NCBI GenBank assembly: GCA_031763025.1
Contig: JASSKH010000012.1
Coordinates: 4,745,397 to 4,809,396 of the forward strand
DNA: 64,000 bases
Direction: 5' to 3'
Origin: Macrocystis pyrifera
Taxonomy: Eukaryota; Sar; Phaeophyceae; Laminariales; Laminariaceae
This document shows positions 1-64,000 of this stretch, piece after piece. The notes under the pieces were generated by a model. It was given only the letters and a program-made list of their open reading frames with translations, ran no database searches and was not told where the DNA came from. The number at the start of each line of letters is the position of its first letter. The stretch's first letter is position 1. The position numbers and the translations under genes were made by a program.

Positions 1-1960
1 TTTTAATGGTAGATTTATTTAGTCGCCATGCAGAACCATATGCTCTATCGGCAGAAGAAAAGACAGCAAAAGGATGTGCAAGTAAATTAGCTAACGACTA
101 TGTCACGAGGTGGGGATGCCCGAAGTTATTGCTGTCTGATAGAGGAACGGAATCTACGGCTCAAGTAGCGAAACAGGTATACGAAATTCTAGGAGCCAAG
201 AAACGACTCACCAGTTCTTTCCATCCACATACAAACGGTTGCGTAGAAAGATTGAATCATACCGTGTGTCAAATGTTATCACACGTGGTAAGCTCGAGGC
301 AGAATGATTGGGACGAGTATTTACTGCAAGTGGTGTACGCGCATAACAATCATATTAGCAGAGCAACGGGACTTGCACCGAACGAAGTACACATAGGAAG
401 ATACCCACGATTACCGATGACTTTGTTGGCTTCCCAAAAGCAAATAAGAGGAGTACAGAGCCTAAAGCAAGACGAGTTGGATTACTTACAACTGATGAGA
501 GATAAGCAACGAGAAGCGTTCCGTTTAGTGGTAGAAAGCGATAGGATAACAAAAGAGAAACACCGACAAAATAACGCAAAGATTGACGACATGATGAACA
601 AACGCCCGGTGTACGAGGTTGGTCAGTGGGTGTGGGTATACGACGAACAACACACTTTAGCAACTGCAACTGGTCAGAAAGCGTTAGATAAAGAGGCAAT
701 AGAAGAACGCATTAAAGCCAAGTTAGCAAATAAGTGGACAGGTCCATACAAAATATTAGGAGTAGGCCCATGTAAGGTCGGTCAAAGAATAGTAGGATCC
801 AAGTTGCTATAGTAGGATCCAAGTTGCTGTAAAGTTGCTGTACTTAGATTTGCCTTTTCAAAACATGACAAACCCCCGAGTATCTGTTCTCCGCGTTAAG
901 CGTTGCTTCCACCACACGAGGAAGGAAACAAACCTAGATTCATGCCGTGGCAGTTGTGTTCATACGTTTTGAATAAATTTTCTGAGCTAGCTCCGCCGTT
1001 TTATTTAACGACAGATGATGTAGACATCGAGCTAGATTCACAAAGTGCCGAATCGACTAAAATCAAAACTCATCGTTTAAACCGGGGCCCGGGAGGAACT
1101 CTTAACGTTCAGTTTGAAACTGTATGGAAAGGTCATGAAGCGACTACTTGGGAGCAAGAGTCGAGTATGGCGCAGTATGATGGAGACATAGTGAGGAAAT
1201 ACTGGTGTAGTGATGAAATCAACCAAGTAGGAGCAGACAACCGGCGTTTTCGATCATACCAACGCCTTGCCGCCCTCCGTGCCGATGCCCGCGCTCGGAA
1301 TTCTATATATTGCCCCAAAGGTTACGGTCTAGCAGAGAACATCAGGCACGGACCGAAGCTCTTATCAGCGGACATGAAGGACTCGCACATCTACTTCAAA
1401 ATGGCAAAAGAAGGGTGGCAGATCGGGATCATCCAAGACGTCGCAACGGGGGACAACATCAGGCTACCCTACACCGTCAACTTTTTGGATTTAGAGCAAC
1501 GTTTTAATGTGGCATTATGGGAAGAAAATTACACGGTAGATTGGAAGCCGCGCCTTCGTCTTGGTGTTTCCAAGTGTTCGGCAGGACGAAGAGCGTAAAG
1601 CGGAAGATGGTTTAGTGGGGGAAGGTTCGGACGTTTTGTGCTACTACTATGAATGATAACGCGCTCGTGTTGTTGGGTCGGCAGAGGTTGTTTTGGTTGT
1701 TGGGTTACATTCTGGGCGGGCCGGGAGAAGGATTATGGAACTTGAACGAATTGCAGCAACATCGCCAGTTTTTGTTGAAGCAGTCGTTCGAGGGAGTTTG
1801 TGTTGCTTTTGGAACCGTATAAATTGCATCAACGCCCCCAGTTTTCGTTGAAGCTACTATACCGTATTTGTTTGGAACCGTCGCTTCAGCGTTCCCCGCC
1901 CTCCAGATTTCGTTGAAGCTACCGGCAGGGAAAGGGGATGGGAGGAAAGAAAAAGGATTG
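1..1960 (+). mobile_element. Ty3/gypsy chromovirus, 3' part
   Basis: Fossil LTR retrotransposon running in from the left edge. The first ~0.8 kb encodes an integrase catalytic core: the VDLFSR, LSDRGTE and NGCVERLNH segments carry the D, D and E of the DDE triad. Further on, at about 1.1-1.2 kb, a chromodomain-like stretch (FETVWKG...TTWEQES) is the mark of chromoviruses, where it guides integration to chromatin. A purine-rich tract at about 1925-1960 followed by TGTG could be the polypurine tract and the start of a 3' LTR, but the second LTR is outside the window so this is unproven. The element is broken (at least one or two breaks) and its 5' half is not visible. The family call is firm; the right boundary is a guess. 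Confidence 0.8.
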
Positions 1961-2930
1961 GATTGTGTGTTCGGGGTTCATTTATTAATTACGCGCGAGA
2001 GATCGATCCTGGTCGAAACCTAAAAGAATATTCGGGTTGCCACCCCACGCTACTTTGAGGGGCATGGGTGAGTAGGGTATAGCTCGGGTAAGTCTTAGTG
2101 TTTCTGATCATCGCTCGAAGCGCGACTGCTATGTCGTTTTCAATTGATCGATATATACAGTCGGAATTGGAGTTCATTACAAAAGAGTATAAAAAAAAAA
2201 AAAACAAACAAACAAACAAAATCGTTTAACCTGGAGAAGAAATATCGGAGGAAACACGTGTGGTTTATTGATACGACTTCTTACCTTGCGGTTGATGCTT
2301 TTGAGTAGCAAACAATTGGGTTCCCTACTAAAAAGCAAGGCGGGCCAATGTGGTAAGAAGTTAGTTAGGCGGTTTCGAATTGAGAGTGGTGCACAAACAG
2401 GTTGGAAATCATTAGAGCCAGTGGGTCGGGGTTGAAGAACGAAATGAAGAACATGCTGAAACCCGGTCGTCAGTGTTGATACGTACGTAGGTTCTAGACA
2501 AAGATTCAGTCGAGATCCGTCTCACGTACATGGTCGCTGGGTAAGAAGGAAATAGATTCGGAAAGTAGATGGATATGAACCGTTTAGCGGATATGATACG
2601 AATCTTGGTTTGATGGATATGGATCTTGGACGTATGTGCGGCCAATATATATCGGAAAGAAAAGGTTTATGGTGACAGAATGAAGCGGGTTAATCCATAT
2701 AAGGAGATTTCAGTTCGGAGTTGTATGAATACGCATGGGAAACGATGCCGAGGTCATGCTACGTACGTGGGGAAAAAAAATGTTTCCCAAATAATTTGGA
2801 AACGTGTGATCATTGGACGATATTTGAGAGGTTCGACAGGTCGTAGGATCAGCGTACTGGTTGGGTGACGACAAGAGAAATCTAATAATAAGAGAAAATA
2901 CAAGCCCATCAAAAAGACTATCACGAAAGA
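1961..2930. other. Gene-free stretch, possible gypsy LTR remnant
   Basis: No coding region is supported. It follows the purine tract of the gypsy element, so part may be LTR. An A-rich run grading into AAAC repeats lies at about 2190-2220. No terminal repeat partner is available to fix the LTR end. Confidence 0.4.
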
Positions 2931-2933
2931 AGA

Positions 2934-3421
2934 GCTATTTGTTCTCCCCGAATCCGGAAAATAAATAATTATTTATTTGTTTTTTGTTCTCCCCGAATCC
3001 GGAAAATAAATAATTATTTATTTGTTTAAAATAAATAATTATTTATTTGTTTTTTGTTCTCCCCGAATCCGGAAAATAAATAATTATTTATTTGTTTTTT
3101 GTTCTCCCCGAATCCGGAAAATAAATAATTATTTATTTGCTATTTTAGTTTCGTGTGCCCGAAGACGGAAAATAAATAAATTTTTATTATATGTATATAT
3201 ATATAGTTCGGTTTTATCACAATAATTGTAAAATTAGGTAACCCCGAATCCGGAAAATAAATAATTATTTATTTGTTTTTTGTTCTCCCCGAATCCGGAA
3301 AATAAATAATTATTTATTTGCTATTTTAGTTTCGTGTGCCCGAAGACGGAAAATAAATAAATTTTTATTATATGTATATATATATAGTTCGGTTTTATCA
3401 CAATAATTGTAAAATTAGGTA
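2934..3421. repeat. AT-rich tandem repeat array
   Basis: About six copies of a ~45-bp unit begin CCCCGAATCCGG at 2946, 2991, 3061, 3106, 3242 and 3287. Each is followed by the palindrome AAATAAATAATTATTTATTT. A longer block (3141-3240) is repeated at 3321-3420 after 180 bp, so there is a second-order duplication. A diverged reverse-complement of the TTTCGTGTGCCCGAAGACGG part lies near 61755-61795. Confidence 0.9.
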
Positions 3422-3749
3422 AAAATTACCATTGCCATTGAAGCTAGTAACGCCAAACCTGTGCAGACAAGGACTGAGTATTAGACCAAGCAACTAGCGA
3501 GAGGCAGAGTTGTGCTCGTTAGGGGTAAAGGCGCAACGGGAAGACTAGTACACCCTAAAGTAAAGGTGTACACCAGGTCATAGTCCAAAAGTGATTCATC
3601 TGGAGTAAACATAAAGGTGGTTTGTTATCTATTATTGTTCCAAGAGTAACAAAAGTAGCATCCTGTTGAGCAGGTCCGGGGTTTGCGGCGTTCAGCCCTG
3701 TGGTCTGTTAGCAGAGCCCCTTTAGTCCGTGGTTCCAAGCGTTGGTAAG

Positions 3750-4197
3750 TATCACACTACTATTTTATAAGAAAATAAGAAAGCACGTCAGCTGTGAACT
3801 ACCAGCTAAGCCAGTTAGTTGTCTGTGATCGCGACGTAAACGGCTACTACTTGTGCTGGTGGTGCTGCTGTGTCTCTTTGTCGCGACAACCCTAGAAGTA
3901 CGAGTAGGTACCAGGTCTCGTCCAGTTGTCTGTGATCGCGACGAAAGCAGCTACTTGTGCTGGTGGCGCTGCTGTGTCTCTTTGTCGCGACAACCCTAGA
4001 AGTACGAGGTACCAGGTCTCGGCCAGTTTGCCGTGAAGCGGCGACGGACGGCATGCCGAATGGCCCGTTGATGCTGCTGTAACGCCCAAAAATATGCGAT
4101 GTCACGAGTACAGGGGTCACGAGACGGCACTCTCGTACTTTGACAGACGTCTAATTTTTCCCGCTACTTTTCACGGACGCTACGAACTACTATTTTA
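3750..4197. repeat. ~100-bp tandem repeat block, left part of split array
   Basis: Units of about 101-107 bp start TTGTCTGTGATCGCGACG and contain GTCGCGACAACCCTAGA, so each unit can fold on its GTCGCGAC/GTGATCGCGAC arms. The leader CAGCTGTGAACTACCAGCTAA precedes the array. The same leader, units and trailer (ACGCTACGA...CTACTATTTTA) recur at 11972-12580. A short leader piece at 4905-4925 shows that the block was continuous before mobile elements entered it. Confidence 0.85.
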
Positions 4198-4590
4198 GGG
4201 CCATTCCTAACGAACCGAAAAACAATCACGATTCGTGATTTTTGGCATCACGATCCGTGGCATTTCAGTTCTAACGAAAAAAAGCCGAAAAACGTCGCGT
4301 TTCGTGATATTTTCAAATAGTTAACGTTCTGATATTTCAAACCCAACGTTTTTTGGGGGTGTGGAGCAAACTCTCGAGAGTGGGGCACGGCCAGGCCGGG
4401 CTGGGCCGTCCGCACACCTGGCCCAGCCTGTGACATATTCGAATCGCGGGCCGAAGGCTGACCCAGCCTGCGAGATTCCAACTTCACCGGCCGTCGGCCA
4501 AGCTCGTTTCGCGAGATTTCATCTCGCAGGCCGTCTGCTCGGCCTGGCCTGTGACATCCCCAGGTCATTTTCGCGTTTGTCTTCCAGCAG
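4198..4590. mobile_element. Truncated Harbinger-like TIR element (left arm)
   Basis: It starts GGGCCATTCCTAACGAAC directly after TTA and matches the left arms at 4926 and 55470 through the GC-rich core to CTTCCAGCAG. The right arm is missing; the sequence passes at about 4591 into a reversed arm of the recombinase element. The start sits in CTACTATTTTA, which is uninterrupted at 12260-12271. Non-autonomous; no transposase. Confidence 0.75.
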
Positions 4591-4904
4591 TATTACCGGG
4601 TACGTACAACATACAGCAAGCAACAAACGCAGACGTTACTGCGACTATTGAACTCCCCCCCACTGACTCCCTCAAAAGCACGGGCGGGTGGGTGGGAACT
4701 CAAACTAGTCTCACACCTTGGGCCTGTAGCTCTGCCTCCGCATCACTGCGCTGATACGTGTAGGTTGCGGCTACGTACCAGACAAGGTGTGTTTACCAAG
4801 GGCTACGATTCATGCTACCATGAATCACCGCAGTCAGCTGATTGGCTTGAACTTCTTACGTACGTACAAAACTCACATTCTCTCATTCTTCCGAGAATGT
4901 TCTG
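4591..4904 (-). mobile_element. Arm fragment of the split-repeat recombinase element
   Basis: Reverse complement of the A arm (208 bp, here 4904 down to ~4697) plus ~106 bp of the sequence that follows A2 near 11192-11300. Its outer end, at TTCTG/CAGCTG, coincides with the arm boundary seen at 5562 and 10984, then array leader DNA resumes. It shows that the arm and spacer travel together. Confidence 0.75.
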
Positions 4905-5561
4905 CAGCTGTGAACTACCAGCTAAGGGCCGCTCCTAACGAACCGAAAAAAAATCACGATTCGTGACTTTTTGGCATGCCAAAAGATCACGATCCGTGAC
5001 ATTTCAGTTCTAACGAAAAAAGCCGAAAAACGTCGCGTTTCGTGATATTTTCAAATAGTTAAAGTTCTGATGTTTCAAACCCAACGTTTTTTAGGGGTGT
5101 GGAGCAAACTCTCGAGAGTGGGGCACGGCCAGGCCGGGCTGGGCCGTCCGCACACCTGGCCCAACCCGTGACATATTCGAATCGCGGGCCGAAGCCTGAC
5201 CCAGCCTGCGAGATTCCAACTTCACCGGCCGTCGGCCAAGCTCGTTTCGCGAGATTTCATCTCGCAGGCCGTCTGCTCGGCCTGACCTGTGACATCCCCA
5301 GGTCATTTTCGCGTTTGTCTTCCAGCAGTGGCTCCTCCTTCTGGAAATTTCGAGGCCACAACCTCCTCGTTAGCCCGCGCCCAGCGGTGTCTTTGGGTAG
5401 CCGCCCGTTGTTTACAAGCGGCGTACGAAGCAGGGTCTGCCATGCCCCCATTGCCGACCATCGGATACCTTGATCAGGCGTATTTTGAGACACGACAAAT
5501 GTCACGAATCGTGATTTTGTTTTTTTTAGGGAAAAGCTAAAAAAATTGGCGTCATGAATCG

Positions 5562-5769
5562 CAGAACATTCTCGGAAGAATGAGAGAATGTGAGTTTTGT
5601 ACGTACGTAAGAAGTTCAAGCCAATCAGATGACTGCGGTGATTCATGGTAGCATGAATCGTAGCCCTTGGTAAACACACCTTGTCTGGTACGTAGCCGCA
5701 ACCTACACGTATCAGCGCAGTGATGCGGAGGCAGAGCTACAGGTCCAAGGTGTGAGACTAGTTTGAGTT
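5562..5769 (+). repeat. Split direct repeat A1
   Basis: Begins CAGAACATTCTCGGAAGAAT with a short inverted repeat (CATTCTC/GAGAATG) near the terminus, and ends GTTTGAGTT where it diverges from A2. It marks the left end of the recombinase element inside the TIR element. Confidence 0.8.
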
Positions 5770-6775
5770 GAGCGTTCGATCTGATCTGTTTGAACGCTGA
5801 GCAGGCAGGGTTTTCGCCAGCCAGACACTTTTTTTTATTTTTATTTTCTTGATCGAGGGACCTTCCTTGGAGAGACTCGTTCGTTGTGTCTTGTGAGTGT
5901 ACAAGAGGTGCTAGCTGGGAGTGTGGACGGAAGACCTTGGGGACTATGTCGGAGGGCATGGCAAGCGTGGCCGGACAAGCCAGCACAGGAGCGAATCGGC
6001 AAGATCGGTACCTCTGGTATGTCGTAGCACAGTGAGACGTTGCAGGGGATGTGTACTACTGTAGCACAGCAGTGTGACGTTACCCGGGATGTTGCGCCCT
6101 CGGTGGTATCATTATGTTCGCAAATTGCAAACGCATGCGTACAGCAGCGATAGGCCGGTAGTGTGTGCTTGCGGGAATATCATACCAGACGCATCCCCTC
6201 GTACTTTTGCTTGGTACCAAACTCGAGGAAAGGCACGATTATTGATAGTAAATATGAAGGGTTCAGCAGAAGTGCGGATACAGCAGCAGGGTTTGTGCAA
6301 CAGTGGTCGTACGTTCTTTCAAGTGCTCGTACTTTTATTAATAATATAATGCGAAATATCATACCTCATGCGAGACTTTTATCGGTGGTACCAAACTCGT
6401 GAAAAGGTTATGTGAGTATAACTGGTACAGCCATGCGTATAGAGCAGTGTTCGTGCAGCAGTGGTTGTATGTACGATATGTCAAATGCTCGTACCGGGGT
6501 ATACTACCAATGTATGGGATAGCGGTTTCCCGAAACTAGGGCCTGTGCAGTATTCTGGTAGAGCTTACTCTGAGCTATTGGTGCTCTGATTGTTTCTTGG
6601 TGGTATGAGATTATCAGAGCATACAGGCTGTGTAGCTGGTAGCGGTGGTAACTGGCATTTATTGTCCTTCGCTACAAGAATACGTGGATTGGGGTCTAAC
6701 TGGTACCGGTTGCTCCACTGTAGCTTAACCACCTATGGTGGTACAAGTTGCTGGTCGCGAATCGGGCGGGTCGCG
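5770..6775. other. Left interior of the recombinase element, no gene seen
   Basis: About 1 kb of unique sequence between A1 and the minisatellite. Short reading frames exist on both strands but none resembles Gag, reverse transcriptase or RNase H. It includes a T/A-rich run near 5830-5845 and a weak internal repetition around CAGCAGTGTGACG at 6015-6090. Confidence 0.5.
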
Positions 6776-9700
6776 TCGCTTCCTCGTGCATATTACGTTA
6801 GCCGTTAATCCGGGAGAAGTTTCCACGAGCGGGTTCATGACCTCCGTGGGTACACCGCGTATCGCCGCCGAAGCGGATTTCGTCGGTTCTCGCTTCTTCG
6901 TCTGCGTAGCACCCGTCCACAGGGGGGTCGGGGATGCTGTCGCAGTGTGTGCGCCTGCTTCAGCGAAACAGGTTGCATCTTGTTGACTTCCTCGTCCGTG
7001 TTTCGTGTGCGGTTCATTCGGGGGAGCGTGTGCCACAAGTTGGACCATGTGCTATTGTAGTGCGCGCGTCTGTTTCAGCGAAGCAGGTGTCGCAACTCCT
7101 TGACTCCAGTGTCCGTGTCTCGTGTGCCGTTCATCCGGGAAAGCATGTGCCACAAGTTGGACTGTGTGCTGTTGCAGCATATGCGTCTGCTTCAGCACTA
7201 CAGGTGTCGCGACTCGTCGGCTTTCTCGTGCATATCACCAGTCGACAGGGGGACGGTGTGCTGTCGCAGTGTGTGCGCCTGCTTCAGCGAAGCAGGTGTC
7301 GTATCTTATTTATTTCCTTGTCCATGTTTCGTGGTGCTATTGCAGTGCATAGGTCTGTTTCAGCGAAGCGTCACTCTTTGGCTCCCCGTCCATGTTTCGT
7401 GTGCCGTTCATCTGGGGAAGCATGTGTCACAAGTTGGACAGTGTGATGATGCAGCATGTGCATTTGCTCCAGCGCTACGCGCCCATGTTTCGTGTGCGTT
7501 TGTCGTTCATCCGGGGAAGCGTGTGCCACAAGTTGGACCGTGTGCTATTGCAGTGCGTACGTCTGTTTCAGCGAAGCAGGTGTCACTCTTTGGCTCCCCG
7601 TCCGTGTTTCGTGTGCCGTCATCCGGGAATCCGGGGAAGCGTGTGCCACAGGTTGGACCGCGTGCTATTGCAATGCGTACGTCTGTTTCAGCGAAGCAAG
7701 CGTCACTCTTTGGCTCCCCGTTCGTATTTCGTGTGCCGTTCATCCGGGGAAGCGTGTGCCGCAAGTTGGACCGTGTGCTATCGCAGTGCGTACGTCTGTT
7801 TCAGCGAAGCAGGTGTCGCTCTTTGGCTCCCCGTCCGTTTCGTGTGCCGTTCATCCGGGGAGGCGTGCGCCACAAGTTGGACCGTGTGCTATTGCAGTGC
7901 GTACGTCTGTTTCAGCGAAGCAGGTGTTACTCTTTGGCACCCCGTCCGTGTTTCGTGTGCCGTTTATCCGGGGAAGCGTGTGCCACAAGTTGGACCGTGT
8001 GCTATCGCAGTGCGTACGTCTGTTTCAGCGAAGCAGGTGTCGCTCTTTGGCTCCCCGTCCGTTTCGTGTGCCGTTCATCCGGGGAGGCGTGCGCCACAAG
8101 TTGGACCGTGTGCTATTGCAGTGCGTACGTCTGTTTCAGCGAAGCAGGTGTTACTCTTTGGCTCCCCGTCCGTGTTTCGTGTGCCGTTCATCCGGGAATC
8201 CGGGGAAGCGTGTGCCACAAGTTGGACCGTGTGCTATTGCAGTGCGTACGTCTGTTTCAGCGAAGCAGGTGTCACTCTTTGGCTCCCCGTCCGTGTTTCG
8301 TGTGCCGTTCATTCGGGGAGGCGTGCCGCAAGTTGGACCGTGTGCTATTGCAGTGCGTACGTCTGTTTCAGCGAAGCAGGTGTCACTATTTGGCTCCCCG
8401 TCCGTGTTTCGTGTGCCGTTTATCCGGGGAAGCGTGTGCCACAAGTTGGACCGTGTGCTATTGCAGTGCGTACGTCTGTTTCAGCGAAGCAGGTGTCACT
8501 CTTTGGCACCCCGTCCATGTTTCGTGTGCCGTTCATCCGGGAATCCGGGGAAGCGTGTGCCACAAGTTGGACCGTGTGCTATTGCAGTGCGTACGTCTGT
8601 TTCAGCGAAGCAGGTGTCACTCTTTGGCTCCCCGTCCGTGTTTCGTGTGCCGTTCATCCGGGCAAGCATGTGTCACAAGTTGGACGGTGTGCTGATGCAG
8701 CATGTGCATCTGCTCCAGCGCTACGCGTCCATGTTTCGTGTGCGTTTGTCGTTCATCCGGGGGAGCGTGTGCCACAAGTTGGACCGTGGGCTATGGTAGT
8801 GCGTACGTCTGTTTCAGCGAAGCAGGTGTCGCAACTCTTTGGCTCCCCCGTCCATGTTTCGTGTGCCGTTCATCCGGGGAAGCATGTGGCACATGTTGGA
8901 CTGTGTGCTGTTGCAGAATGAGCATCTGCTCCAGCGCTACAGGTGCCGTGACTCGTCGGCTTCCTCGTGCATATTTCGTTAGCTGTTCATCAGGGGGAAG
9001 GTTTTTTGCGATATGTTTGGTGACCTCCGCGGGCACACCGCGTATCGCCGCCAAAGCGAATTGCGTCGGTTCTCGTTTCTTCGTCTGCGTACCACCCGTC
9101 CACAGGGGGGACGGTGTGCTGTCGCAGCGTGTGCGCCTGCTTCAGCGATGCAGACGTCGCTCTTGTTGGCGCCCTCGTCCGTGTTTCATGTGGCGTTCAT
9201 TCGCGGAAGCGTTTGCCACAGGTTGGACCGGGTGTTGTTGCAGTGTGTGGGTGTGCTTCAGCGCTGCATGTCAGATATTTGCAGATGCCGCACTTCGTCG
9301 GCTTCCTCGTGCATGTTTTGTTTGCCGTTCGTCTGGGGAAGCATGTGATACACGTTGGACTGTGTGCGGTTGCAGTGTGTGCAGTGTGTGCATCTGGTTC
9401 AGCGCCGCGCAGGCGTCGCAACTCGTCGGCTTCCTCGCGCATGTCCGTGTGCCGGTCATCTGGGGGGGTTCTTCGCAACACGTTTCGTGGTGTCCATGGA
9501 TACACCGCGTATCTCCGCCGCCGCGGATTTCATGGGTACCTGTTTCTTCGTATGCGTAACAGCCGCCTAGAAGGTAGGACGGTGTGCTGTTGCAGTGTGT
9601 GCGTGTGCTTCAGCGAAGCAGGTGTCGCATCTTGGTGTTTCTTCGTATGCTTAACACCCGTCCACAGGGGGAGGCAGTGTCCTGTTGCAGTGTGTGCATC

Positions 9701-9860
9701 TGCTTCAGCGAAGCAAAGTGTCGCAACTTGTTGACTTCGTCGCCCTTATTTCGTGTATCGTTCATCTGGGGAAGTATGAGCCACACGTTGGTTTGTGTGC
9801 TGTTGCAGTGCGTGTGCGCAGCACCCGTCCATGAGCGGGGAAGGTGTGTTTTTTCAGTCA
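6776..9860 (+). repeat. Minisatellite array, ~111-121-bp units
   Basis: The core spans about 7450-8700. The marker AGTTGGACCG (or a near match) recurs at 7531, 7651, 7764, 7875, 7988, 8099, 8220, 8331, 8444, 8565 and 8678, giving spacings of 111, 113 or 120-121 bp. The longer unit carries a repeated CCGGGAAT. Pairs of units are themselves duplicated (7764/7875 and 7988/8099). More diverged units extend to ~6776 and ~9860, with a CACCGCGTATCGCCGCC block repeated near 6860, 9040 and 9505. All three forward frames stay open for long distances because the unit has few stops and is not a multiple of three; I do not call a protein. Confidence 0.9.
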
Positions 9861-9909
9861 GTCAGTGATTTTCTGTCCTGATCCGCGAGCATTCTTGGGC
9901 AATTTTTTT

Positions 9910-9942
9910 TCCCAGGTGGTTTTTTTTTTTTTTTTTTTTCCA
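9910..9942. repeat. Poly(T) tract
   Basis: Two T runs, the longer about 22 nt, separated by CCCAGGTGG, just after the minisatellite. Confidence 0.9.
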
Positions 9943-10459
9943 CCTGGTTACTTTTTCCCCTTGTGTTCTGCGAGTTGGGCTGTTTATACCGTCCGTGTGC
10001 GACGGACTGATGTTGACCTCAATCGCGAAACCGTTCAACTTGCAGCGCAGTGCACCCCGCGTTGAGTGTGGTTTCGTCAGTTGAAAGGTGACCTGCTTGG
10101 GAAAGGGGCATTTTGTACGTGTGTTCGGGTGTTGGTTCGTTGCGCACCTTCGCACGTTCGCGTGTATGTCTTGTTACTACCTTTGTTTTTCCTCGCCGGA
10201 CCCCTCGTTACGTGCTGCGTCTGCAGCGGCGGATTGTCTATGCGGACTCCGCTTCATCGGCCGATAACCCAGCGACGAGTGGTTGCGTTGGCGGGAGTGT
10301 GCGCACGAGTACGCTCGGCACTCCCGAGGATTGGAGGCGCAACGAACTCGTCGAAAGGGGGAGTTGTACCAGAGGGGTTGCAGCCCGGCGGTTGATGGAC
10401 GTGTTTCGCCACGGGGCGGGACGCCATCTGGATAGCAAACGGAGTGGCCTAGGAGGGTC

Positions 10460-10770
10460 GTGACAATGGGATCCCGCCGGACCTGGGCGGGAGCGGGTTG
10501 ATCCACCTAAGGTGTTGCAGCGTGAGGGCCGATGGGCGTCCGATGCGTACAAGGCGTATGTTCGCAGTCACGGAAAGGATGCCAGTTGGGTAGCGGACGT
10601 TATGGCCCAGGAAGGGATGAGCGGTGGGATCCAGCCGGGCCAGGACACTGAATGGGGGCGAGTTAATTCACTCTTAGAGGTGAATAGGCAGAAGCAAATA
10701 ATGGTGAAGTGTGTTATCACATGCGTTCCCTACGAGATTGCAAGTGGGAGGGGGAAGGAGTCGTAAGAAT
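10460..10770 (+). pseudogene. Tyrosine recombinase C-terminal relic
   Basis: The conceptual product contains VLQREGRWASDAYKAYVR. A G-R-W-x-S-D-A-(Y/F) block followed a few residues later by the nucleophilic tyrosine is typical of the C-terminal end of DIRS, Ngaro and Crypton recombinases (known for the families). Its place directly upstream of B1 is where such elements carry the recombinase. The rest of the catalytic domain cannot be followed with confidence, so this is treated as a fossil fragment. The repeat layout supports the call independently. Confidence 0.5.
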
Positions 10771-10803
10771 ACATCAGTAAATAGGGTCAACTCCCATGTG
10801 TGA

Positions 10804-10983
10804 TGGAGGCTGGCGTCGAGAGTTCTGTGTCGCCAGTTGGGTTGGGAGTTGACTCGAGTATACGGATGTTAGCGCGGGGTTGCCATTGGGGCAGCCCCGG
10901 GGGGGTCACCCCTTCTCCAACCCCCCTTTCCGGGCGGGGGGTTGCACATTAATATAATACAACTTCGAAAGCAAAGTGCAAAG
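10804..10983 (+). repeat. Split direct repeat B1
   Basis: Starts TGGAGGCTGGCGTCGAGAGT and ends AAAGCAAAGTGCAAAG directly against A2. It contains a GC-rich inverted repeat (GGGGTTG...CAACCCC, and GGGGCAGCCCC) around 10876-10942. About two differences from B2 in 180 bp. Confidence 0.8.
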
Positions 10984-11191
10984 CAGAACATTCTCGGAAG
11001 AATGAGAGAATGTGAGTTTTGTACGTACGTAAGAAGTTCAAGCCAATCAGATGACTGCGGTGGTTCATGGTAGCATGAATCGTAGCCCTTGGTAAACACA
11101 CCTTGTCTGGTACGTAGCCGCAACCTACACGTATCAGCGCAGTGATGCGGAGGCAGAGCTACAGGTCCAAGGTGTGAGACTAGTTTGAGTT
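10984..11191 (+). repeat. Split direct repeat A2
   Basis: Same 208 bp as A1 with one difference seen (GGTTCATGG for GATTCATGG). The sequence after it (11192-11300) also follows the A arm in the fragment at 4591-4904. Confidence 0.8.
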
Positions 11192-11698
11192 CCCACCCAC
11201 CCGCCCGTGCTTTTGAGGGAGTCAGTGGGGGGGAGTTCAATAGTCGCAGTAACGTTTGCGTTTGTTGCTGTATGTTATACGTACCCGGTAATTTCGCTGA
11301 TGGTGCGACCGGGTGTCGTAGATTGCGCGAGTGGCGGCGTGGGCTAGCCGCCTTCTTTGGCGTTTGGGGTTGTTCGATGCAAGTGGGGTTTCTTTATATC
11401 ATACTATTATAGTTGATAAAAGTAAACGTGGCGTTGACGTGGTGTTGCATCGGCTCGGATTTTGCGCGCAATCTGAAAGTATCGGAGAAAGGGGTTATCC
11501 GTATATTAACATTGAAGTGCATTGTGAGTTTAAATGCACTTGTGTTATTTGTGTATGCCTGGTACAAGTGCGTGTCGATTTTCTCACGTGTGAGGTTATC
11601 TTGTACTTGGTGTGGTTTCTCGAGTTATTTGTCAGAAACGGCTTTTCTGATAGCGGCTTGGTAGGCTGGCGTCGAGAGTTCTGTGTCGCCAGTTGGGT
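11192..11698. other. Spacer between A2 and B2
   Basis: About 507 bp without recognisable coding potential. The last ~35 bp (11663-11698) duplicate the start of B2. The first ~106 bp are shared with the arm fragment at 4591-4904. Confidence 0.6.
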
Positions 11699-11878
11699 TG
11701 GAGGCTGGCGTCGAGAGTTCTGTGTCGCCAGTTGGGTTGGGAGTTGACTCGAGTATACGGATGTTAGCGCGGGGTTGCCGTTGGGGCAGCCCCGGGGGGG
11801 TCACCCCTTCTCCAACCCCCCTTTCCGGGCGGGGGGTTGCGCATTAATATAATACAACTTCGAAAGCAAAGTGCAAAG
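11699..11878 (+). repeat. Split direct repeat B2
   Basis: Direct copy of B1. Its last base before TGATTTTTTTTG is the right end of the recombinase element. Confidence 0.8.
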
Positions 11879-11971
11879 TGATTTTTTTTGTCGTGATTCA
11901 CGACAAAAAAATCACGATTCACGACAAAAATCTCACGAATCGTGATTTTTTTTGTTCGTTTGGAGTGGCCC

Positions 11972-12580
11972 TAAGCCAGGTAGTTGTCTGTGATCGCGAC
12001 GTAAACGGCTACTACTTGTACTGGTGGTGCTGCTGTGTCTCTTTGTCGCGACCACCCTAGAAGTACGAGCAGGTACCAGGTCTCGTCCAGTTGACTGTGA
12101 TCGCGACGAAAGCAGCTACTTGTCCTGGTGGTGCTGCTATGTCTCTTTGTCGCGACAACCCTAGAGGTACGAGGTACCAGGTAACAGGAGTCACGAGACG
12201 ACACTTCCATACTTTGACAGACGTCTAATTTTCTCGCTAATTTTCACGGACGCTACGACCTACTATTTTACAAGAAAACAAGAAAGCACGTCAGCTGTGA
12301 ACTACCAGGTACCAGCTAAGCCAGTTAGTTGTCTGTGATCGCGACGTAAACGGCTACTACTTGTGCTGGTGGTGCTGCTGTGTCTCTTTGTCGCGACAAC
12401 CCTAGAAGTACGAATAGGTACCAGGTCTCGTCCAGTTGTCTGTGATCGCGACGAAAGCAGCTACTTGTTGTGCTGGTGGTGCTGCTGTGTCTCTTTGTCG
12501 CGATGTCTCTTTGTCGCGACAACCCTAGAAGTACGAGGTACCAGGTCTCGGCCAGTTTGCCGTGATCGCGACGATAGCAC
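11972..12580. repeat. ~100-bp tandem repeat block, right part of split array
   Basis: Continues the array at 3750-4197 after the nested insertion. Two sub-blocks (11980-12180 and 12320-12575) are separated by the trailer and leader also seen on the left, implying a larger repeat of ~330-450 bp. The second sub-block has a small internal duplication of TGTCTCTTTGTCGCGA near 12487-12515. Confidence 0.85.
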
Positions 12581-13335
12581 TCACTCGAAATCCAAAGAAC
12601 TTATGTGCCGAAAGCGGCATTTTCGTATCTGTCGAAAGTGGCAGCCAGATTGTCCAGACTGAGAGATGCTGACCTCCTTTGACAATACTGACATCGATGC
12701 AGATTGAAAGAGTCAGAAAAAATTACTTGTAGAAAGTATTGGTCGGTGAAATCCTGGCGACGTTCTGTTTCTTAACTACTTGGCTTAACAGGCTGATATG
12801 ACGCTGTGAAACACCATTCTCGCCAAAGTCGCCGGTTTGCGATCCATGTATACTCGACTCCTTAGTTAGGGTTAGGGATACGTTCTCGGCGTATCGTAGG
12901 GACAGCCTTTGAGTTTTACGTGTTGTTCGTGGTATACCTACTTCGAAGAAGGCCATCGGGTTGCACCTTTAGTCTTTCTCTAAGTCAGTTATTGTGGGCT
13001 AACACAGTAGTAGGTATAGAGCGCTTCAAGTAAGTGTGGATCCTCAAAGAGACTTAGGTACACCCCCATTGTAGCATGTTGTTGTTCTCACACTAACTCA
13101 TCGATACAATGCAATGCACTCTGTGGTCGCAGGACAGACTCCAATATCTCTGGAGTGGAAAAATACCCCACCGGTAGAAATAAAAAACAAGCAAAGAATA
13201 ATACACGCGATAACCATACATCTACACCTCAGACAAAAATAAAAAATGAGGTCCGCACTCGTGCGTATCAAGTACATGCGGTACGCTGTACAAGTGGCCA
13301 CGTAAACCGAGAAGACCGCATACTACCCCGGAAAA
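12581..13335. other. Gene-free stretch
   Basis: No coding region, RNA gene or clear repeat is supported. A single TTAGGGTTAGGG-like motif occurs near 12866-12880. Confidence 0.4.
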
Positions 13336-13800
13336 AATAGACAGGATGAAAAAAACAACTCGACGTCGAAAAAATCGAAAAACGAAGTCGAAAAAATCAA
13401 CTACCGAAAAGGGAAGAGAGAGAAAAAAACAACAAATCGATTCAAGCAAGAAAACAAGAAATCAAGAAAGGAAAACACACAAGAGAATGCCCAGATTTTC
13501 GCAGATTGCAGGCTCGCAAGCTACGCGAGGGGTGTAGAATAGAGATAACCTTACAAAAAAGAAACATACATACTCACTCCGCTATTAAGAACACGAGATG
13601 AGCAAAAATAAAACTAATAGGCAAGAAAAAAAACGAAAACGAAAACGAAGACAACGAGGTAAACCAAAAAGAAACAGCAGATATCAAAAAATAAAAAGGC
13701 AGATACAGACAGACACAAATCAAACGGGACAAAAGGAAAGAGGAAAGGAAAAAAAAAAAATGGAAAAAAGAAACAACAAGAGGCGGGGGGGACAGATCAT
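13336..13800. repeat. Purine-rich low-complexity tract
   Basis: A/G-dominated sequence (AAAAAAC, CGAAAAACGAAG and similar runs) that yields Lys/Arg-rich pseudo-peptides. No codon structure or homology is visible. Confidence 0.7.
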
Positions 13801-13937
13801 ACGAAAGACAGGCACTAGGGCATACAGACACGCAGAGTTGCCCGGGTGGCACCATGCTATTAATAGTTACTTGGGTCCCAAAGAAGGGAGCGCATCATGA
13901 CAATGGTGGCCATACCCAAGTGTCAGACTTTTGGGCA

Positions 13938-14045
13938 GACCGCCTCCCCCCCCCTTTCCCCCCCTCCTCACCCCCCCACCCCCTTCCCCCCCCGCCACCC
14001 CCCCCCACACACACACCCCTCCCCCCACCCTCCCCCCTCGCCTCC
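13938..14045. repeat. C/T-rich microsatellite
   Basis: Runs of C broken by T and A on the plus strand, directly downstream (minus-strand sense) of the last recognisable LINE codons. It may be the degenerate 3' tail of that LINE. Confidence 0.8.
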
Positions 14046-17000
14046 CTTTCGCCTCTGCGATTCTGCGCACGTGCATTGGCGTCAACCGTTGTAGTCGCGG
14101 TTGCAACCATCCTGTGCCGTTCTACCGATGCCTCCTTCGCATCCTCATGACATTTCCGCATGAAGACCTCAGCCCCTTCCTCGACCCGTCGGAACCATCT
14201 GCCGGCGTTCTATGCTGCCTCGCGCCACCCTACGAGCTTGATGTCAAACTCCTTGAGGCCCTCCCCAAGGTGCCTCATCCAGTCCCACTCCTGTCCTCCA
14301 GAGTAGCCCTTACCCCCGACCATCTCCCCAAACATCACCTTCGGCAGGCGCTCCTCTCCCATGCGTGTCACAAAGCCCGCAAACAACAGTCTACGGGCTG
14401 CGTACCGTCGTCTCTACGCTCTCGGAGGTTGTCCTGAGAAGCGCGCATAAGATAGAATGTGGCCTTCGCGCTTTCGTTTTCGCCAGCCGAAGCATCGGAG
14501 GAGCATCTTGTGGCGGACCTCCCGTAGCCTGCCGCAATCAGTCCTGCACGGGCTCCAAGCAACGCATCCGTGGAGCAACGTTTCGATCACCTCGGCTCTC
14601 AGCATCCGCACCTACCTTCAGGCGTCGGCGCACACCCGGGCGGTCATATATTTCCATATTGTACCGCCCGAAGCACGCCCATGCCCTCTGGAGTCGACGG
14701 GTTACCTCGACACTTTCGCTCGTCCATTCTGCGCTGATAGCCCCGCCCAACTACATACACTCGAGTGTTTGTTTGTACACTTGGCCGGCTGCGGTGACGG
14801 TGAACGGCACTTTCCCCCCATCTTTCGTCTGCAGGCACATTATCTCCGTCTTGGCCTCCGAGACCGATAGGCCGGACGCAGCACATGCAGTCACGATCAC
14901 CGTCATTTTCCTCTCCAGGTCGTTCGGTGATCGTGCTACAATGCCCGCATCGTCAGCATACATCATTGCACACAATGTCTGGACCTCTTAATCCTTCCCC
15001 TGTCCGTCGGCGTGTCCGGCCCGTGCCTTCCCCCTCCTCTTTTTCCCCTTCTCACCTTCTTTCGTTGGATTTGCACCATGTTGGCCGTGATGGCTTTATC
15101 AGCGGCGAAGCATTTCTCCGCCACATTCAGCACCGCTGTGAAAAACATGTTGAACAGCAATGGCCCGGACACACACCCTTGCCGAAGACCCTGCTCCACG
15201 TCGAATATATCTGATGAGCAGTCGCCATCATCCAGCTGCACGCATGATCGCATGCCGTCGTGGAATTTCCATTTAACGGTGAGCATTCTAGGTGGCACGC
15301 CAAAGCGAGCCAAGACAGTCCACAGGAGGGTTCGGTCGACGGAGTCATAGGCTTTGGTGAGGTCGACAAAGCACATGAACAGCGGGGTGTCCTTCCCTGC
15401 CAGTTCCTGCAGGCGTCGCACCACGAACATCATGTCGACCGTCGAACGTTCGGACCACACTGCTCCTCTGGCAGGATACCTTCCCGTTCGCAGTGGTCAT
15501 TGAGGCGGCCCGCGATGACTTTGAGGAGCACTTTGCCGGCATGCGCGACAAAGGAAATGCCACGATTGTTACCACACTCCATCCTGTCTTTCTTTCTTTC
15601 TTCCTGTGCAACACATTAATTGTTGCATCCTTCCATTGCTCCGGCACGACCCCTCCCCTCCACACAGCAACGATGATCTCGTAGAAGCTTGCGAAGGTGT
15701 GCGAGTCTCCTCGGCCAGGACCTTCAGCAGTTCGGCTGGGAGACCATCAGGTCCAACCTGGGAGGTGCTGATACACTGGCGACCTTAAGCGATGATTCTC
15801 CGGCGGTCCCAGGGGGTGACACTCTAGCATTCCTGGGGGCAATGGTGCTCTGGTGATTCCGGAAATTTGTGCTCTGGAGATCCGGGGTCATGCTACCCTG
15901 ACGATTCCAGGCGATCCTGTCCTGGTGTTCCGAGACGGTTTTCTTGCTGTTCGCCATCGCCCGGATCGCGTCTTTCCCCTCGTACCTAGACGGGACGTCA
16001 TCCAGCGGACTGCACGAGGGCCAGACCTTGAGCTCGTTGACGATAGTCGGATCCAGGGTCAATGACTTGGTGTTTAGCAGCTTATGGAACCACCTTACCC
16101 ATCGTTCCCGGATGAGGCCGATGTCCCGCAGAAAACTACCTTCCTCATCCATCCGTAATGTGAGTAGGTCTTGCACATCTGTGAGCTAGGATCTTTAGGG
16201 GTGTTTTTGAATTGAAAAGTGCGTAGCGCGGTCTGCACCTGGGAATCGTCATCCGCAATTATTGAGAAATTTCCTGGTTAGATGCTAACGCGGTGCAGCC
16301 GCGTTTACGGAAAAGTTTGGCCCGTTTTGGCTGCAGCTTGGAGTCGGGGTTAGGGTTAGGGCCAGGGTTAGGGTTAGGGGTTGGGTTTGGTCTTCGCCCG
16401 CACCTTGATCCCAACAGGAACCAAAATACCTGAACAGCCTATCAACCTGAAGATCCGAGCTCACAGATTGTGTTGGGACTTCCCTGATGTACTGCGAAAT
16501 AAAAATCTTCTTCCCTTCCACATTCATTCCCTAAAGGTGCTTGTGAAACCCAAACTGATCGCCTTCTTGTATATACCTTTCGAGTTGACTGAAGTATTCT
16601 TCCAAGAACTTCTGCACTACGTCCGCCCTCGCACGTTTGAGCTGTTTCGTGGCAACCTTCAAAATTTTCTGCAGATTTTAGTCGTTCGGATTAGGGCGTA
16701 GTTGCGTCCTCGCATCTTCCCTTTGCTGCTATTGCGAGTGCACCTCCGCTTTTACCTCTTCGGGCGTGCACCAACCCAGCGGCCCTTGCTTGCGACTGTT
16801 ATGAGGTACTAGTTTAGCAGCAGTCGACGGCACGATCTCCACTAGAGCAGTTGCCTTATCATCGACACTACCAATTGGACCAGGCGGTGGGGGGATGCGT
16901 TTGGTTATCTCCCTTGTAGATCAATAGCTCGCTTTCCCCTTCCTGCGTTCACCCTACGATTCGGCGCAAACCGCCCCAAGAGGCGAATATTGCAGACCAC

Positions 17001-17300
17001 GACGTTGTGGTCAGATTCATGCCGATCCTCTGGTGGTTTCCGTACTGTCATGTTGCGGACCAGGCGTCGATCAACCTCATCGAGTAAGGATGTGGTCTAG
17101 CCTACACTGACCCTTCCCAGAGTTTGGAGATAGGAAAGTATACACCACCCCGCGAGTAGTTGTGGCAAAGAATGTATTGACGAGCGCAAGCTTGTTGTCA
17201 GCTGCGTGGAGGAGTAGTCTCTCTCCGTTGTTGTTCAATTCATCACGCTCATATGTACTCATCACCTTACTGCTGTGTGGTTCTTTCGTTCTTTCGGGCT
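14046..17300 (-). mobile_element. LINE copy 1 (endonuclease + reverse transcriptase), decayed
   Basis: Non-LTR retrotransposon read on the minus strand. Order: endonuclease part at ~17.35-16.95 kb (NTFFATTTRGVVYTF, then HESDHNVVV, the SDH signature of exonuclease-endonuclease-phosphatase nucleases); linker at ~16.7-16.4 kb; reverse transcriptase from ~16.19 kb. The RT shows VVPEQWKDATI near 15.65 kb, motif [14 protein letters not shown] at ~15370-15332, GLRQGC near 15.19 kb and the catalytic YADD at 14960-14949. The C-terminal part (LQRAWACFGRYNMEIYD...ETLLHGCVAW) runs to ~14.05 kb. It is 5'-truncated in the endonuclease and has several frameshifts, for example between the GLRQGC and YADD segments. 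A ~200-bp insertion with telomere-like repeats interrupts it at ~16.2-16.4 kb. Dead copy. Confidence 0.88.
16345..16388. repeat. Interstitial telomere-like (TTAGGG)n tract
   Basis: GGGGTTAGGGTTAGGGCCAG followed by GGTTAGGGTTAGGGG on the plus strand. It lies in a ~200-bp segment (about 16200-16400) that interrupts the LINE reading frame and is absent from the related LINE at ~20.45 kb. Confidence 0.75.
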
Positions 17301-17406
17301 CCTTTTCGGTAGAACCTATTTGTAGACGTGTGGACGGAGAGAGAGACGCCACGCCCTGCCCCCACACACCTGCCCACACCACGCTCAGCCGTGGTCCAGC
17401 AGAACA

Positions 17407-18985
17407 ATGAGTGGTTTACCGGGGAATCCAAATGCTGGCAGTAGTACTATAGAGTCAGGGGCTGCTGATAGTGTAGTGGCTGAGCCTGCTGCGTCGTCAG
17501 CCCCCTGATTCCGACGATCCGGTTGTTGAGGGTGAGCCTGCGGACGCTGCAACCCCCACACGATGTTGTGATATGAGTGAAGTAATCATGGGCTAAAGAT
17601 ATAGATAATATAGTCTGCAGTTTAGTGGAATCAGGAATACAAGAAAAATCCAAAGAATGGATTAACCCGGTGGATATTCCGTTAGTCGAGAGTAACGTTC
17701 TTTTAGGAATGTTCTCTAGGGCGGATAGCCCGTTAGACGAGAGTAATGTTCCTTAACGGATATAGGACCATAAAATGATAAGTTCTTATATTAGCAGAAG
17801 AACGATCGGTAGCCATAGCAAAGTTCTGCAGGAGTACATCAGATAAGAGGAATTTAGGAGAGCTTGTGGCGTGGGGTGGGACGAGTATATCTGGGTGTCG
17901 AGTCCCTCTCCCCTACCTCTCACTTCTCTAACAGAGCACCTCCTCAACTCTCGCTATTTAAAGAAGACCCTAATAAGAAGAAGCGAAGCACTGCTTCCCA
18001 GCTGCCAGATACACCTGCGTCCCTTACCCTCACCTCGGCGTTCACTTCACACATGGCGTCGTCGCCAGAGTGGGGGAATATATAGCCTCATTTCTTTTGT
18101 TTCGAATAGCTGCATCTTCGACCACCTTTTTCTGGTCGTTTGGGATGACTTTTGTCATCATCCTTCGACCATATTCTGGTCTGCATATACGATTATTCAG
18201 GGTGGGCTAATGTGATATGAGTGAAGCACTCATGGTCTATAGATATAGATAATATAGTCTGCAGTTTTGTAGTATCAGGAATACGAGGAAAATCCAATGA
18301 ATGGATTAACCCGGCGGATATTCCCGTTAGTCGAGAGTAACGTTCTTTTAGGAATGTTCTCTAGGGCGGATAGCCCGTTAGACGAGAGTAACGGAAATAG
18401 AACCATAAAATGATAAGTTCTTATATTAGCAAAAGAACGATCGGTAGCCATAGGAAAATTCTGTAGGAGTACACGAGATAAGAGGAATTTAGGAGAGCTT
18501 GTGCCGTGGGGTGGGACAGTTATATCTGGGCGTCGAGTCCCGCCCGCCTACCTCTCACTTCTCTAACGGAGCGCCCCCTCAGCTCTCGCCATTTAAAGAA
18601 GACCTAAATAAGAAGAAGCGAAGCCCTGCTTCCCAGCTGCCAGATACACCTGCGCCCCTTACCCTTACCTCGGCCTTCACTTCACAATGTGCTAACCACG
18701 ATCAGCAGCAGCAACAGGCGCTTTGAGGTCACACTCGAGCCGTCTATTCACGGCAGGAAGAAGTTGACAGCTTGGTGTTGGGGGTTTGTGAGTAGATTGA
18801 CCTCGAGCATCAACAACAAAAGCGTTGTGTGCATGGTGTCAAGCGAAAGGATGGGACTACTTGCAACCACCTCATGAAGTGGGAGCCGGCAGAGGGACAA
18901 AAGAAAGAGACGGGAATAACTGGCATGACCTCCCACATGAAGAACAGGCATCTCGACCTACACGAAGAGGCCATGCAGGACGATT
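17407..18985 (+). pseudogene. BED-finger (hAT-like) transposase 5' fragment, split by a TRIM
   Basis: An ATG at 17407 opens MSGLPGNPNAGSS, a low-complexity N-terminus, up to 17566. After the TRIM (17567-18686) the same gene resumes with Gln-rich sequence, LTAWCWGF and then a zinc-finger region: CAWC near 18825-18840 and SHMKNRH near 18935-18955. An aromatic W/F followed by C-x2-C and H-x4-H matches the BED finger found in hAT transposases. At least two frameshifts are visible besides the insertion: near 17500 (a TGA in one frame, an acidic-Pro frame continuing in the next) and between LTAWCWGF and CAWC. No catalytic domain follows; repeats begin at ~19.0 kb. A BED-finger host protein cannot be excluded. 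Confidence 0.5.
17567..18686. mobile_element. TRIM-like LTR element with 4-bp target duplication
   Basis: Two direct repeats, 17567-18051 (485 bp) and 18211-18686 (476 bp), both beginning TGTGATATGAGTGAAG and ending CACTTCACA, i.e. TG...CA. The interior is only 159 bp (18052-18210) and non-coding. ATGT flanks both sides (17563-17566 and 18687-18690). Terminal repeats in miniature have exactly this form and depend on other elements to move. No primer-binding site is obvious. A modest number of differences between the repeats suggests moderate age. Confidence 0.85.
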
Positions 18986-18989
18986 CACT

Positions 18990-19345
18990 TACGACCAGAC
19001 AAAACACCGCCGTGTTGTATTACTGGCAAAAAAAATGCCACCACATTTGTATTACCGTCTACCGCCAAACAAAATACCGCCGTGTTGCATCATCGCCAGA
19101 AAAATACCGCCATATTTAGTATAAACCGTCTACCGCCAAAACAATACCGCCAAAAAACAAAAAGTCGCCTACGGCCAAAAATATACCGCTATGTTGCATT
19201 ACCGCCGAAACAATACCGCCATATTTTGCTACACCACCTACCGCCAAAGAGGGTACCGCCTAAAAAACGAAAAACTCGCCAAAAAAATTACCGCCCTATT
19301 GCAATACTGCCCGGCCCGAATCCGCCTAAAAAAGCGCAACAACCC
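18990..19345. repeat. Degenerate ACCGCC-rich repeats
   Basis: Imperfect tandem units of ~45-60 bp containing ATACCGCCATATTT, CACCGTCTACCGCCAAA or CAATACCGCC. The array starts within or just after the BED-finger fragment and ends near a GGCCCGAATCCGCC motif. Confidence 0.75.
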
Positions 19346-19474
19346 TGGATAAAACGAACGATACTGGGTATTCCCTCAGCCGCGAAGCCACATCAGTCAG
19401 AAGCAGTTTAGCAAAAAGAAAAGAGTCACCCCTATCGTAGCACCCATCTCTCACAGCGTCTGTGCCTCTCCCCT

Positions 19475-20850
19475 ACTCTTCCCGCACGAAGGCTTTGCCG
19501 GCCCGTGCAGTCTCGTCCTGCTTCCCCCTGACTCCTTGTTTCGTTAGGGTTGATTGCAGTATTTCGTCCGTCACGGTTGCATTCATATTCAGCTCAGCTG
19601 TAAGAAACAATTGCAAAAAGTAGTGGCGCGAGGGAAAGCCCCTGCCGAACGCCCTACTTCGTATTGAACATACCACAGACAGTCCTCGCCACCATCCGGA
19701 GATGCACACAACCTTGCTTGACGGCATCGTGTATTTGGTAATTGGCCGCGAAAAGTCCCGATGGTACGCCTAATCGGGCTAGAACAGGTCACAGGGTATG
19801 GTTTGGTCAATGGAATCATTGTCTTTGGTGAGGTCGACGAAACACGTGTACAAGGGGGTGCCCTTTTTCCTGACCAGCTCCTGCAGGAGTCACGCCACTA
19901 ACATCGTATCGACCGTCGGGCACCGCTGTCTAGTGCTACATTGCTCCTCTGGCAGGACGATTTCCCAACCTCAGTGCGTAGTCGCAAAGGCGCCCCGTGA
20001 TGTCTGTGAGGAATACTTTGCCAGCGTCCACCACAAAAACGATGGCGTCGATAGTTTCCAGACTCCGTTCTACAAGTAATATTGCGAAGCATGTTATCCT
20101 TCCGTCGCCAAGCAAAACCCCCCATCTCGACAAAGCGACAATGATCGTGGAACGCTTGCAGGGTGTCCGGGTCCTCTTCGTCAGCCAAGATCTTCAGGAG
20201 TTCAGTTGGGAAGGCACCATGCCCAACCCCCTTGCGGTTCACCAACACCCAACTAACTGTGTCTACTTCGCACTTTGACGTGATGTCATCCAGCGGCCTG
20301 CGCGGGGAGCATACCTTAAGTTCGTCCACGAGAGTCGGGTCCAGGGTCAGCGATTTAGTGTTTAACATTTTATTGAACTGCCTTAACCAACGCTCCCGGG
20401 TGAGTTCATCGTCCGGCACCCTTTGGCCTCCTTCGTCCCTCAACGTACGGCGAATGAAAAGACCTTATTCCCTTCAACAGTAGATACCGGTACGTCCCCT
20501 TGAGATTGTTGCACAGGCCAAACTGATCGTCTTGTCAAGATATCCGTCGAGTTGGCTAACGTAATGTTTGAAGACCCTATCCCCAGCTGGCGCTCTCGCG
20601 CGTTGGAGCTGTTTGGCGGCCACAACCAAGTTTTTTCGCGGACCACGACCGCTCGAAGCGGCGAGCGGCCGTTTGCTCGCGTCTTCTCCCTACTTCCATC
20701 TCGCATACATCTCCTTTTTTGCTTCCACGATCGCACACCAACTCCTCGAACTGTGCTTGGGCTTACTAGCAGGTGCTACAACAGGTTCGACCCGGTCGAC
20801 AACAAGGTCTCGGTCAGCACCGCATCCCTATCGCTGACGCTACTGTAGTA
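19475..20850 (-). mobile_element. LINE copy 2 fragment, decayed
   Basis: Minus-strand relative of LINE copy 1. The linker and pre-RT region are recognisable (LNTKSLTLDPTLVDELKV against LNTKSLTLDPTIVNELKV in copy 1), followed by a degraded RT ending near 19475. The endonuclease and the YADD region are missing. Frame changes are frequent, and decay looks stronger than in copy 1. It abuts the LTR of the copia element to its right. Confidence 0.8.
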
Positions 20851-20999
20851 GGACTTGAGTTTGACGACAATTTTGCTGCTTTATCCCTTTGAGACTTACT
20901 CCAGGGTAGAAAAATTGTCGAAAACAATGTGAGTGGCGATTGCAGGACCGACCAGGCGAAGCATGCTGTGGGTAGGGTTAAGTAGATGAAACGCTCGAA

Positions 21000-21290
21000 T
21001 GTTCGATGCACTCACTGATATGATAGGCCAAGCCTGAGTCAGTTCATAGAAGCCCCTCTAGGGTATATATATATTATCGCTTAGAATACACAAGACAAGG
21101 AAGAAAGGGGGAGAACATGAAGTACACACACAACAAGAAGAAGTAGAACAAGAAGAAGAAGAAGAAGTGAGAAAGCGGCGGATAAGATACGTCCCAACCC
21201 GTTGACCGTTCCACACAGAAACACGCATATTTCCTGTGTGGAACTCCCAAATACCGTTACACATGAATCCATACACCAAGTACGTGAGCA
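21000..21290 (-). repeat. copia 3' LTR
   Basis: 291 bp; on the minus strand it runs TGCTCACGTAC...GCATCGAACA. It carries TATATATATAT and the (AAG)n tract shared with the other LTR. Confidence 0.9.
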
Positions 21291-22385
21291 CCCCTCTGCT
21301 CTCTACTTGGCTGCTTGGTGAATGGGATAACCAAACATCGCTCATGATATAGTACCATACCATGATGATAGACCACGATCACCCAAAATCCAAATCCAAG
21401 GTATTGTACTCAAAGAGAAGTATATGTCAAGACCAATGCCTCAAATCAGAATATCACAAACACAAATATCAAAGTCTCAAATCTCACAAAGAAAGAAACT
21501 TGATCTTCATATCTCAGAAAATAGTACCACAAGAACAGCTGCTCAAAACCCGAAAAATAATAAATCGGAGAAAAACAGAAATCAACTCCTCAAATCTCGA
21601 CTGTACAGAAAGATCAAGCCCGCCAAGCCCAGAAAAGCCCACAAAGCAACTCCTCAAAATCTCAGAAAACAATCAATCGAATCCTTGCATCATTTATATA
21701 GTACTGCATTCCCCCCTTTTTTTATCTCTCCATATGAATCTAACACCAATCCGATACAGCCTCTCTACAGGGGACACACTAAATCCAGTCAAATGGCAAC
21801 AAAAACCCAGAATTTCGTCTCTGAAATAACGCCCCAGTTTAGTGCGGTCGACTTAGTATACTACAGATGTCAATTCCGCGTTACGTACGTAGATACGTAT
21901 TCAGTATAATAATGTTATACAGTAGTTCCAAATATTTCAGCTTTCCTGCTACGTACAGCAGTCTTCCAGCCCCAACGGAACGGGATAAAAGGCACCACTC
22001 ATGAATCACGATCGACTCCTCAACTCAAACCAGAATGGTACATAGTGGCATGTCGGATTCACTCCCTCGCCCCCCCCCAAAAAAAAAAAAATCACAAATC
22101 ATAGGACCGCATGAAGTCAGAGCTTTAAACCCCAAAACAATTGAAGAATAGTGACAAAAATAATTATCAGAGTGTCAAATCGCCCAAAAAAAAAATACCT
22201 CTTCAGATCTCAGCAATAAAATATCATGACCTCCAAGATCAATAAAATCCATAAACTATCTTCTCAAATCTCATGAAATTTGTGATAACTTCCTCGAATT
22301 CCCTCAAATCACAGAAATATACAAAAATCGGCCTCGTCAGACATAAAAATTGACCCAAAAACAAAACAAAACAAAACAAACAAAC
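21291..22385. other. Non-coding 3' region of the copia element
   Basis: A-rich sequence with repeated CAAATCTCA/CTCAAATC motifs and an A run near 22078-22091. No coding function is seen. It is interior to the element, between RNase H and the 3' LTR. Confidence 0.6.
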
Positions 22386-25300
22386 AAATTAACTCATGTT
22401 CATGATGAAGTTCCTGTGGTAACGGAAAGCGTCTTTCGGAAGGGGTTTCGTCAAGAAGCCCGCATGTTCGTATTCCGACCTCACATGCGTGATTTCAAAC
22501 TCTCCCTTTTCGACAAGTTCTCGCAGGAAGTGGTGGCGGACATCTATGTGCTTCGAGTTAGAGTTCGTCACAGGGTTGACCGCTATTTGGATCGCACCCT
22601 TGTTGTCTTCAAAAACCTGGATGCACGGATCCCCAAAATCAGGCAACAGGAAACGCCACACTGACCATAGAAAAGAGCCTCCTTGAAACCCTCTGCCATC
22701 GCAACGTACTCTGCTTCACTCGTGGAGAGTGTGGAAGTCTTCTGCGTCCTAGAAATCCATTGAATCGCCGCACCCCCACACATCACTGCTGCACCCGAGA
22801 CAGACTTCCTCCTAGTGTCTCGGGGGGCATAGGCTGCGTCTGCATAAACCACCAACTCTAATCCACTGCCCCTCTGGAAAGTAATATCGTAGCTACTCGT
22901 CACCTTCAGATACTCCAAAATCCCTCTCGCAGCCAACCAGTGTTTGAGTTTGGGGGCATGCATATACCTCGCGACCGCCCTTACGGCATTTGAGATATCA
23001 GGTCTCGTCTGGTTAGAAAGCCACAGCAAACTGCCTACTAGTTCACGATACGGCCAGTCACCAGTGGGCTCCTCCTCGTCAAACACCTCCAGGAAAAGAT
23101 CAGGGGAAAGTGGGGTGTTCCTACCAGTGGTCACGCCAAATTGCTTGACCGTCTTCTCCGCGAAAGATTTTTGCGAAATTGACAGTAAACCCGCGACCTT
23201 GTCTCTGGAATAGTGGCAACCGGCATACCATCGCAGCTCACCAAGGTTATTGATGGAGACTACGCGGTTCAGGTCCTCGCAAAAACGGTCACATCTCTCC
23301 TTACGGCCTACCGCAAAAATGTCGTCGACGTGAACCACAGCAATGATGGAAACAGACCCCGCCTCGATTAATCGAAAAACACACGGATCTGCGAGGCTCT
23401 GTTCAAAACCAAGACTCTTCAGGCGGGTGACCAAGTGTCTATGCCAGGATCTCGACGCCTGTTTCAAGCCGTATAGGCTACGATTTAAGCGAATTACTTT
23501 GCCGCTCAGATTACCACAGCCCTGTGGCATCCGCATCAAAACGAGTTCCTGTAGTTCGGCCTGGACAAACGCTTGTTGTACATCGAAATGGCATAAATCT
23601 AACTGTAACTCGCAGGATATCGCAGCCATCATACGGATACATGACGCGGCGGGGGTGGGGGCAAAAGTCTCATAGTAATCAACTCCGGGGCGTTGGCTAA
23701 ATCCTCTCGCCACTAGTCGCGCTTTCGCCTTCACTACCTTACCATGCTCATCTGCCTTCCAAGTGAACACCCATTTGGCCGATACCACGTTCCCTCCCTT
23801 TTGCTGCTAAGCATCCCCGAAAGTCCCAGCTCCCTCAAGTCCGGCAATCTCCGTCTCCATCGCATGGGACCAGTTCGCATGGTATTGCGAGAGCATCGCC
23901 TCCTGGTAGGTCGCGGGTTCCGAGAGTTGTCCCGCGTGACATGTTGGCAGAGCAGGGGCGGGTTGGTTGGGCGGGCGCTGGTTGAAAAGTGTGTGGTCAG
24001 CTGGCTGCGATGTACCAGTAGACGCCTGGTGGTATGCCCTCGTCCTCGCGCGCGTCCGCCCCAGTTGGAGAAGCCCGTTGTCCGGGGGACCCTCGTCGTC
24101 CTCGATCTGAGGGTTCTCGGCCCCCGGTAGGGATGACGGTGACATCACCCCCGGCGTCGGCGGCATCTCCGGTGGCGCCGGCGTCATCACCGGCGGCATC
24201 CCCACTTGAAGCGGCGCCTTCGTCATCGCCCGTGTCCTAGCGCGCGTCCGCCCCAGTTGGAAGAGCTCGTTATCCCGGGGGCCCTCGTCGTCCTCGACGT
24301 GATGGTTCTCAGCCCCCGGTGGGGATGACGGTGAAATCACCCCCGGCGGCGGCGGCGGCACCCCCGGCGTCGGCATCGGCGGTGGCGGCACCTCCGGTGG
24401 CGCTGGTGTCATCGCCGGCGTCGGCGGTACCGCTGGTGGTGCCGGTGACATCATTGGTGGTATCCCCGGTGACACAGTCGCCAGCTCCGGTGGTAAATAC
24501 CTGATGTGCAGATCGGCCTCCCACGGCTCCGCCACCGAGTCCTTCCTCACCTGAGGCGCAGCCTCGATGATCGGCTTGCGCTCCACCTCCCAAGTGACGT
24601 CCCGCGAGTTGCTCGTACGCCCGCATGCCGTGACCACCTTGACGCAGTCGCGCGGATGGTTTCTCCCCCGTTGAGGTAAAAACACCGTTCGGCCTTGGGG
24701 TCAGACTTGTGGGTGCGGTGGATACGGTGGAATCCGGGCTGCATGAAGGCGAGTGTGTTGGGCGGCGGCAGTGTCCCAAAAAATGCCTCGTGCGGCGACT
24801 TGAAATGGGCGTTCGCCAACGTCGCCGTGGTGTTCAGGCAGTCGTTCATGTAGATGGCTGCTTCCACCCAGTAGCGGTCCAGGTTCGGGAGCTGCCCGGG
24901 GAACAGCCGGGGGGCCTCAAGGCAAGCGGCCATACCGCCTTCCTGGATGAGGCCGAGTCCACGTTCGACCACACCGTTGTGTTTCGGTCCGTCGACCCCG
25001 GTGTGCTCGTGTCGGATTTTCTCATTGGCGCATAAGTTTGCGAAGAGTGCGTTCACGAACTCTGTGCCGTTGTCCGTCCGGAAACACTCGACGTCTGCGC
25101 CGACGTCAGCCAGACATTTTCGGGTCGCCGCGGTCACGTCGGCGGCGCTCTTGCTCTTGAGGGGGTATAGCCATCCCATGCGTGTCGCGTCATCCTTGAA
25201 CAAGATCAGGTACATGGTGGGTGTCCTCCGGGTCCGATGAAACGTGCGTCGCGTACCTGCGGCCACGACTGGTTCCCACCTCCGCCGCGGCCGGCCTATG

Positions 25301-26785
25301 GCGGCCATGGTTGATGTCCGCCACCGCCACTGGCGTGCGAATCCTGCCTCTGCCGATTTTGTTTCGGCTTCCCGTTCTTGTTCCCCGAACGTGCCCCTCC
25401 CCAGTCCTGGCCTGCCCAGCCTTGACCATGCTGGTGTTGCTGTTGGTGTTGATGCGGTGGCTGATGTTGATTGTGTGGTTGCTGCTGTTGCTGCTGTTGC
25501 TGCTGTTGCTACCCCCAGTGCCCAGTGGCGCCACCACTCGCCGTGCCACCTCTGCCGCCCGTGTAGTGGCCAGGGCTGGGACCGGGGAAACTCCCCTGTC
25601 CACCTGCTCCACCTCCACCTGGGCTATCAAGACCTGTGCTGAGCCATCGATCATTTTCCTCTTACTCGCTTCCAACTCCCGGTACGTTATGCGAACCCGG
25701 TCCTCGATCATGTTGAGGGTCAAGTTCTGGGCGTATTGCAGGATTTTCTTGTCCACCTCGTATTCGGACGTCAGGCATTGCAGCAGGTGGGGGTTGGCTT
25801 CCTGATCCGTTTTTGGGATCCCTACTTCGGAGAGCTTTTCTCGGATGATGCTCATCCTCTCGAAATAAAGGGTGGGGTCCTCCCCCTCTTTCATATGGGC
25901 ATTGATGTATTCTCTCTGGTATGCCTGCTTGTCGAGGTCGTCGCTTGGGACGTAGTGCCGACGTACCTCGGCCATCGCAAGACTAGGGCTGCCTATGTCA
26001 TAGATCTTGTATAACAGAGACGAATTAGTCAGCGCGTTGGTGATACCCTCGTATGCCCTGCGAGCAGCGGCTACCCTTGCCGTTCCGAAACGGTAATCGA
26101 GGTCTTGTTGACTCCTTCTATTTGGGCCCTGCAAGACTATCGGGTCGCTAGTTTCCTTCTAAACATCATCGCAGGTGGTAGTAACAGCCCATGATAGAAA
26201 TTGCTTCGACCATTTAAAATAATTTCCCTCCTTACTGCCATCAAGTTTCGGTGAAGGCTTACCAAAACCAACTAGAAACGTGCCTGGCTGACCATGTGGC
26301 TCCAGTGGGCGTATTCCTCCTCCAGCCCCCTGCTGTAGCCTCTACATCCTCGTTCGTTCCTCCTCTCTGATCTCCAGCCGGAGCGACATCTCGGCCATCT
26401 CTCGTTTCAGGCGGGCGATCTCATCATCGCGGCCTGCGGCTCCGTCCTCCTGCGAAGCCTCGTTCCTTCTACTCGTTTCTGCTCCGCCCTCTGGCGGAGC
26501 AGTTCCGCCCTCTGGCGGAACAGAGTTTCGCGCTCCTGCGCTACTAGCCATTTCCGCGGCCTCTGCCGCGGCGTTGCTGACTGCCTCTGCTGCCGCTGTT
26601 ATCGCCACTCCTGTAGCTCTCCTGGCTCTGTCGACCTCGTTGTCGCCAGTGCCTCTGCTCGGTTGACGTCCCTCTGGCCTCTGCATCCGAAAAACTGAAA
26701 ATCTCTCGCTCGTCCTCGAACGGGGAGTTGCTCTCCCGGCGTAGCCCCAACCAGCAAGTGCGTCTAATTGGAACAGTCGCTAGCG

Positions 26786-27078
26786 TGTTCGATGCCCTCA
26801 CTGATATGATAGGCCAAGCCTGAGTCAGTTCATAGAAGTCCCTCCAGGGTATATATATATTATCGCTTAGAATACACAAGACAAGGAAGAAAGGGGGAGA
26901 ACATGAAGTACACACACAACAAGAAGAAGTAGAACAAGAAGAAGAAAAGAAGAAGTGAGAAAGCGGCGGATAAGATACGTCCCAACCCGCTGACCGTTCC
27001 ACACAGAAACACGCATATTTCCTGTGTGGAACTCTCAAATACCGTTACACATGAATCCATACACCAAGTACGTGAGCA
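26786..27078 (-). repeat. copia 5' LTR
   Basis: 293 bp direct copy of 21000-21290, differing at about five positions and by a 2-bp length change in the AAG-rich tract. Confidence 0.9.
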
Positions 27079-27239
27079 CTCCGAACATCGAACTTCACCC
27101 CGAGGAGTCCCACGAGACGCCCGCTCAATGTTGCCGCTTGTACGGCGTGCTTGAACCGTAAAAAAAGGTTGATACATCCACTGCAGTCATCTGTTTCATC
27201 GATATATCTTGGTCCCAAAGAGGTTAAAAGGCCTGGTCT

Positions 27240-27320
27240 TGTTTTTTTCCCCATTTTTTTCTGTTAATCTTTCATCTTTCTTCATCCCATTTATTTTTTT
27301 CGTCTTTTTTTTCCCCCTCC
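27240..27320. repeat. T-rich low-complexity tract
   Basis: Repeated T runs with TTTTTTTCCCC; no gene. Confidence 0.6.
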
Positions 27321-27469
27321 CTCTTAGTCGTAACTCTGATCCGGGATGACGTGGCAAGCTCTCGCCCCCCTTCCCAACTACGATTCGTCTCTTTCATTTT
27401 CTATCGCGAAAATGTTTCAGCCCTTTCTTTTCGACTCGCGTCGAATTGCGCCTACCTACGCTACTAGGC

Positions 27470-28135
27470 TCTCAGCAGTAGATTCCTGTCCTGTTTGCTA
27501 ACATGTTCACAATGTCCAACCTGGGATTCGAACTCAAGGACCAACTTAGTAGCATTCGAGGGTAACTACTAGATCCTCCGGGGCGACCGGCCTGGACATC
27601 CCGGTCTGCCGACCAACGGTTGTAGATCAATAACGCGCCAACTCCTTTCCGGTGATTCGGCCCAAAGCGATTGAAGAGGCGAATACATGCGACAACGAGT
27701 GTACGGTCCGATTCGTGCCGTTCCTCGGATTGGCGTAGCACCTTGTGACATGGCGAATGGCGAACGAAGTTATCTGTCAGCGTTTGCCGCGTCAGAATGT
27801 ACAGTACTCCAGTCGGTTTCGGGCCCTCCCACGGCTTTCACGTCGAAACGTATACGATACTCTGCAGGTGAGCGTGGCGAAAAACGGGTTTAGGATCGCA
27901 TGCAGGCCTGTTGTCTCTTGAGTACAGCAGTAGTCGCTTTTCGCTTTCGGCCATTTCGTCTCGTCCGTATGCACCCAGTACCTTACTGACTGGTGCTTCA
28001 GTAGGAGGGTCGATCAGTCGAGTGACTATTAATACCGTATCATCTATATATTTGCGGTCTTTAGCTTTCAAGATTCTCTCTTTCGCGTTATGCACAGTAA
28101 TGGGATTGTTTGCTTCTCTTCGCCATCCCAATGTT
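27470..28135 (-). mobile_element. LINE endonuclease relic (copy 3)
   Basis: Minus-strand peptides VLGAYGRDEMAES...KRLLLYS and EERHESDRTLVVACIRLFNR parallel YERDEL...ERLLLHA and HESDHNVVVCNIRLFGR of LINE copy 1. The SDH histidine reads as R here (HESDR). Only the endonuclease C-terminal half survives; frames are broken. Confidence 0.7.
27500..27595 (-). other. tRNA-like (SINE-type promoter) segment
   Basis: The minus strand has ATCTAGTAGTTACCC (A-box-like) and, about 40 nt on, GAGTTCGAATCCCAGG (a good B box). It cannot be folded into a clean cloverleaf by eye, so a tRNA-derived SINE head is more likely than a tRNA gene. Confidence 0.3.
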
Positions 28136-28339
28136 CGTAATACTGCCTTTAGATGAGATACAGAGCCACTCGCCCGAGTGGCATAAACTCGCCGGAAAAA
28201 ATGGGGTTAGCTCCCCTACCGTAGCATCATCAAAATAAGGAGGCGATCCTCACTGGGGGCCCCGGCTATCACGTTGTTAAATGCTTTCCGAAAAATGATC
28301 CTTCTCGCGGATTGGTGTATACTTGGTGGGGGCATAGTC

Positions 28340-28447
28340 TATTACGGAGGACCATAGTAAATAAGATCAAATATTGTTAGTAAAAATAGGTAATATATAG
28401 GTTTTTATTTATACCATAGGCCCTATTAATTATGGCCCCCCGTAATA
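28340..28447. mobile_element. MITE family A, copy 1
   Basis: 108 bp between TA dinucleotides, TATTACGGAGGACC...CCCCCCGTAATA, with ~29-bp inverted ends and an inner block around ATAGGTTTTT. The TA flank is the usual Tc1/mariner duplication. Same family as nine further copies in the window. Confidence 0.85.
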
Positions 28448-28759
28448 GCCCACGACAAAGGAACGACACAGCACTACATTTTCCCCGCAGTTGGGCTCGT
28501 ACTTCATCGGTCGGGGGCACTGATAGACCCCCCCCCATGCGGCAAACTTTATCCAGGCCTGTCGCGATGAGCTACCTAACAGTCAGTCCCACTCCGTGGG
28601 TCCCCTTTTTCTCGAGCTTGCCACCGTCTGCCCCAGATCAAAGCCGTGAAATAGTTAAGTATGCTAATCACGTTTAGTCACTTGGAGCCCTATGACGCAG
28701 AGAGACGCACATTCTTCAGTTGTTATATAGGTCCTGTAGGGGGGCTTTCAATGCGGGGT

Positions 28760-30180
28760 TTTGGCTGTTTCACGGAAGCGCTACAGAAATACCTTTGAAG
28801 CACCATGGAAGCACAATTTCCATGGAGGTCCCACGGAATTTCAATGGAAGTCCCATGGGAATCCCCAAAAAAACAACACAGAAGCAGCATGAACGTCCGC
28901 ATGGACTTCAGTGCTCTCATGGTATTCCCATGGAAGTCCCCATGGCAATCTCAATGACAATCGCCATGGATGTTCCGTGCGGAAGCTGTGCTTCCATGTG
29001 ACTCCCATGGAAACCCACGGAGGCACTATGGAAGATCCCCGTGGAAGTCCCCGTGGACATATTTATAGTATCTCTATGGAACTGCCCATGGACGTCTTCA
29101 TGGGAGCACTTTTCGTCCATAGAAGCATCATGAACGTCCCCATCGAAGTTCCCATGGAAGCACCACGGAAGTCCCATGAAGACACCATCGAAATCCCGTG
29201 GAGTTTTCCTTGGAAGTCTCGGTGGAAGTACTGCTGGGCTTTCATGGACTCTGAAGACAGCATGGAGATCCCCATGCAATCATTGTGTTCCATGGAAGCA
29301 TCATGGAAACCCCAACAGAATTCCCACTCAGAAGAACCATGGAATTCCCTCTGGAAACAATGTACTTCCATGGGAGGTCCCCATAGAAAACCCACATTGA
29401 AGACCCCGTGGAATTCCCCACGGACGCACCATGCAAGTACCCATGGATACATTCCATAGAATTTCTCATGGAAGTACCCATAGAAGTTCCCATGGAAGTC
29501 CCCATGGCGGCCCACATAGAGGCAACACGTGAGCATCATGGAACCCCCCATGGACGCACAGTGCTTGCATGGTGCTCCCAAGGTGCTTTTATGAGGACTT
29601 TTTCGTGACCCTCATGGAACTTCCATCTTCCATGTCAGCACAGCAATGTCTCCGTGGGGACTTCCGTGTGACGTCCATTGAAACACAGAGCACCCATGGC
29701 AACTTCCATGTGGCGCTTCCATGGTGTTTCTATTATGCTTCCATGGTGTTTCTATGGTGCTCACATGGTGCTCCCATGGTGTCTTCCGCGGGACATGGCA
29801 CTCATTGTTCCATGAAGATATTTATAAGGAAGTCCATGTTACTTCCCCTTCTTTAGAATTTCCTTGGCGCTTTCATGGAACTTCCATGGGAATTTCATGG
29901 AAGCGCAGTGCTTCCATGAGGAATTCTATGGCTTTTTTTCGTGATAGATCCATGGGATTTCCATGGTACTTCCATGGAAGCACCTTGCTTCTGTTGAGAC
30001 CGTAGTTATTCCATGGTGAGTTCCGTTCTGCTCCCATGATACTGTCGTGGTGCTTTCGTGGGACGAAGATATTGCTTCCACGGGGGCTTCCATCGCGCTT
30101 CCGTGGTGGCTCCATGGCGCCTCCAGCTTCCATGGAGCTTTCATGCGGTGCTTCCATGGCGCTTTCACGGTTAGTATATA
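28760..30180. repeat. CCATGG-rich fold-back satellite
   Basis: About 1.4 kb of degenerate short repeats. In the left half (to ~29.55 kb) the phrase is CATGGAAGTCCCATGG; in the right half it appears mainly in inverted form as CTTCCATGGTGCTCCCATGG. The ends are roughly complementary (TTTCACGGAAGCGC at the left, GGCGCTTTCACGG at the right), so the block could fold back on itself. Long frames on both strands follow from the repeat and are not genes. Confidence 0.8.
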
Positions 30181-30634
30181 TGGTAGGATGCCTCCACGAG
30201 GTATTAATAATAATAGTGTTCTATAGCGGCAATGGAAAACAATGCAAACAGACGTACATCACCAGCCTCTCTTCTCCGTTCGCTACAAGATCCATGCTTT
30301 CCGCGGCGGCGATGACACGACACTGCTTACCACGCAGTCAATACTGCCGCGTTGAAAAACCGTGCGAGGAAATATTCCGCTAGGTCAGCGCTAGAGCAAG
30401 GTCAACGCCGCACTTGTCGGCGAGCTCTGGCACGTGTTGGGGGTTACGCAGGCCCGAGCCCTACCCCGGTGGGGGAGAAGCCGAGAAGTGATACGTACGT
30501 ATATTAATCGTGTGTCATAGGCGAAAAAGGGATATTTGTAGCGTGGCCAGACAAAAGCACGCCTTCGCGCGTTTGTGCATCCGACATATTCCAGGCAGGA
30601 CTGAAAAATCATAATACTGTATCTACCTGGTAGA

Positions 30635-30692
30635 GACAGACTAGGGTCGTAAACCAGGGACCTCGCTCCTCTCCGCCTGCGCTACAAAGGCA
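30635..30692 (-). other. tRNA-like box A / box B pair
   Basis: The minus strand reads TGTAGCGCAGGCGGAGAGG followed by CCCTGGTTTACGACCC, resembling A and B boxes about 30 nt apart. Arms do not pair convincingly; a SINE relic is possible. Confidence 0.25.
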
Positions 30693-31290
30693 CGTTTGTT
30701 TGTGCAGGCCTTCGGGCGCTGTACAGTATATGCGTACGAGTACCACACACAGTAGTACAGTCTACAGCACTATACGTTTGTTTTAATTTCGCCACACACC
30801 TACTTACTGCGTACTGCACTTCGGACCTATCATGCATGCACAAACACCAGCAGTAGTAAGCGGTTGCGTATACAACAAACCATTCATTGTACAACGGGCA
30901 CGAAGGAGGTATGCGTTGTGCATACGGCGTACAATGCGTCATATATATACCGTACTCTGTACATCAAACCACTATTATTATATTAATATCGCTGCGGACC
31001 ATAAAAAAATCTTGATCAGTTTCGGGTTTTGCTGAAACCCAAGCCCGACAAAGCGGTTGAAATCGGTAGTCAAGGCTGCTGTTAACTGCTGTTGTTGTAC
31101 TGTACAGTAGCACTGCAGTATCTATCGCGATACAAGAAGAACAAATCCTGCGCTTTCCAGGCGGACAAGCTTGAGCTTTGCTACAGTAGACTCCTCCAAG
31201 GTAGGGGTGGTCGCTGGACGGCTTATTACACCTCCTCCATAGGCGTCTGGATGGCGCGTGCAGGACGTGTCGATTTGAGCGTGCTTCGGT

Positions 31291-31360
31291 CCTGATCTTA
31301 GATCTTGGATCTTGGATTTTAGATCTTGGATCTTGGGTCTTGGATCTTGGAGCTTGAATC
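31291..31360. repeat. (GATCTTG)n microsatellite
   Basis: Imperfect repeats GATCTTGGATCTTGGATTTT over ~70 bp. Confidence 0.9.
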
Positions 31361-32097
31361 TTACACTCTTTACCACGACAACGTATAACGGTATCACATG
31401 TGTGTGTTCTTCACATTAAACCGTGCTGTCTACTCGTCGATATCATACGATCTAACTATCTAATCTCTGTAGATCGCGGACTGTATATTTAATGTAGTAA
31501 CACCTGCACTGGAAAAACGTCAAAACCTTCACGAAACCGACCCAGCCCCGAAAAAAGCACGCCAACTTGTCAACTTGGTATACGAAATACCTGCCAACAC
31601 AACAACAAGCAGATAGATCGAATGTTCAGTATCCACCACGTAGAGGACCGAGGCGCCGGACTTCAGAACGAGAGGTGGTCGGGGAATCGACGCTTTGTTG
31701 TGGTCTACCCGTTCGTCGGTGTTCCTTATTTCCACGGTATGGACAGATAGACACGCCGGAAGCCTTCCCTCAGAAGGTACGTCGGTGTTGGAGGGACTCC
31801 TTGTAGATAAATATATTGGAACGAGATCAAGCAGATCGAGGAGCGAGTCGATGTGCAAACACGACGACATGACATAATAGCACGTATCTCGATACTACTG
31901 TATGTAACGCCTATTGGCAAATAAATGCCTACCAATATGTATGTGCAACAACCTGCAACGTAAGATAAAGCAATCAATCAATGCTGCTGCACTACGAGTA
32001 CAACTGCTAGCAGTCGGCGGTCAAACAGGCCCGTTGGGTCAACCGTTTGTGAGGATACTATTAATATGTGCTTCTGGCTGCCGTCAAGAGGGAATCA

Positions 32098-32528
32098 GGG
32101 TGTGTCTTAACCCCCCCTAGAGAGCATGGGAACGAGCGGAACGGAACGAGGCTGTTCGTGGTCATTCGTTCCGTGCCTGTGTAAAAAAACGTGTTTGGGT
32201 CCATGCAGAATCCTGGGCCTCGCCAGCCGAATCAGTACGAACGGTATCTTTCGCACACGCCAGAGCACATTGGTGTCCACATCCATCCTCGGTGGTGTCC
32301 ATCTACATCAAATATGACCCTGTATGTTCCCGTTCGGTCGGGCCGTTCGGTCCTCCCAAACAAGAAAAAGGGGTGCAACACTTCTTCTTCCTCTTCCTAG
32401 ATATACAGTTTGTCTCGGGCTGCACTGAATCTATTCGTTTCCCACAACCAATCAGCATCAATTCATGCCGCAAATAATATTCCATCCGGTTCGTTCCAAT
32501 GCTCTCTGGGGGGGGTTAAGACACACCC
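32098..32528. mobile_element. 431-bp TIR element, non-autonomous
   Basis: Ends GGGTGTGTCTTAACCCCCC and, inverted, GGGGGGGTTAAGACACACCC, extending through AGAGAGCAT on both sides (~30 bp TIR). TCA flanks both ends, consistent with a 3-bp target duplication. The interior has no transposase. Superfamily uncertain. Confidence 0.75.
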
Positions 32529-32529
32529 T

Positions 32530-34870
32530 CAGGCACAGCAAGCTCTCGGACACCGTCGTCAGCTGATCGAGAGCCGTCGAAGGTAAGAGAACGAAGGCCG
32601 AGCGACACATCTCAAGAAGCGGCAATAATAGTAGTACTCGAGCCAGGTTGCAAAGAAAAGCCGTTGCGTTTCACAGTGAATCTTAGCTAGGCATCATAAC
32701 GCATCGGGCGTGTGCAGGGAGGACGCAGCGGTTCCAATTTCCCGCCCGAGGGCTCGCCCTATCCCTCTTTCTATGTAACGCTTTAGGTAGCACGACAGTA
32801 GCGTGCAGAGGATCGCTTCACGTCGAATAATTAGCCCTACCGGCGATGTGGCGGCGCCTGGCGTGATGCAGGTTTTGGCCTGCAAGGAAATGCGGGTTTC
32901 AACCTACCACCAGTAGACATACGTTGAGCATATGGATATATTAGAGGCAGGTGGACCGCTGCAGCCTGCAGCAGTTAAAAGATGTGCGAATGTGTCCTCG
33001 GTGAAAGAAAAAATATATTACTCATCTCATGTTTTTGTTTGCTGCGAAACCCATCCAGCGCAGGATCTGGCTGCGACACGCGTCTTCAAGTGGCCAACAT
33101 ATGGTGAGGGCCCGTTTGGTTTGACGCTTGTAATCATTGCACTACGTATGTATGCGTACCCGTGTCTGCGTGTGAATGTACGTGTCAGGTATACATGTCT
33201 TCTTTATTATGCCAAGATCACCCCATCGCAACATGATGAAGCGATTGTACGAACGTAAGTTCAGTTTTTGAGATCCCTTAGGAACATCAGGTTTACACGC
33301 CTACGCGCCGCCTACCCGATGGGTGGGCAAGATGCGGCAGGGTGAATCGCGTTAGTCTGCCGTATGTTGTGTGCCCCCGGCAAACAGTGTATTGCCTGTA
33401 TACCACTGTAGTAAGAAAACAAGAACTACAGTAAGAAACCCAGGGTCAGATTACGGGAAAACAAGAAGTTCTACTGCTGTAGAGTCTCTATACCGAAGAT
33501 AGTGTAGAACGCGAGCGGGCGTTGTCAGGTAAGATTTCCAGCCCACACCAGCCAATCATATACATACGTACATACCCGTTACACTATGTTTGATGTTGTC
33601 AGTGCAAGTGCCTGCAAGCTCGCGTATAATTGCGTGCAAAATCGCATGCCATTGTGAGCAAGCTTGCATTCGACTGTTAAATAGAGTACGCGACCCGAAT
33701 GAGGGAGCCAGCCGCAAGGGGACAACGACAAAGTGGTGGGCAACGATGCGAGCACAAACAGGGTACGAGTTACATTGCAGGACACATGTTAATCGAAAAA
33801 CGAGAAAACTGGTACTAGTCTAGCCTACTCAATGCACAATGTTTTACGTAATCGTTAAAGGTTGACAAGCAGTTGCACATTATGTTGCCTCGACAAGGTA
33901 CAGCATCTCAGGATTCCTATATCGTAAAGGTAGAAATAGTGAAAAACAAAGAATGTCGGATCATCCACGAAGATCTGGGTGCAGACCGAAGATGCTGTGA
34001 ATATGGGTAATATCGTGCCAGGGGCGATGCTGACGACGTTGCGCATGGATCGGTACCCCGACTTCGGCTCCGAGATTCGGCCTTTCGGTTTGGTCCCGCC
34101 GTAATGAGCATATTATCTTTCCTCCTTCCCCCCCCTCGGTACATAACGTGCCTTCATTTTTGATCGCTGATAGGATTCCATCCTCACTGCACACGTCGAT
34201 TTGAATCGAATTTTGTTATTAATAGCTGTCGGCGACAAATAAAGAGACATATCGTGTGTGTAACACTCAAGACACGGCCCCCCCTTCCCCCCCGCCGTCG
34301 GACGATTAATCGAAGCCGATTTCTCCGCAACGAAGAGAGTATACTACAAGTAATGCCGAGCGACGCATCTATGGAACCAGTTTTCTAAAGCCACCAGCTT
34401 CGTCGTGTGTGCCTCGGATCTTCATCCCATGGGGTGTGTTGTCTTGAGCGCTACACGGATCTACCAGGTACTTCGTGTATGATCAGCAGACTCTGAACCC
34501 TACCGCGTACATATTTTTAAGGGCAGCGTAGCCTTGTGGTAACGGGCGGCGAGTGCGACGGATGTTCCTGCGAAAACTGCGGTGAACCTTTGCAACCCCG
34601 CGTTACCGCACGTATTGTTCAGACACTCGTCTTGACTGTGGACCGCCCGCGATTGTCGATGAATCCCCGGGTTACGTCAGCCAGTGTAGCTTCTACCGCT
34701 CGCCACACGATTTTTTGTGCGCAGGTTTTGAAGTACGGTGAACGGAGAAAATAATCGAGCTCGCGAAAGAGACAGGCACACCGGACGATCTGGTTTGTTG
34801 TTGATGTCGACATCACGATTTTCTGAGAGATGTTGCGATGGTACACGCATGTATTTTATGCTCCCCCCTG
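32530..34870. other. Gene-free stretch
   Basis: No coding exon, RNA gene or strong repeat is supported over ~2.3 kb. A short C run occurs near 34278-34292. Confidence 0.4.
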
Positions 34871-34875
34871 CCCCC

Positions 34876-34935
34876 GGTCTTCTACGACTACGGCCATACA
34901 TGACATCGACTACACCTCCCTCCCCCCCCCCCTCA
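34876..34935 (+). mobile_element. Poly(C)-tailed LINE 3' end fragment
   Basis: TACGACTACGGCCATACATG...TCGACTACAC followed by a C-rich run. It matches the 3' tail at 57245-57335 and, inverted, those at 41735 and 43720. Confidence 0.6.
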
Positions 34936-35240
34936 ATCCCCCGCTCGTCCCCCGTTTTACCGCGGCCACCCTCCGTGCACGTGTGGCTCCGGTGGCATAG
35001 AGATAGCGCTTTTTGTTTTCGGGTGTATTTGTGACTGACCGGGCTCCATAAGGCCGCTGATGAAACCAACCGGTAAGCCATGCATGTGCCTTATCGCTGG
35101 AATGTCATTTGTGTGCTTTCCGTTCTTGTTTCGCCATGTATGTTCACCCAGGCCCAGCAGGTGGCATTCCTTGTTCCTCGGGTTGCACTTTTCCTTCTGT
35201 CTCAGGATCAGTGTTTTTGTGTGCCTTGCTACTGCTGTAG

Positions 35241-35349
35241 TATTACGGAGGACCGTAGTGTATAGGACCAAATATTGTTAGTAAAAATAGGTACATATGT
35301 AGGTTTTTATGTGTACCAAAGGTCCTATTAACTATGGACCCCCGTAATA
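35241..35349. mobile_element. MITE family A, copy 2
   Basis: TATTACGGAGGACCGTAG...GGACCCCCGTAATA, ~109 bp. Some stem positions have changed (GTGTATAGG for GTAAATAGG). Confidence 0.85.
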
Positions 35350-35429
35350 GTGGTGACGCGTGCTACGATAGAGGAGTAGCATTGTTTCGCCTTGTGAGAC
35401 AAGATTTCTGACCGATAGCGGGCTCCTTG

Positions 35430-35526
35430 ATCCTTTTGGAACTGCAGTCCCGTTTTGAGGACAAACCACTTGGAAATTGACTGGTTTGTCCCCGAAACGG
35501 AACTGCAGTCCTAAAAGCGAAAAGGA
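35430..35526. mobile_element. MITE family B hairpin, copy 1
   Basis: Arms CTGCAGTCCCGTTTTGAGGA and its complement (GTCCCCGAAACGGAACTGCAG) surround a ~20-bp loop; outer CCTTTT/AAAAGG. About 95 bp; no coding. Confidence 0.75.
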
Positions 35527-35924
35527 TATCGAGGAACTTCGTACCCAATATGCTGTAGTTGGAATACCATTTTTGAAAAACACGCTGTGTACCTAAGCTG
35601 TGCCTCTCCCCCCCCCCCCGCTGGTCATGTACAACTTCGAGTACACACACCCCCGCGTCCACCGTCACCATCGCCATCGCCACCCCCCGTGCCGGTGCCT
35701 TTTACGTCGCAGGCTCCGAGACGCGAGCTACGACGGGGGAGCACATTTAGAGCGAAATATTTCTGCCCTTTTTTAAGAAATGCTGCTCAAAACTCAGGAA
35801 ACTGCAGTGCCCGGTATCCCGTTTTTGCTGCACGTACGTATTCGCTTCTGCATCTAGACCGGGCAATTGGTCATTGGGATAAGTCTGCCGGTTTTTCGAT
35901 GTCTGCTTTTCACACTGTTAATGG

Positions 35925-36036
35925 TATTACGGAAGACCCTAATAAAATGGGACCAAATTTTGTTAGAAAAAAATAGGGAATATATATAGGTTTTTGTGCG
36001 TACCGTAGGTGCTATTTACTACGGCCCTCCGCAATA
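35925..36036. mobile_element. MITE family A, copy 3
   Basis: TATTACGGAAGACC...CCTCCGCAATA; more diverged at the right end than the other copies. Confidence 0.8.
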
Positions 36037-36241
36037 GTGTAGATCACCTCAAGTGAGGAGCCTCTCACAAAACATGAGTGATATTTGTACCTGGTATACT
36101 TCTATCGTAGTGTGCGCCTCACCAAGTGATGTGGCAAGGTAAGGTTTCGTGTCAACAGCAGTCGACGGTGCCTGCACCCTTCACTAGGCTAGCTCTGTGG
36201 TCCCCATTGTACAGCTCAAGGAAATTGCCGCCAGACAAGGC

Positions 36242-36266
36242 GGGGGGGGGGGGGGGGGGGGGGGGG
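36242..36266. repeat. Poly(G) tract, 25 nt
   Basis: Uninterrupted G run. No LINE tail sequence is recognisable next to it, unlike several other G/C runs in the window. Confidence 0.95.
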
Positions 36267-36860
36267 TTCTCAGAGCGGCAACGCAAGAATCGACGGCTGC
36301 CTGGTCTACCCTTTGTTTGGTAGACAGGCACCTTGGGAGCAAGTTCTGCTGGCAAGCATCTGGGCGGGGGGAACTGCGTGTTTTATTGAAGATGGCATGT
36401 GTTCCCGGTTGTTGTAGCGTCTCCTCGAACAATCAATCAATGAAATTACCATGCTATTCAGCAGCTCAAGTAATTAACTTGTCAATTCCATGCACCTCTA
36501 GCCCCCTATACCACGTTGGGACAACCTTGGATACTGATGTATTTTTCCATCATGTAAGCTATCGTGCTTCTCTTGTGGCATGCATCTACACTACTGTAGC
36601 TCAAGTCATCATGTGAAATAGGTGCATAGGATGCAACAAACCTTGGAAACCTCGCCGTCGGCCAGCCGAGAGCCACCCAATAAAATTAGGAGAGCAGAGC
36701 GGGCATTCACATCTCGAGAAAAATCGAGCATTCGAATCAGGGACAAATCGGTTACCTTGGTCTGCCAGTGGGGCGACGTCACAACTTAACCTGCTCAATA
36801 TGTCGGTCCATCTTGCGCAACGAACGTTAAACGGTGAGAAATCCACTATAACTGCCACCG

Positions 36861-36969
36861 TATTACGGGGGGCCATAGTAAGTAGGACCAAATATTGTTA
36901 GCAAAAATAGGGAAATATATAGGTTTTTGTTTTTACCGTAGGTCCTATTTATTATGGTTCCCCGTAATA
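36861..36969. mobile_element. MITE family A, copy 4
   Basis: TATTACGGGGGGCCATAGTA...GTTCCCCGTAATA; near-consensus interior. Confidence 0.85.
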
Positions 36970-37384
36970 GTGAACCGAGTGCCGCAACTAACAACTGTCT
37001 CCTCGGGCCCTTTTCGGAGCGTTGATGCAGTGCAACAGGCGTCGGACGGGCGGAGACAGCTTCCAGTGGCCGCGTGCGCCCACCACGTCACACGCCGTAA
37101 ACTTTAGGGCATCACGAGAACGATCGAAGGGTCGCCGTGCGTCGGGTGGCTAGCCCTAGCCGCGTGGGATAACCTACCTGTGCACCACGATGAGACGAAG
37201 GTTGTTTGCCCGCGTGCAAGGCAAGGCGAAGTCGAACCGGTGGGATAGAAAAAAAAAGTCATGCAGGTGTGCCGTGTCGAGGCTCTATCTCATCGGGACT
37301 CAGTGATGGAATGGTACGCGTCGAGGCTCTATCTCCTGTCAAGAGGGATGCAGAGGTGGCACCAAGTGACTGCGAAAAACACTT

Positions 37385-37535
37385 GTGGTGACGGAGAAAA
37401 AAGAGATTGCAAGAAGAGGCGCTTATTACGTGGCCACTGAGGAAACAAAGAAGAGAAAATTGGTCTCAAGAGAAGAGAACAAGAAGAAAAAGGAGACAAC
37501 AGGAGAAGAAAAGGAGAAAACTAGTGATCAGGGAG
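37385..37535. repeat. Purine-rich tract
   Basis: GAGAAAAAAGAGA and AAGAAGAAAAAGGAG runs; the Lys/Glu-rich frame over it is compositional. Confidence 0.6.
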
Positions 37536-37894
37536 GGCGTAACCATTGCCTGGCCATCTTGGACTTTTATGTTTTTCCCTCCACGTGTCGAGGTGGGGCG
37601 CGAACTCTGTCACCGTATGACAACTGGTAAAAAAATGTTGCACAAACGTCTGCGTGAGGCGGCGTTAATTTGGAGAAAAAATGACAACACGGGTACGCAG
37701 CGCAAACGGGCAGGGCCGTGGGGCAGACCAACGCCACCTGAGACATTGCGGATGTAAAGCTAGACGCGAGGGAGGCGGAAGCGAGGTCTCTCGTGCGACC
37801 CGAGGAGATGCCAGGAGGAGATGGCGACGTCTGCGGCGGGCAGTGTGCCGCATGCTGCTCTGCTGTTTGTTTCGCTCGGGTCCGTTAGGACACT

Positions 37895-38003
37895 AATACG
37901 GGGGTCCATAGTTAATAGGACCTATGGTATACATAAAAAAACTATATATTTACCTATTTTTACTAACAAAATTTGGTCCCATTAACTGTGGACCCCCGTA
38001 ATA
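37895..38003. mobile_element. MITE family A, copy 5 (inverted)
   Basis: TAATACGGGGGTCCATAG...GGACCCCCGTAATA in the opposite orientation to copies 1-4, judged by the position of ACAAAATTTGG. Confidence 0.85.
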
Positions 38004-38363
38004 TCAACACTATTAACGCTGCTACAGTAGATGCTGCCTGGTCGATCCTCACGAGATACTCTGTCATTCCTGGACCTTACTTACTGGACCGGGACGTCGT
38101 ACTTCATGCAACGATCAGGGTACTACAGGTGCCTCACAGACTGGTGCGACGGTAGACGCAGCAGCACCTTTTTTTTTTTCAATATTCTTCTCGCTTGACG
38201 AGCTCTATACTATTAGTAAGCCAACCAAAACAATAGTTTCGGCAAGGCTAGAAGTGCAACCCGATGAGCTTTCCGAAAGCCTAGGGATATCACGAATCAT
38301 AGAGTAAAGTACTACCTGGTACCTGGTATAATACTAACAATGGCATTCCAACGATACGGGCTT

Positions 38364-38462
38364 GACCCTACTGCTAGAGATCCAGTCCCATTTTCGGGAC
38401 AAACGACTCAAATTCTGAGGAGTTTGTCCCCAAAACGGGACGGTAGTCCTGCAAGGGTTAAG
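38364..38462. mobile_element. MITE family B hairpin, copy 2
   Basis: CCAGTCCCATTTTCGGGACAA and the inverted GTCCCCAAAACGGGAC arm around CTCAAATTCTGAG; ends near CAAGGGTTAAG. Confidence 0.7.
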
Positions 38463-39529
38463 GATCTCGGTCGATCCGAAAAATGTTGGCCAAAAAGTTC
38501 TACCCCTAATACTTTAGCACGCCTTTACAGGGGTCTCCAAATGTTGTTCTAGTAGGTGGGGTCCACTGTGCGTCAAAAAGCGGAGGGTCTGCTTGGCGAA
38601 TTCGATCCTGCAAGAGAATTAAAAGCTCGTGGCGGGAAGTCGGGCACGGTAGGACATGACGGCGAAGGTCTCCAGCTGCCCAGGCCGCCAACACCGCCTG
38701 CTGTCCTTGGAGCTACAGTACTCCATACCAGTACGCGGCAGCTTCAGCACAGGGCAGTGGTAGCCCGGGGGTGGGGGGGGGGGGGGGGTTACTATAGTAA
38801 CCTATTTACGCATACTGCAAAGTGAATCCCAACCTGATCACAGGTATAGTTTGTCCCCAGAGACGTGGATGTTCGCAGTTATCGCCGTCAACAGTATGCT
38901 GAGTTCGCACAGGGATGATGCGATCGTTTTTTCAGCGTTTTTCATTTTCTCGAAAACGGCAAGGAAGGGCGCTTAAAGTCGCGCAATTTTTTATTTTCAG
39001 GAAGGCTCTCGACCAGATCTTTCCGAAAGCACCCACCACTCTGTCCCGAAAAGAAGGGACCATTTCTATACTGTCATCCAACACAAAAGGTCGTGGTATT
39101 GAGGTACAGATTGGTACCTTTTGTTCGGTATTGGCAACCTTCGAGCGGCACACAAAACCCCGTTGGGGCTTCGGAAGGGGAAGGTGTCAAAATTAGCTGG
39201 CGATCAACGAACGATGCCTCCGTAGGGGTGCTGGTTTAATGTTTGAGTTCCATAACAGGAGGAGCTCAATTATTACGTATCACCTGAAACCTGCCTCCGA
39301 AGAATGGGCTCCATCTTCTCCCCCCCCCCCCCCCGCCGGGTGCCAGCTTTGAACCCTGTCGAGCATTCTCGAGGAACCGTTTTGCTCGGCACGAAGTTTT
39401 TTTTCGCTGTACTCAAACTGAGCCCACCTCGACACGATATTATGCGCGCAATCCGACCAAGATTTAAATGCGCTGGTCCTGAAATAAATACACTACAGTA
39501 GTAAAAGCATCATACTAACCGGTATACTA

Positions 39530-39675
39530 AGGGCTGCTCACTTGAAGAGCTCAACCGGTCAGAAAATATTGCCTCAGAAGGCAAAAAGCGCAACCCCCTG
39601 TATACCGTGGAAAGCGATGAGCGTATTGAAGCATCCATCAAACGAAAACCAGCCCGGGCTACGTAGTGGGGTATA
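39530..39675. repeat. Dispersed repeat with TTGCCTCAGAAGGCAAA
   Basis: Shares TTGCCTCAGAAGGCAAA, a following TATACC and GGCTACGTAG-like blocks in the same order with 44650-44780; similar pieces lie near 50980 and 51330. Function unknown. Confidence 0.45.
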
Positions 39676-40641
39676 GAGGGTGTGCGAACAGTAAAACACA
39701 CCACTCACTTCTTACGTAGTCCAGACGGGAATGCAATGCCCATTTCGACTCCCTGATGATATGCATGCGAATCAGACCGACCTTACATTCACGGCCATAG
39801 AGGGCTGAGGTATGGTTACATTCTTTGGAACATTAGCACGCTATTGCCGTTTTGAGATCAATCGCTTGATAACATCGCAGACGCATCCTGCAGTAGAAGC
39901 GCAACATTCGTTTTATTCTGAGGCTACGATACTCGCTTGACCTTAAGGAGCTCCACAGCTCGCCCGAAAACTGACTTCAGCAAAAATCTAATTGCGTCCC
40001 GATGGCTAAATCCCATGGCCCCTAAGTATACAAAAAAAATAAAAAAAATAAAACATTTCTCTAAACAGGATTCGATTCCGACGATTGTGGGTTAAGGAGC
40101 CCCGTCATTTAGAAAACATTTTAGCGCGCGTCCGCACTCGTGGTTGTTCTGATGATCTACGAACATGTGGGTCACAAAAAAGGTTCACTCCTTTAGAACT
40201 GCGCTCCCTCCCGTCTGGGGGGAAAAACTACTTGGAATTAGGCTGACATGTGCATGTGCAAGGTTATCTCCTTTTTTGGCACCTCGAGGTGGCGACGAAA
40301 CCAACGTTTTTGCTGTAGCAGTCGCCACGTAGGTTCGTCACTTTGTTGCCTCTCGAGTCCCCCAAGAAAGATTTTAAAAAAAAAAAAAATCTTAGGTTTT
40401 GAGGAGAGTGATTCCCATGTTTTTCCTTTCTTGCACACTCTGGAGGCCACCGACGTCTCCTTCGCGCCCCACACCTTGACGACAAGAAGAACCACTGAGT
40501 CTGCTTGTGGCCGGTCCCCTGCATTTCCCGGACAGAGAGGCTTGCCCTATTTCTTCGTGTGCGTGCGCTCTACTTCTTCATCGTGGCACGGGTGCACCGA
40601 AACGTGTCTGAGGCTCCAAACTTGAGCCCTGTGGGACCTCC

Positions 40642-40755
40642 TACTACGGGGGACCATAGCAAATGGGACCAAATATTGTTACAAGCAAAAATAAAAAGAA
40701 ATATATAGGTTTTTGTCTGTACCGTAGGTCCTATTTACTATGGTCCCCCGTAATG
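40642..40755. mobile_element. MITE family A, copy 6
   Basis: TACTACGGGGGACCATAG...GGTCCCCCGTAAT with a short extra AAGCAAAAATAAAAAG stretch, making it the longest copy. Confidence 0.85.
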
Positions 40756-41301
40756 GATATCGACCAACACAACGACAACTAACTGGGGCGTTCTGCGATA
40801 GAGGCTCGCCCTATATTTTCTGGGGCTCCTGTGTCCCCCCAAGGCGCACTGCGGAACTCAGCGGGGACTAAACGCATGAATACGGCTGGCGCTACACGCA
40901 TCTCGTACGTGTACGTACGCACATCATGCCCAACAATGCACGAGTAGAGCACAAGCTACTGTACATATATACTCATCCTTCAACAGGCGCCCCGGTAAAG
41001 ACGCCGTGGTGGTGGTTCAGAACGTTTTTTTCTCCCCTAGATGCGATGTCTCTATCGTAGCACGCCTCAACTATTGGCTCTATCGACCGTCTACGAGCAC
41101 GAGCAGCGTGAGAGCGGCCGGCGGGTACGGGCATAGGGCCAGGCTTCGCCCGTGCCGTACGACTTCGTTGTATCAACCGTTGTATAACTCGGATACGGAA
41201 CTTCCACTATCATCTCCCAACCACGCAGTGGCCACAATGGTTGACGTAACCGTCACTTTTTACCGTCGTTTTTTCCCCCTCTGAGAAGCCTCAAGAAGGT
41301 G

Positions 41302-41396
41302 AACCCTTTTTTGGACTGCAGTCCCGTTTTGGGGACAAACTACTCACAATTTGAGTGGTTTGAACCCCGACACGAGACTGCAGTGTTAAAAGGGTT
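41302..41396. mobile_element. MITE family B hairpin, copy 3
   Basis: AACCCTTTTTTGGACTGCAG at the left and CTGCAGTGTTAAAAGGGTT at the right give the clearest ends of the family. Confidence 0.75.
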
Positions 41397-41734
41397 AAGA
41401 AACTCTCTATCTCACACACACCAAAAGCTGACCAAAAATAAATCAAAACGAGCACTGACATGGCCTGGGTATACAGCGAATCGTATCATATCGTAAAGCA
41501 CCGGTGGTAGTTCCAGTGACATTGGGTACCGCTGCCGTTCCTCGGTTTGAGGAAACCCGTCAGTCAGAAGCGGTTTGGCCGAAAAGTGCGGCCCCGTACC
41601 ACTGGTCATGGGGAGTGCGTGCGTAAATAAAAAAAAAAGCGTTATCCTCGAGGCACCGTACGCAACACACGTTCATGCTGAAAAGTAGGCGAGGCCTGTA
41701 ATTCGCCGCAGGTAGAAAGTAAGCCTGCAGTTGC

Positions 41735-41895
41735 GGGGCGGCGGGGGCGGGGTACTCATTGTCACGCATGGCCGTGGTCGTATGATTATACGTACGTGGA
41801 CCCTCGCACCCCTACAGTGCCGTGCGGGAGCACGCCGGGTTTTCTCACAGACCAGGCAGGCATTACTGCCTGCGCCGAGCCCGAAGCGCCGTGAG
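41735..41895 (-). mobile_element. Poly(C)-tailed LINE 3' end fragment (minus)
   Basis: On the minus strand, TGCCTGGTCTGTGAGAAAAC, then GGGGTGCGAGGGTCCACG, CGACCACGGCCATGCGTGA and a GAGTAC plus C-rich end. It matches 57210-57335. Confidence 0.65.
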
Positions 41896-42514
41896 GTGTT
41901 CGGCGAGTCGAGTGAAGGGCGAGCAGCATCCTTCGAAGCACCGTATGTGAGGCGGATTTCCTTGCTGTATGGATGACACAGCGTCAAATGCAATGATTTA
42001 TCTTCCAGCGCGGCCACTTCCAGAGACAGCAATTGATACAAACCATACAACTCAATGGTCGAAAGGCATTCACAGAAATATTGCACGTTATCATGTGACG
42101 TACCAGGTATGCCAGGGCATGCCATGACATATGAAATACCAGGTATCCCATGATGCAAAATGCCTCCGAGCAACTCCGGGGTAGATTTTTTTCGTACGGC
42201 GGCCGAAGCTTCACCGTTGTCGCAGGTATTTCTGATTAACAAAAAACGGAAACAATTAGTACATCGTCTGTTAAAAAAAAATCCTCGTTGATTTTTTTTC
42301 ACCCTTCAAAACATAGCCCTATACTGTACCTGGTATATTATTGAGTAGTTTCTAAGTCAAGGGAACCCCGTAAATAAAAAAAATACAAATACAGCAGTAG
42401 ACTGTTTGTAGCCTAATGCTAACAGGGTTCATCAACTGAATCCTCGAGGCTTGTTGCTTTTGGGGGGTGCACGGGCGGTTTCATCGCCCGGCAAATCCGA
42501 CACCAAATCAGGGC

Positions 42515-42781
42515 TCAGGACTTCATCGGTGCTGCTGCCGCATTGCTGACCAGTCCGTCTAATATACGGGCGTCCTCGTCGTTGAGCTGCCAGCCGGGTT
42601 CGTTTGTCGCCGGGGGCTGCAATCCCGTCGCCGCAAGGTGAGCCCTATACGCGGCGCAAATTAGGTAAACGTCTAGCTGGGACCGACGTCGATCGTGCAT
42701 GAGCTCCTTTGCTCCCCTCTCCCCCAGGGCTATATGCTCTTCCGTGAGCTCCTCCTCGGCGTTCCTCATCGCGGGGATTTC
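42515..42781 (-). CDS. Unknown host gene, terminal exon
   Basis: Acceptor CCTGCGTAG|GAAATC, then 88 codons and TGA. Charged helix (AEEELTEEHIALGERGAKEL), then LDVYLICAAYRAHLAATG and a hydrophilic tail ending AAAAPMKS. Confidence 0.6.
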   Translation of the reverse strand, partial: EIPAMRNAEEELTEEHIALGERGAKELMHDRRRSQLDVYLICAAYRAHLAATGLQPPATNEPGWQLNDEDARILDGLVSNAAAAPMKS

Positions 42782-45700
42782 CTACGCAGGAGTAGAGCAT
42801 ATGTATGGAGGCGGTTTTGGCAGGAAAGGCAGGAGTGCGCGCAGAACGCGACATCGCTTAAGAAACTGGGCGTTAAGAACATTTGGCTCGACGTTTGTAC
42901 GACACAACCCGCTTTTTTATGATGGACAAGTGTAGGACATGCCCTGCCCCACGTAATTAGAGCGAAACACAGCGAGAAGAAAAACGCCTCCCTCAAAAGC
43001 CATACTACCCCGTACAAATACACAAAAACTAAAAGCATGTCCCATTTCAAACACACACCCCGTAGACCACGGGGCCAGGCCGAAAACAGCCCCCACCCGC
43101 CCACCGTCACCCCCAACCCCACTCCACCCCACCCCACCCCATCCCACCCCCACCCCCCCCCCCACCGCATCCAAAAAACCAAAACCAAAACGAACGAACC
43201 TCGTCCTCGTCGGGCATGTGCGGAAAATCGACCTCCGTGGAGGAAGGCGAGGCCAGGCGAAGGAGCGGATGCCCGAAGTCCGGGCTTCTAAGGTGACGCT
43301 GCAAGATGACCGCCTCGTCCGCCAGTCCGTCCTCTAAGAATCCCACCGTGAGGGAGACGAGGCCCGAAATGGTCCGGACGTCGTAAGGCACGAGTCCGAC
43401 ACTCTCGCCGCCGTCAAACCCCCGGGAGGGCGAAGACATGCCCGGCGATGACAGCTCGGCGTCCATAGCGCCAATTTTGGAAGCGGGGGGAGAAACCGTG
43501 GTGGTGGTGGTGGCGGCGGAGGGATCCGGTCCTTGTGCAAGCCGGACGAGGGAGTCGACCTGGGGTGTAGGTCGAGCGGCGCAGCGAGGAGTCAGTTAGT
43601 GCGAGAGAAGAAGACACTTACGGTTTGTTTTTGGTTGTGGTTGATTTTGCTTTGCTTCGTTTGCTGGTTGTCGTTGGGTTACATTTCAAGAAAGAGAAAC
43701 AGGGAGAGGGAGAGACAGGGGGGGGGGGGGGGTGCACTCGATACCATGCTAGCCATAGTCGTATGACCATAGACCCTCGCATCCCTACAATGCCGGAGAA
43801 AGAGAGAATAGAAAGAGAGAAGCACAGAAATGAAGCCGAGCCGAGCGGTGAGATAGCGGAGGAACAAACGACCCGCGCGTGCTGCAATCCCGGCTACGGC
43901 GAGACCGCGATGAATCATTTTCTTGTGTCGATCGGCAAAACAAACATTTTGCACAGCCAGGGATGGCGAACCGAGCGCAACAATACACTGCAAGTACCAG
44001 TATATGGCCCTCTACATGGGTCGCGATCCCCGCATTTCGAGCACCCAAAAACGAGACATCTGACTTGCGCAAACAACGGACCAACATAAGGAACACAGAA
44101 CGCCGCGCGCCCCGATGGAAAACCCAGAGCGCACCCACCTCCCCCTCAAAAATGTTCCCGTTCGGGTAGCAAATGGTACCCATGTCTTCCTGCACCACCA
44201 CCGCCGAGGCGGCGTCCATCTGCTCGTGGTAGCGACAGACAGCGAGTTAAAAGAGAACGAACAGTCGACCGGGCCCGAATGCCTGTTTGGAACAAGCGCC
44301 CGACGGCCGAGTAGCACATGTATTTGGCGCAAGCAAGCAAGGAAAAGCACGCAGGATCGAGGCACTCGGACACGCTCCAGGCGAGAGCGCGTTGAGATCG
44401 AAAGCGCTCTGATCGACTGCGGAGCGAAGACGAGCAAGAAGCAAGCAGGCAGGAAGCCTGCTTGCGGTAACAAAGGGGTTCGCACCAGCAAAATTCTAGA
44501 AGCTCTTTCGCTTGAGAGGGGCTCTATATCTATTAACTCAAAAAAATGACGACGAAAAAAATGCACCCTTAACCCGATCAGCAACCCAATGGCGCAGGCA
44601 TGTTGCGAAAATGAATGCACAAAAAAAGGCATACGTTATTGAGGAGCTCCTCGCTCGGTTGAGAAGACCTGTCAGTCATAACTATTGCCTCAGAAGGCAA
44701 ACAAAAAAAGTGTACATACCACTATATCGTAGAAGGAGGCGCAGGCTCACGCGGGGGCGACTACGTAGCGAAAAAACGTCCACAGCAGTGTGCCCTAACT
44801 GTGGCCGGTGGCAGCCACCAACCCAGCGTCAAGGAACACAATACTAGCCGAATCCTACTTGACCCGCCGAAGTGACCAGAACCTGCTTAAACAAGGCCAC
44901 ACAACGCGGGAACAAAAACGCCTAGATTATCCACGCTCCCAAATAGGGCCCCCTACATGCACAGGTCATCCACATGTGCGCACCGCGAGGTGCACCGTCC
45001 AGATATCTCTTGACCGTACCGGCCGCGAGACCCAATCCGCCAAAACCAAGAGCCGTGCAACCGAAAAAAAAAAAAAAACGGCCCTTGTTGCCGCTCCAAA
45101 ACAGGGTTCCACATATATTGGCCATCCCCTTGTGCGCAATGCGAGGCCTTCTCGCCGCTCGCTACGCCAACCGACATCGATTCCGCCGCGCGGGGCTTCC
45201 CCGGCGGTCCTCGCTCCTCACGCAATCTTCACCTGCTTCCTGGTCTCAGCAATAAGCTCTATCCATCGCGGGCAGTGGAAGAGATCTCGCTCGTAGACGT
45301 CGATGGCGCGACCTCTAAACATGGGCGGACACGCCGTGGCGGCAAAGACGATACGACAGCGCGGGGTACGTGTAGACAGACATACGGTTGGGGTTTGGAC
45401 TCACGAAAGCATAAAAACGGGGGGGGGTGGCGCGGCCAAACGATCGACACAACAGCAGCAGGGCTGCGTGAATCGCGGCCTATGCATTCGATTCAATCGA
45501 CATCGGAATCGCTCAATGGTAGCGATTATTTTACGATCGGTTCATAACGTATTTTAACGGTTATGCTGGCCTCCTCACCAGCCGGGGGGGGGGCGGGGGG
45601 GGGGGGGGGGGGGGGGGGGGGTATTCATTCGTCATTTGATCATTGACCACGCATCCCTTTCGAGACGGAGCGTTGACCGGGGTTTTCTCTCCGAAATTCA

Positions 45701-46073
45701 AGCGAGCCGATTCATGTTATTGACTTCGATTACGGTAAATCGGCTTCTTCGCCGAAACCGACTGAAGTTCAATCCAAGTTTCGCTCCGATTCAAATTTCT
45801 ACACAAAAGTCACAAACCAGTGTCCAATCCCCCCTAGCTGCGTCACCTGTTCCAGAAACGGTAGAGGACCATGGGCAGGTCGCCGTCGAGGTGGTAGTCC
45901 AGCCGCTCCGAGGTCCGGAGGAGCTCCGCCTTGAAGCGGCGGGAGAGGTCTTCGGGAGACGCGCCCGTGTCCTCCAGGGCGGCCGTCGTCTCCTCCTCCA
46001 GGAACACCCCTAGCGACCCCGTGCTCTCTCGCACGTCGCTGTTTGTGTAGTAGTCGGTCCATACCCTCCTCGC
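42515..46073 (-). CDS. Host gene of unknown function, last five exons
   Basis: Five minus-strand exons with GT-AG introns and consistent phases: 46073-45847, 45314-45233, 44219-44139, 43559-43200 and 42781-42515 (stop TGA at 42517-42515). Introns are 532, 1013, 579 and 418 bp. The visible part is ~338 residues and the 5' end is not found. The peptide begins ARRVWTDYYTNSD, passes LPMVLYRFWN and ERDLFHCPRWIELIAETRKQ, then a MORN-like phrase (GTICYPNGNIFEGE), a Ser/Thr/Pro linker, FLEDGLADEAVILQRHLRSP and an acidic, helical C-terminus. I do not recognise the family; a single MORN-like phrase is too little to name it. All exons are GC-rich and free of stops, unlike their surroundings. Two LINE tails sit in the introns. 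Confidence 0.6.
42940..43180. repeat. C-rich intronic tract
   Basis: CCACCCCACCCCATCCCACC-type sequence inside the last intron of the unknown host gene. Confidence 0.7.
43200..43559 (-). CDS. Unknown host gene, exon (n-1)
   Basis: Acceptor CACCCCAG|GTCGAC, donor GACGAG|GTTCGT; 120 codons. Holds a Thr run from an ACC repeat, SSPGMSSPSRG, then VRTISGLVSLTVGFLEDGLA and HPLLRLASPSSTEVDFPHMP. Confidence 0.6.
43715..43835 (-). mobile_element. Poly(C)-tailed LINE 3' end fragment (minus, intronic)
   Basis: G run 43718-43732, then the inverted tail TGCACTCGATACCATGCTAG...CATAGACCCTCGCATCCC. It matches 57220-57335 and lies in the 579-bp intron. Confidence 0.7.
44139..44219 (-). CDS. Unknown host gene, exon (n-2)
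   Basis: Acceptor CGAGCAG|ATGGAC, donor GGGGAG|GTGGGT; exactly 27 codons in phase 0, including the MORN-like phrase GTICYPNGNIFEGE. Confidence 0.55.
44640..44785. repeat. Dispersed repeat with TTGCCTCAGAAGGCAAA (intronic)
   Basis: Second copy of the 39530-39675 repeat, in the 1013-bp intron of the unknown host gene. Confidence 0.45.
45233..45314 (-). CDS. Unknown host gene, exon (n-3)
   Basis: Acceptor ATGTTTAG|AGGTCG after a pyrimidine-rich stretch, donor AAGCAG|GTGAAG. One base completes an Arg codon from the previous exon, then 27 codons (GRAIDVYERDLFHCPRWIEL...). Confidence 0.55.
45580..45700 (-). mobile_element. Poly(C)-tailed LINE 3' end fragment (minus, intronic)
   Basis: G run 45584-45621 with one C, followed by TATTCATTCGTCATTTGATC and TCCCTTTCGAGACGGAGCG. 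This is the inverted 3' tail of the LINEs at 57.4, 59.0 and 60.1 kb. It lies inside the 532-bp intron. Confidence 0.75.
45847..46073 (-). CDS. Unknown host gene, exon (n-4)
   Basis: Acceptor AACCGCAG|GCGAGG, donor AACAG|GTGACG; 75 codons plus two bases. The product is acidic in the middle (FLEEETTAALEDTGASPEDL), then basic-helical. Confidence 0.55.
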
Positions 46074-46094
46074 CTGCGGTTTGTACGCGGAGAC

Positions 46095-46530
46095 CGCACG
46101 ATGGGATGGCATAAGACGGGATGGAATGAGATGGGATGGGATGGGATGGGATGGGATGGGATGGAATCGGATCGGACGGGACTGCCGGCATGGGATGGGA
46201 TGGGATGGGATAGGATGGGATGGGATGGGATGGGATGGGATGGGATGGGATGGGATGGGATGGGATGGGATGGGATGGGATGGGATGGGATGGGATGGAA
46301 TCGGATCGGACGACACTGCAGGCATGGCATGGGATGGGATGGAGTGGGATGAGATGAGATGAAATGGGATGGGATGGGATGGGATGGGATGAGATGGGAT
46401 GGGATGGGGTGGGATGAGATGAGATGAGATGGGATGGGATGGGATGGGATGGGGCAGGACGGAACGGGATGGGATGGGATGGGATGGGATGGGATAGGAT
46501 GGGATGGGATGAGATGGGATGGGATGTAGA
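46095..46530. repeat. (ATGGG)n pentanucleotide satellite
   Basis: GATGGGATGGGATGGGATGG over ~430 bp with interspersed variant blocks GGAATCGGATCGGAC...CTGC...GGCAT at ~46155 and ~46297, so it is partly higher-order. Located immediately upstream of the first visible exon of the host gene, probably intronic. Ser-His-Pro-Ile-Pro frames over it are not proteins. Confidence 0.92.
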
Positions 46531-46925
46531 TATGAGAGCGAATAAGTGAACGAAGACGAGGCTACCTTTCCGCAAATACACGGGCAGGACATCCCTTCCA
46601 AGGAGACAACACAGAAACACAGCACCACGACAGTGGTCTTTCACCGCGCGAGCCCCGAAAGTCGAGGGCGTGGCCGCTTCGGCTAGCGACGACAAGCACC
46701 CGCCAGAGAGGCGTGGGGGGAGGAGTAAACCTCGTGGTTCTAAAACAGATCCCGCGGGAGAGACGTCAGCGGCCCACACGATCATGAGCAGCAGCCACGA
46801 AAACCTCGCCACATACTGCAATTCTACTAGCATCGAATAGGTAGTATACAGACAGACGCACCACGAAGCTGACAGAGCTGAGTACCGACGAATCTCATTG
46901 GTACGACACACAGCTGACGTTGTAC

Positions 46926-47034
46926 TATTACGGGGGACCATAGTAAATAGGACCAAATATTGTTGGCAAAAATAGGTAAATACATAGGTTTTTGTGTGTA
47001 CCGTAGGTCCTATTTACTATGGCCCCCCGTCATA
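46926..47034. mobile_element. MITE family A, copy 7
   Basis: TATTACGGGGGACCATAG...GGCCCCCCGTCATA; near-consensus. Confidence 0.85.
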
Positions 47035-48470
47035 CAAAATCAGACTTCAGCGTCCGCTTGCATCTGAACTATTTCAACACGTGTGGTCCACATATTAGAT
47101 ACTGGTTGGAGTTTTCGCCGCGAGCACTTTTTTTTCGACAGAAACCCGAAGCAACAAACGTGACTGTGTTGGGAAAATGTAACCGTCGGGGCGTGAACCA
47201 AACGCGCTCCTTCTTGCTCTGCCGTGATTGGAGGTCTAACCGATGCAGGGGTGTGCATCGCGCGCGGCACCAGCGGCTTCACGCTGGGCGGAAAGCGGCA
47301 TCGCGCTCAACAGCAGTGGCAATCGCACTCCAACAACGGCGACATCGCGCTCAACAGCAGCAGGCGGCCGCGCGCCTGAGCGCGCACGCCGCCGACGCGG
47401 TGTGCAAAAAACAAAATCACAGGTCAGCCGCCGAAATCAAGACGGCATTTACAGCGAAACTCCTGGTGCTGGAATGTACGGTCCTACATTGCGTACTGCA
47501 GTAACGGTCCCTCCGTACTACCGGTATGCGCCAGCCAACAATACCAGCCTTATAGCGGCAACCGGCCCTAATCCAACCACATCGGTGAACCTCACCTATG
47601 CCAAGCGATTCACAGGCACCACAGCTGGCAGCCGGAACTTATTCAACCGGCACTATGTAGGGACCACTGCAGTATCGACTAAATTATGGGGCAGGGGCAA
47701 GGTAAGCCGTACGATTGGCGGAAGGGAGGGAGGGGGGAGGGGGGAGGGATGGGGGGAGGCGCAGACGGGGTGCACTTGCGGGGCAGCGCCCGCGGGCTGC
47801 GCGCGGAGTCACTGCGCGATCGCGAGGCGTTCGCGTGGGCATCTCGCTGTCAATAGGAAGGAAGGAAGACTGACAACTTTCGGGTGGCGGCCACCCGCCA
47901 CGCGCGCGACCTGTCTACGCCACACCACGCACGCCCTGATTCGAAACTTCCAGCGGCAAATACGCCCTCCAGACATCGCCAGCTGAAGGTACATTATTCT
48001 CCGCGACGCACTCACCGCCACGCCCAGTCGCCGAATGCACCGCTCCCCCAACCCCTCCCCTCGCGACCCGCCGCGCCCTTCTTCCGCCGCCGCAAGCCCA
48101 ACGTGACCCGCACCTGCTCCTGCTGCCGGAACGGCCGACACGCCCACCCCTGACTGCCTCCTCCGCCCCCCCGTCCTGCTCATGCCAGCTGCGTCTCGTC
48201 GTGACCCTTCCGCAGCAGCCCCTTGGACAAGCCATCCTTTCGTGAGCTGCGCCCGTGGACGATCTCTCCGGTGGCGGTGGCGGCACCCCTCAGCGGGCGG
48301 CGCAGCTGCGAAAGCTAGTGGGCGCGACGGTATCGCGGCATCCCCGACCGCGGCAAGGCTCGGGCCTCCGCTGGCCAGCAGCAAGGCGAGGGAGGCGACG
48401 GCGGCGGGGGCTTCATCTTCTGCAGCGGGTCGCTGCTCCGGATTCGGCACAAAAAAGACGATCCTTACAG
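47035..48470. other. GC-rich stretch of uncertain coding status
   Basis: From ~47.2 to 48.45 kb the GC content rises and open frames occur on both strands (for example minus-strand MPNPEQRPAAEDEAPAA near 48.45 kb), which could include 5' exons of the unknown host gene. No frame is supported by splice phases or homology. A short GGGA-rich run lies near 47729-47760. Confidence 0.35.
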
Positions 48471-48624
48471 CAGTTAAAATAGTGTTGGCCGAGCAATTCC
48501 AGCGAGATCACATCACGACAAAACATGTATTAGGTACATGGTTCATGGTAACAGGTACCAGATATACCGTTACCAGATACATGAATACCTAGCAATCACT
48601 TCCAGTATCACTCCACGGGAAGCA

Positions 48625-49400
48625 GCAGTGTTCGTCATAAATCGTATTAATCGTAGTGTTTACCAGTCGTCGCTCAAGACCCTCTTATTACCACAGTATT
48701 CTTTCACGCTGCCAACGATCATCCAATGTAAGTATTGCATTGGATGAGGCCTCCTGCTCCGGACCAGGAGGGCCTCGCCCGGGATAAACCCCGCGGTGAG
48801 TGCGCTCTCAGCGCGGCACCCATCCGTGGGATTGAAATGATCGTGTTAAAAAAAACTACTTTTAAGCCTGTAGGGTGGGTGGAAAGGTCCGTAATCTTCC
48901 TGTGCCTATCACCCTGTTCTCGCAGGGTAGGCGAGGCTTCGACAGACTTATCGCTTCGTGTGTTTTGACTCTGAGCAAATCCAACAAATCCTGGAGTCGT
49001 ATCGTTGTACCAAAGATTGGTCCCTTGGATGGAGTCTCGATTTTACTACAATTATTTCACGCTGCCGACGATCATTCAATGTAAGTACTGGATTGAATGA
49101 GGCCTCCTGCCCGGTCGGTGGTCCTACTCAAACTTCCTTGTGTTTCTTCATGTTCGTGATTAGCCACCTACCGGGCACTGTGTTGTCTCACCCAAATTTG
49201 CTTCGTACTGGTAGATTTTAGCCGTGCGTGGGCGCGCACGCAGAGAAAACTGGCTCAACAGCTGGAGACAGCAATGGCAGCTCGCTCGTGATCGGGTATT
49301 AGTGGTCCCGTTTCCAGTGTTTTGTCATAAATCGTATTATTAATATTAATAATAGTGTTTACTTGTCGTCGCTCAAGACCTCAAACCTCCGATCAATACC
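48625..49400. repeat. Duplicated hairpin-bearing repeat
   Basis: ACGCTGCCAACGATCATCCA...GGATGAGGCCTCCTGC at ~48708-48758 recurs in variant form at ~49060-49112; the arms CATTCAATG/ATTGAATG pair. CATAAATCGTATTA...GTCGTCGCTCAAGACC at ~48636 recurs at ~49326. Two diverged copies of one dispersed element; class unknown. Confidence 0.65.
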
Positions 49401-49544
49401 ATAATACTGCTGTGCTGTAGTATATTAGGGTATCTACCGAAGTAGAGCCTGTGGTAGGAGCCGTGAGTACATACCCGTACGTAAACGAGGGGCTATGAAA
49501 ATTTTCTTACTTGAATATAGCCTGGTTGCAGCCTGTGTTGTGGT

Positions 49545-50100
49545 CACGTGCTAGATTCGAGGGAAATGGGTGAGAACACACCATGAATCATCACGTGTAC
49601 GGTACTCGGACTGGTACCAGGACGTAACGATGTCCAGCACCTGGCACCTGGTATCATGGGGGGTGCACCAGTACACACATATCGAAGTTGACGTTTGTCT
49701 CGAATCTCGAACTTCTCTGCCGCGCTTGCTACGAGTACCACAGTTTGTGGACGACTGTTGCTGCCATCACGGGCGTCTCGTGATCTCAACAACCTCTCCG
49801 ATGATGGATGCAGTCTATTTTTGGACCACAAAACACTCGCGCACAAGCTATCAAACCAGCTGGCTGGCCCTACTGAAGAAGCCAAGCCGTCCGACTCGTG
49901 CTCTTCCTCGTCCGCTCGCGATGCCACACGTTGTTCGACAAAAAGCTTCAGGGAACTACGTGTTTACCCTACGAGTACGTCGAAAGAAAGGCTTTCCCGA
50001 GGCAACTTATCTTGCTACCACGTGGTCAATACCTCACGGTACACCCTAGTAATGCGTATAGTCGGGATCTCACCTCGTGTAGCCCTTGGACCCTGACTTT
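49545..50100. other. Open frames on both strands, ambiguous
   Basis: A plus-strand frame (NNLSDDGCSLFLDHKTLAHK) and a minus-strand frame (ASRADEEEHESDGLASSVG) both look protein-like. I cannot decide the strand, find splice partners or recognise a domain. Confidence 0.25.
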
Positions 50101-50199
50101 ACGGTCTGAGATATTTTGTAGCTGGTGCATGCTGGAATCTGGAGGTGTGGGTTTCCACAAACAGTTTGTGATGGTATCAAACGGGTTGGTTTGAAAATC

Positions 50200-53160
50200 C
50201 TCCCCGGGCAAGTTTCCGTTTCTTTTTTTCTTGTGTTGTGCAGTCTATTTTACTCGATCACTGAATGCAAGATTACAGGATCATGGACGCGTCGTCGGTA
50301 AGACCATGGGCGTGCGCATCACACAAGATAGCGCTCTGTAGTTTGAAACCGGTAGCGCAAGCATTGCCGACGAGGCGGCGAAGCGCGGCTCAACCAGCAC
50401 TGGGAAGGTATATACAATCGTCCGGCATGTTCCTACGAGCTGGTCTGGCTGCGCATTTTACTTATAAATCGAGGTAAATCCCATCACGTACGAACGTATT
50501 ATTATTATTATATCGATACGAAAATATATGTGAAAGTCCGAAAAATGTATTTATTCAGCGGATGTCGCCGGCACTTAAGCGCTCCGATAAGAATGGGCCT
50601 TACACTTTATGTGAGTGAACACTCCTTGGGGCAAGGGGAAGCGATTGATACCCTCGCCACCGCTCAATTCGCTCCCAATCAAAAAGAGATTGATATGAGT
50701 AACCGGTTTGCTTTTTTGGCTCTGCTCTCAGGTCACTCACACAAGGTAGGTGCTTGACGATGTTGTTAGCAATAGAAGTTTTAGACTCTTGCATTAATTA
50801 TTATAATGATAAATATTGTTATTATTTTTTGTTATTATTATATGCTTGCTTTCCGACTACATATAGCTGCTTGCCTCGCCAAATGTCCCCTGAACGAAGG
50901 GGCGATGCATTTATTTATCGGTAAGGCAGAGGCGATAACTCCTGCCAGGTATGATGAGAGGACGCTTGATACAAATCATATTGCCTCAACAGGGGAGAGG
51001 GAATACCATAACACTAGCCCACCCTGAAGGGTCGTATATGCAGATTCAAAGAAAAAGCAGGCAGGAACCGAACCCATCAGGAGAATTCGGAGAATGGATC
51101 GAAGAGGCGGCGCTTCACAACCCACCCCCCCCCCGAACTTGTAAGGTTGAAGCCGATTACACGTGAACACCACGAATCAGGCAACAATCCCGCAAATACG
51201 GGTATGTATGTAGAAATAGGCAAAACAAGCTAGAACTACTCGGACGCTAAATCGAGAAACAAAACTCTTTGAAGCGGTGTGGCTCGCGTAACCAGGAGCG
51301 ACACAAGAACTATAAGGTTAGCCGAACAATGTATACCATTGGAAAGCACGTGAGAGCGAAACACCATAACAAGATGTTGCAAAGTGTATACGATCTCAAC
51401 ACAAAAAAAAAAACATTCAAGACACTACGTACGATGACAAAATTTGGCTTTCCCAACACAATTTACGAGTCGAGTTTGATGCTGAAAGTTTGACACGTGA
51501 TTCGAAGCGCATTAAATTTTGTCTAGCTAGGTGTTCAAGCTGGTACCACCCAAAAAAAAAAAAGTTGTTTTGATCGATTCCTAGATTGGCCTTGTTCACT
51601 CAATCAAACGGTCATTATTGTACCTCCTCAACTTTTTTATCTTTGGGTGCCAGCTTGACCCGTCGGTTCGTGTGTGAACCGGGCGCCAGGCAAAATTCCA
51701 CCTCAAACATCGCACAACTGCGCTACGAAAACCCTCTTGATTTTTATATGTCGTCGCGGCTGGCTCTAAAAGCTTGATGTAAGGTTCTAGGTGCGGACAC
51801 TTTGCATTCCTTTACCATAACACAAAAGACAGCTCGTAAGAGTTTACTCTTAGTTCCTAACTATAAGGTGTAACATTGTTCCGTCGCGGCTACAAGCAGT
51901 ATTATGAATCCCAAACCGCTACGCATACGTATATACGCGACGACAGGCTATTATGAAACGCTTGTTTTTATAGTCTATTAATAGTTTAGAGTGGACACAT
52001 CTATTGCAGCGCCGAAGATTTGATAGGATACAAGCGTGCACGTTGAGACGACGAACGGTCGTGTCACCCCATCTATCCACGATCCCTACTACGTGGTGAT
52101 GCTTTTTTTACTGCACGTTCGGCACGTTTTCCGTTACTGCTCTTGCAAAAAAAAGACCAATCACCCGTCGCGAGTCGGGGCCGCTTCGGAGTCCCCGAGC
52201 TAGTCGGAATCTCCGAAGATTGGGCTTGCAGAGGTGTATTAAGTGTATGTACCAGATATACATCTGGATCTGGTACAACAGAAGAAGCGGTCACAATTTT
52301 GTTCGCCCATGCTCGGTACGTTGGTACATTCATCGCTAACCAAGAAACGAAGTCTACCCATTGCACCACAGCACAACAGCAGAGATAGATGTATATTATA
52401 GTCGTTCTCGCTGTCTCACCGCCGCGTGCTGAGGTTGACGGTGTACCTTAATTAACAGGCAAGATCTGGAGGATTTTCTCCCTGGAAGCACGACGATAAT
52501 ATCATTGTTTTGAGGCTGTTATACAAGCGAACACACGCTCCTGATGCGAAAAATCCAGGTTCTTCCTGGTCGTACATACTACCCATGGGTACCTGGTTCA
52601 CACCTCGCAGATCATCGCTTTCCCGTTGATGATTTAAATATTGCCATTGCCCTCGAAGAAATGCATCCGAGCGCTGTTCTCAGTATGCTTGTCTTTTCTT
52701 TATGCTGTCGCGGTTGCAGTTGGTGAGAGTGACGAGACCAGTCGCCACCGGCACAGATGGCACCTCAGCAGGCGGGGTTTGGCTCAGACTGAACGTCTGC
52801 GTGCTGGCTATCGGTACTACTCATGGTCGTACTGGGTGGGAATATATGGGACATTCGTCGTGGCTCTTCTGTTTTTTTTGTTTACCGCGTGAAATAAACA
52901 CAACAATTAATTGCACATACCACAATTCGATAGGAGTCGACGAGGGAAGATTGTGTCAGTTGCGAGTCTCGAGTGTGGAACCTGATCTAAAAGAGCCCAA
53001 TCTCGTGCTTGTTTGGAGGGTTTTAACGTTTTAACTCCCTTCTACTTTTCAGCTTCTGGACAAGACGTGGTCGCATGTGATGTCGTCTCTTCTCCGCTTT
53101 TAATTCTATCGCCCAGACGGTTCATCATTTACGATGATTTAGATATTTCAGGGCACATAC
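50200..53160. other. Gene-poor stretch
   Basis: No exon is firmly supported. A minus-strand frame at 52369-52073 (VQWVDFVSWLAMNVPTYRAW) is the most protein-like but unassigned. Contains AT-rich runs near 50495-50525 and 50790-50835. Confidence 0.35.
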
Positions 53161-53169
53161 ATTCATTCC

Positions 53170-53345
53170 TGGTCTGTAGGCTGTAGCTCGTGATGCCGGG
53201 TGGGAACCGTATCACCTGTATGATCTACGTAGGACACCATTCCTAGGTTGGGTCTGTACGGCACAGATTCTGCACAGCATCTCATAACGGCAGGTTAGGA
53301 TCTAGATTATATATCTGTAGATAGATAGATAGGTTGTGATCTGCC
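53170..53345. repeat. ~170-bp dispersed repeat, copy 1
   Basis: GTAGCTCGTGATGCCGGGTG, TGATCTACGTAGG, GGTTGGGTCTGTAC, CAGATTCTGCACA and GTGATCTGCCC occur in the same order as in 55010-55180. Confidence 0.65.
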
Positions 53346-54443
53346 CGATGTGTGTACTGTCTGCTGCAATCTTGACAAAGACAAAGAGCGACCCTAAACA
53401 AAACCCATTCCCATTGTTAACCAAAGCTGCCGATGACAATCCTACCACGGCTCGAACCCGAAATGCAGCTGAAAGTGCATTCCCTCCTCCCTCCTATCAA
53501 AAAGGGCAACGGTTCACGAACAATCCAGTTCTACTCGAACACCGGACGTTTACTGTACAGCAGTTCAAAATACATCGGCAGCACGTAGCACGCGGGCACA
53601 AATAAACGCCTTTGCTGCAGCACAGGAGACCGTGCTTTCTTGCCCAAAGCACCCACTACGCAGGTATAAAAAAGTCTGGCAGGTTTAAAGGTTTTGCACG
53701 CCGCTCTGAAAATACCTCGCAAATCGTACATATAATGCAAGGATGGAGCTCGCACGACACACCGCACCACGAGTAACGACTTCAGGTATTGCGTGGGGCG
53801 TCAAGACTCTCACAGCGGGCGGAGTAAACCGACCACACGTTCACTGCGACGACCACATAGCACCAGAGCAAACGTCACGCTGATGACCCGTCTGCAAGCG
53901 AACAGCAACAACGGCAGCAGCAGCACGCAAAGCACACAACAAACCCACATTGTTTACCTACCTAAAGCGTCGGATGTTACACGGAGCCGATCATCTAAAT
54001 CGGCAAAACGCACAGCCCTAACACTATTCTAGCTAGCAGCGCTGTTTTCAACACGACAATTACCGCCATGTCGACTTAAAACACCCACGTCAGCTGGAAA
54101 TAAAGCACCCGGGGCACGGTCGCGGCCACAACGCCGACGACGCCAAAAAAGAAAAAAGAAAAAAAACCGCCGCGCGGGTGCATCTATCCACCGACAAGGC
54201 GTCGTCTGCCTAAAAAAAAAGTAGCTACACGAAAATCATACGAAGTATTCTCGAAAAATATACACCAGGTGTACCGATATTTCCCTAGAATATACATTTT
54301 TGTAAAGAATCCACTCGATTCGCGCAGCCTGGCGCAGCCTGGAGACGGCGGCATCAGCGACGCGATGCGGTTCGGCCGCTACTGCTGCTGCTACTGCTGC
54401 TACTAACTGCTACCTGCTACTATACAGTTTTCCACATGTGGCT

Positions 54444-54515
54444 TCAAGGTTCCTCGGGAATCTTGGAAATGTGCGGCTGGATGCCCTTCATGATCTCGTG
54501 CATGTGCAACACGTC
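54444..54515 (-). CDS. Likely terminal exon of a host gene
   Basis: The minus strand has a pyrimidine-rich acceptor (CTTGCTGTGTTCTCAG) followed in frame by DVLHMHEIMKGIQPHISKIP, three more residues and TGA at 54446-54444: 23 codons plus stop. The clean acceptor, stop and protein-like composition suggest a real last exon. The upstream intron would start with the G run at 54543. Upstream exons and family not found. Confidence 0.45.
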   Translation of the reverse strand, partial: DVLHMHEIMKGIQPHISKIPEEP

Positions 54516-54543
54516 CTGAGAACACAGCAAGATGCATCGTCGT

Positions 54544-54566
54544 GGGGGGGGGGGGGGGGGGGGGGG
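54544..54566. repeat. Poly(G) tract
   Basis: G run of ~22 nt just upstream (minus sense) of the terminal exon at 54444-54515. Confidence 0.95.
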
Positions 54567-54873
54567 TCGCCGGCGAAGCAGCACAGGCAGGCGAGCCCAG
54601 GCAGAGGCAGAAAGGCAGACAGGCAGGCAAGGCATGGGCGTAAAAAAAAAAAAAATGCACCAACATCTCGAAGACAACTATAGGTACAGCACACGACAAG
54701 CACACACATCATAATACATGGGGTGATAAGAACAATTTTGATATTGCACCAAACGCTACGGAACCCATTTTGAAAAACTGGAAACACTCTTCCCTCTCGT
54801 GCGAATTTTCTGCTCGTGAGTAATGCACGCCCCGAACAGACCATCGATTCCCACTCCATGGTCTAGATATTTC

Positions 54874-54982
54874 TATTACGGGGGTCCATAGTAAATAGGA
54901 CCAAATTTTGTTAGCAAACATAGATAAATATACAGGTTTTTGTGTATACCGTAGGTCCTATTTACTATGGTCCCCCGTAATA
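54874..54982. mobile_element. MITE family A, copy 8
   Basis: TATTACGGGGGTCCATAG...GGTCCCCCGTAATA; near-consensus. Confidence 0.85.
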
Positions 54983-55009
54983 GGTAGGTTTCTGCCCAAT
55001 ACTGTACCG

Positions 55010-55180
55010 ATCTACTAGTTGTAGCTCATGTTGCCGGGTGAGACCCGTACAATCCGAATGATCTACTGGCACATGTTTTCTTGGGTTGGATCTGTACTAT
55101 GCAGATCCTGCACAACCACTCACAACTGCAGGTGAGGAACTAGATCATCTACTGTGGACAGATCATGAGTTGTCCGGGGT
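55010..55180. repeat. ~170-bp dispersed repeat, copy 2
   Basis: Diverged copy of 53170-53345 (GTAGCTCATGTTGCCGGGTG, GGTTGGATCTGTAC, CAGATCCTGCACA). Confidence 0.65.
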
Positions 55181-55265
55181 GTGAAGTACAGTCGTGTCGC
55201 GTAATGCGCTCATCACACACGTTTTCAACACCAGTGTGTCCCGAAACGTAGGACCGTCTGAGTAC

Positions 55266-55373
55266 TATTACGGAGGTCCATAGTTAACAGGACCTATGTT
55301 ACACACAAAAACCTATATATTTACCTATTTTTACTAACAAATTTGGTCCCATTAACTATGGACCCCCGTAATA
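55266..55373. mobile_element. MITE family A, copy 9 (inverted)
   Basis: TATTACGGAGGTCCATAG...GGACCCCCGTAATA, opposite orientation to copy 8, only ~280 bp away. Confidence 0.85.
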
Positions 55374-55469
55374 CAAACGTAAGGATCGCTTGGGGTGACG
55401 ACACCAGCACCCATACGGCCCTTCCATTCATGGGGAAAAAAAGCCTTACCTGGTATGATTTTAGTCTAA

Positions 55470-56211
55470 GGACCGTTCCTAATGAACCGAAAAAAAATCA
55501 CGATTCGTGACTTTTTGGTATGAGAAAAGATCACGATCCATGACATTTCAGTTCTAACGAAAAAAATCCGAAAACCGTCACTTTACGTGATATTTTCAAA
55601 TAAAAAAATTCCGATATTTTCAAACATAACGATTCTTGCGGGTGGAGCCAACCCTCGCGAGTGGGGCACGGCCAAGCCGGGCCGGGCCGACCGCGCCTGG
55701 CCCGGCCCGTGATATACTCGAACGACGGGCCGACGCCTGACCCAGTCTACGAGATTCCAATCTCACCGACCGTCGGCCAAGCCCGGTCCGCGAGATTTCA
55801 TCTCGCAGGTCGTCTGCCCGGCCTGGCCTGTGACATTCTCAGGTCATTTTAGCTTTTTTTTCGTCGAGCTGTGGCTCCTCCTCCTCGAAAATTAGAGACC
55901 ACAACGTACTCGTCAGCCCGCGGCCAGCGGTGTCTTTGGGTAGCCGCCCGTTGTCAGCAGAGTCTGCCATGCCCCTATACCGGCTTTCGGATACCGTTGG
56001 TTCGCGTGGGTTGCGTAGTGCCTTGATCAGGCGTATTTCAAGACACAACAGATGTCACGAATCGTGATTTTGTTTTTTTAGGGAACATCTAAAAAACTTG
56101 GCGTCATGAATCGGGGTTTTTTTTTTTGTCATGTTTCCCGACAAAAAAATACACGATTTTAAGACAAGAATCTCACGAATCGTGATTCTTTTTGTTCGTT
56201 AGGAATGGCCC
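55470..56211. mobile_element. Harbinger-like TIR element, intact short copy
   Basis: 742 bp, starting GGACCGTTCCTAATGAAC and ending GTTCGTTAGGAATGGCCC, flanked by TAA at 55467-55469 and 56212-56214. The ~40-bp TIRs include TCACGATTCGTGA palindromes. The centre is GC-rich (GGGCCGGGCCGACCGCGCC). No transposase. It serves as the uninterrupted reference for the copies at 4198 and 4926. Confidence 0.85.
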
Positions 56212-56879
56212 TAAGTCAACTCGGACTTGAGTCGCACCGCGAAACACACTACGATTGCGAGTGTACCGCAAGCAGTACACACATACAAGCGGGTAGAAAC
56301 GGAGAGTTCGCGTTCAGAAGGCGCACAGCAAGCAGTGTGTCTGCCGAATCTACTCAGTCAGACAAAACGATTCGCGCCGCGTGGGATATACAGGACCTTC
56401 TGCAACAACAACGTCGCGCCAATCTCATCTGTCTGCTCGGTACGCACAAAGGGCTTTTTCCGGCGGGGGAAAAACCACTTCGAGACTTCAGGGGGAGCTC
56501 GAGACTTCAGGGGGAGCAAGTCACGGGGCATAACGTCGAATACAGCATCGGCTGCACGAACCCGCCCTTGGCTGCTGGGTTTCTCCAACCGTAGCAACCA
56601 CAATGCAAGGGGGTTCGGTCCGACACGCGCGCAGCAATGCAACAAATACTAATCGGCCTGCTGCGCACTCTCTCACTATTCTATGATATACCAGGTATTT
56701 CATGACGCTATCTAAGGCAATGTGAGGACCGCTGTCATACAAACAAGAAGACCAAAGGGTCCATCATACATTGCCGTCCATAGAGGCGCTTGACTGAAAA
56801 AAACGCTACACGTACCTGCCTCCTACGTACGTATACTATGTACAGCAGTAATTGCAAGGTTTAGCATGGAAATCGGGGG

Positions 56880-57110
56880 ACGCGGCGTGGCGGGCTCCCA
56901 GATGGTTTCGGCAAAAAGAAGCGTTATTTTTCTAACTGCATGAAACGCCACACTAACCCCCCCCCCCCTCCCTCCATGATCGTATCACGTAGTGTTCAAG
57001 GTACGGCACCCAAGAGGCAGTTACATAGCACTCCCATTGCTGTCTCTGGAAGTGGCCACACCGGAAATTAAACTAACTCATTAAAGCTGTCATCCATATG
57101 CAAGTCCGCC
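56880..57110. other. Gene-free stretch
   Basis: A C run near 56957-56971; nothing else is recognisable. Confidence 0.4.
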
Positions 57111-57169
57111 TCACAAGCGGTTCTTAGTAGGATGCAGCTCACCCTTCATGCGACTCGCCGGACACCTCA

Positions 57170-57336
57170 CGGCGCTTCGCGCTTGGTGCAAGCAATGTCT
57201 GCCTGGTCGGTGAAAACCCGACATGCTCCGTCCCGGCATTGTAGGGATGCGAGGGTCTATGGTCATACGACTACGGCCATGCATGAGATCGAGTACATCT
57301 CTCCTATCGAGTACACCCCCCCCCTCCAAACCCACT
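57170..57336 (+). mobile_element. Poly(C)-tailed LINE 3' end, subfamily 2
   Basis: TGCCTGGTCGGTGAAAACCC, GGGATGCGAGGGTCTATGG, ATACGACTACGGCCATGCAT and GAGTACACCCCCCCCC. Most complete copy of the tail also present at 34876, 41735 and 43715. Confidence 0.7.
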
Positions 57337-57344
57337 AGACAGCA

Positions 57345-57620
57345 ACGAGAAAACGAGCGCTATCCTAGGAGATAGGTGGTGGCCACAGGCGGCCAAACAG
57401 GAAGGGGACAAGATTAGCAAAAAGTTTCCATGTATTATTTGGAAACCACATAATGAGCGCCCCAATCGTTGGAGGTGTCTCTGTCAGGAGTAGGAAGGGT
57501 GCTCCGTCTCGAAAGGGGTGCGTCGTCAATGGTCAAATGACTAAGGCAACCAACCAATGAGTACGCGCCCCGCGCCCCCCCCCCGAGTACACCCCCCCCC
57601 CCCCCCCCCCCCCCCCCCCT
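57345..57620 (+). mobile_element. LINE copy 4, 3' end with long poly(C)
   Basis: Repeats the last codons and 3' tail of the LINE at 57625-59038 (ATAGGTGGTGGCCACAGG, CTCCGTCTCGAAAGGGGTGC, CAATGAGTACGC) and ends in ~30 C at 57588-57619. The next LINE body begins directly after the C run: tandem LINE insertion or tail-targeted insertion. Confidence 0.8.
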
Positions 57621-57624
57621 GATA

Positions 57625-59038
57625 GTAGCAGTCGAGGGAGCAAGAAAGGGAGTCACGATAGGGGAAGATACGGTGTCGGGATTGATGTTTGCGGATGAGT
57701 TCGTGGGGATATCAGAAACACCCGAAGGATTGGAGAAACAAATAGAGAAGGCGCTAGAATACACCAGGAAATGGAGGGTGACGCCGAACGTCAAGAAATG
57801 CGCAGTAGTTGTTTGCAACGAAGATAAGGTAAACTCGGTAAATTTTAGTCGGAAGTGGGGAGAAGATGAATTGCCGATCGTAGACCAGTGTACACACCTT
57901 GGCGTAGATATGTCAAAAGACTGCTCTTGGGATACACATATAGCAAAAGTAATAGAAAAGGGTAAGGCACAAGTAGGCAAGATGGATGCGATTCTAAGAG
58001 ACCCGAACCTTGACACTAGGATTAAGAGATGCATCTTGATTAATGTGATAGTACCAAAGCTAGAATATGCAGGAGAAGTATGGGAAGGGAACACGAAACT
58101 CGTCAAACAGTTGGAAACAGTACAAATGACAGCAGCTAAAAAAATCCTAAGACGCTCAAGTACGACTAGTAATACAGTATTAAGAGCAGAACTGAGAATG
58201 CGCCCACTCAAGACAAATAGACATGAGGAAGTTGAATTGGCAATATAAAGTAAAAAACATGCCAAAAAAGAGGTTGCCAGCCATAGTTGATAGAGCTGTA
58301 TGGGAGAAAGTAACAAAAGGGCGAGCTGGAATAAGGTGGGATGGCGTAGTTGACAAAGTATGGAAGGATGTAGGGGGAAACCAAGAAGAGATTATGGCCG
58401 CCGGGAAGTTTGGGAGGTACAAGGCAGAAGTAGAAGAAAGGATAGAAAGAAGGGAAAGGCTAGCGCTAAGAAACAAGATGGAATCGGAAAAACACTTGAG
58501 AGATATACGGGGGATTGAGGGAAGGAACAGGAATGAAAACGTATTTGCATGGCCGAACGGACTTCGCGAAAACGCTGAAACTGCGCTTTCGTGTAGGGGA
58601 CCTGGACCTGCCAGAAAGAACAAAGAGGTACACCAGTAGCCGGGAGGAGGAGGAAGTAGACGCACAGATGTGCCCGTGTGGCAAAGCAATAGAGAGTAGA
58701 ACTCGCATAGTAGGAGAATGTGAAATATACAAGGAGGAACGGGATGTGTTGGAAGAGGAGATGAGGAAAATAGACGAATGTGACATGGAGGAGTTTGATA
58801 CAATGAATATCAGCGAGAAAACGATCGCTATCCTAGGAGATAGATGGTGGCCACAGGAGGCCAAACAGGAAGGGTATAAGATTAGCAAAAAATGTAATAT
58901 ATGGAAACAACGCAATGAGCGCCCAATTGTTGGAGGTCTCTATTAGGAGTAGGAACGGTGCTCCGTCTCGAAAGGGATGCGAGGTCAATTGTCAATGACT
59001 AAGGCAAGCAACAAATGAGTACGCCCCCCCCCCCGCCC
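57625..59038 (+). mobile_element. LINE copy 5, 3' half with poly(C) tail
   Basis: Begins inside the reverse transcriptase at the catalytic box, read as FADEFVGISE (consensus FADD), and continues through HLGVDMSKDCSWDTHI to ~58.22 kb. A frame change near 58.21-58.23 leads into KKRLPAIVDRAVWEKVTKGR, and another near 58.51-58.55 into RVGDLDLPERTKRYTSSREE and a Cys-rich end (CPCGKAIESRT...GEC; one histidine of the usual C/H set appears replaced by R). It stops at 58946 and is followed by a ~90-nt 3' tail and GAGTACG plus a C run to ~59038. Five-prime truncated and inactive, but well preserved. Confidence 0.88.
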
Positions 59039-59286
59039 CCCAAACCCTACCCTACTACTACCTGGTAACTGGTAGGAAGTATGTTCGGAAAAAAAAAACG
59101 TTAAAAATCATACTGAAGTATTGCTGGGAAAACATACGGACGATTTTACAACGAAAAATGACGAACATGCCCCGAGTGCTAGAGAATGCTTATATCTCAG
59201 AGCTTGGTAGAATGGTGTAGAGAAGGTTATAGTGGTGGTCGTTTCACGTTTGGTTTTTGCAACACCCCTCAAAGACAGCCTCTGAC

Positions 59287-59487
59287 CTTGCCGAACACCG
59301 CCTTCATTGGGCCGTCGCAGTTGATCAGGCTCTTCTTTTCCGGCTGCTGCAGACTCTTCTCCTTGATGTACACCCATCTGGACGGGTCACACAGTACGTC
59401 GCGAGGGGTATAGTCCGGCGCTTGAAACACATATTCCTGGGGTGTTCTTCCACTCCAGAGACATTGCTCGAGCCTGTACTTTGACCA
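59287..59487 (-). CDS. SWIB/MDM2-domain protein, internal exon
   Basis: Minus-strand exon of 67 codons between acceptor CTCGTCAG|TGGTCA and donor GGCAAG|GTCAGA, both phase 0. The product WSKYRLEQCLWSG...SRWVYIKEKSLQQPEKKSLI then NCDGPMKAVFGK matches the SWIB core (W-x-Y-I-K, L-Q-x-P, I-x-C-D, K-x-x-F-G-K). SWIB folds occur in BAF60/SNF12 subunits of SWI/SNF remodelers, in fusions to topoisomerase or DEK-C domains and in small plastid proteins; which one applies here cannot be told from one exon. The half before the tryptophan is atypical. Neighbouring exons were not found; flanking introns are filled by LINEs and a hairpin MITE. Confidence 0.65.
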
Positions 59488-59591
59488 CTGACGAGATTAT
59501 GGCGATAAGATAACCCTTAAAGTACTGCAGTGTACCGAAATATAGTAAACGGTTTTATACTAAAATTCAATAAAAATGGTCTTTATATTTA

Positions 59592-59664
59592 GGGACAGAG
59601 TGGTATTTTACTGAATTCAAGTAATTTGTTCCCGAAACGGGAGTGCAGTCCCGAAGGGGCTAAT
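59592..59664. mobile_element. MITE family B hairpin, copy 4 (diverged)
   Basis: Right arm TTGTTCCCGAAACGGGAGTG plus CAGTCCCGAAGGGG is well kept; the left arm is decayed. Confidence 0.5.
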
Positions 59665-60064
59665 GTGATAAGAACAAGAACAAAAGCAGCGACAACAACA
59701 GCGATGACAACTACAACAGCAACAGCACACAGCGGAGGCGGGGTAAGGAAGCAGTAGAGTGAGGGTCCGCGAGCCAAAAACAGCCCCCGTAAAACAAACG
59801 ACACTCACGTTTTTCGAGACGGTGAGAAAAAATAGGATTAAGAAATCTTGCTCAGCGGCGAAAGCTACACTAAACCCTACCACTCTGCGTAGTCATAGTT
59901 GGAAGGTGCATCTTGACCTTCGGTGACTAACTAAACGTCCCAGATATTGACGATCATACTGTCAAGTAGCGGCCCACTGCTCAAGGTTGGCGTCATGCTA
60001 AGGTGTCAGCGCTGATTGAAAGAGGCGTTTCTTGGAGGCGGGCCCATACTGCTGTAACCTCCTT

Positions 60065-60780
60065 TGGGGCTTGAGGAGGGGGCGTACTCATTTGTTGTTT
60101 GCTTTAGTCATTTGACCATTGACCACACATGCCTTTCGAGACGGAGCACCGTTCCTACTCATATAACAGAGACACCTCCAACCGCGGTTGGGCGCTCATT
60201 ACGTTGTTTCCATATATTACAAGCATTTTTTTTTTGCTGACCATATCCCCTTCCTGTTTCGCTTCCTGTGACCATCTATCTCCTAGAATAGCGATCGTTT
60301 TCCCGCTATCTAGTGTACCAAAATCTTGCACGTCACGTTCGTTCGTCTATTTCCCTCATCTCCTCTTCTGACACATCTCGTTCCTCCCTGTACACTTCAC
60401 ATCCTCCTACTATGGGTTCTACTCTCTATTGCGTCGCCACACGGGAACATATGTGCATCTAATTCCTCCTCCCGGCTACTGGTAGACGTCCTTCGCTTAA
60501 CCTCCCGTATATCTCTACGTGTTTCTCTGATTTCACCTTGTTTCTTGGCGCTAGCCTTTTACTTCTTTCTATCGCCTCCTCTACTTCTGTCTTGTACCTC
60601 CCAAACTTATCTGCGGGCATCATCTCTTCTTGGTTTTCTCCTATATCCCTCCATGCTTTCTCAACTACGCTATCAAACCTTATTCCCGCTCGCCCTTTTG
60701 TTAATTTCTCCCATACAGCTCTATCGACTACGGCTGGCAACCTCTTTTTTTTATGGCTTGTTCCTTACTTTTGTTTATAT
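60065..60780 (-). mobile_element. LINE copy 6 (minus), interrupted
   Basis: Inverted LINE: 3' tail at 60070-60165 (GTACTCATTTG, CCTTTCGAGACGGAGCAC), then the body up to MPAVVDRAVWEKLTKGRAGI and the MPKKRLP region. It is split by the hAT-type element at 60781; the LINE continues at 61654-61690 (reverse of AGACATAAGAAAGTTGAAAT). The reading frame is degraded. The tail has only a short G/C run. Confidence 0.82.
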
Positions 60781-61653
60781 CAGGGCTTTTCGCGGGTCAT
60801 GACCCGACCCGCGGGTCGGGTCACGGGGTGTTAAAAATGTCACGGGTCGGGTCGGGTCCGGTCGGGTCAGGAAGTGTTCAAACTCTCACGGGTCGGGTTG
60901 GGTCGGGTCAACAGGTTTTCAAATCTCACGGGTCGGGTCGGGTAGGGTCAAGAGTCTTTCAAATCTCACGGGTTGGGTCGGGTCGGGTCAAGAGGTGATG
61001 AAAAGCTCACGGGTCGGGTCGGGTCATGACCCGCGATAAACGGGTCACTCGCGGGTGGACCCAGAGTGACCCGCGAGCTCTTTTCTGCCGACCCGCGGGT
61101 CGGACCCGCGCATCCGGCCCGCGGATCCGACACTCAAAATACTTCCCGCTCTCTTACCCAAAGGCTTTTCTCGTACTCAAATACTCAATAATACTCCTTG
61201 GGTTTCTTATTCAAACATTAAAAAAACAATGCCAAATCCATACCAGGTATACGCATGCCCGCATCCATTTATGCCCACTATAGCCAGGCCACATATCGAT
61301 TGTGGGCACAAAATGAATACTAAATTGTTTTTTTTATGTGTCTACCCACGGGCCGGATTCGCAGGTCGGACCTGCGGGTCAAGATAAATAGTCTCGCGGG
61401 TCAAGGTGACCCGACCCGCATGAAACCCGTGTCTCACGGGTCAATCCGAAGGTGGCGGGTCGGGTCGGATCGGGTCAGGAGGTTTTGAAATCTCGCGGGT
61501 CGGGTCGGGTGGGGTCAGGATATTTTCAAATCTCGCGGGTCGGGTTGGGTCGAGTCAAGAGGCTTTCAAAATCTTGCGGGTCGAGTCGGGTCATCTGACC
61601 CGACCCGACCCTACCCGATCTGTGAGATTTGACCTGACACGCGAAAAGTCCTG
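60781..61653. mobile_element. Non-autonomous hAT-type element with GGGTC repeats
   Basis: 873 bp with TIRs CAGGGCTTTTCGCGGGTCA and, inverted, CAGGACTTTTCGCGTGTCA. A perfect 8-bp duplication GTTTATAT flanks it (60773-60780 and 61654-61661). CAGGG ends and an 8-bp duplication are the hAT hallmark. The interior is two blocks of ~45-bp repeats of the type CGGGTCGGGTCGGGTCAA...TTTCAAATCTCACGG in opposite orientations around an AT-rich centre (61130-61340). It has no transposase. Confidence 0.88.
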
Positions 61654-61802
61654 GTTTATATTGACATTTCAACTTTCTTATGTCTGCTATTTGTAGTAAA
61701 TGGGTAAATTCCCAGTTGATACCAATTTAATTATTTCGTACTGGAAATAGAGAGAATTATTTATTTTCCGTCTTCGGGCACACGAAATTGATACCGATAA
61801 AA

Positions 61803-61910
61803 TATTAAGGGGGTCCATAGTAAATAGGACCAAATATTGTCGGGAAAAATAGGTAAATATATAGGTTTTTATGTACACCATAGGTCCTATTAACTATGGA
61901 GCCCGTAATA
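61803..61910. mobile_element. MITE family A, copy 10
   Basis: TATTAAGGGGGTCCATAG...GGAGCCCGTAATA; ends slightly diverged. Confidence 0.82.
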
Positions 61911-64000
61911 GTAATAGTAAGTAGATCATAGACCATTACTGCTGTACGAGAGTTTTTTTTTTTTTTTTTTTCCCCGGAGAGCGAGAGGAAACCCCTGTCC
62001 ACACTTATTTCTCAAGTTTTCGTGTGCCGGTTCGAACCCGGTTCGTTTCTTCCACCTTAGTCGGGCCTGTCTCTGACCGAGAGTATACACGAGTACACGA
62101 AAGCACTCACACTTCTTTCATGACCAATGGCCTTGTGGTCTTTGCCGTGCGGGTCAAAACTTGAAGGGCGGGAGAGAGTGCAACGAGACCCTTGGCTGCT
62201 GACATACCCTCTCTGAGGAGAGCTGTTTCTGCTGCTGCTACTTGTTGCTGCTGCTGTGTTGTTGAACGGTGTTGTGTGGTGTGTCGCGTCTGTGTTGTGT
62301 TGGTTGTTTGTTCTGAGAATGGGTTTCAGTCTGAATGGAAGGCACTTTTATGTAGGGGCATGGGGACCGTCCATGAAACGGCGGAAAAAAGGAAAAATTA
62401 CTGCCCGCTACTTGTACGCAAAGATGTCAGGAGTCGGGAGTCAGGAGACAGCACTTACTTTCACACACTTTCACCCTTTGACAGCAGTATAGTGAGTCAT
62501 TTTGTCTTGACGTGCGTTGACTGACACGAATATACTACTACTGGTGGTACATGTAACAGCAGGTTTTAGTGCATAATAACAACAGTTGGCCCCACACCCT
62601 TGACAACGCCCGTTTTGTTTCTCGCTTCACATACATCTCCTCCGCCTTCCTGCAGTCTGATACAGTTGATGATAGTTTTGCTCGCTAGAGCGGTGAGTGT
62701 CTACCTATCGTCTATGATACCGCTGCAGTCAGTGCCACTTTGTTTTTCGGGAGCTAAAGCGCATCTGGATAATGACCGATTTTTTTTTTTACGGAAAGTG
62801 TGTCACGGAAAAAAAAAATTAAAAAACTGGTGCATCAATGAAGCCCTTCTTTGTCCTGTGTGATAGAGTACCTTGGTTTGTAGTCAATAGAGCATCATAC
62901 ATACCTGGTAGTAAGTATTAATAGTAGGGGCTGTTAGATACCGGTACTTTTTTATTTTTATTTTTTTTTTTATCCTCCGGCGGATTAGTAAAAATAAAGC
63001 TTAAGCTCACCACACTTCCACGTTCTCGGTCCTATTTAATATTATTCCACTTGGATCTTACTCCTTTTACCGTCTGGAATAAGATATCTCGTATTATTTG
63101 TATCCGATACGCAGGCTATTATAGTATTCCTTCCTTGCCAGTAGATTATAGCCGGGTGAAGCCAGATGATACTTCTGGCTTAAAAAAACATCAGATTCTG
63201 CTTGCCCCCCCCCCCCTCCCGCTCACTACTCTCACTTGCCCCTTCGAGCAAGCCTCGCGTCAATAAAACAAGAGAACGCCAATAAGAACTAGGCCAGAGT
63301 TTGACCAAGCACAGACACCTGTGTCACACCTCTTCTGTGAGTTTGACCAACCAAGCACAGACACCTGTGTCACACCTCTTCTTCTGTGGATCGCCATCTC
63401 TTGGAACCCTTACTGATCTCCAACATCACACCTGTCCGTAAAAAAGGCATAAGAAAATTCCAGGTCCAAAGAACAAAAATCGGTGTGTGTGATGAGAATC
63501 GCAGAATTTATGGAGCACATCATCACGAGTAGTACATCTTCCATTTGTTTAGGATAGCATATACATGCCATATCTCTTAATGGAGTTCGAATTAGGCGAT
63601 ATTATCATACGTAGTAGATAAGGTTATCGATCGTTGGGGCATGCCTCACAAAGAATGTTCACACCGAATACCAGCGGCATCGGTTATCAGACTTTTTCAG
63701 TGTTGACATAATTGACGGATATATGACGGAAAACTACTTTTTTTTGCTAAAAAAATCTCAACGGGGAATCTAATCGGGTTCCAGAAAATTACGGCGGCGA
63801 AATAAGCGCTGCCGGCCCAGCAGTAATAACACTGCTGTGTTGTTGCCCAGTTTGGACACAAAAGATTTCCCGATGTTTGCGGGAAAAGCGCAGGACTAAT
63901 ATATATAGAAAGGCTGGTCTTGGCTGCCCCAGCCTACCCGGCTGTGCTCTTCTTGTGGTACATGGATGTGGGTACACGGCGCGCGGCTGTTTGGTTTCAC
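61911..64000. other. Gene-free stretch
   Basis: No exon is supported. Contains a T run (61954-61971), a B-box-like GGTTCGAACCC near 62029 without a tRNA fold, poly(T)/A runs near 62780-62825 and 62950-62972, a C run near 63206 and a small tandem duplication at 63297-63383. Confidence 0.45.
63297..63383. repeat. 43-bp tandem duplication
   Basis: Two copies of AAGCACAGACACCTGTGTCA plus CACCTCTTCT, preceded by TTTGACCA. The unit contains the palindrome GACACCTGTGTC. Confidence 0.85.

Follow-up and report, generated by a model that had tools for sequence, protein, structure and literature searches.

Results

The window analysed here, a 64,000-nucleotide stretch of the Macrocystis pyrifera genome, carries an element delimited by two pairs of split direct repeats, A and B (Table 1). 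As stated in the original prediction, the repeats of each pair are equal in length and occur in the order A1, B1, A2, B2, with one mismatch between A1 and A2 (5641 A / 11063 G; 208/209 identical) and two between B1 and B2 (10885/11780 and 10946/11841; 178/180 identical), and B1 is joined directly to A2 at 10983/10984. As a G is common to the junctions at 5561, 10983 and 11878, the ends of the element are ambiguous by one base. The GRWASDAY motif noted before B1 was located at 10527-10550, some 250 bp upstream of that repeat, within an open reading frame (10512-10766) that gave no match in Pfam.

Table 1. Features of the element and its surroundings, numbered from the first base of the window
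Feature	Position	Strand	Basis or remark
Separate inverted fragment (A2 with 101 bp of the spacer) within the same host repeat	4592..4905	-	97% to 11292-10983
Host repeat, left half of target site	4922..5561	+	80% to 55466-56113
A1, left terminal split direct repeat	5562..5769	+	5561 G ambiguous; identity to A2
Left interior	5770..6700	+	in 9/17 fetched copies with A1
Scattered RT/RNase H-frame codon relics (partner aa ~599-652)	6780..9531	+	tblastn
Minisatellite and degenerate units (~111-117 bp)	6935..9730	+	TRF
Decayed tyrosine-recombinase coding relic	9988..10479	+	tblastn
Recombinase C-terminal 63 codons with GRWASDAYKAY	10506..10694	+	tblastn
B1, internal repeat, abuts A2	10804..10983	+	repeat comparison; junction 34-mer recurrence
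A2, internal repeat	10984..11191	+	repeat comparison with A1
A2-B2 spacer, 507 bp	11192..11698	+	467 bp in autonomous copy L051
B2, right terminal repeat; last base ambiguous	11699..11878	+	identity to B1
Host repeat, right half of target site	11879..11978	+	88% to 56120-56218
Second host-repeat copy without element (paralogous empty site)	55466..56218	+	repeat comparison

The element interrupts a host repeat. A second, insert-free copy of this repeat in the window and the separate inverted fragment had both escaped the original prediction. When joined, the flanks of the window element matched an insert-free copy in locus L033 over 126 bp with 99.2% identity and no gaps. The presence of this near-identical empty site without a gap indicates that integration was precise and occurred without target duplication, in agreement with the seamless host sequence expected after excision. 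Among 18 copies with both ends, repeats in the flanks did not exceed 3 bp in 15, the remaining three lying in simple or telomere-like repeats, and the left flank had an A at position -2 in 15/18 and an A or T at -3 in 17/18 (raw counts, with no background). A search for inverted arms flanking the B|A joint gave no more than chance, 1056 of 2000 shuffles being as good. Integration without target-site duplication is a trait of the DIRS order of retrotransposons, while LTR retrotransposons have contiguous LTRs and a 4-6 bp target duplication; the latter class was rejected as the repeats here are split and no such duplication was found at the empty site or in the flanks. A DIRS1-like element, with inverted terminal repeats and an internal complementary region, was also rejected, as the inverted pairs of at least 30 bp in 4500-13000 involved only the separate fragment near 4585-4905 and a single short palindrome of the host.

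Searching the 537 Mb genome with the exact 34-mer spanning the B|A junction gave 66 matches, versus none for the reversed-pattern control, indicating that the repeats are not due to chance. The B1-A2 stretch gave 40 full-length matches at 98-100% identity, among them that of the window itself (40 of 1425 candidates scored), and a 41st that was partial. The right end fell at window positions 11876-11878 in 27 of 30 loci, again including the window's own, with three stopping short, and the left end was the same base in all 19 copies with a readable A1, including the window element and a full-length copy, L051, described below; three of 20 stretches had no A1 inside the fetched DNA and one had no B2. 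As these 30 loci and 20 stretches were picked for their similarity to the B1-A2 stretch of the window, their uniformity in this part is to some extent built in. The same ends recur in different flanks, and the several copies with identical ends that had been anticipated are thus present in the genome. Of the 299 B-end sites listed, the first 100 contained 28 close pairs, 16 spaced at 845-860 bp and nine at 890-900 bp; the shorter spacing is that of partner-type copies and the longer that of the window type. Of the 207 A-start sites, the first 100 comprised 27 located exactly at a junction, 31 that may represent A1 and 42 single sites, which may include solo A-spacer-B remnants. Within copies, A1 and A2 were closer to each other than shuffled pairs (27 differences, compared with 48.8 on average after shuffling; none of 2000 shuffles reached so low a value). 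For B1 and B2 there was at most a faint similarity (41 differences, compared with 46.4 on average after shuffling; 83 of 2000 shuffles reached so low a value), with no signal once L051 was left out (35 versus 34.7; 2000 of 2000 as low). No difference between A1 and A2 or between B1 and B2 was fixed across copies, except at the final two bases of A1 and the final base of B2.

Comparisons with a full-length partner are drawn from one copy, L051, which has the same ends and layout as the window element, with A1 and A2 identical over the first 207 bp, both B1 and B2 present, and a spacer of 467 bp. The A2-B2 spacer of the window element, originally taken as a difference from known elements, is real, but the spacer of L051 and the B-pair spacings do not support the view that it sets the element apart. 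L051 contains three long open frames, measured stop to stop, of 431 aa (gag-like), 898 aa (reverse transcriptase (RT)/RNase H-like) and 397 aa (tyrosine-recombinase-like), and with its shared A and B ends it represents a full-length, presumably autonomous relative of the kind that had been sought. The RT and recombinase assignments are based on motifs: YVDD and the RT-like order of the motifs surrounding it in the 898-aa frame, which we take to denote an RT, and TRASE, HSLR and GRW..Y in the 397-aa frame, which we take to denote a tyrosine recombinase. No significant domain was found in Pfam for the three frames (at E 0.1) or for three segments, and the 898-aa frame had no RVT match. Weak matches were obtained to the Pfam Peptidase_A17 model of Pao retrotransposons (E 0.007, below its cutoff) and, for the recombinase, to a PHROG integrase (E 0.019) and to Cre in the PDB (E 0.07). 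The PDB returned nothing for the RT frame and only unrelated chains with E above 1 for the RT core, PHROGs gave no significant domain for the recombinase or RT frame, and no relative was found in viral-contig scans with these two frames or by phage tblastn with the RT frame. At least 15 stop-free full-length recombinase frames were counted (104 scored of 3337 candidates), and the RT core of L051 had at least 118 matches at 56-100% identity among those scored of 2079 candidates. Six recombinase frames (five full-length, one covering aa 1-386), whose contigs fall within the first 100 B sites of the list, were checked for B ends, which revealed one 260-300 bp downstream in all six and a second ~1.1 kb downstream in five.

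The left interior of the window element had no nucleotide match in L051. The minisatellite has a unit of ~113 bp that is repeated 12.5 times at 7497-8916 and is bordered on each side by degenerate units (TRF); 15 of 18 elements contain a 113-bp array, with 8.5 to 18.5 copies. L051 ORF2 matched the window at 10 places by tblastn (E 9e-7 to 0.003), and the minisatellite is 72-77% identical to L051 6652-6729 at the nucleotide level over 77-78 bp. As this is part of the RT/RNase H frame of the partner, the interior is not unrelated filler. We suggest that the minisatellite probably grew out of a short stretch of this frame, a direction of change that would make the window element an illustration of how an element's own coding fragment turns into its minisatellite. 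The recombinase relic aligns with partner aa 195-378 at 37% identity, with stops present (tblastn E 4e-16) and one 131-column stretch at 77% at the DNA level, while the C-terminal 63 codons are 90% identical to the partner recombinase (tblastn E 1.6e-33).

Discussion

The element is very probably a non-autonomous member of the DIRS (tyrosine-recombinase) order of retrotransposons, built on the Ngaro-type plan A1-interior-B1A2-spacer-B2. The window copy is a recent insertion, one of dozens in the genome, and its near-identical repeats and empty site bear out the earlier reading of a young, precisely inserted split-direct-repeat element of the tyrosine-recombinase type. Its family combines this repeat layout with fixed ends, a precise empty site, recurrence, and a full-length partner in which three long frames are open. 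As the recombinase gene is a relic and the interior is mainly a tandem expansion, the element probably borrows the proteins of its full-length relatives. In the cycle that we envisage, relatives with shared A and B repeats would supply these proteins in trans, the transcript of the element would be reverse transcribed by the presumed RT, the internal B1A2 junction would guide circularisation, so that the circle carries a B|A joint, and the putative recombinase would insert this joint at a short A/T-rich chromosomal site without target duplication. Split-repeat recombinase retrotransposons are poorly understood and, to our knowledge, their circle step has rarely been tested. This genome represents an unusually clean natural experiment, as the many near-identical non-autonomous copies, same-end partners and empty sites make insertion chemistry, target choice and trans-mobilisation readable from sequence.

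Split direct repeats are described as a defining trait of Ngaro and PAT elements (PMC4157794, PMC9210276). The A1...B1A2...B2 plan is common to the window element and to Ngaro elements, including Cafeteria types 1-4 and Xenopus DIRS-53_XT, whose A (236 bp) and B (152 bp) repeats are given at sizes near those found here (PMC9210276), and isolated repeats are scattered over the genome here as in Cafeteria (PMC8547959). L051 also resembles Ngaro in having an RT/RNase H-like frame followed by a recombinase-like frame, both assigned by motif, and no methyltransferase match. In contrast to Ngaro, the window copy is without coding capacity and contains a minisatellite, and whereas the Cafeteria plan is written B1A2B2 (PMC8547959), A2 and B2 are 507 bp apart in the window. 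The family exemplifies a type of mobile DNA that is already known, with precedents in brown-alga Ngaro families and TOC1. Like the window element, TOC1 of Chlamydomonas reinhardtii lacks full coding capacity, has split repeats and an internal block of tandem repeats, and makes no target duplication, in terms of its general description and in a host of presumably different lineage. It has been called a retrotransposon-like element, with 59 insertions counted in total (PMC7722844). Of the suggested non-autonomous lineage not yet described, the non-autonomous character stands but the kind is already known through the Ngaro/PAT plan; this family is not described in the literature searched, which comprised the main texts of mostly open papers (including PMC6681497 and PMC8226300).

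A possible, if doubtful, alternative is a PAT-like origin, in which a methyltransferase-bearing DIRS/PAT ancestor has since lost this domain. PAT, Toc and Kangaroo elements share split direct repeats and their hosts include algae (PMC4157794, PMC3266345), and a derived Pat1-like lineage without methyltransferase is on record (PMC4157794). However, a methyltransferase is expected in the PAT group and no match to one was found in the L051 frames with Pfam. As Pfam missed the RT and recombinase too, this silence is weak, and the better argument is one of space: the RT/RNase H and recombinase frames of L051 share 154 bp (measured stop to stop), so that a methyltransferase would have no obvious place. 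The recombinase of Kangaroo is inverted whereas that of L051 is not (PMC4157794), and the brown alga Ectocarpus is reported to have 15 Ngaro families, making up 2.45% of its genome, versus five PAT-like families (PMC12477816). We consider it very unlikely that the element is instead a Crypton-like, DNA-only tyrosine-recombinase transposon, excised as a circle and reinserted without reverse transcription. Precise insertion without target duplication and a recombinase-like frame would suit such an element, but Cryptons have a recombinase without an RT, whereas L051 has a long frame with YVDD in an RT-like motif order and a core with the many matches given above; the internal B1A2 repeats also suit a retro-type cycle. 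That segmental duplication or recombination made the A/B arrangement without any element is, given the recurrent ends, very unlikely indeed: A also lies at sites other than exact junctions, and there is a tandem array whose unit contains A, but identical ends in different flanks, a precise empty site and a partner that carries coding frames between these ends argue against it.

Within the Ngaro-type reading, the last 1.4 kb of the element are ~91% identical to the partner, versus 37% at the protein level for the adjoining recombinase relic. We speculate, while considering it on balance unlikely, that the non-autonomous family stays mobile by repeated capture of the ends of the autonomous family, with the minisatellite as filler that holds its length near the 6.4 kb of the partner; if so, the two families would form a two-component system, the decayed parasite being renewed by template switching as it is reverse transcribed. 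The same drop in identity would follow from selection on a 3' region that acts in cis.

A precisely inserted split-direct-repeat element

The four repeats of the window element lie where the original prediction had placed them and differ as little as it had counted, with one mismatch in 209 positions between A1 and A2 and two in 180 between B1 and B2. The host sequence around the element is itself a repeat, an insert-free copy of which lies in the same window at 55466-56218. As a much closer empty copy, in the flank of L033 (another copy of the element), matches the joined window flanks over 126 bp at 99.2% identity with no gap, the insertion is precise and no host sequence was duplicated or lost; the prediction of precise integration without target duplication is borne out by such empty host copies. 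Among the 18 copies with both flanks readable (16 of the 20 longer stretches fetched, the window and L051, a full-length copy), the repeat at the flank ends was at most 3 bp in 15, and the other three sit inside (TAA)n or TTAGGG-like repeats, which make the target-duplication test meaningless. Leaving aside copies in (TAA)n-like repeats, 14 remained, and for nine of them the sequences collected included a paralogous empty site that extends 15 bp or more to either side of the joint, several of these sites being gapped.

Features of the window and of the full-length copy L051
Feature	Position	Strand	Details
Inserted element	5562 (or 5561) to 11878		
A1	5562-5769		left end of element
B1	10804-10983		internal repeat, abuts A2 directly
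A2	10984-11191		internal repeat
B2	11699-11878		right end of element
Reverse transcriptase fragment	14963-15460	-	RVT_1 E 1.6e-11
Copia-type LTR retrotransposon, several frames	22583-26134	-	RVT_2 E 1.7e-45, rve E 4.5e-10, gag E 4e-9
Long ORFs	45799-46956	-	mostly short Ser-His-Pro-Ile-Pro repeats
L051, 6.4 kb			A1, 431-aa frame, 898-aa frame, 397-aa frame, B1A2, 467-bp spacer, B2

In raw counts, made without a background control, 15/18 copies had A at -2 of the left flank and 17/18 had A or T at -3, a bias compatible with strand exchange at a short, A/T-rich target beside the ...CAAA terminus of B. CAAA was followed by G in all 21 B1 copies; in B2 the next base was A in seven, G in seven, T in four and C in three, as would be expected if this base were target-derived. 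(TAA)n-like microsatellites house 4 of the 18 copies (L051, L035, L046 and L048), another sign of A/T-rich target choice. In the copies read, the host repeat family (window parts 4922-5561 and 11882-11978) was hit by three separate insertions, those of the window, L033 and L038, two of which lie at an identical motif (GAATC/GTGATTTT), a hint that certain targets are favoured.

Recurrence in the genome

In the 537-Mb genome (223 contigs), the 521-bp B1-A2 stretch had at least 40 full-length matches at 98-100% identity, one of them the window's own copy (of 1425 candidates, 40 were scored). The predicted boundaries recur among copies picked by similarity to the window: the right end fell at window positions 11876-11878 in 27 of 30 loci, again counting the window's own, and L009, L014 and L021 stopped short. 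B2 was present in 19 of the 20 longer stretches and A1 in 17, the other three lacking A1 within the fetched DNA. Genome-wide counts of exact short patterns were 66 for the B|A joint, where B1 runs into A2, 207 for the A start and 299 for the B end, versus none for each reversed control; L051, for example, differs inside the A pattern. Since A starts and B ends exceed joints more than twofold, partial copies and variants are common. One partial copy, an inverted piece of A2 and spacer, lies in the window at 4592-4905.

Part of the host repeat is directly duplicated (94%) on either side of this fragment, at 4184-4591 and 4912-5329, which suggests that the sequence was rearranged around an older remnant of an element. 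Elsewhere, in L052 (C191:5661400-5665600), units of about 1,185 bp are repeated in tandem, and three of them contain A and the opening 230-243 bp of the A2-B2 spacer; this array is apparently a satellite seeded by a truncated element end. Nearly the same spacing is seen on contig C156, on the opposite strand.

A full-length partner and coding relics

The window element, itself non-autonomous, is matched by a full-length partner, L051, in which three long open frames (measured stop to stop) lie between the same A and B ends. The non-autonomous status had been raised as a possibility in the original prediction, and relatives with shared termini had been named there as support to look for. In the window only a broken recombinase relic (9988-10479; aa 195-378, 37% identity to L051) and the final 63 recombinase codons (10506-10694, 90% identity) are left. 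The 507-bp spacer between A2 and B2, originally held to be a distinguishing trait, is not unusual in this genome, as the L051 spacer illustrates. L051 is the one full-length copy read. Its 898-aa frame contains YVDD and overlaps by 154 bp the 397-aa frame, which contains TRASE, HSLR and GRWASDAYKAY; the naming of domains rests on roles that we assume for these motifs. Pfam found no domain in any of the three frames, with Peptidase_A17, a Pao retrotransposon model, below its cutoff (E 0.007), and outside matches were weak (PHROG integrase, E 0.019; Cre, E 0.07). Genome-wide, there were at least 15 stop-free full-length recombinase frames (104 of 3337 candidates scored) and at least 118 relatives of the RT-like core, with identity down to 56% (118 of 2079 scored). 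The check for B ends took in the contigs represented among the first 100 of the 299 B sites listed, which carry six of the recombinase frames (five full-length, one covering aa 1-386). All six had a B end 260-300 bp downstream, and in five a second lay about 1.1 kb downstream.

The minisatellite is most likely, judging from sequence matches, an expanded scrap of the RT/RNase H frame, because about 26 codons of that frame (L051 6652-6729) align with the repeat units over 77-78 bp with 72-77% of nucleotides identical, and its protein (aa about 599-652) matches ten places in 6780-9531 of the window (E 9e-7 to 0.003). In 15 of 18 elements a 113-bp unit is repeated 8.5 to 18.5 times in tandem, and a 117-bp unit occurs 2.3 times in L046; no 90-130 bp unit was found in L051 or L050, a 1.9-kb deletion form. 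The window's left interior is present in 9 of the 17 fetched copies with A1 and absent from eight (L034, L036, L039, L042, L044, L048, L049 and L050), and there is therefore more than one subfamily.

Replication and placement among known elements

A1 and A2 were closer within a copy than when re-paired (27 differences versus a shuffled mean of 48.8; 0/2000 shuffles as low), also when L051 was omitted (27 versus 37.4; 0/2000). For B1 and B2 the signal was faint with L051 (41 versus 46.4; 83/2000) and absent without it (35 versus 34.7). Paired repeats of L051 have minority variants in common, six in A and three in B, and six further copies have one paired A variant each. The A1/A2 likeness is consistent with one A being copied from the other every cycle. 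In the accepted picture of such copying, the internal B1A2 joint assists in closing a circle; the window element would pass through RNA and circle intermediates and may be mobilised in trans by helper proteins.

The window element is real and well explained. Its missing target duplication is a trait of the DIRS order, and we take TOC1 of Chlamydomonas, which combines split repeats with an internal tandem block, to be the nearest structural precedent. TOC1 is described in print as a retrotransposon-like element. Split direct repeats and the lack of a methyltransferase fit Ngaro as defined in published descriptions. PAT is the main alternative, less probable but still plausible. Both occur in Ectocarpus, with 15 Ngaro families (2.45% of the genome) and five PAT-like families (PMC12477816).

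Of the other window features, the reverse transcriptase fragment may, as a guess, derive from a LINE-like element, and the long Ser-His-Pro-Ile-Pro ORFs are most likely a simple-sequence array and not a gene.
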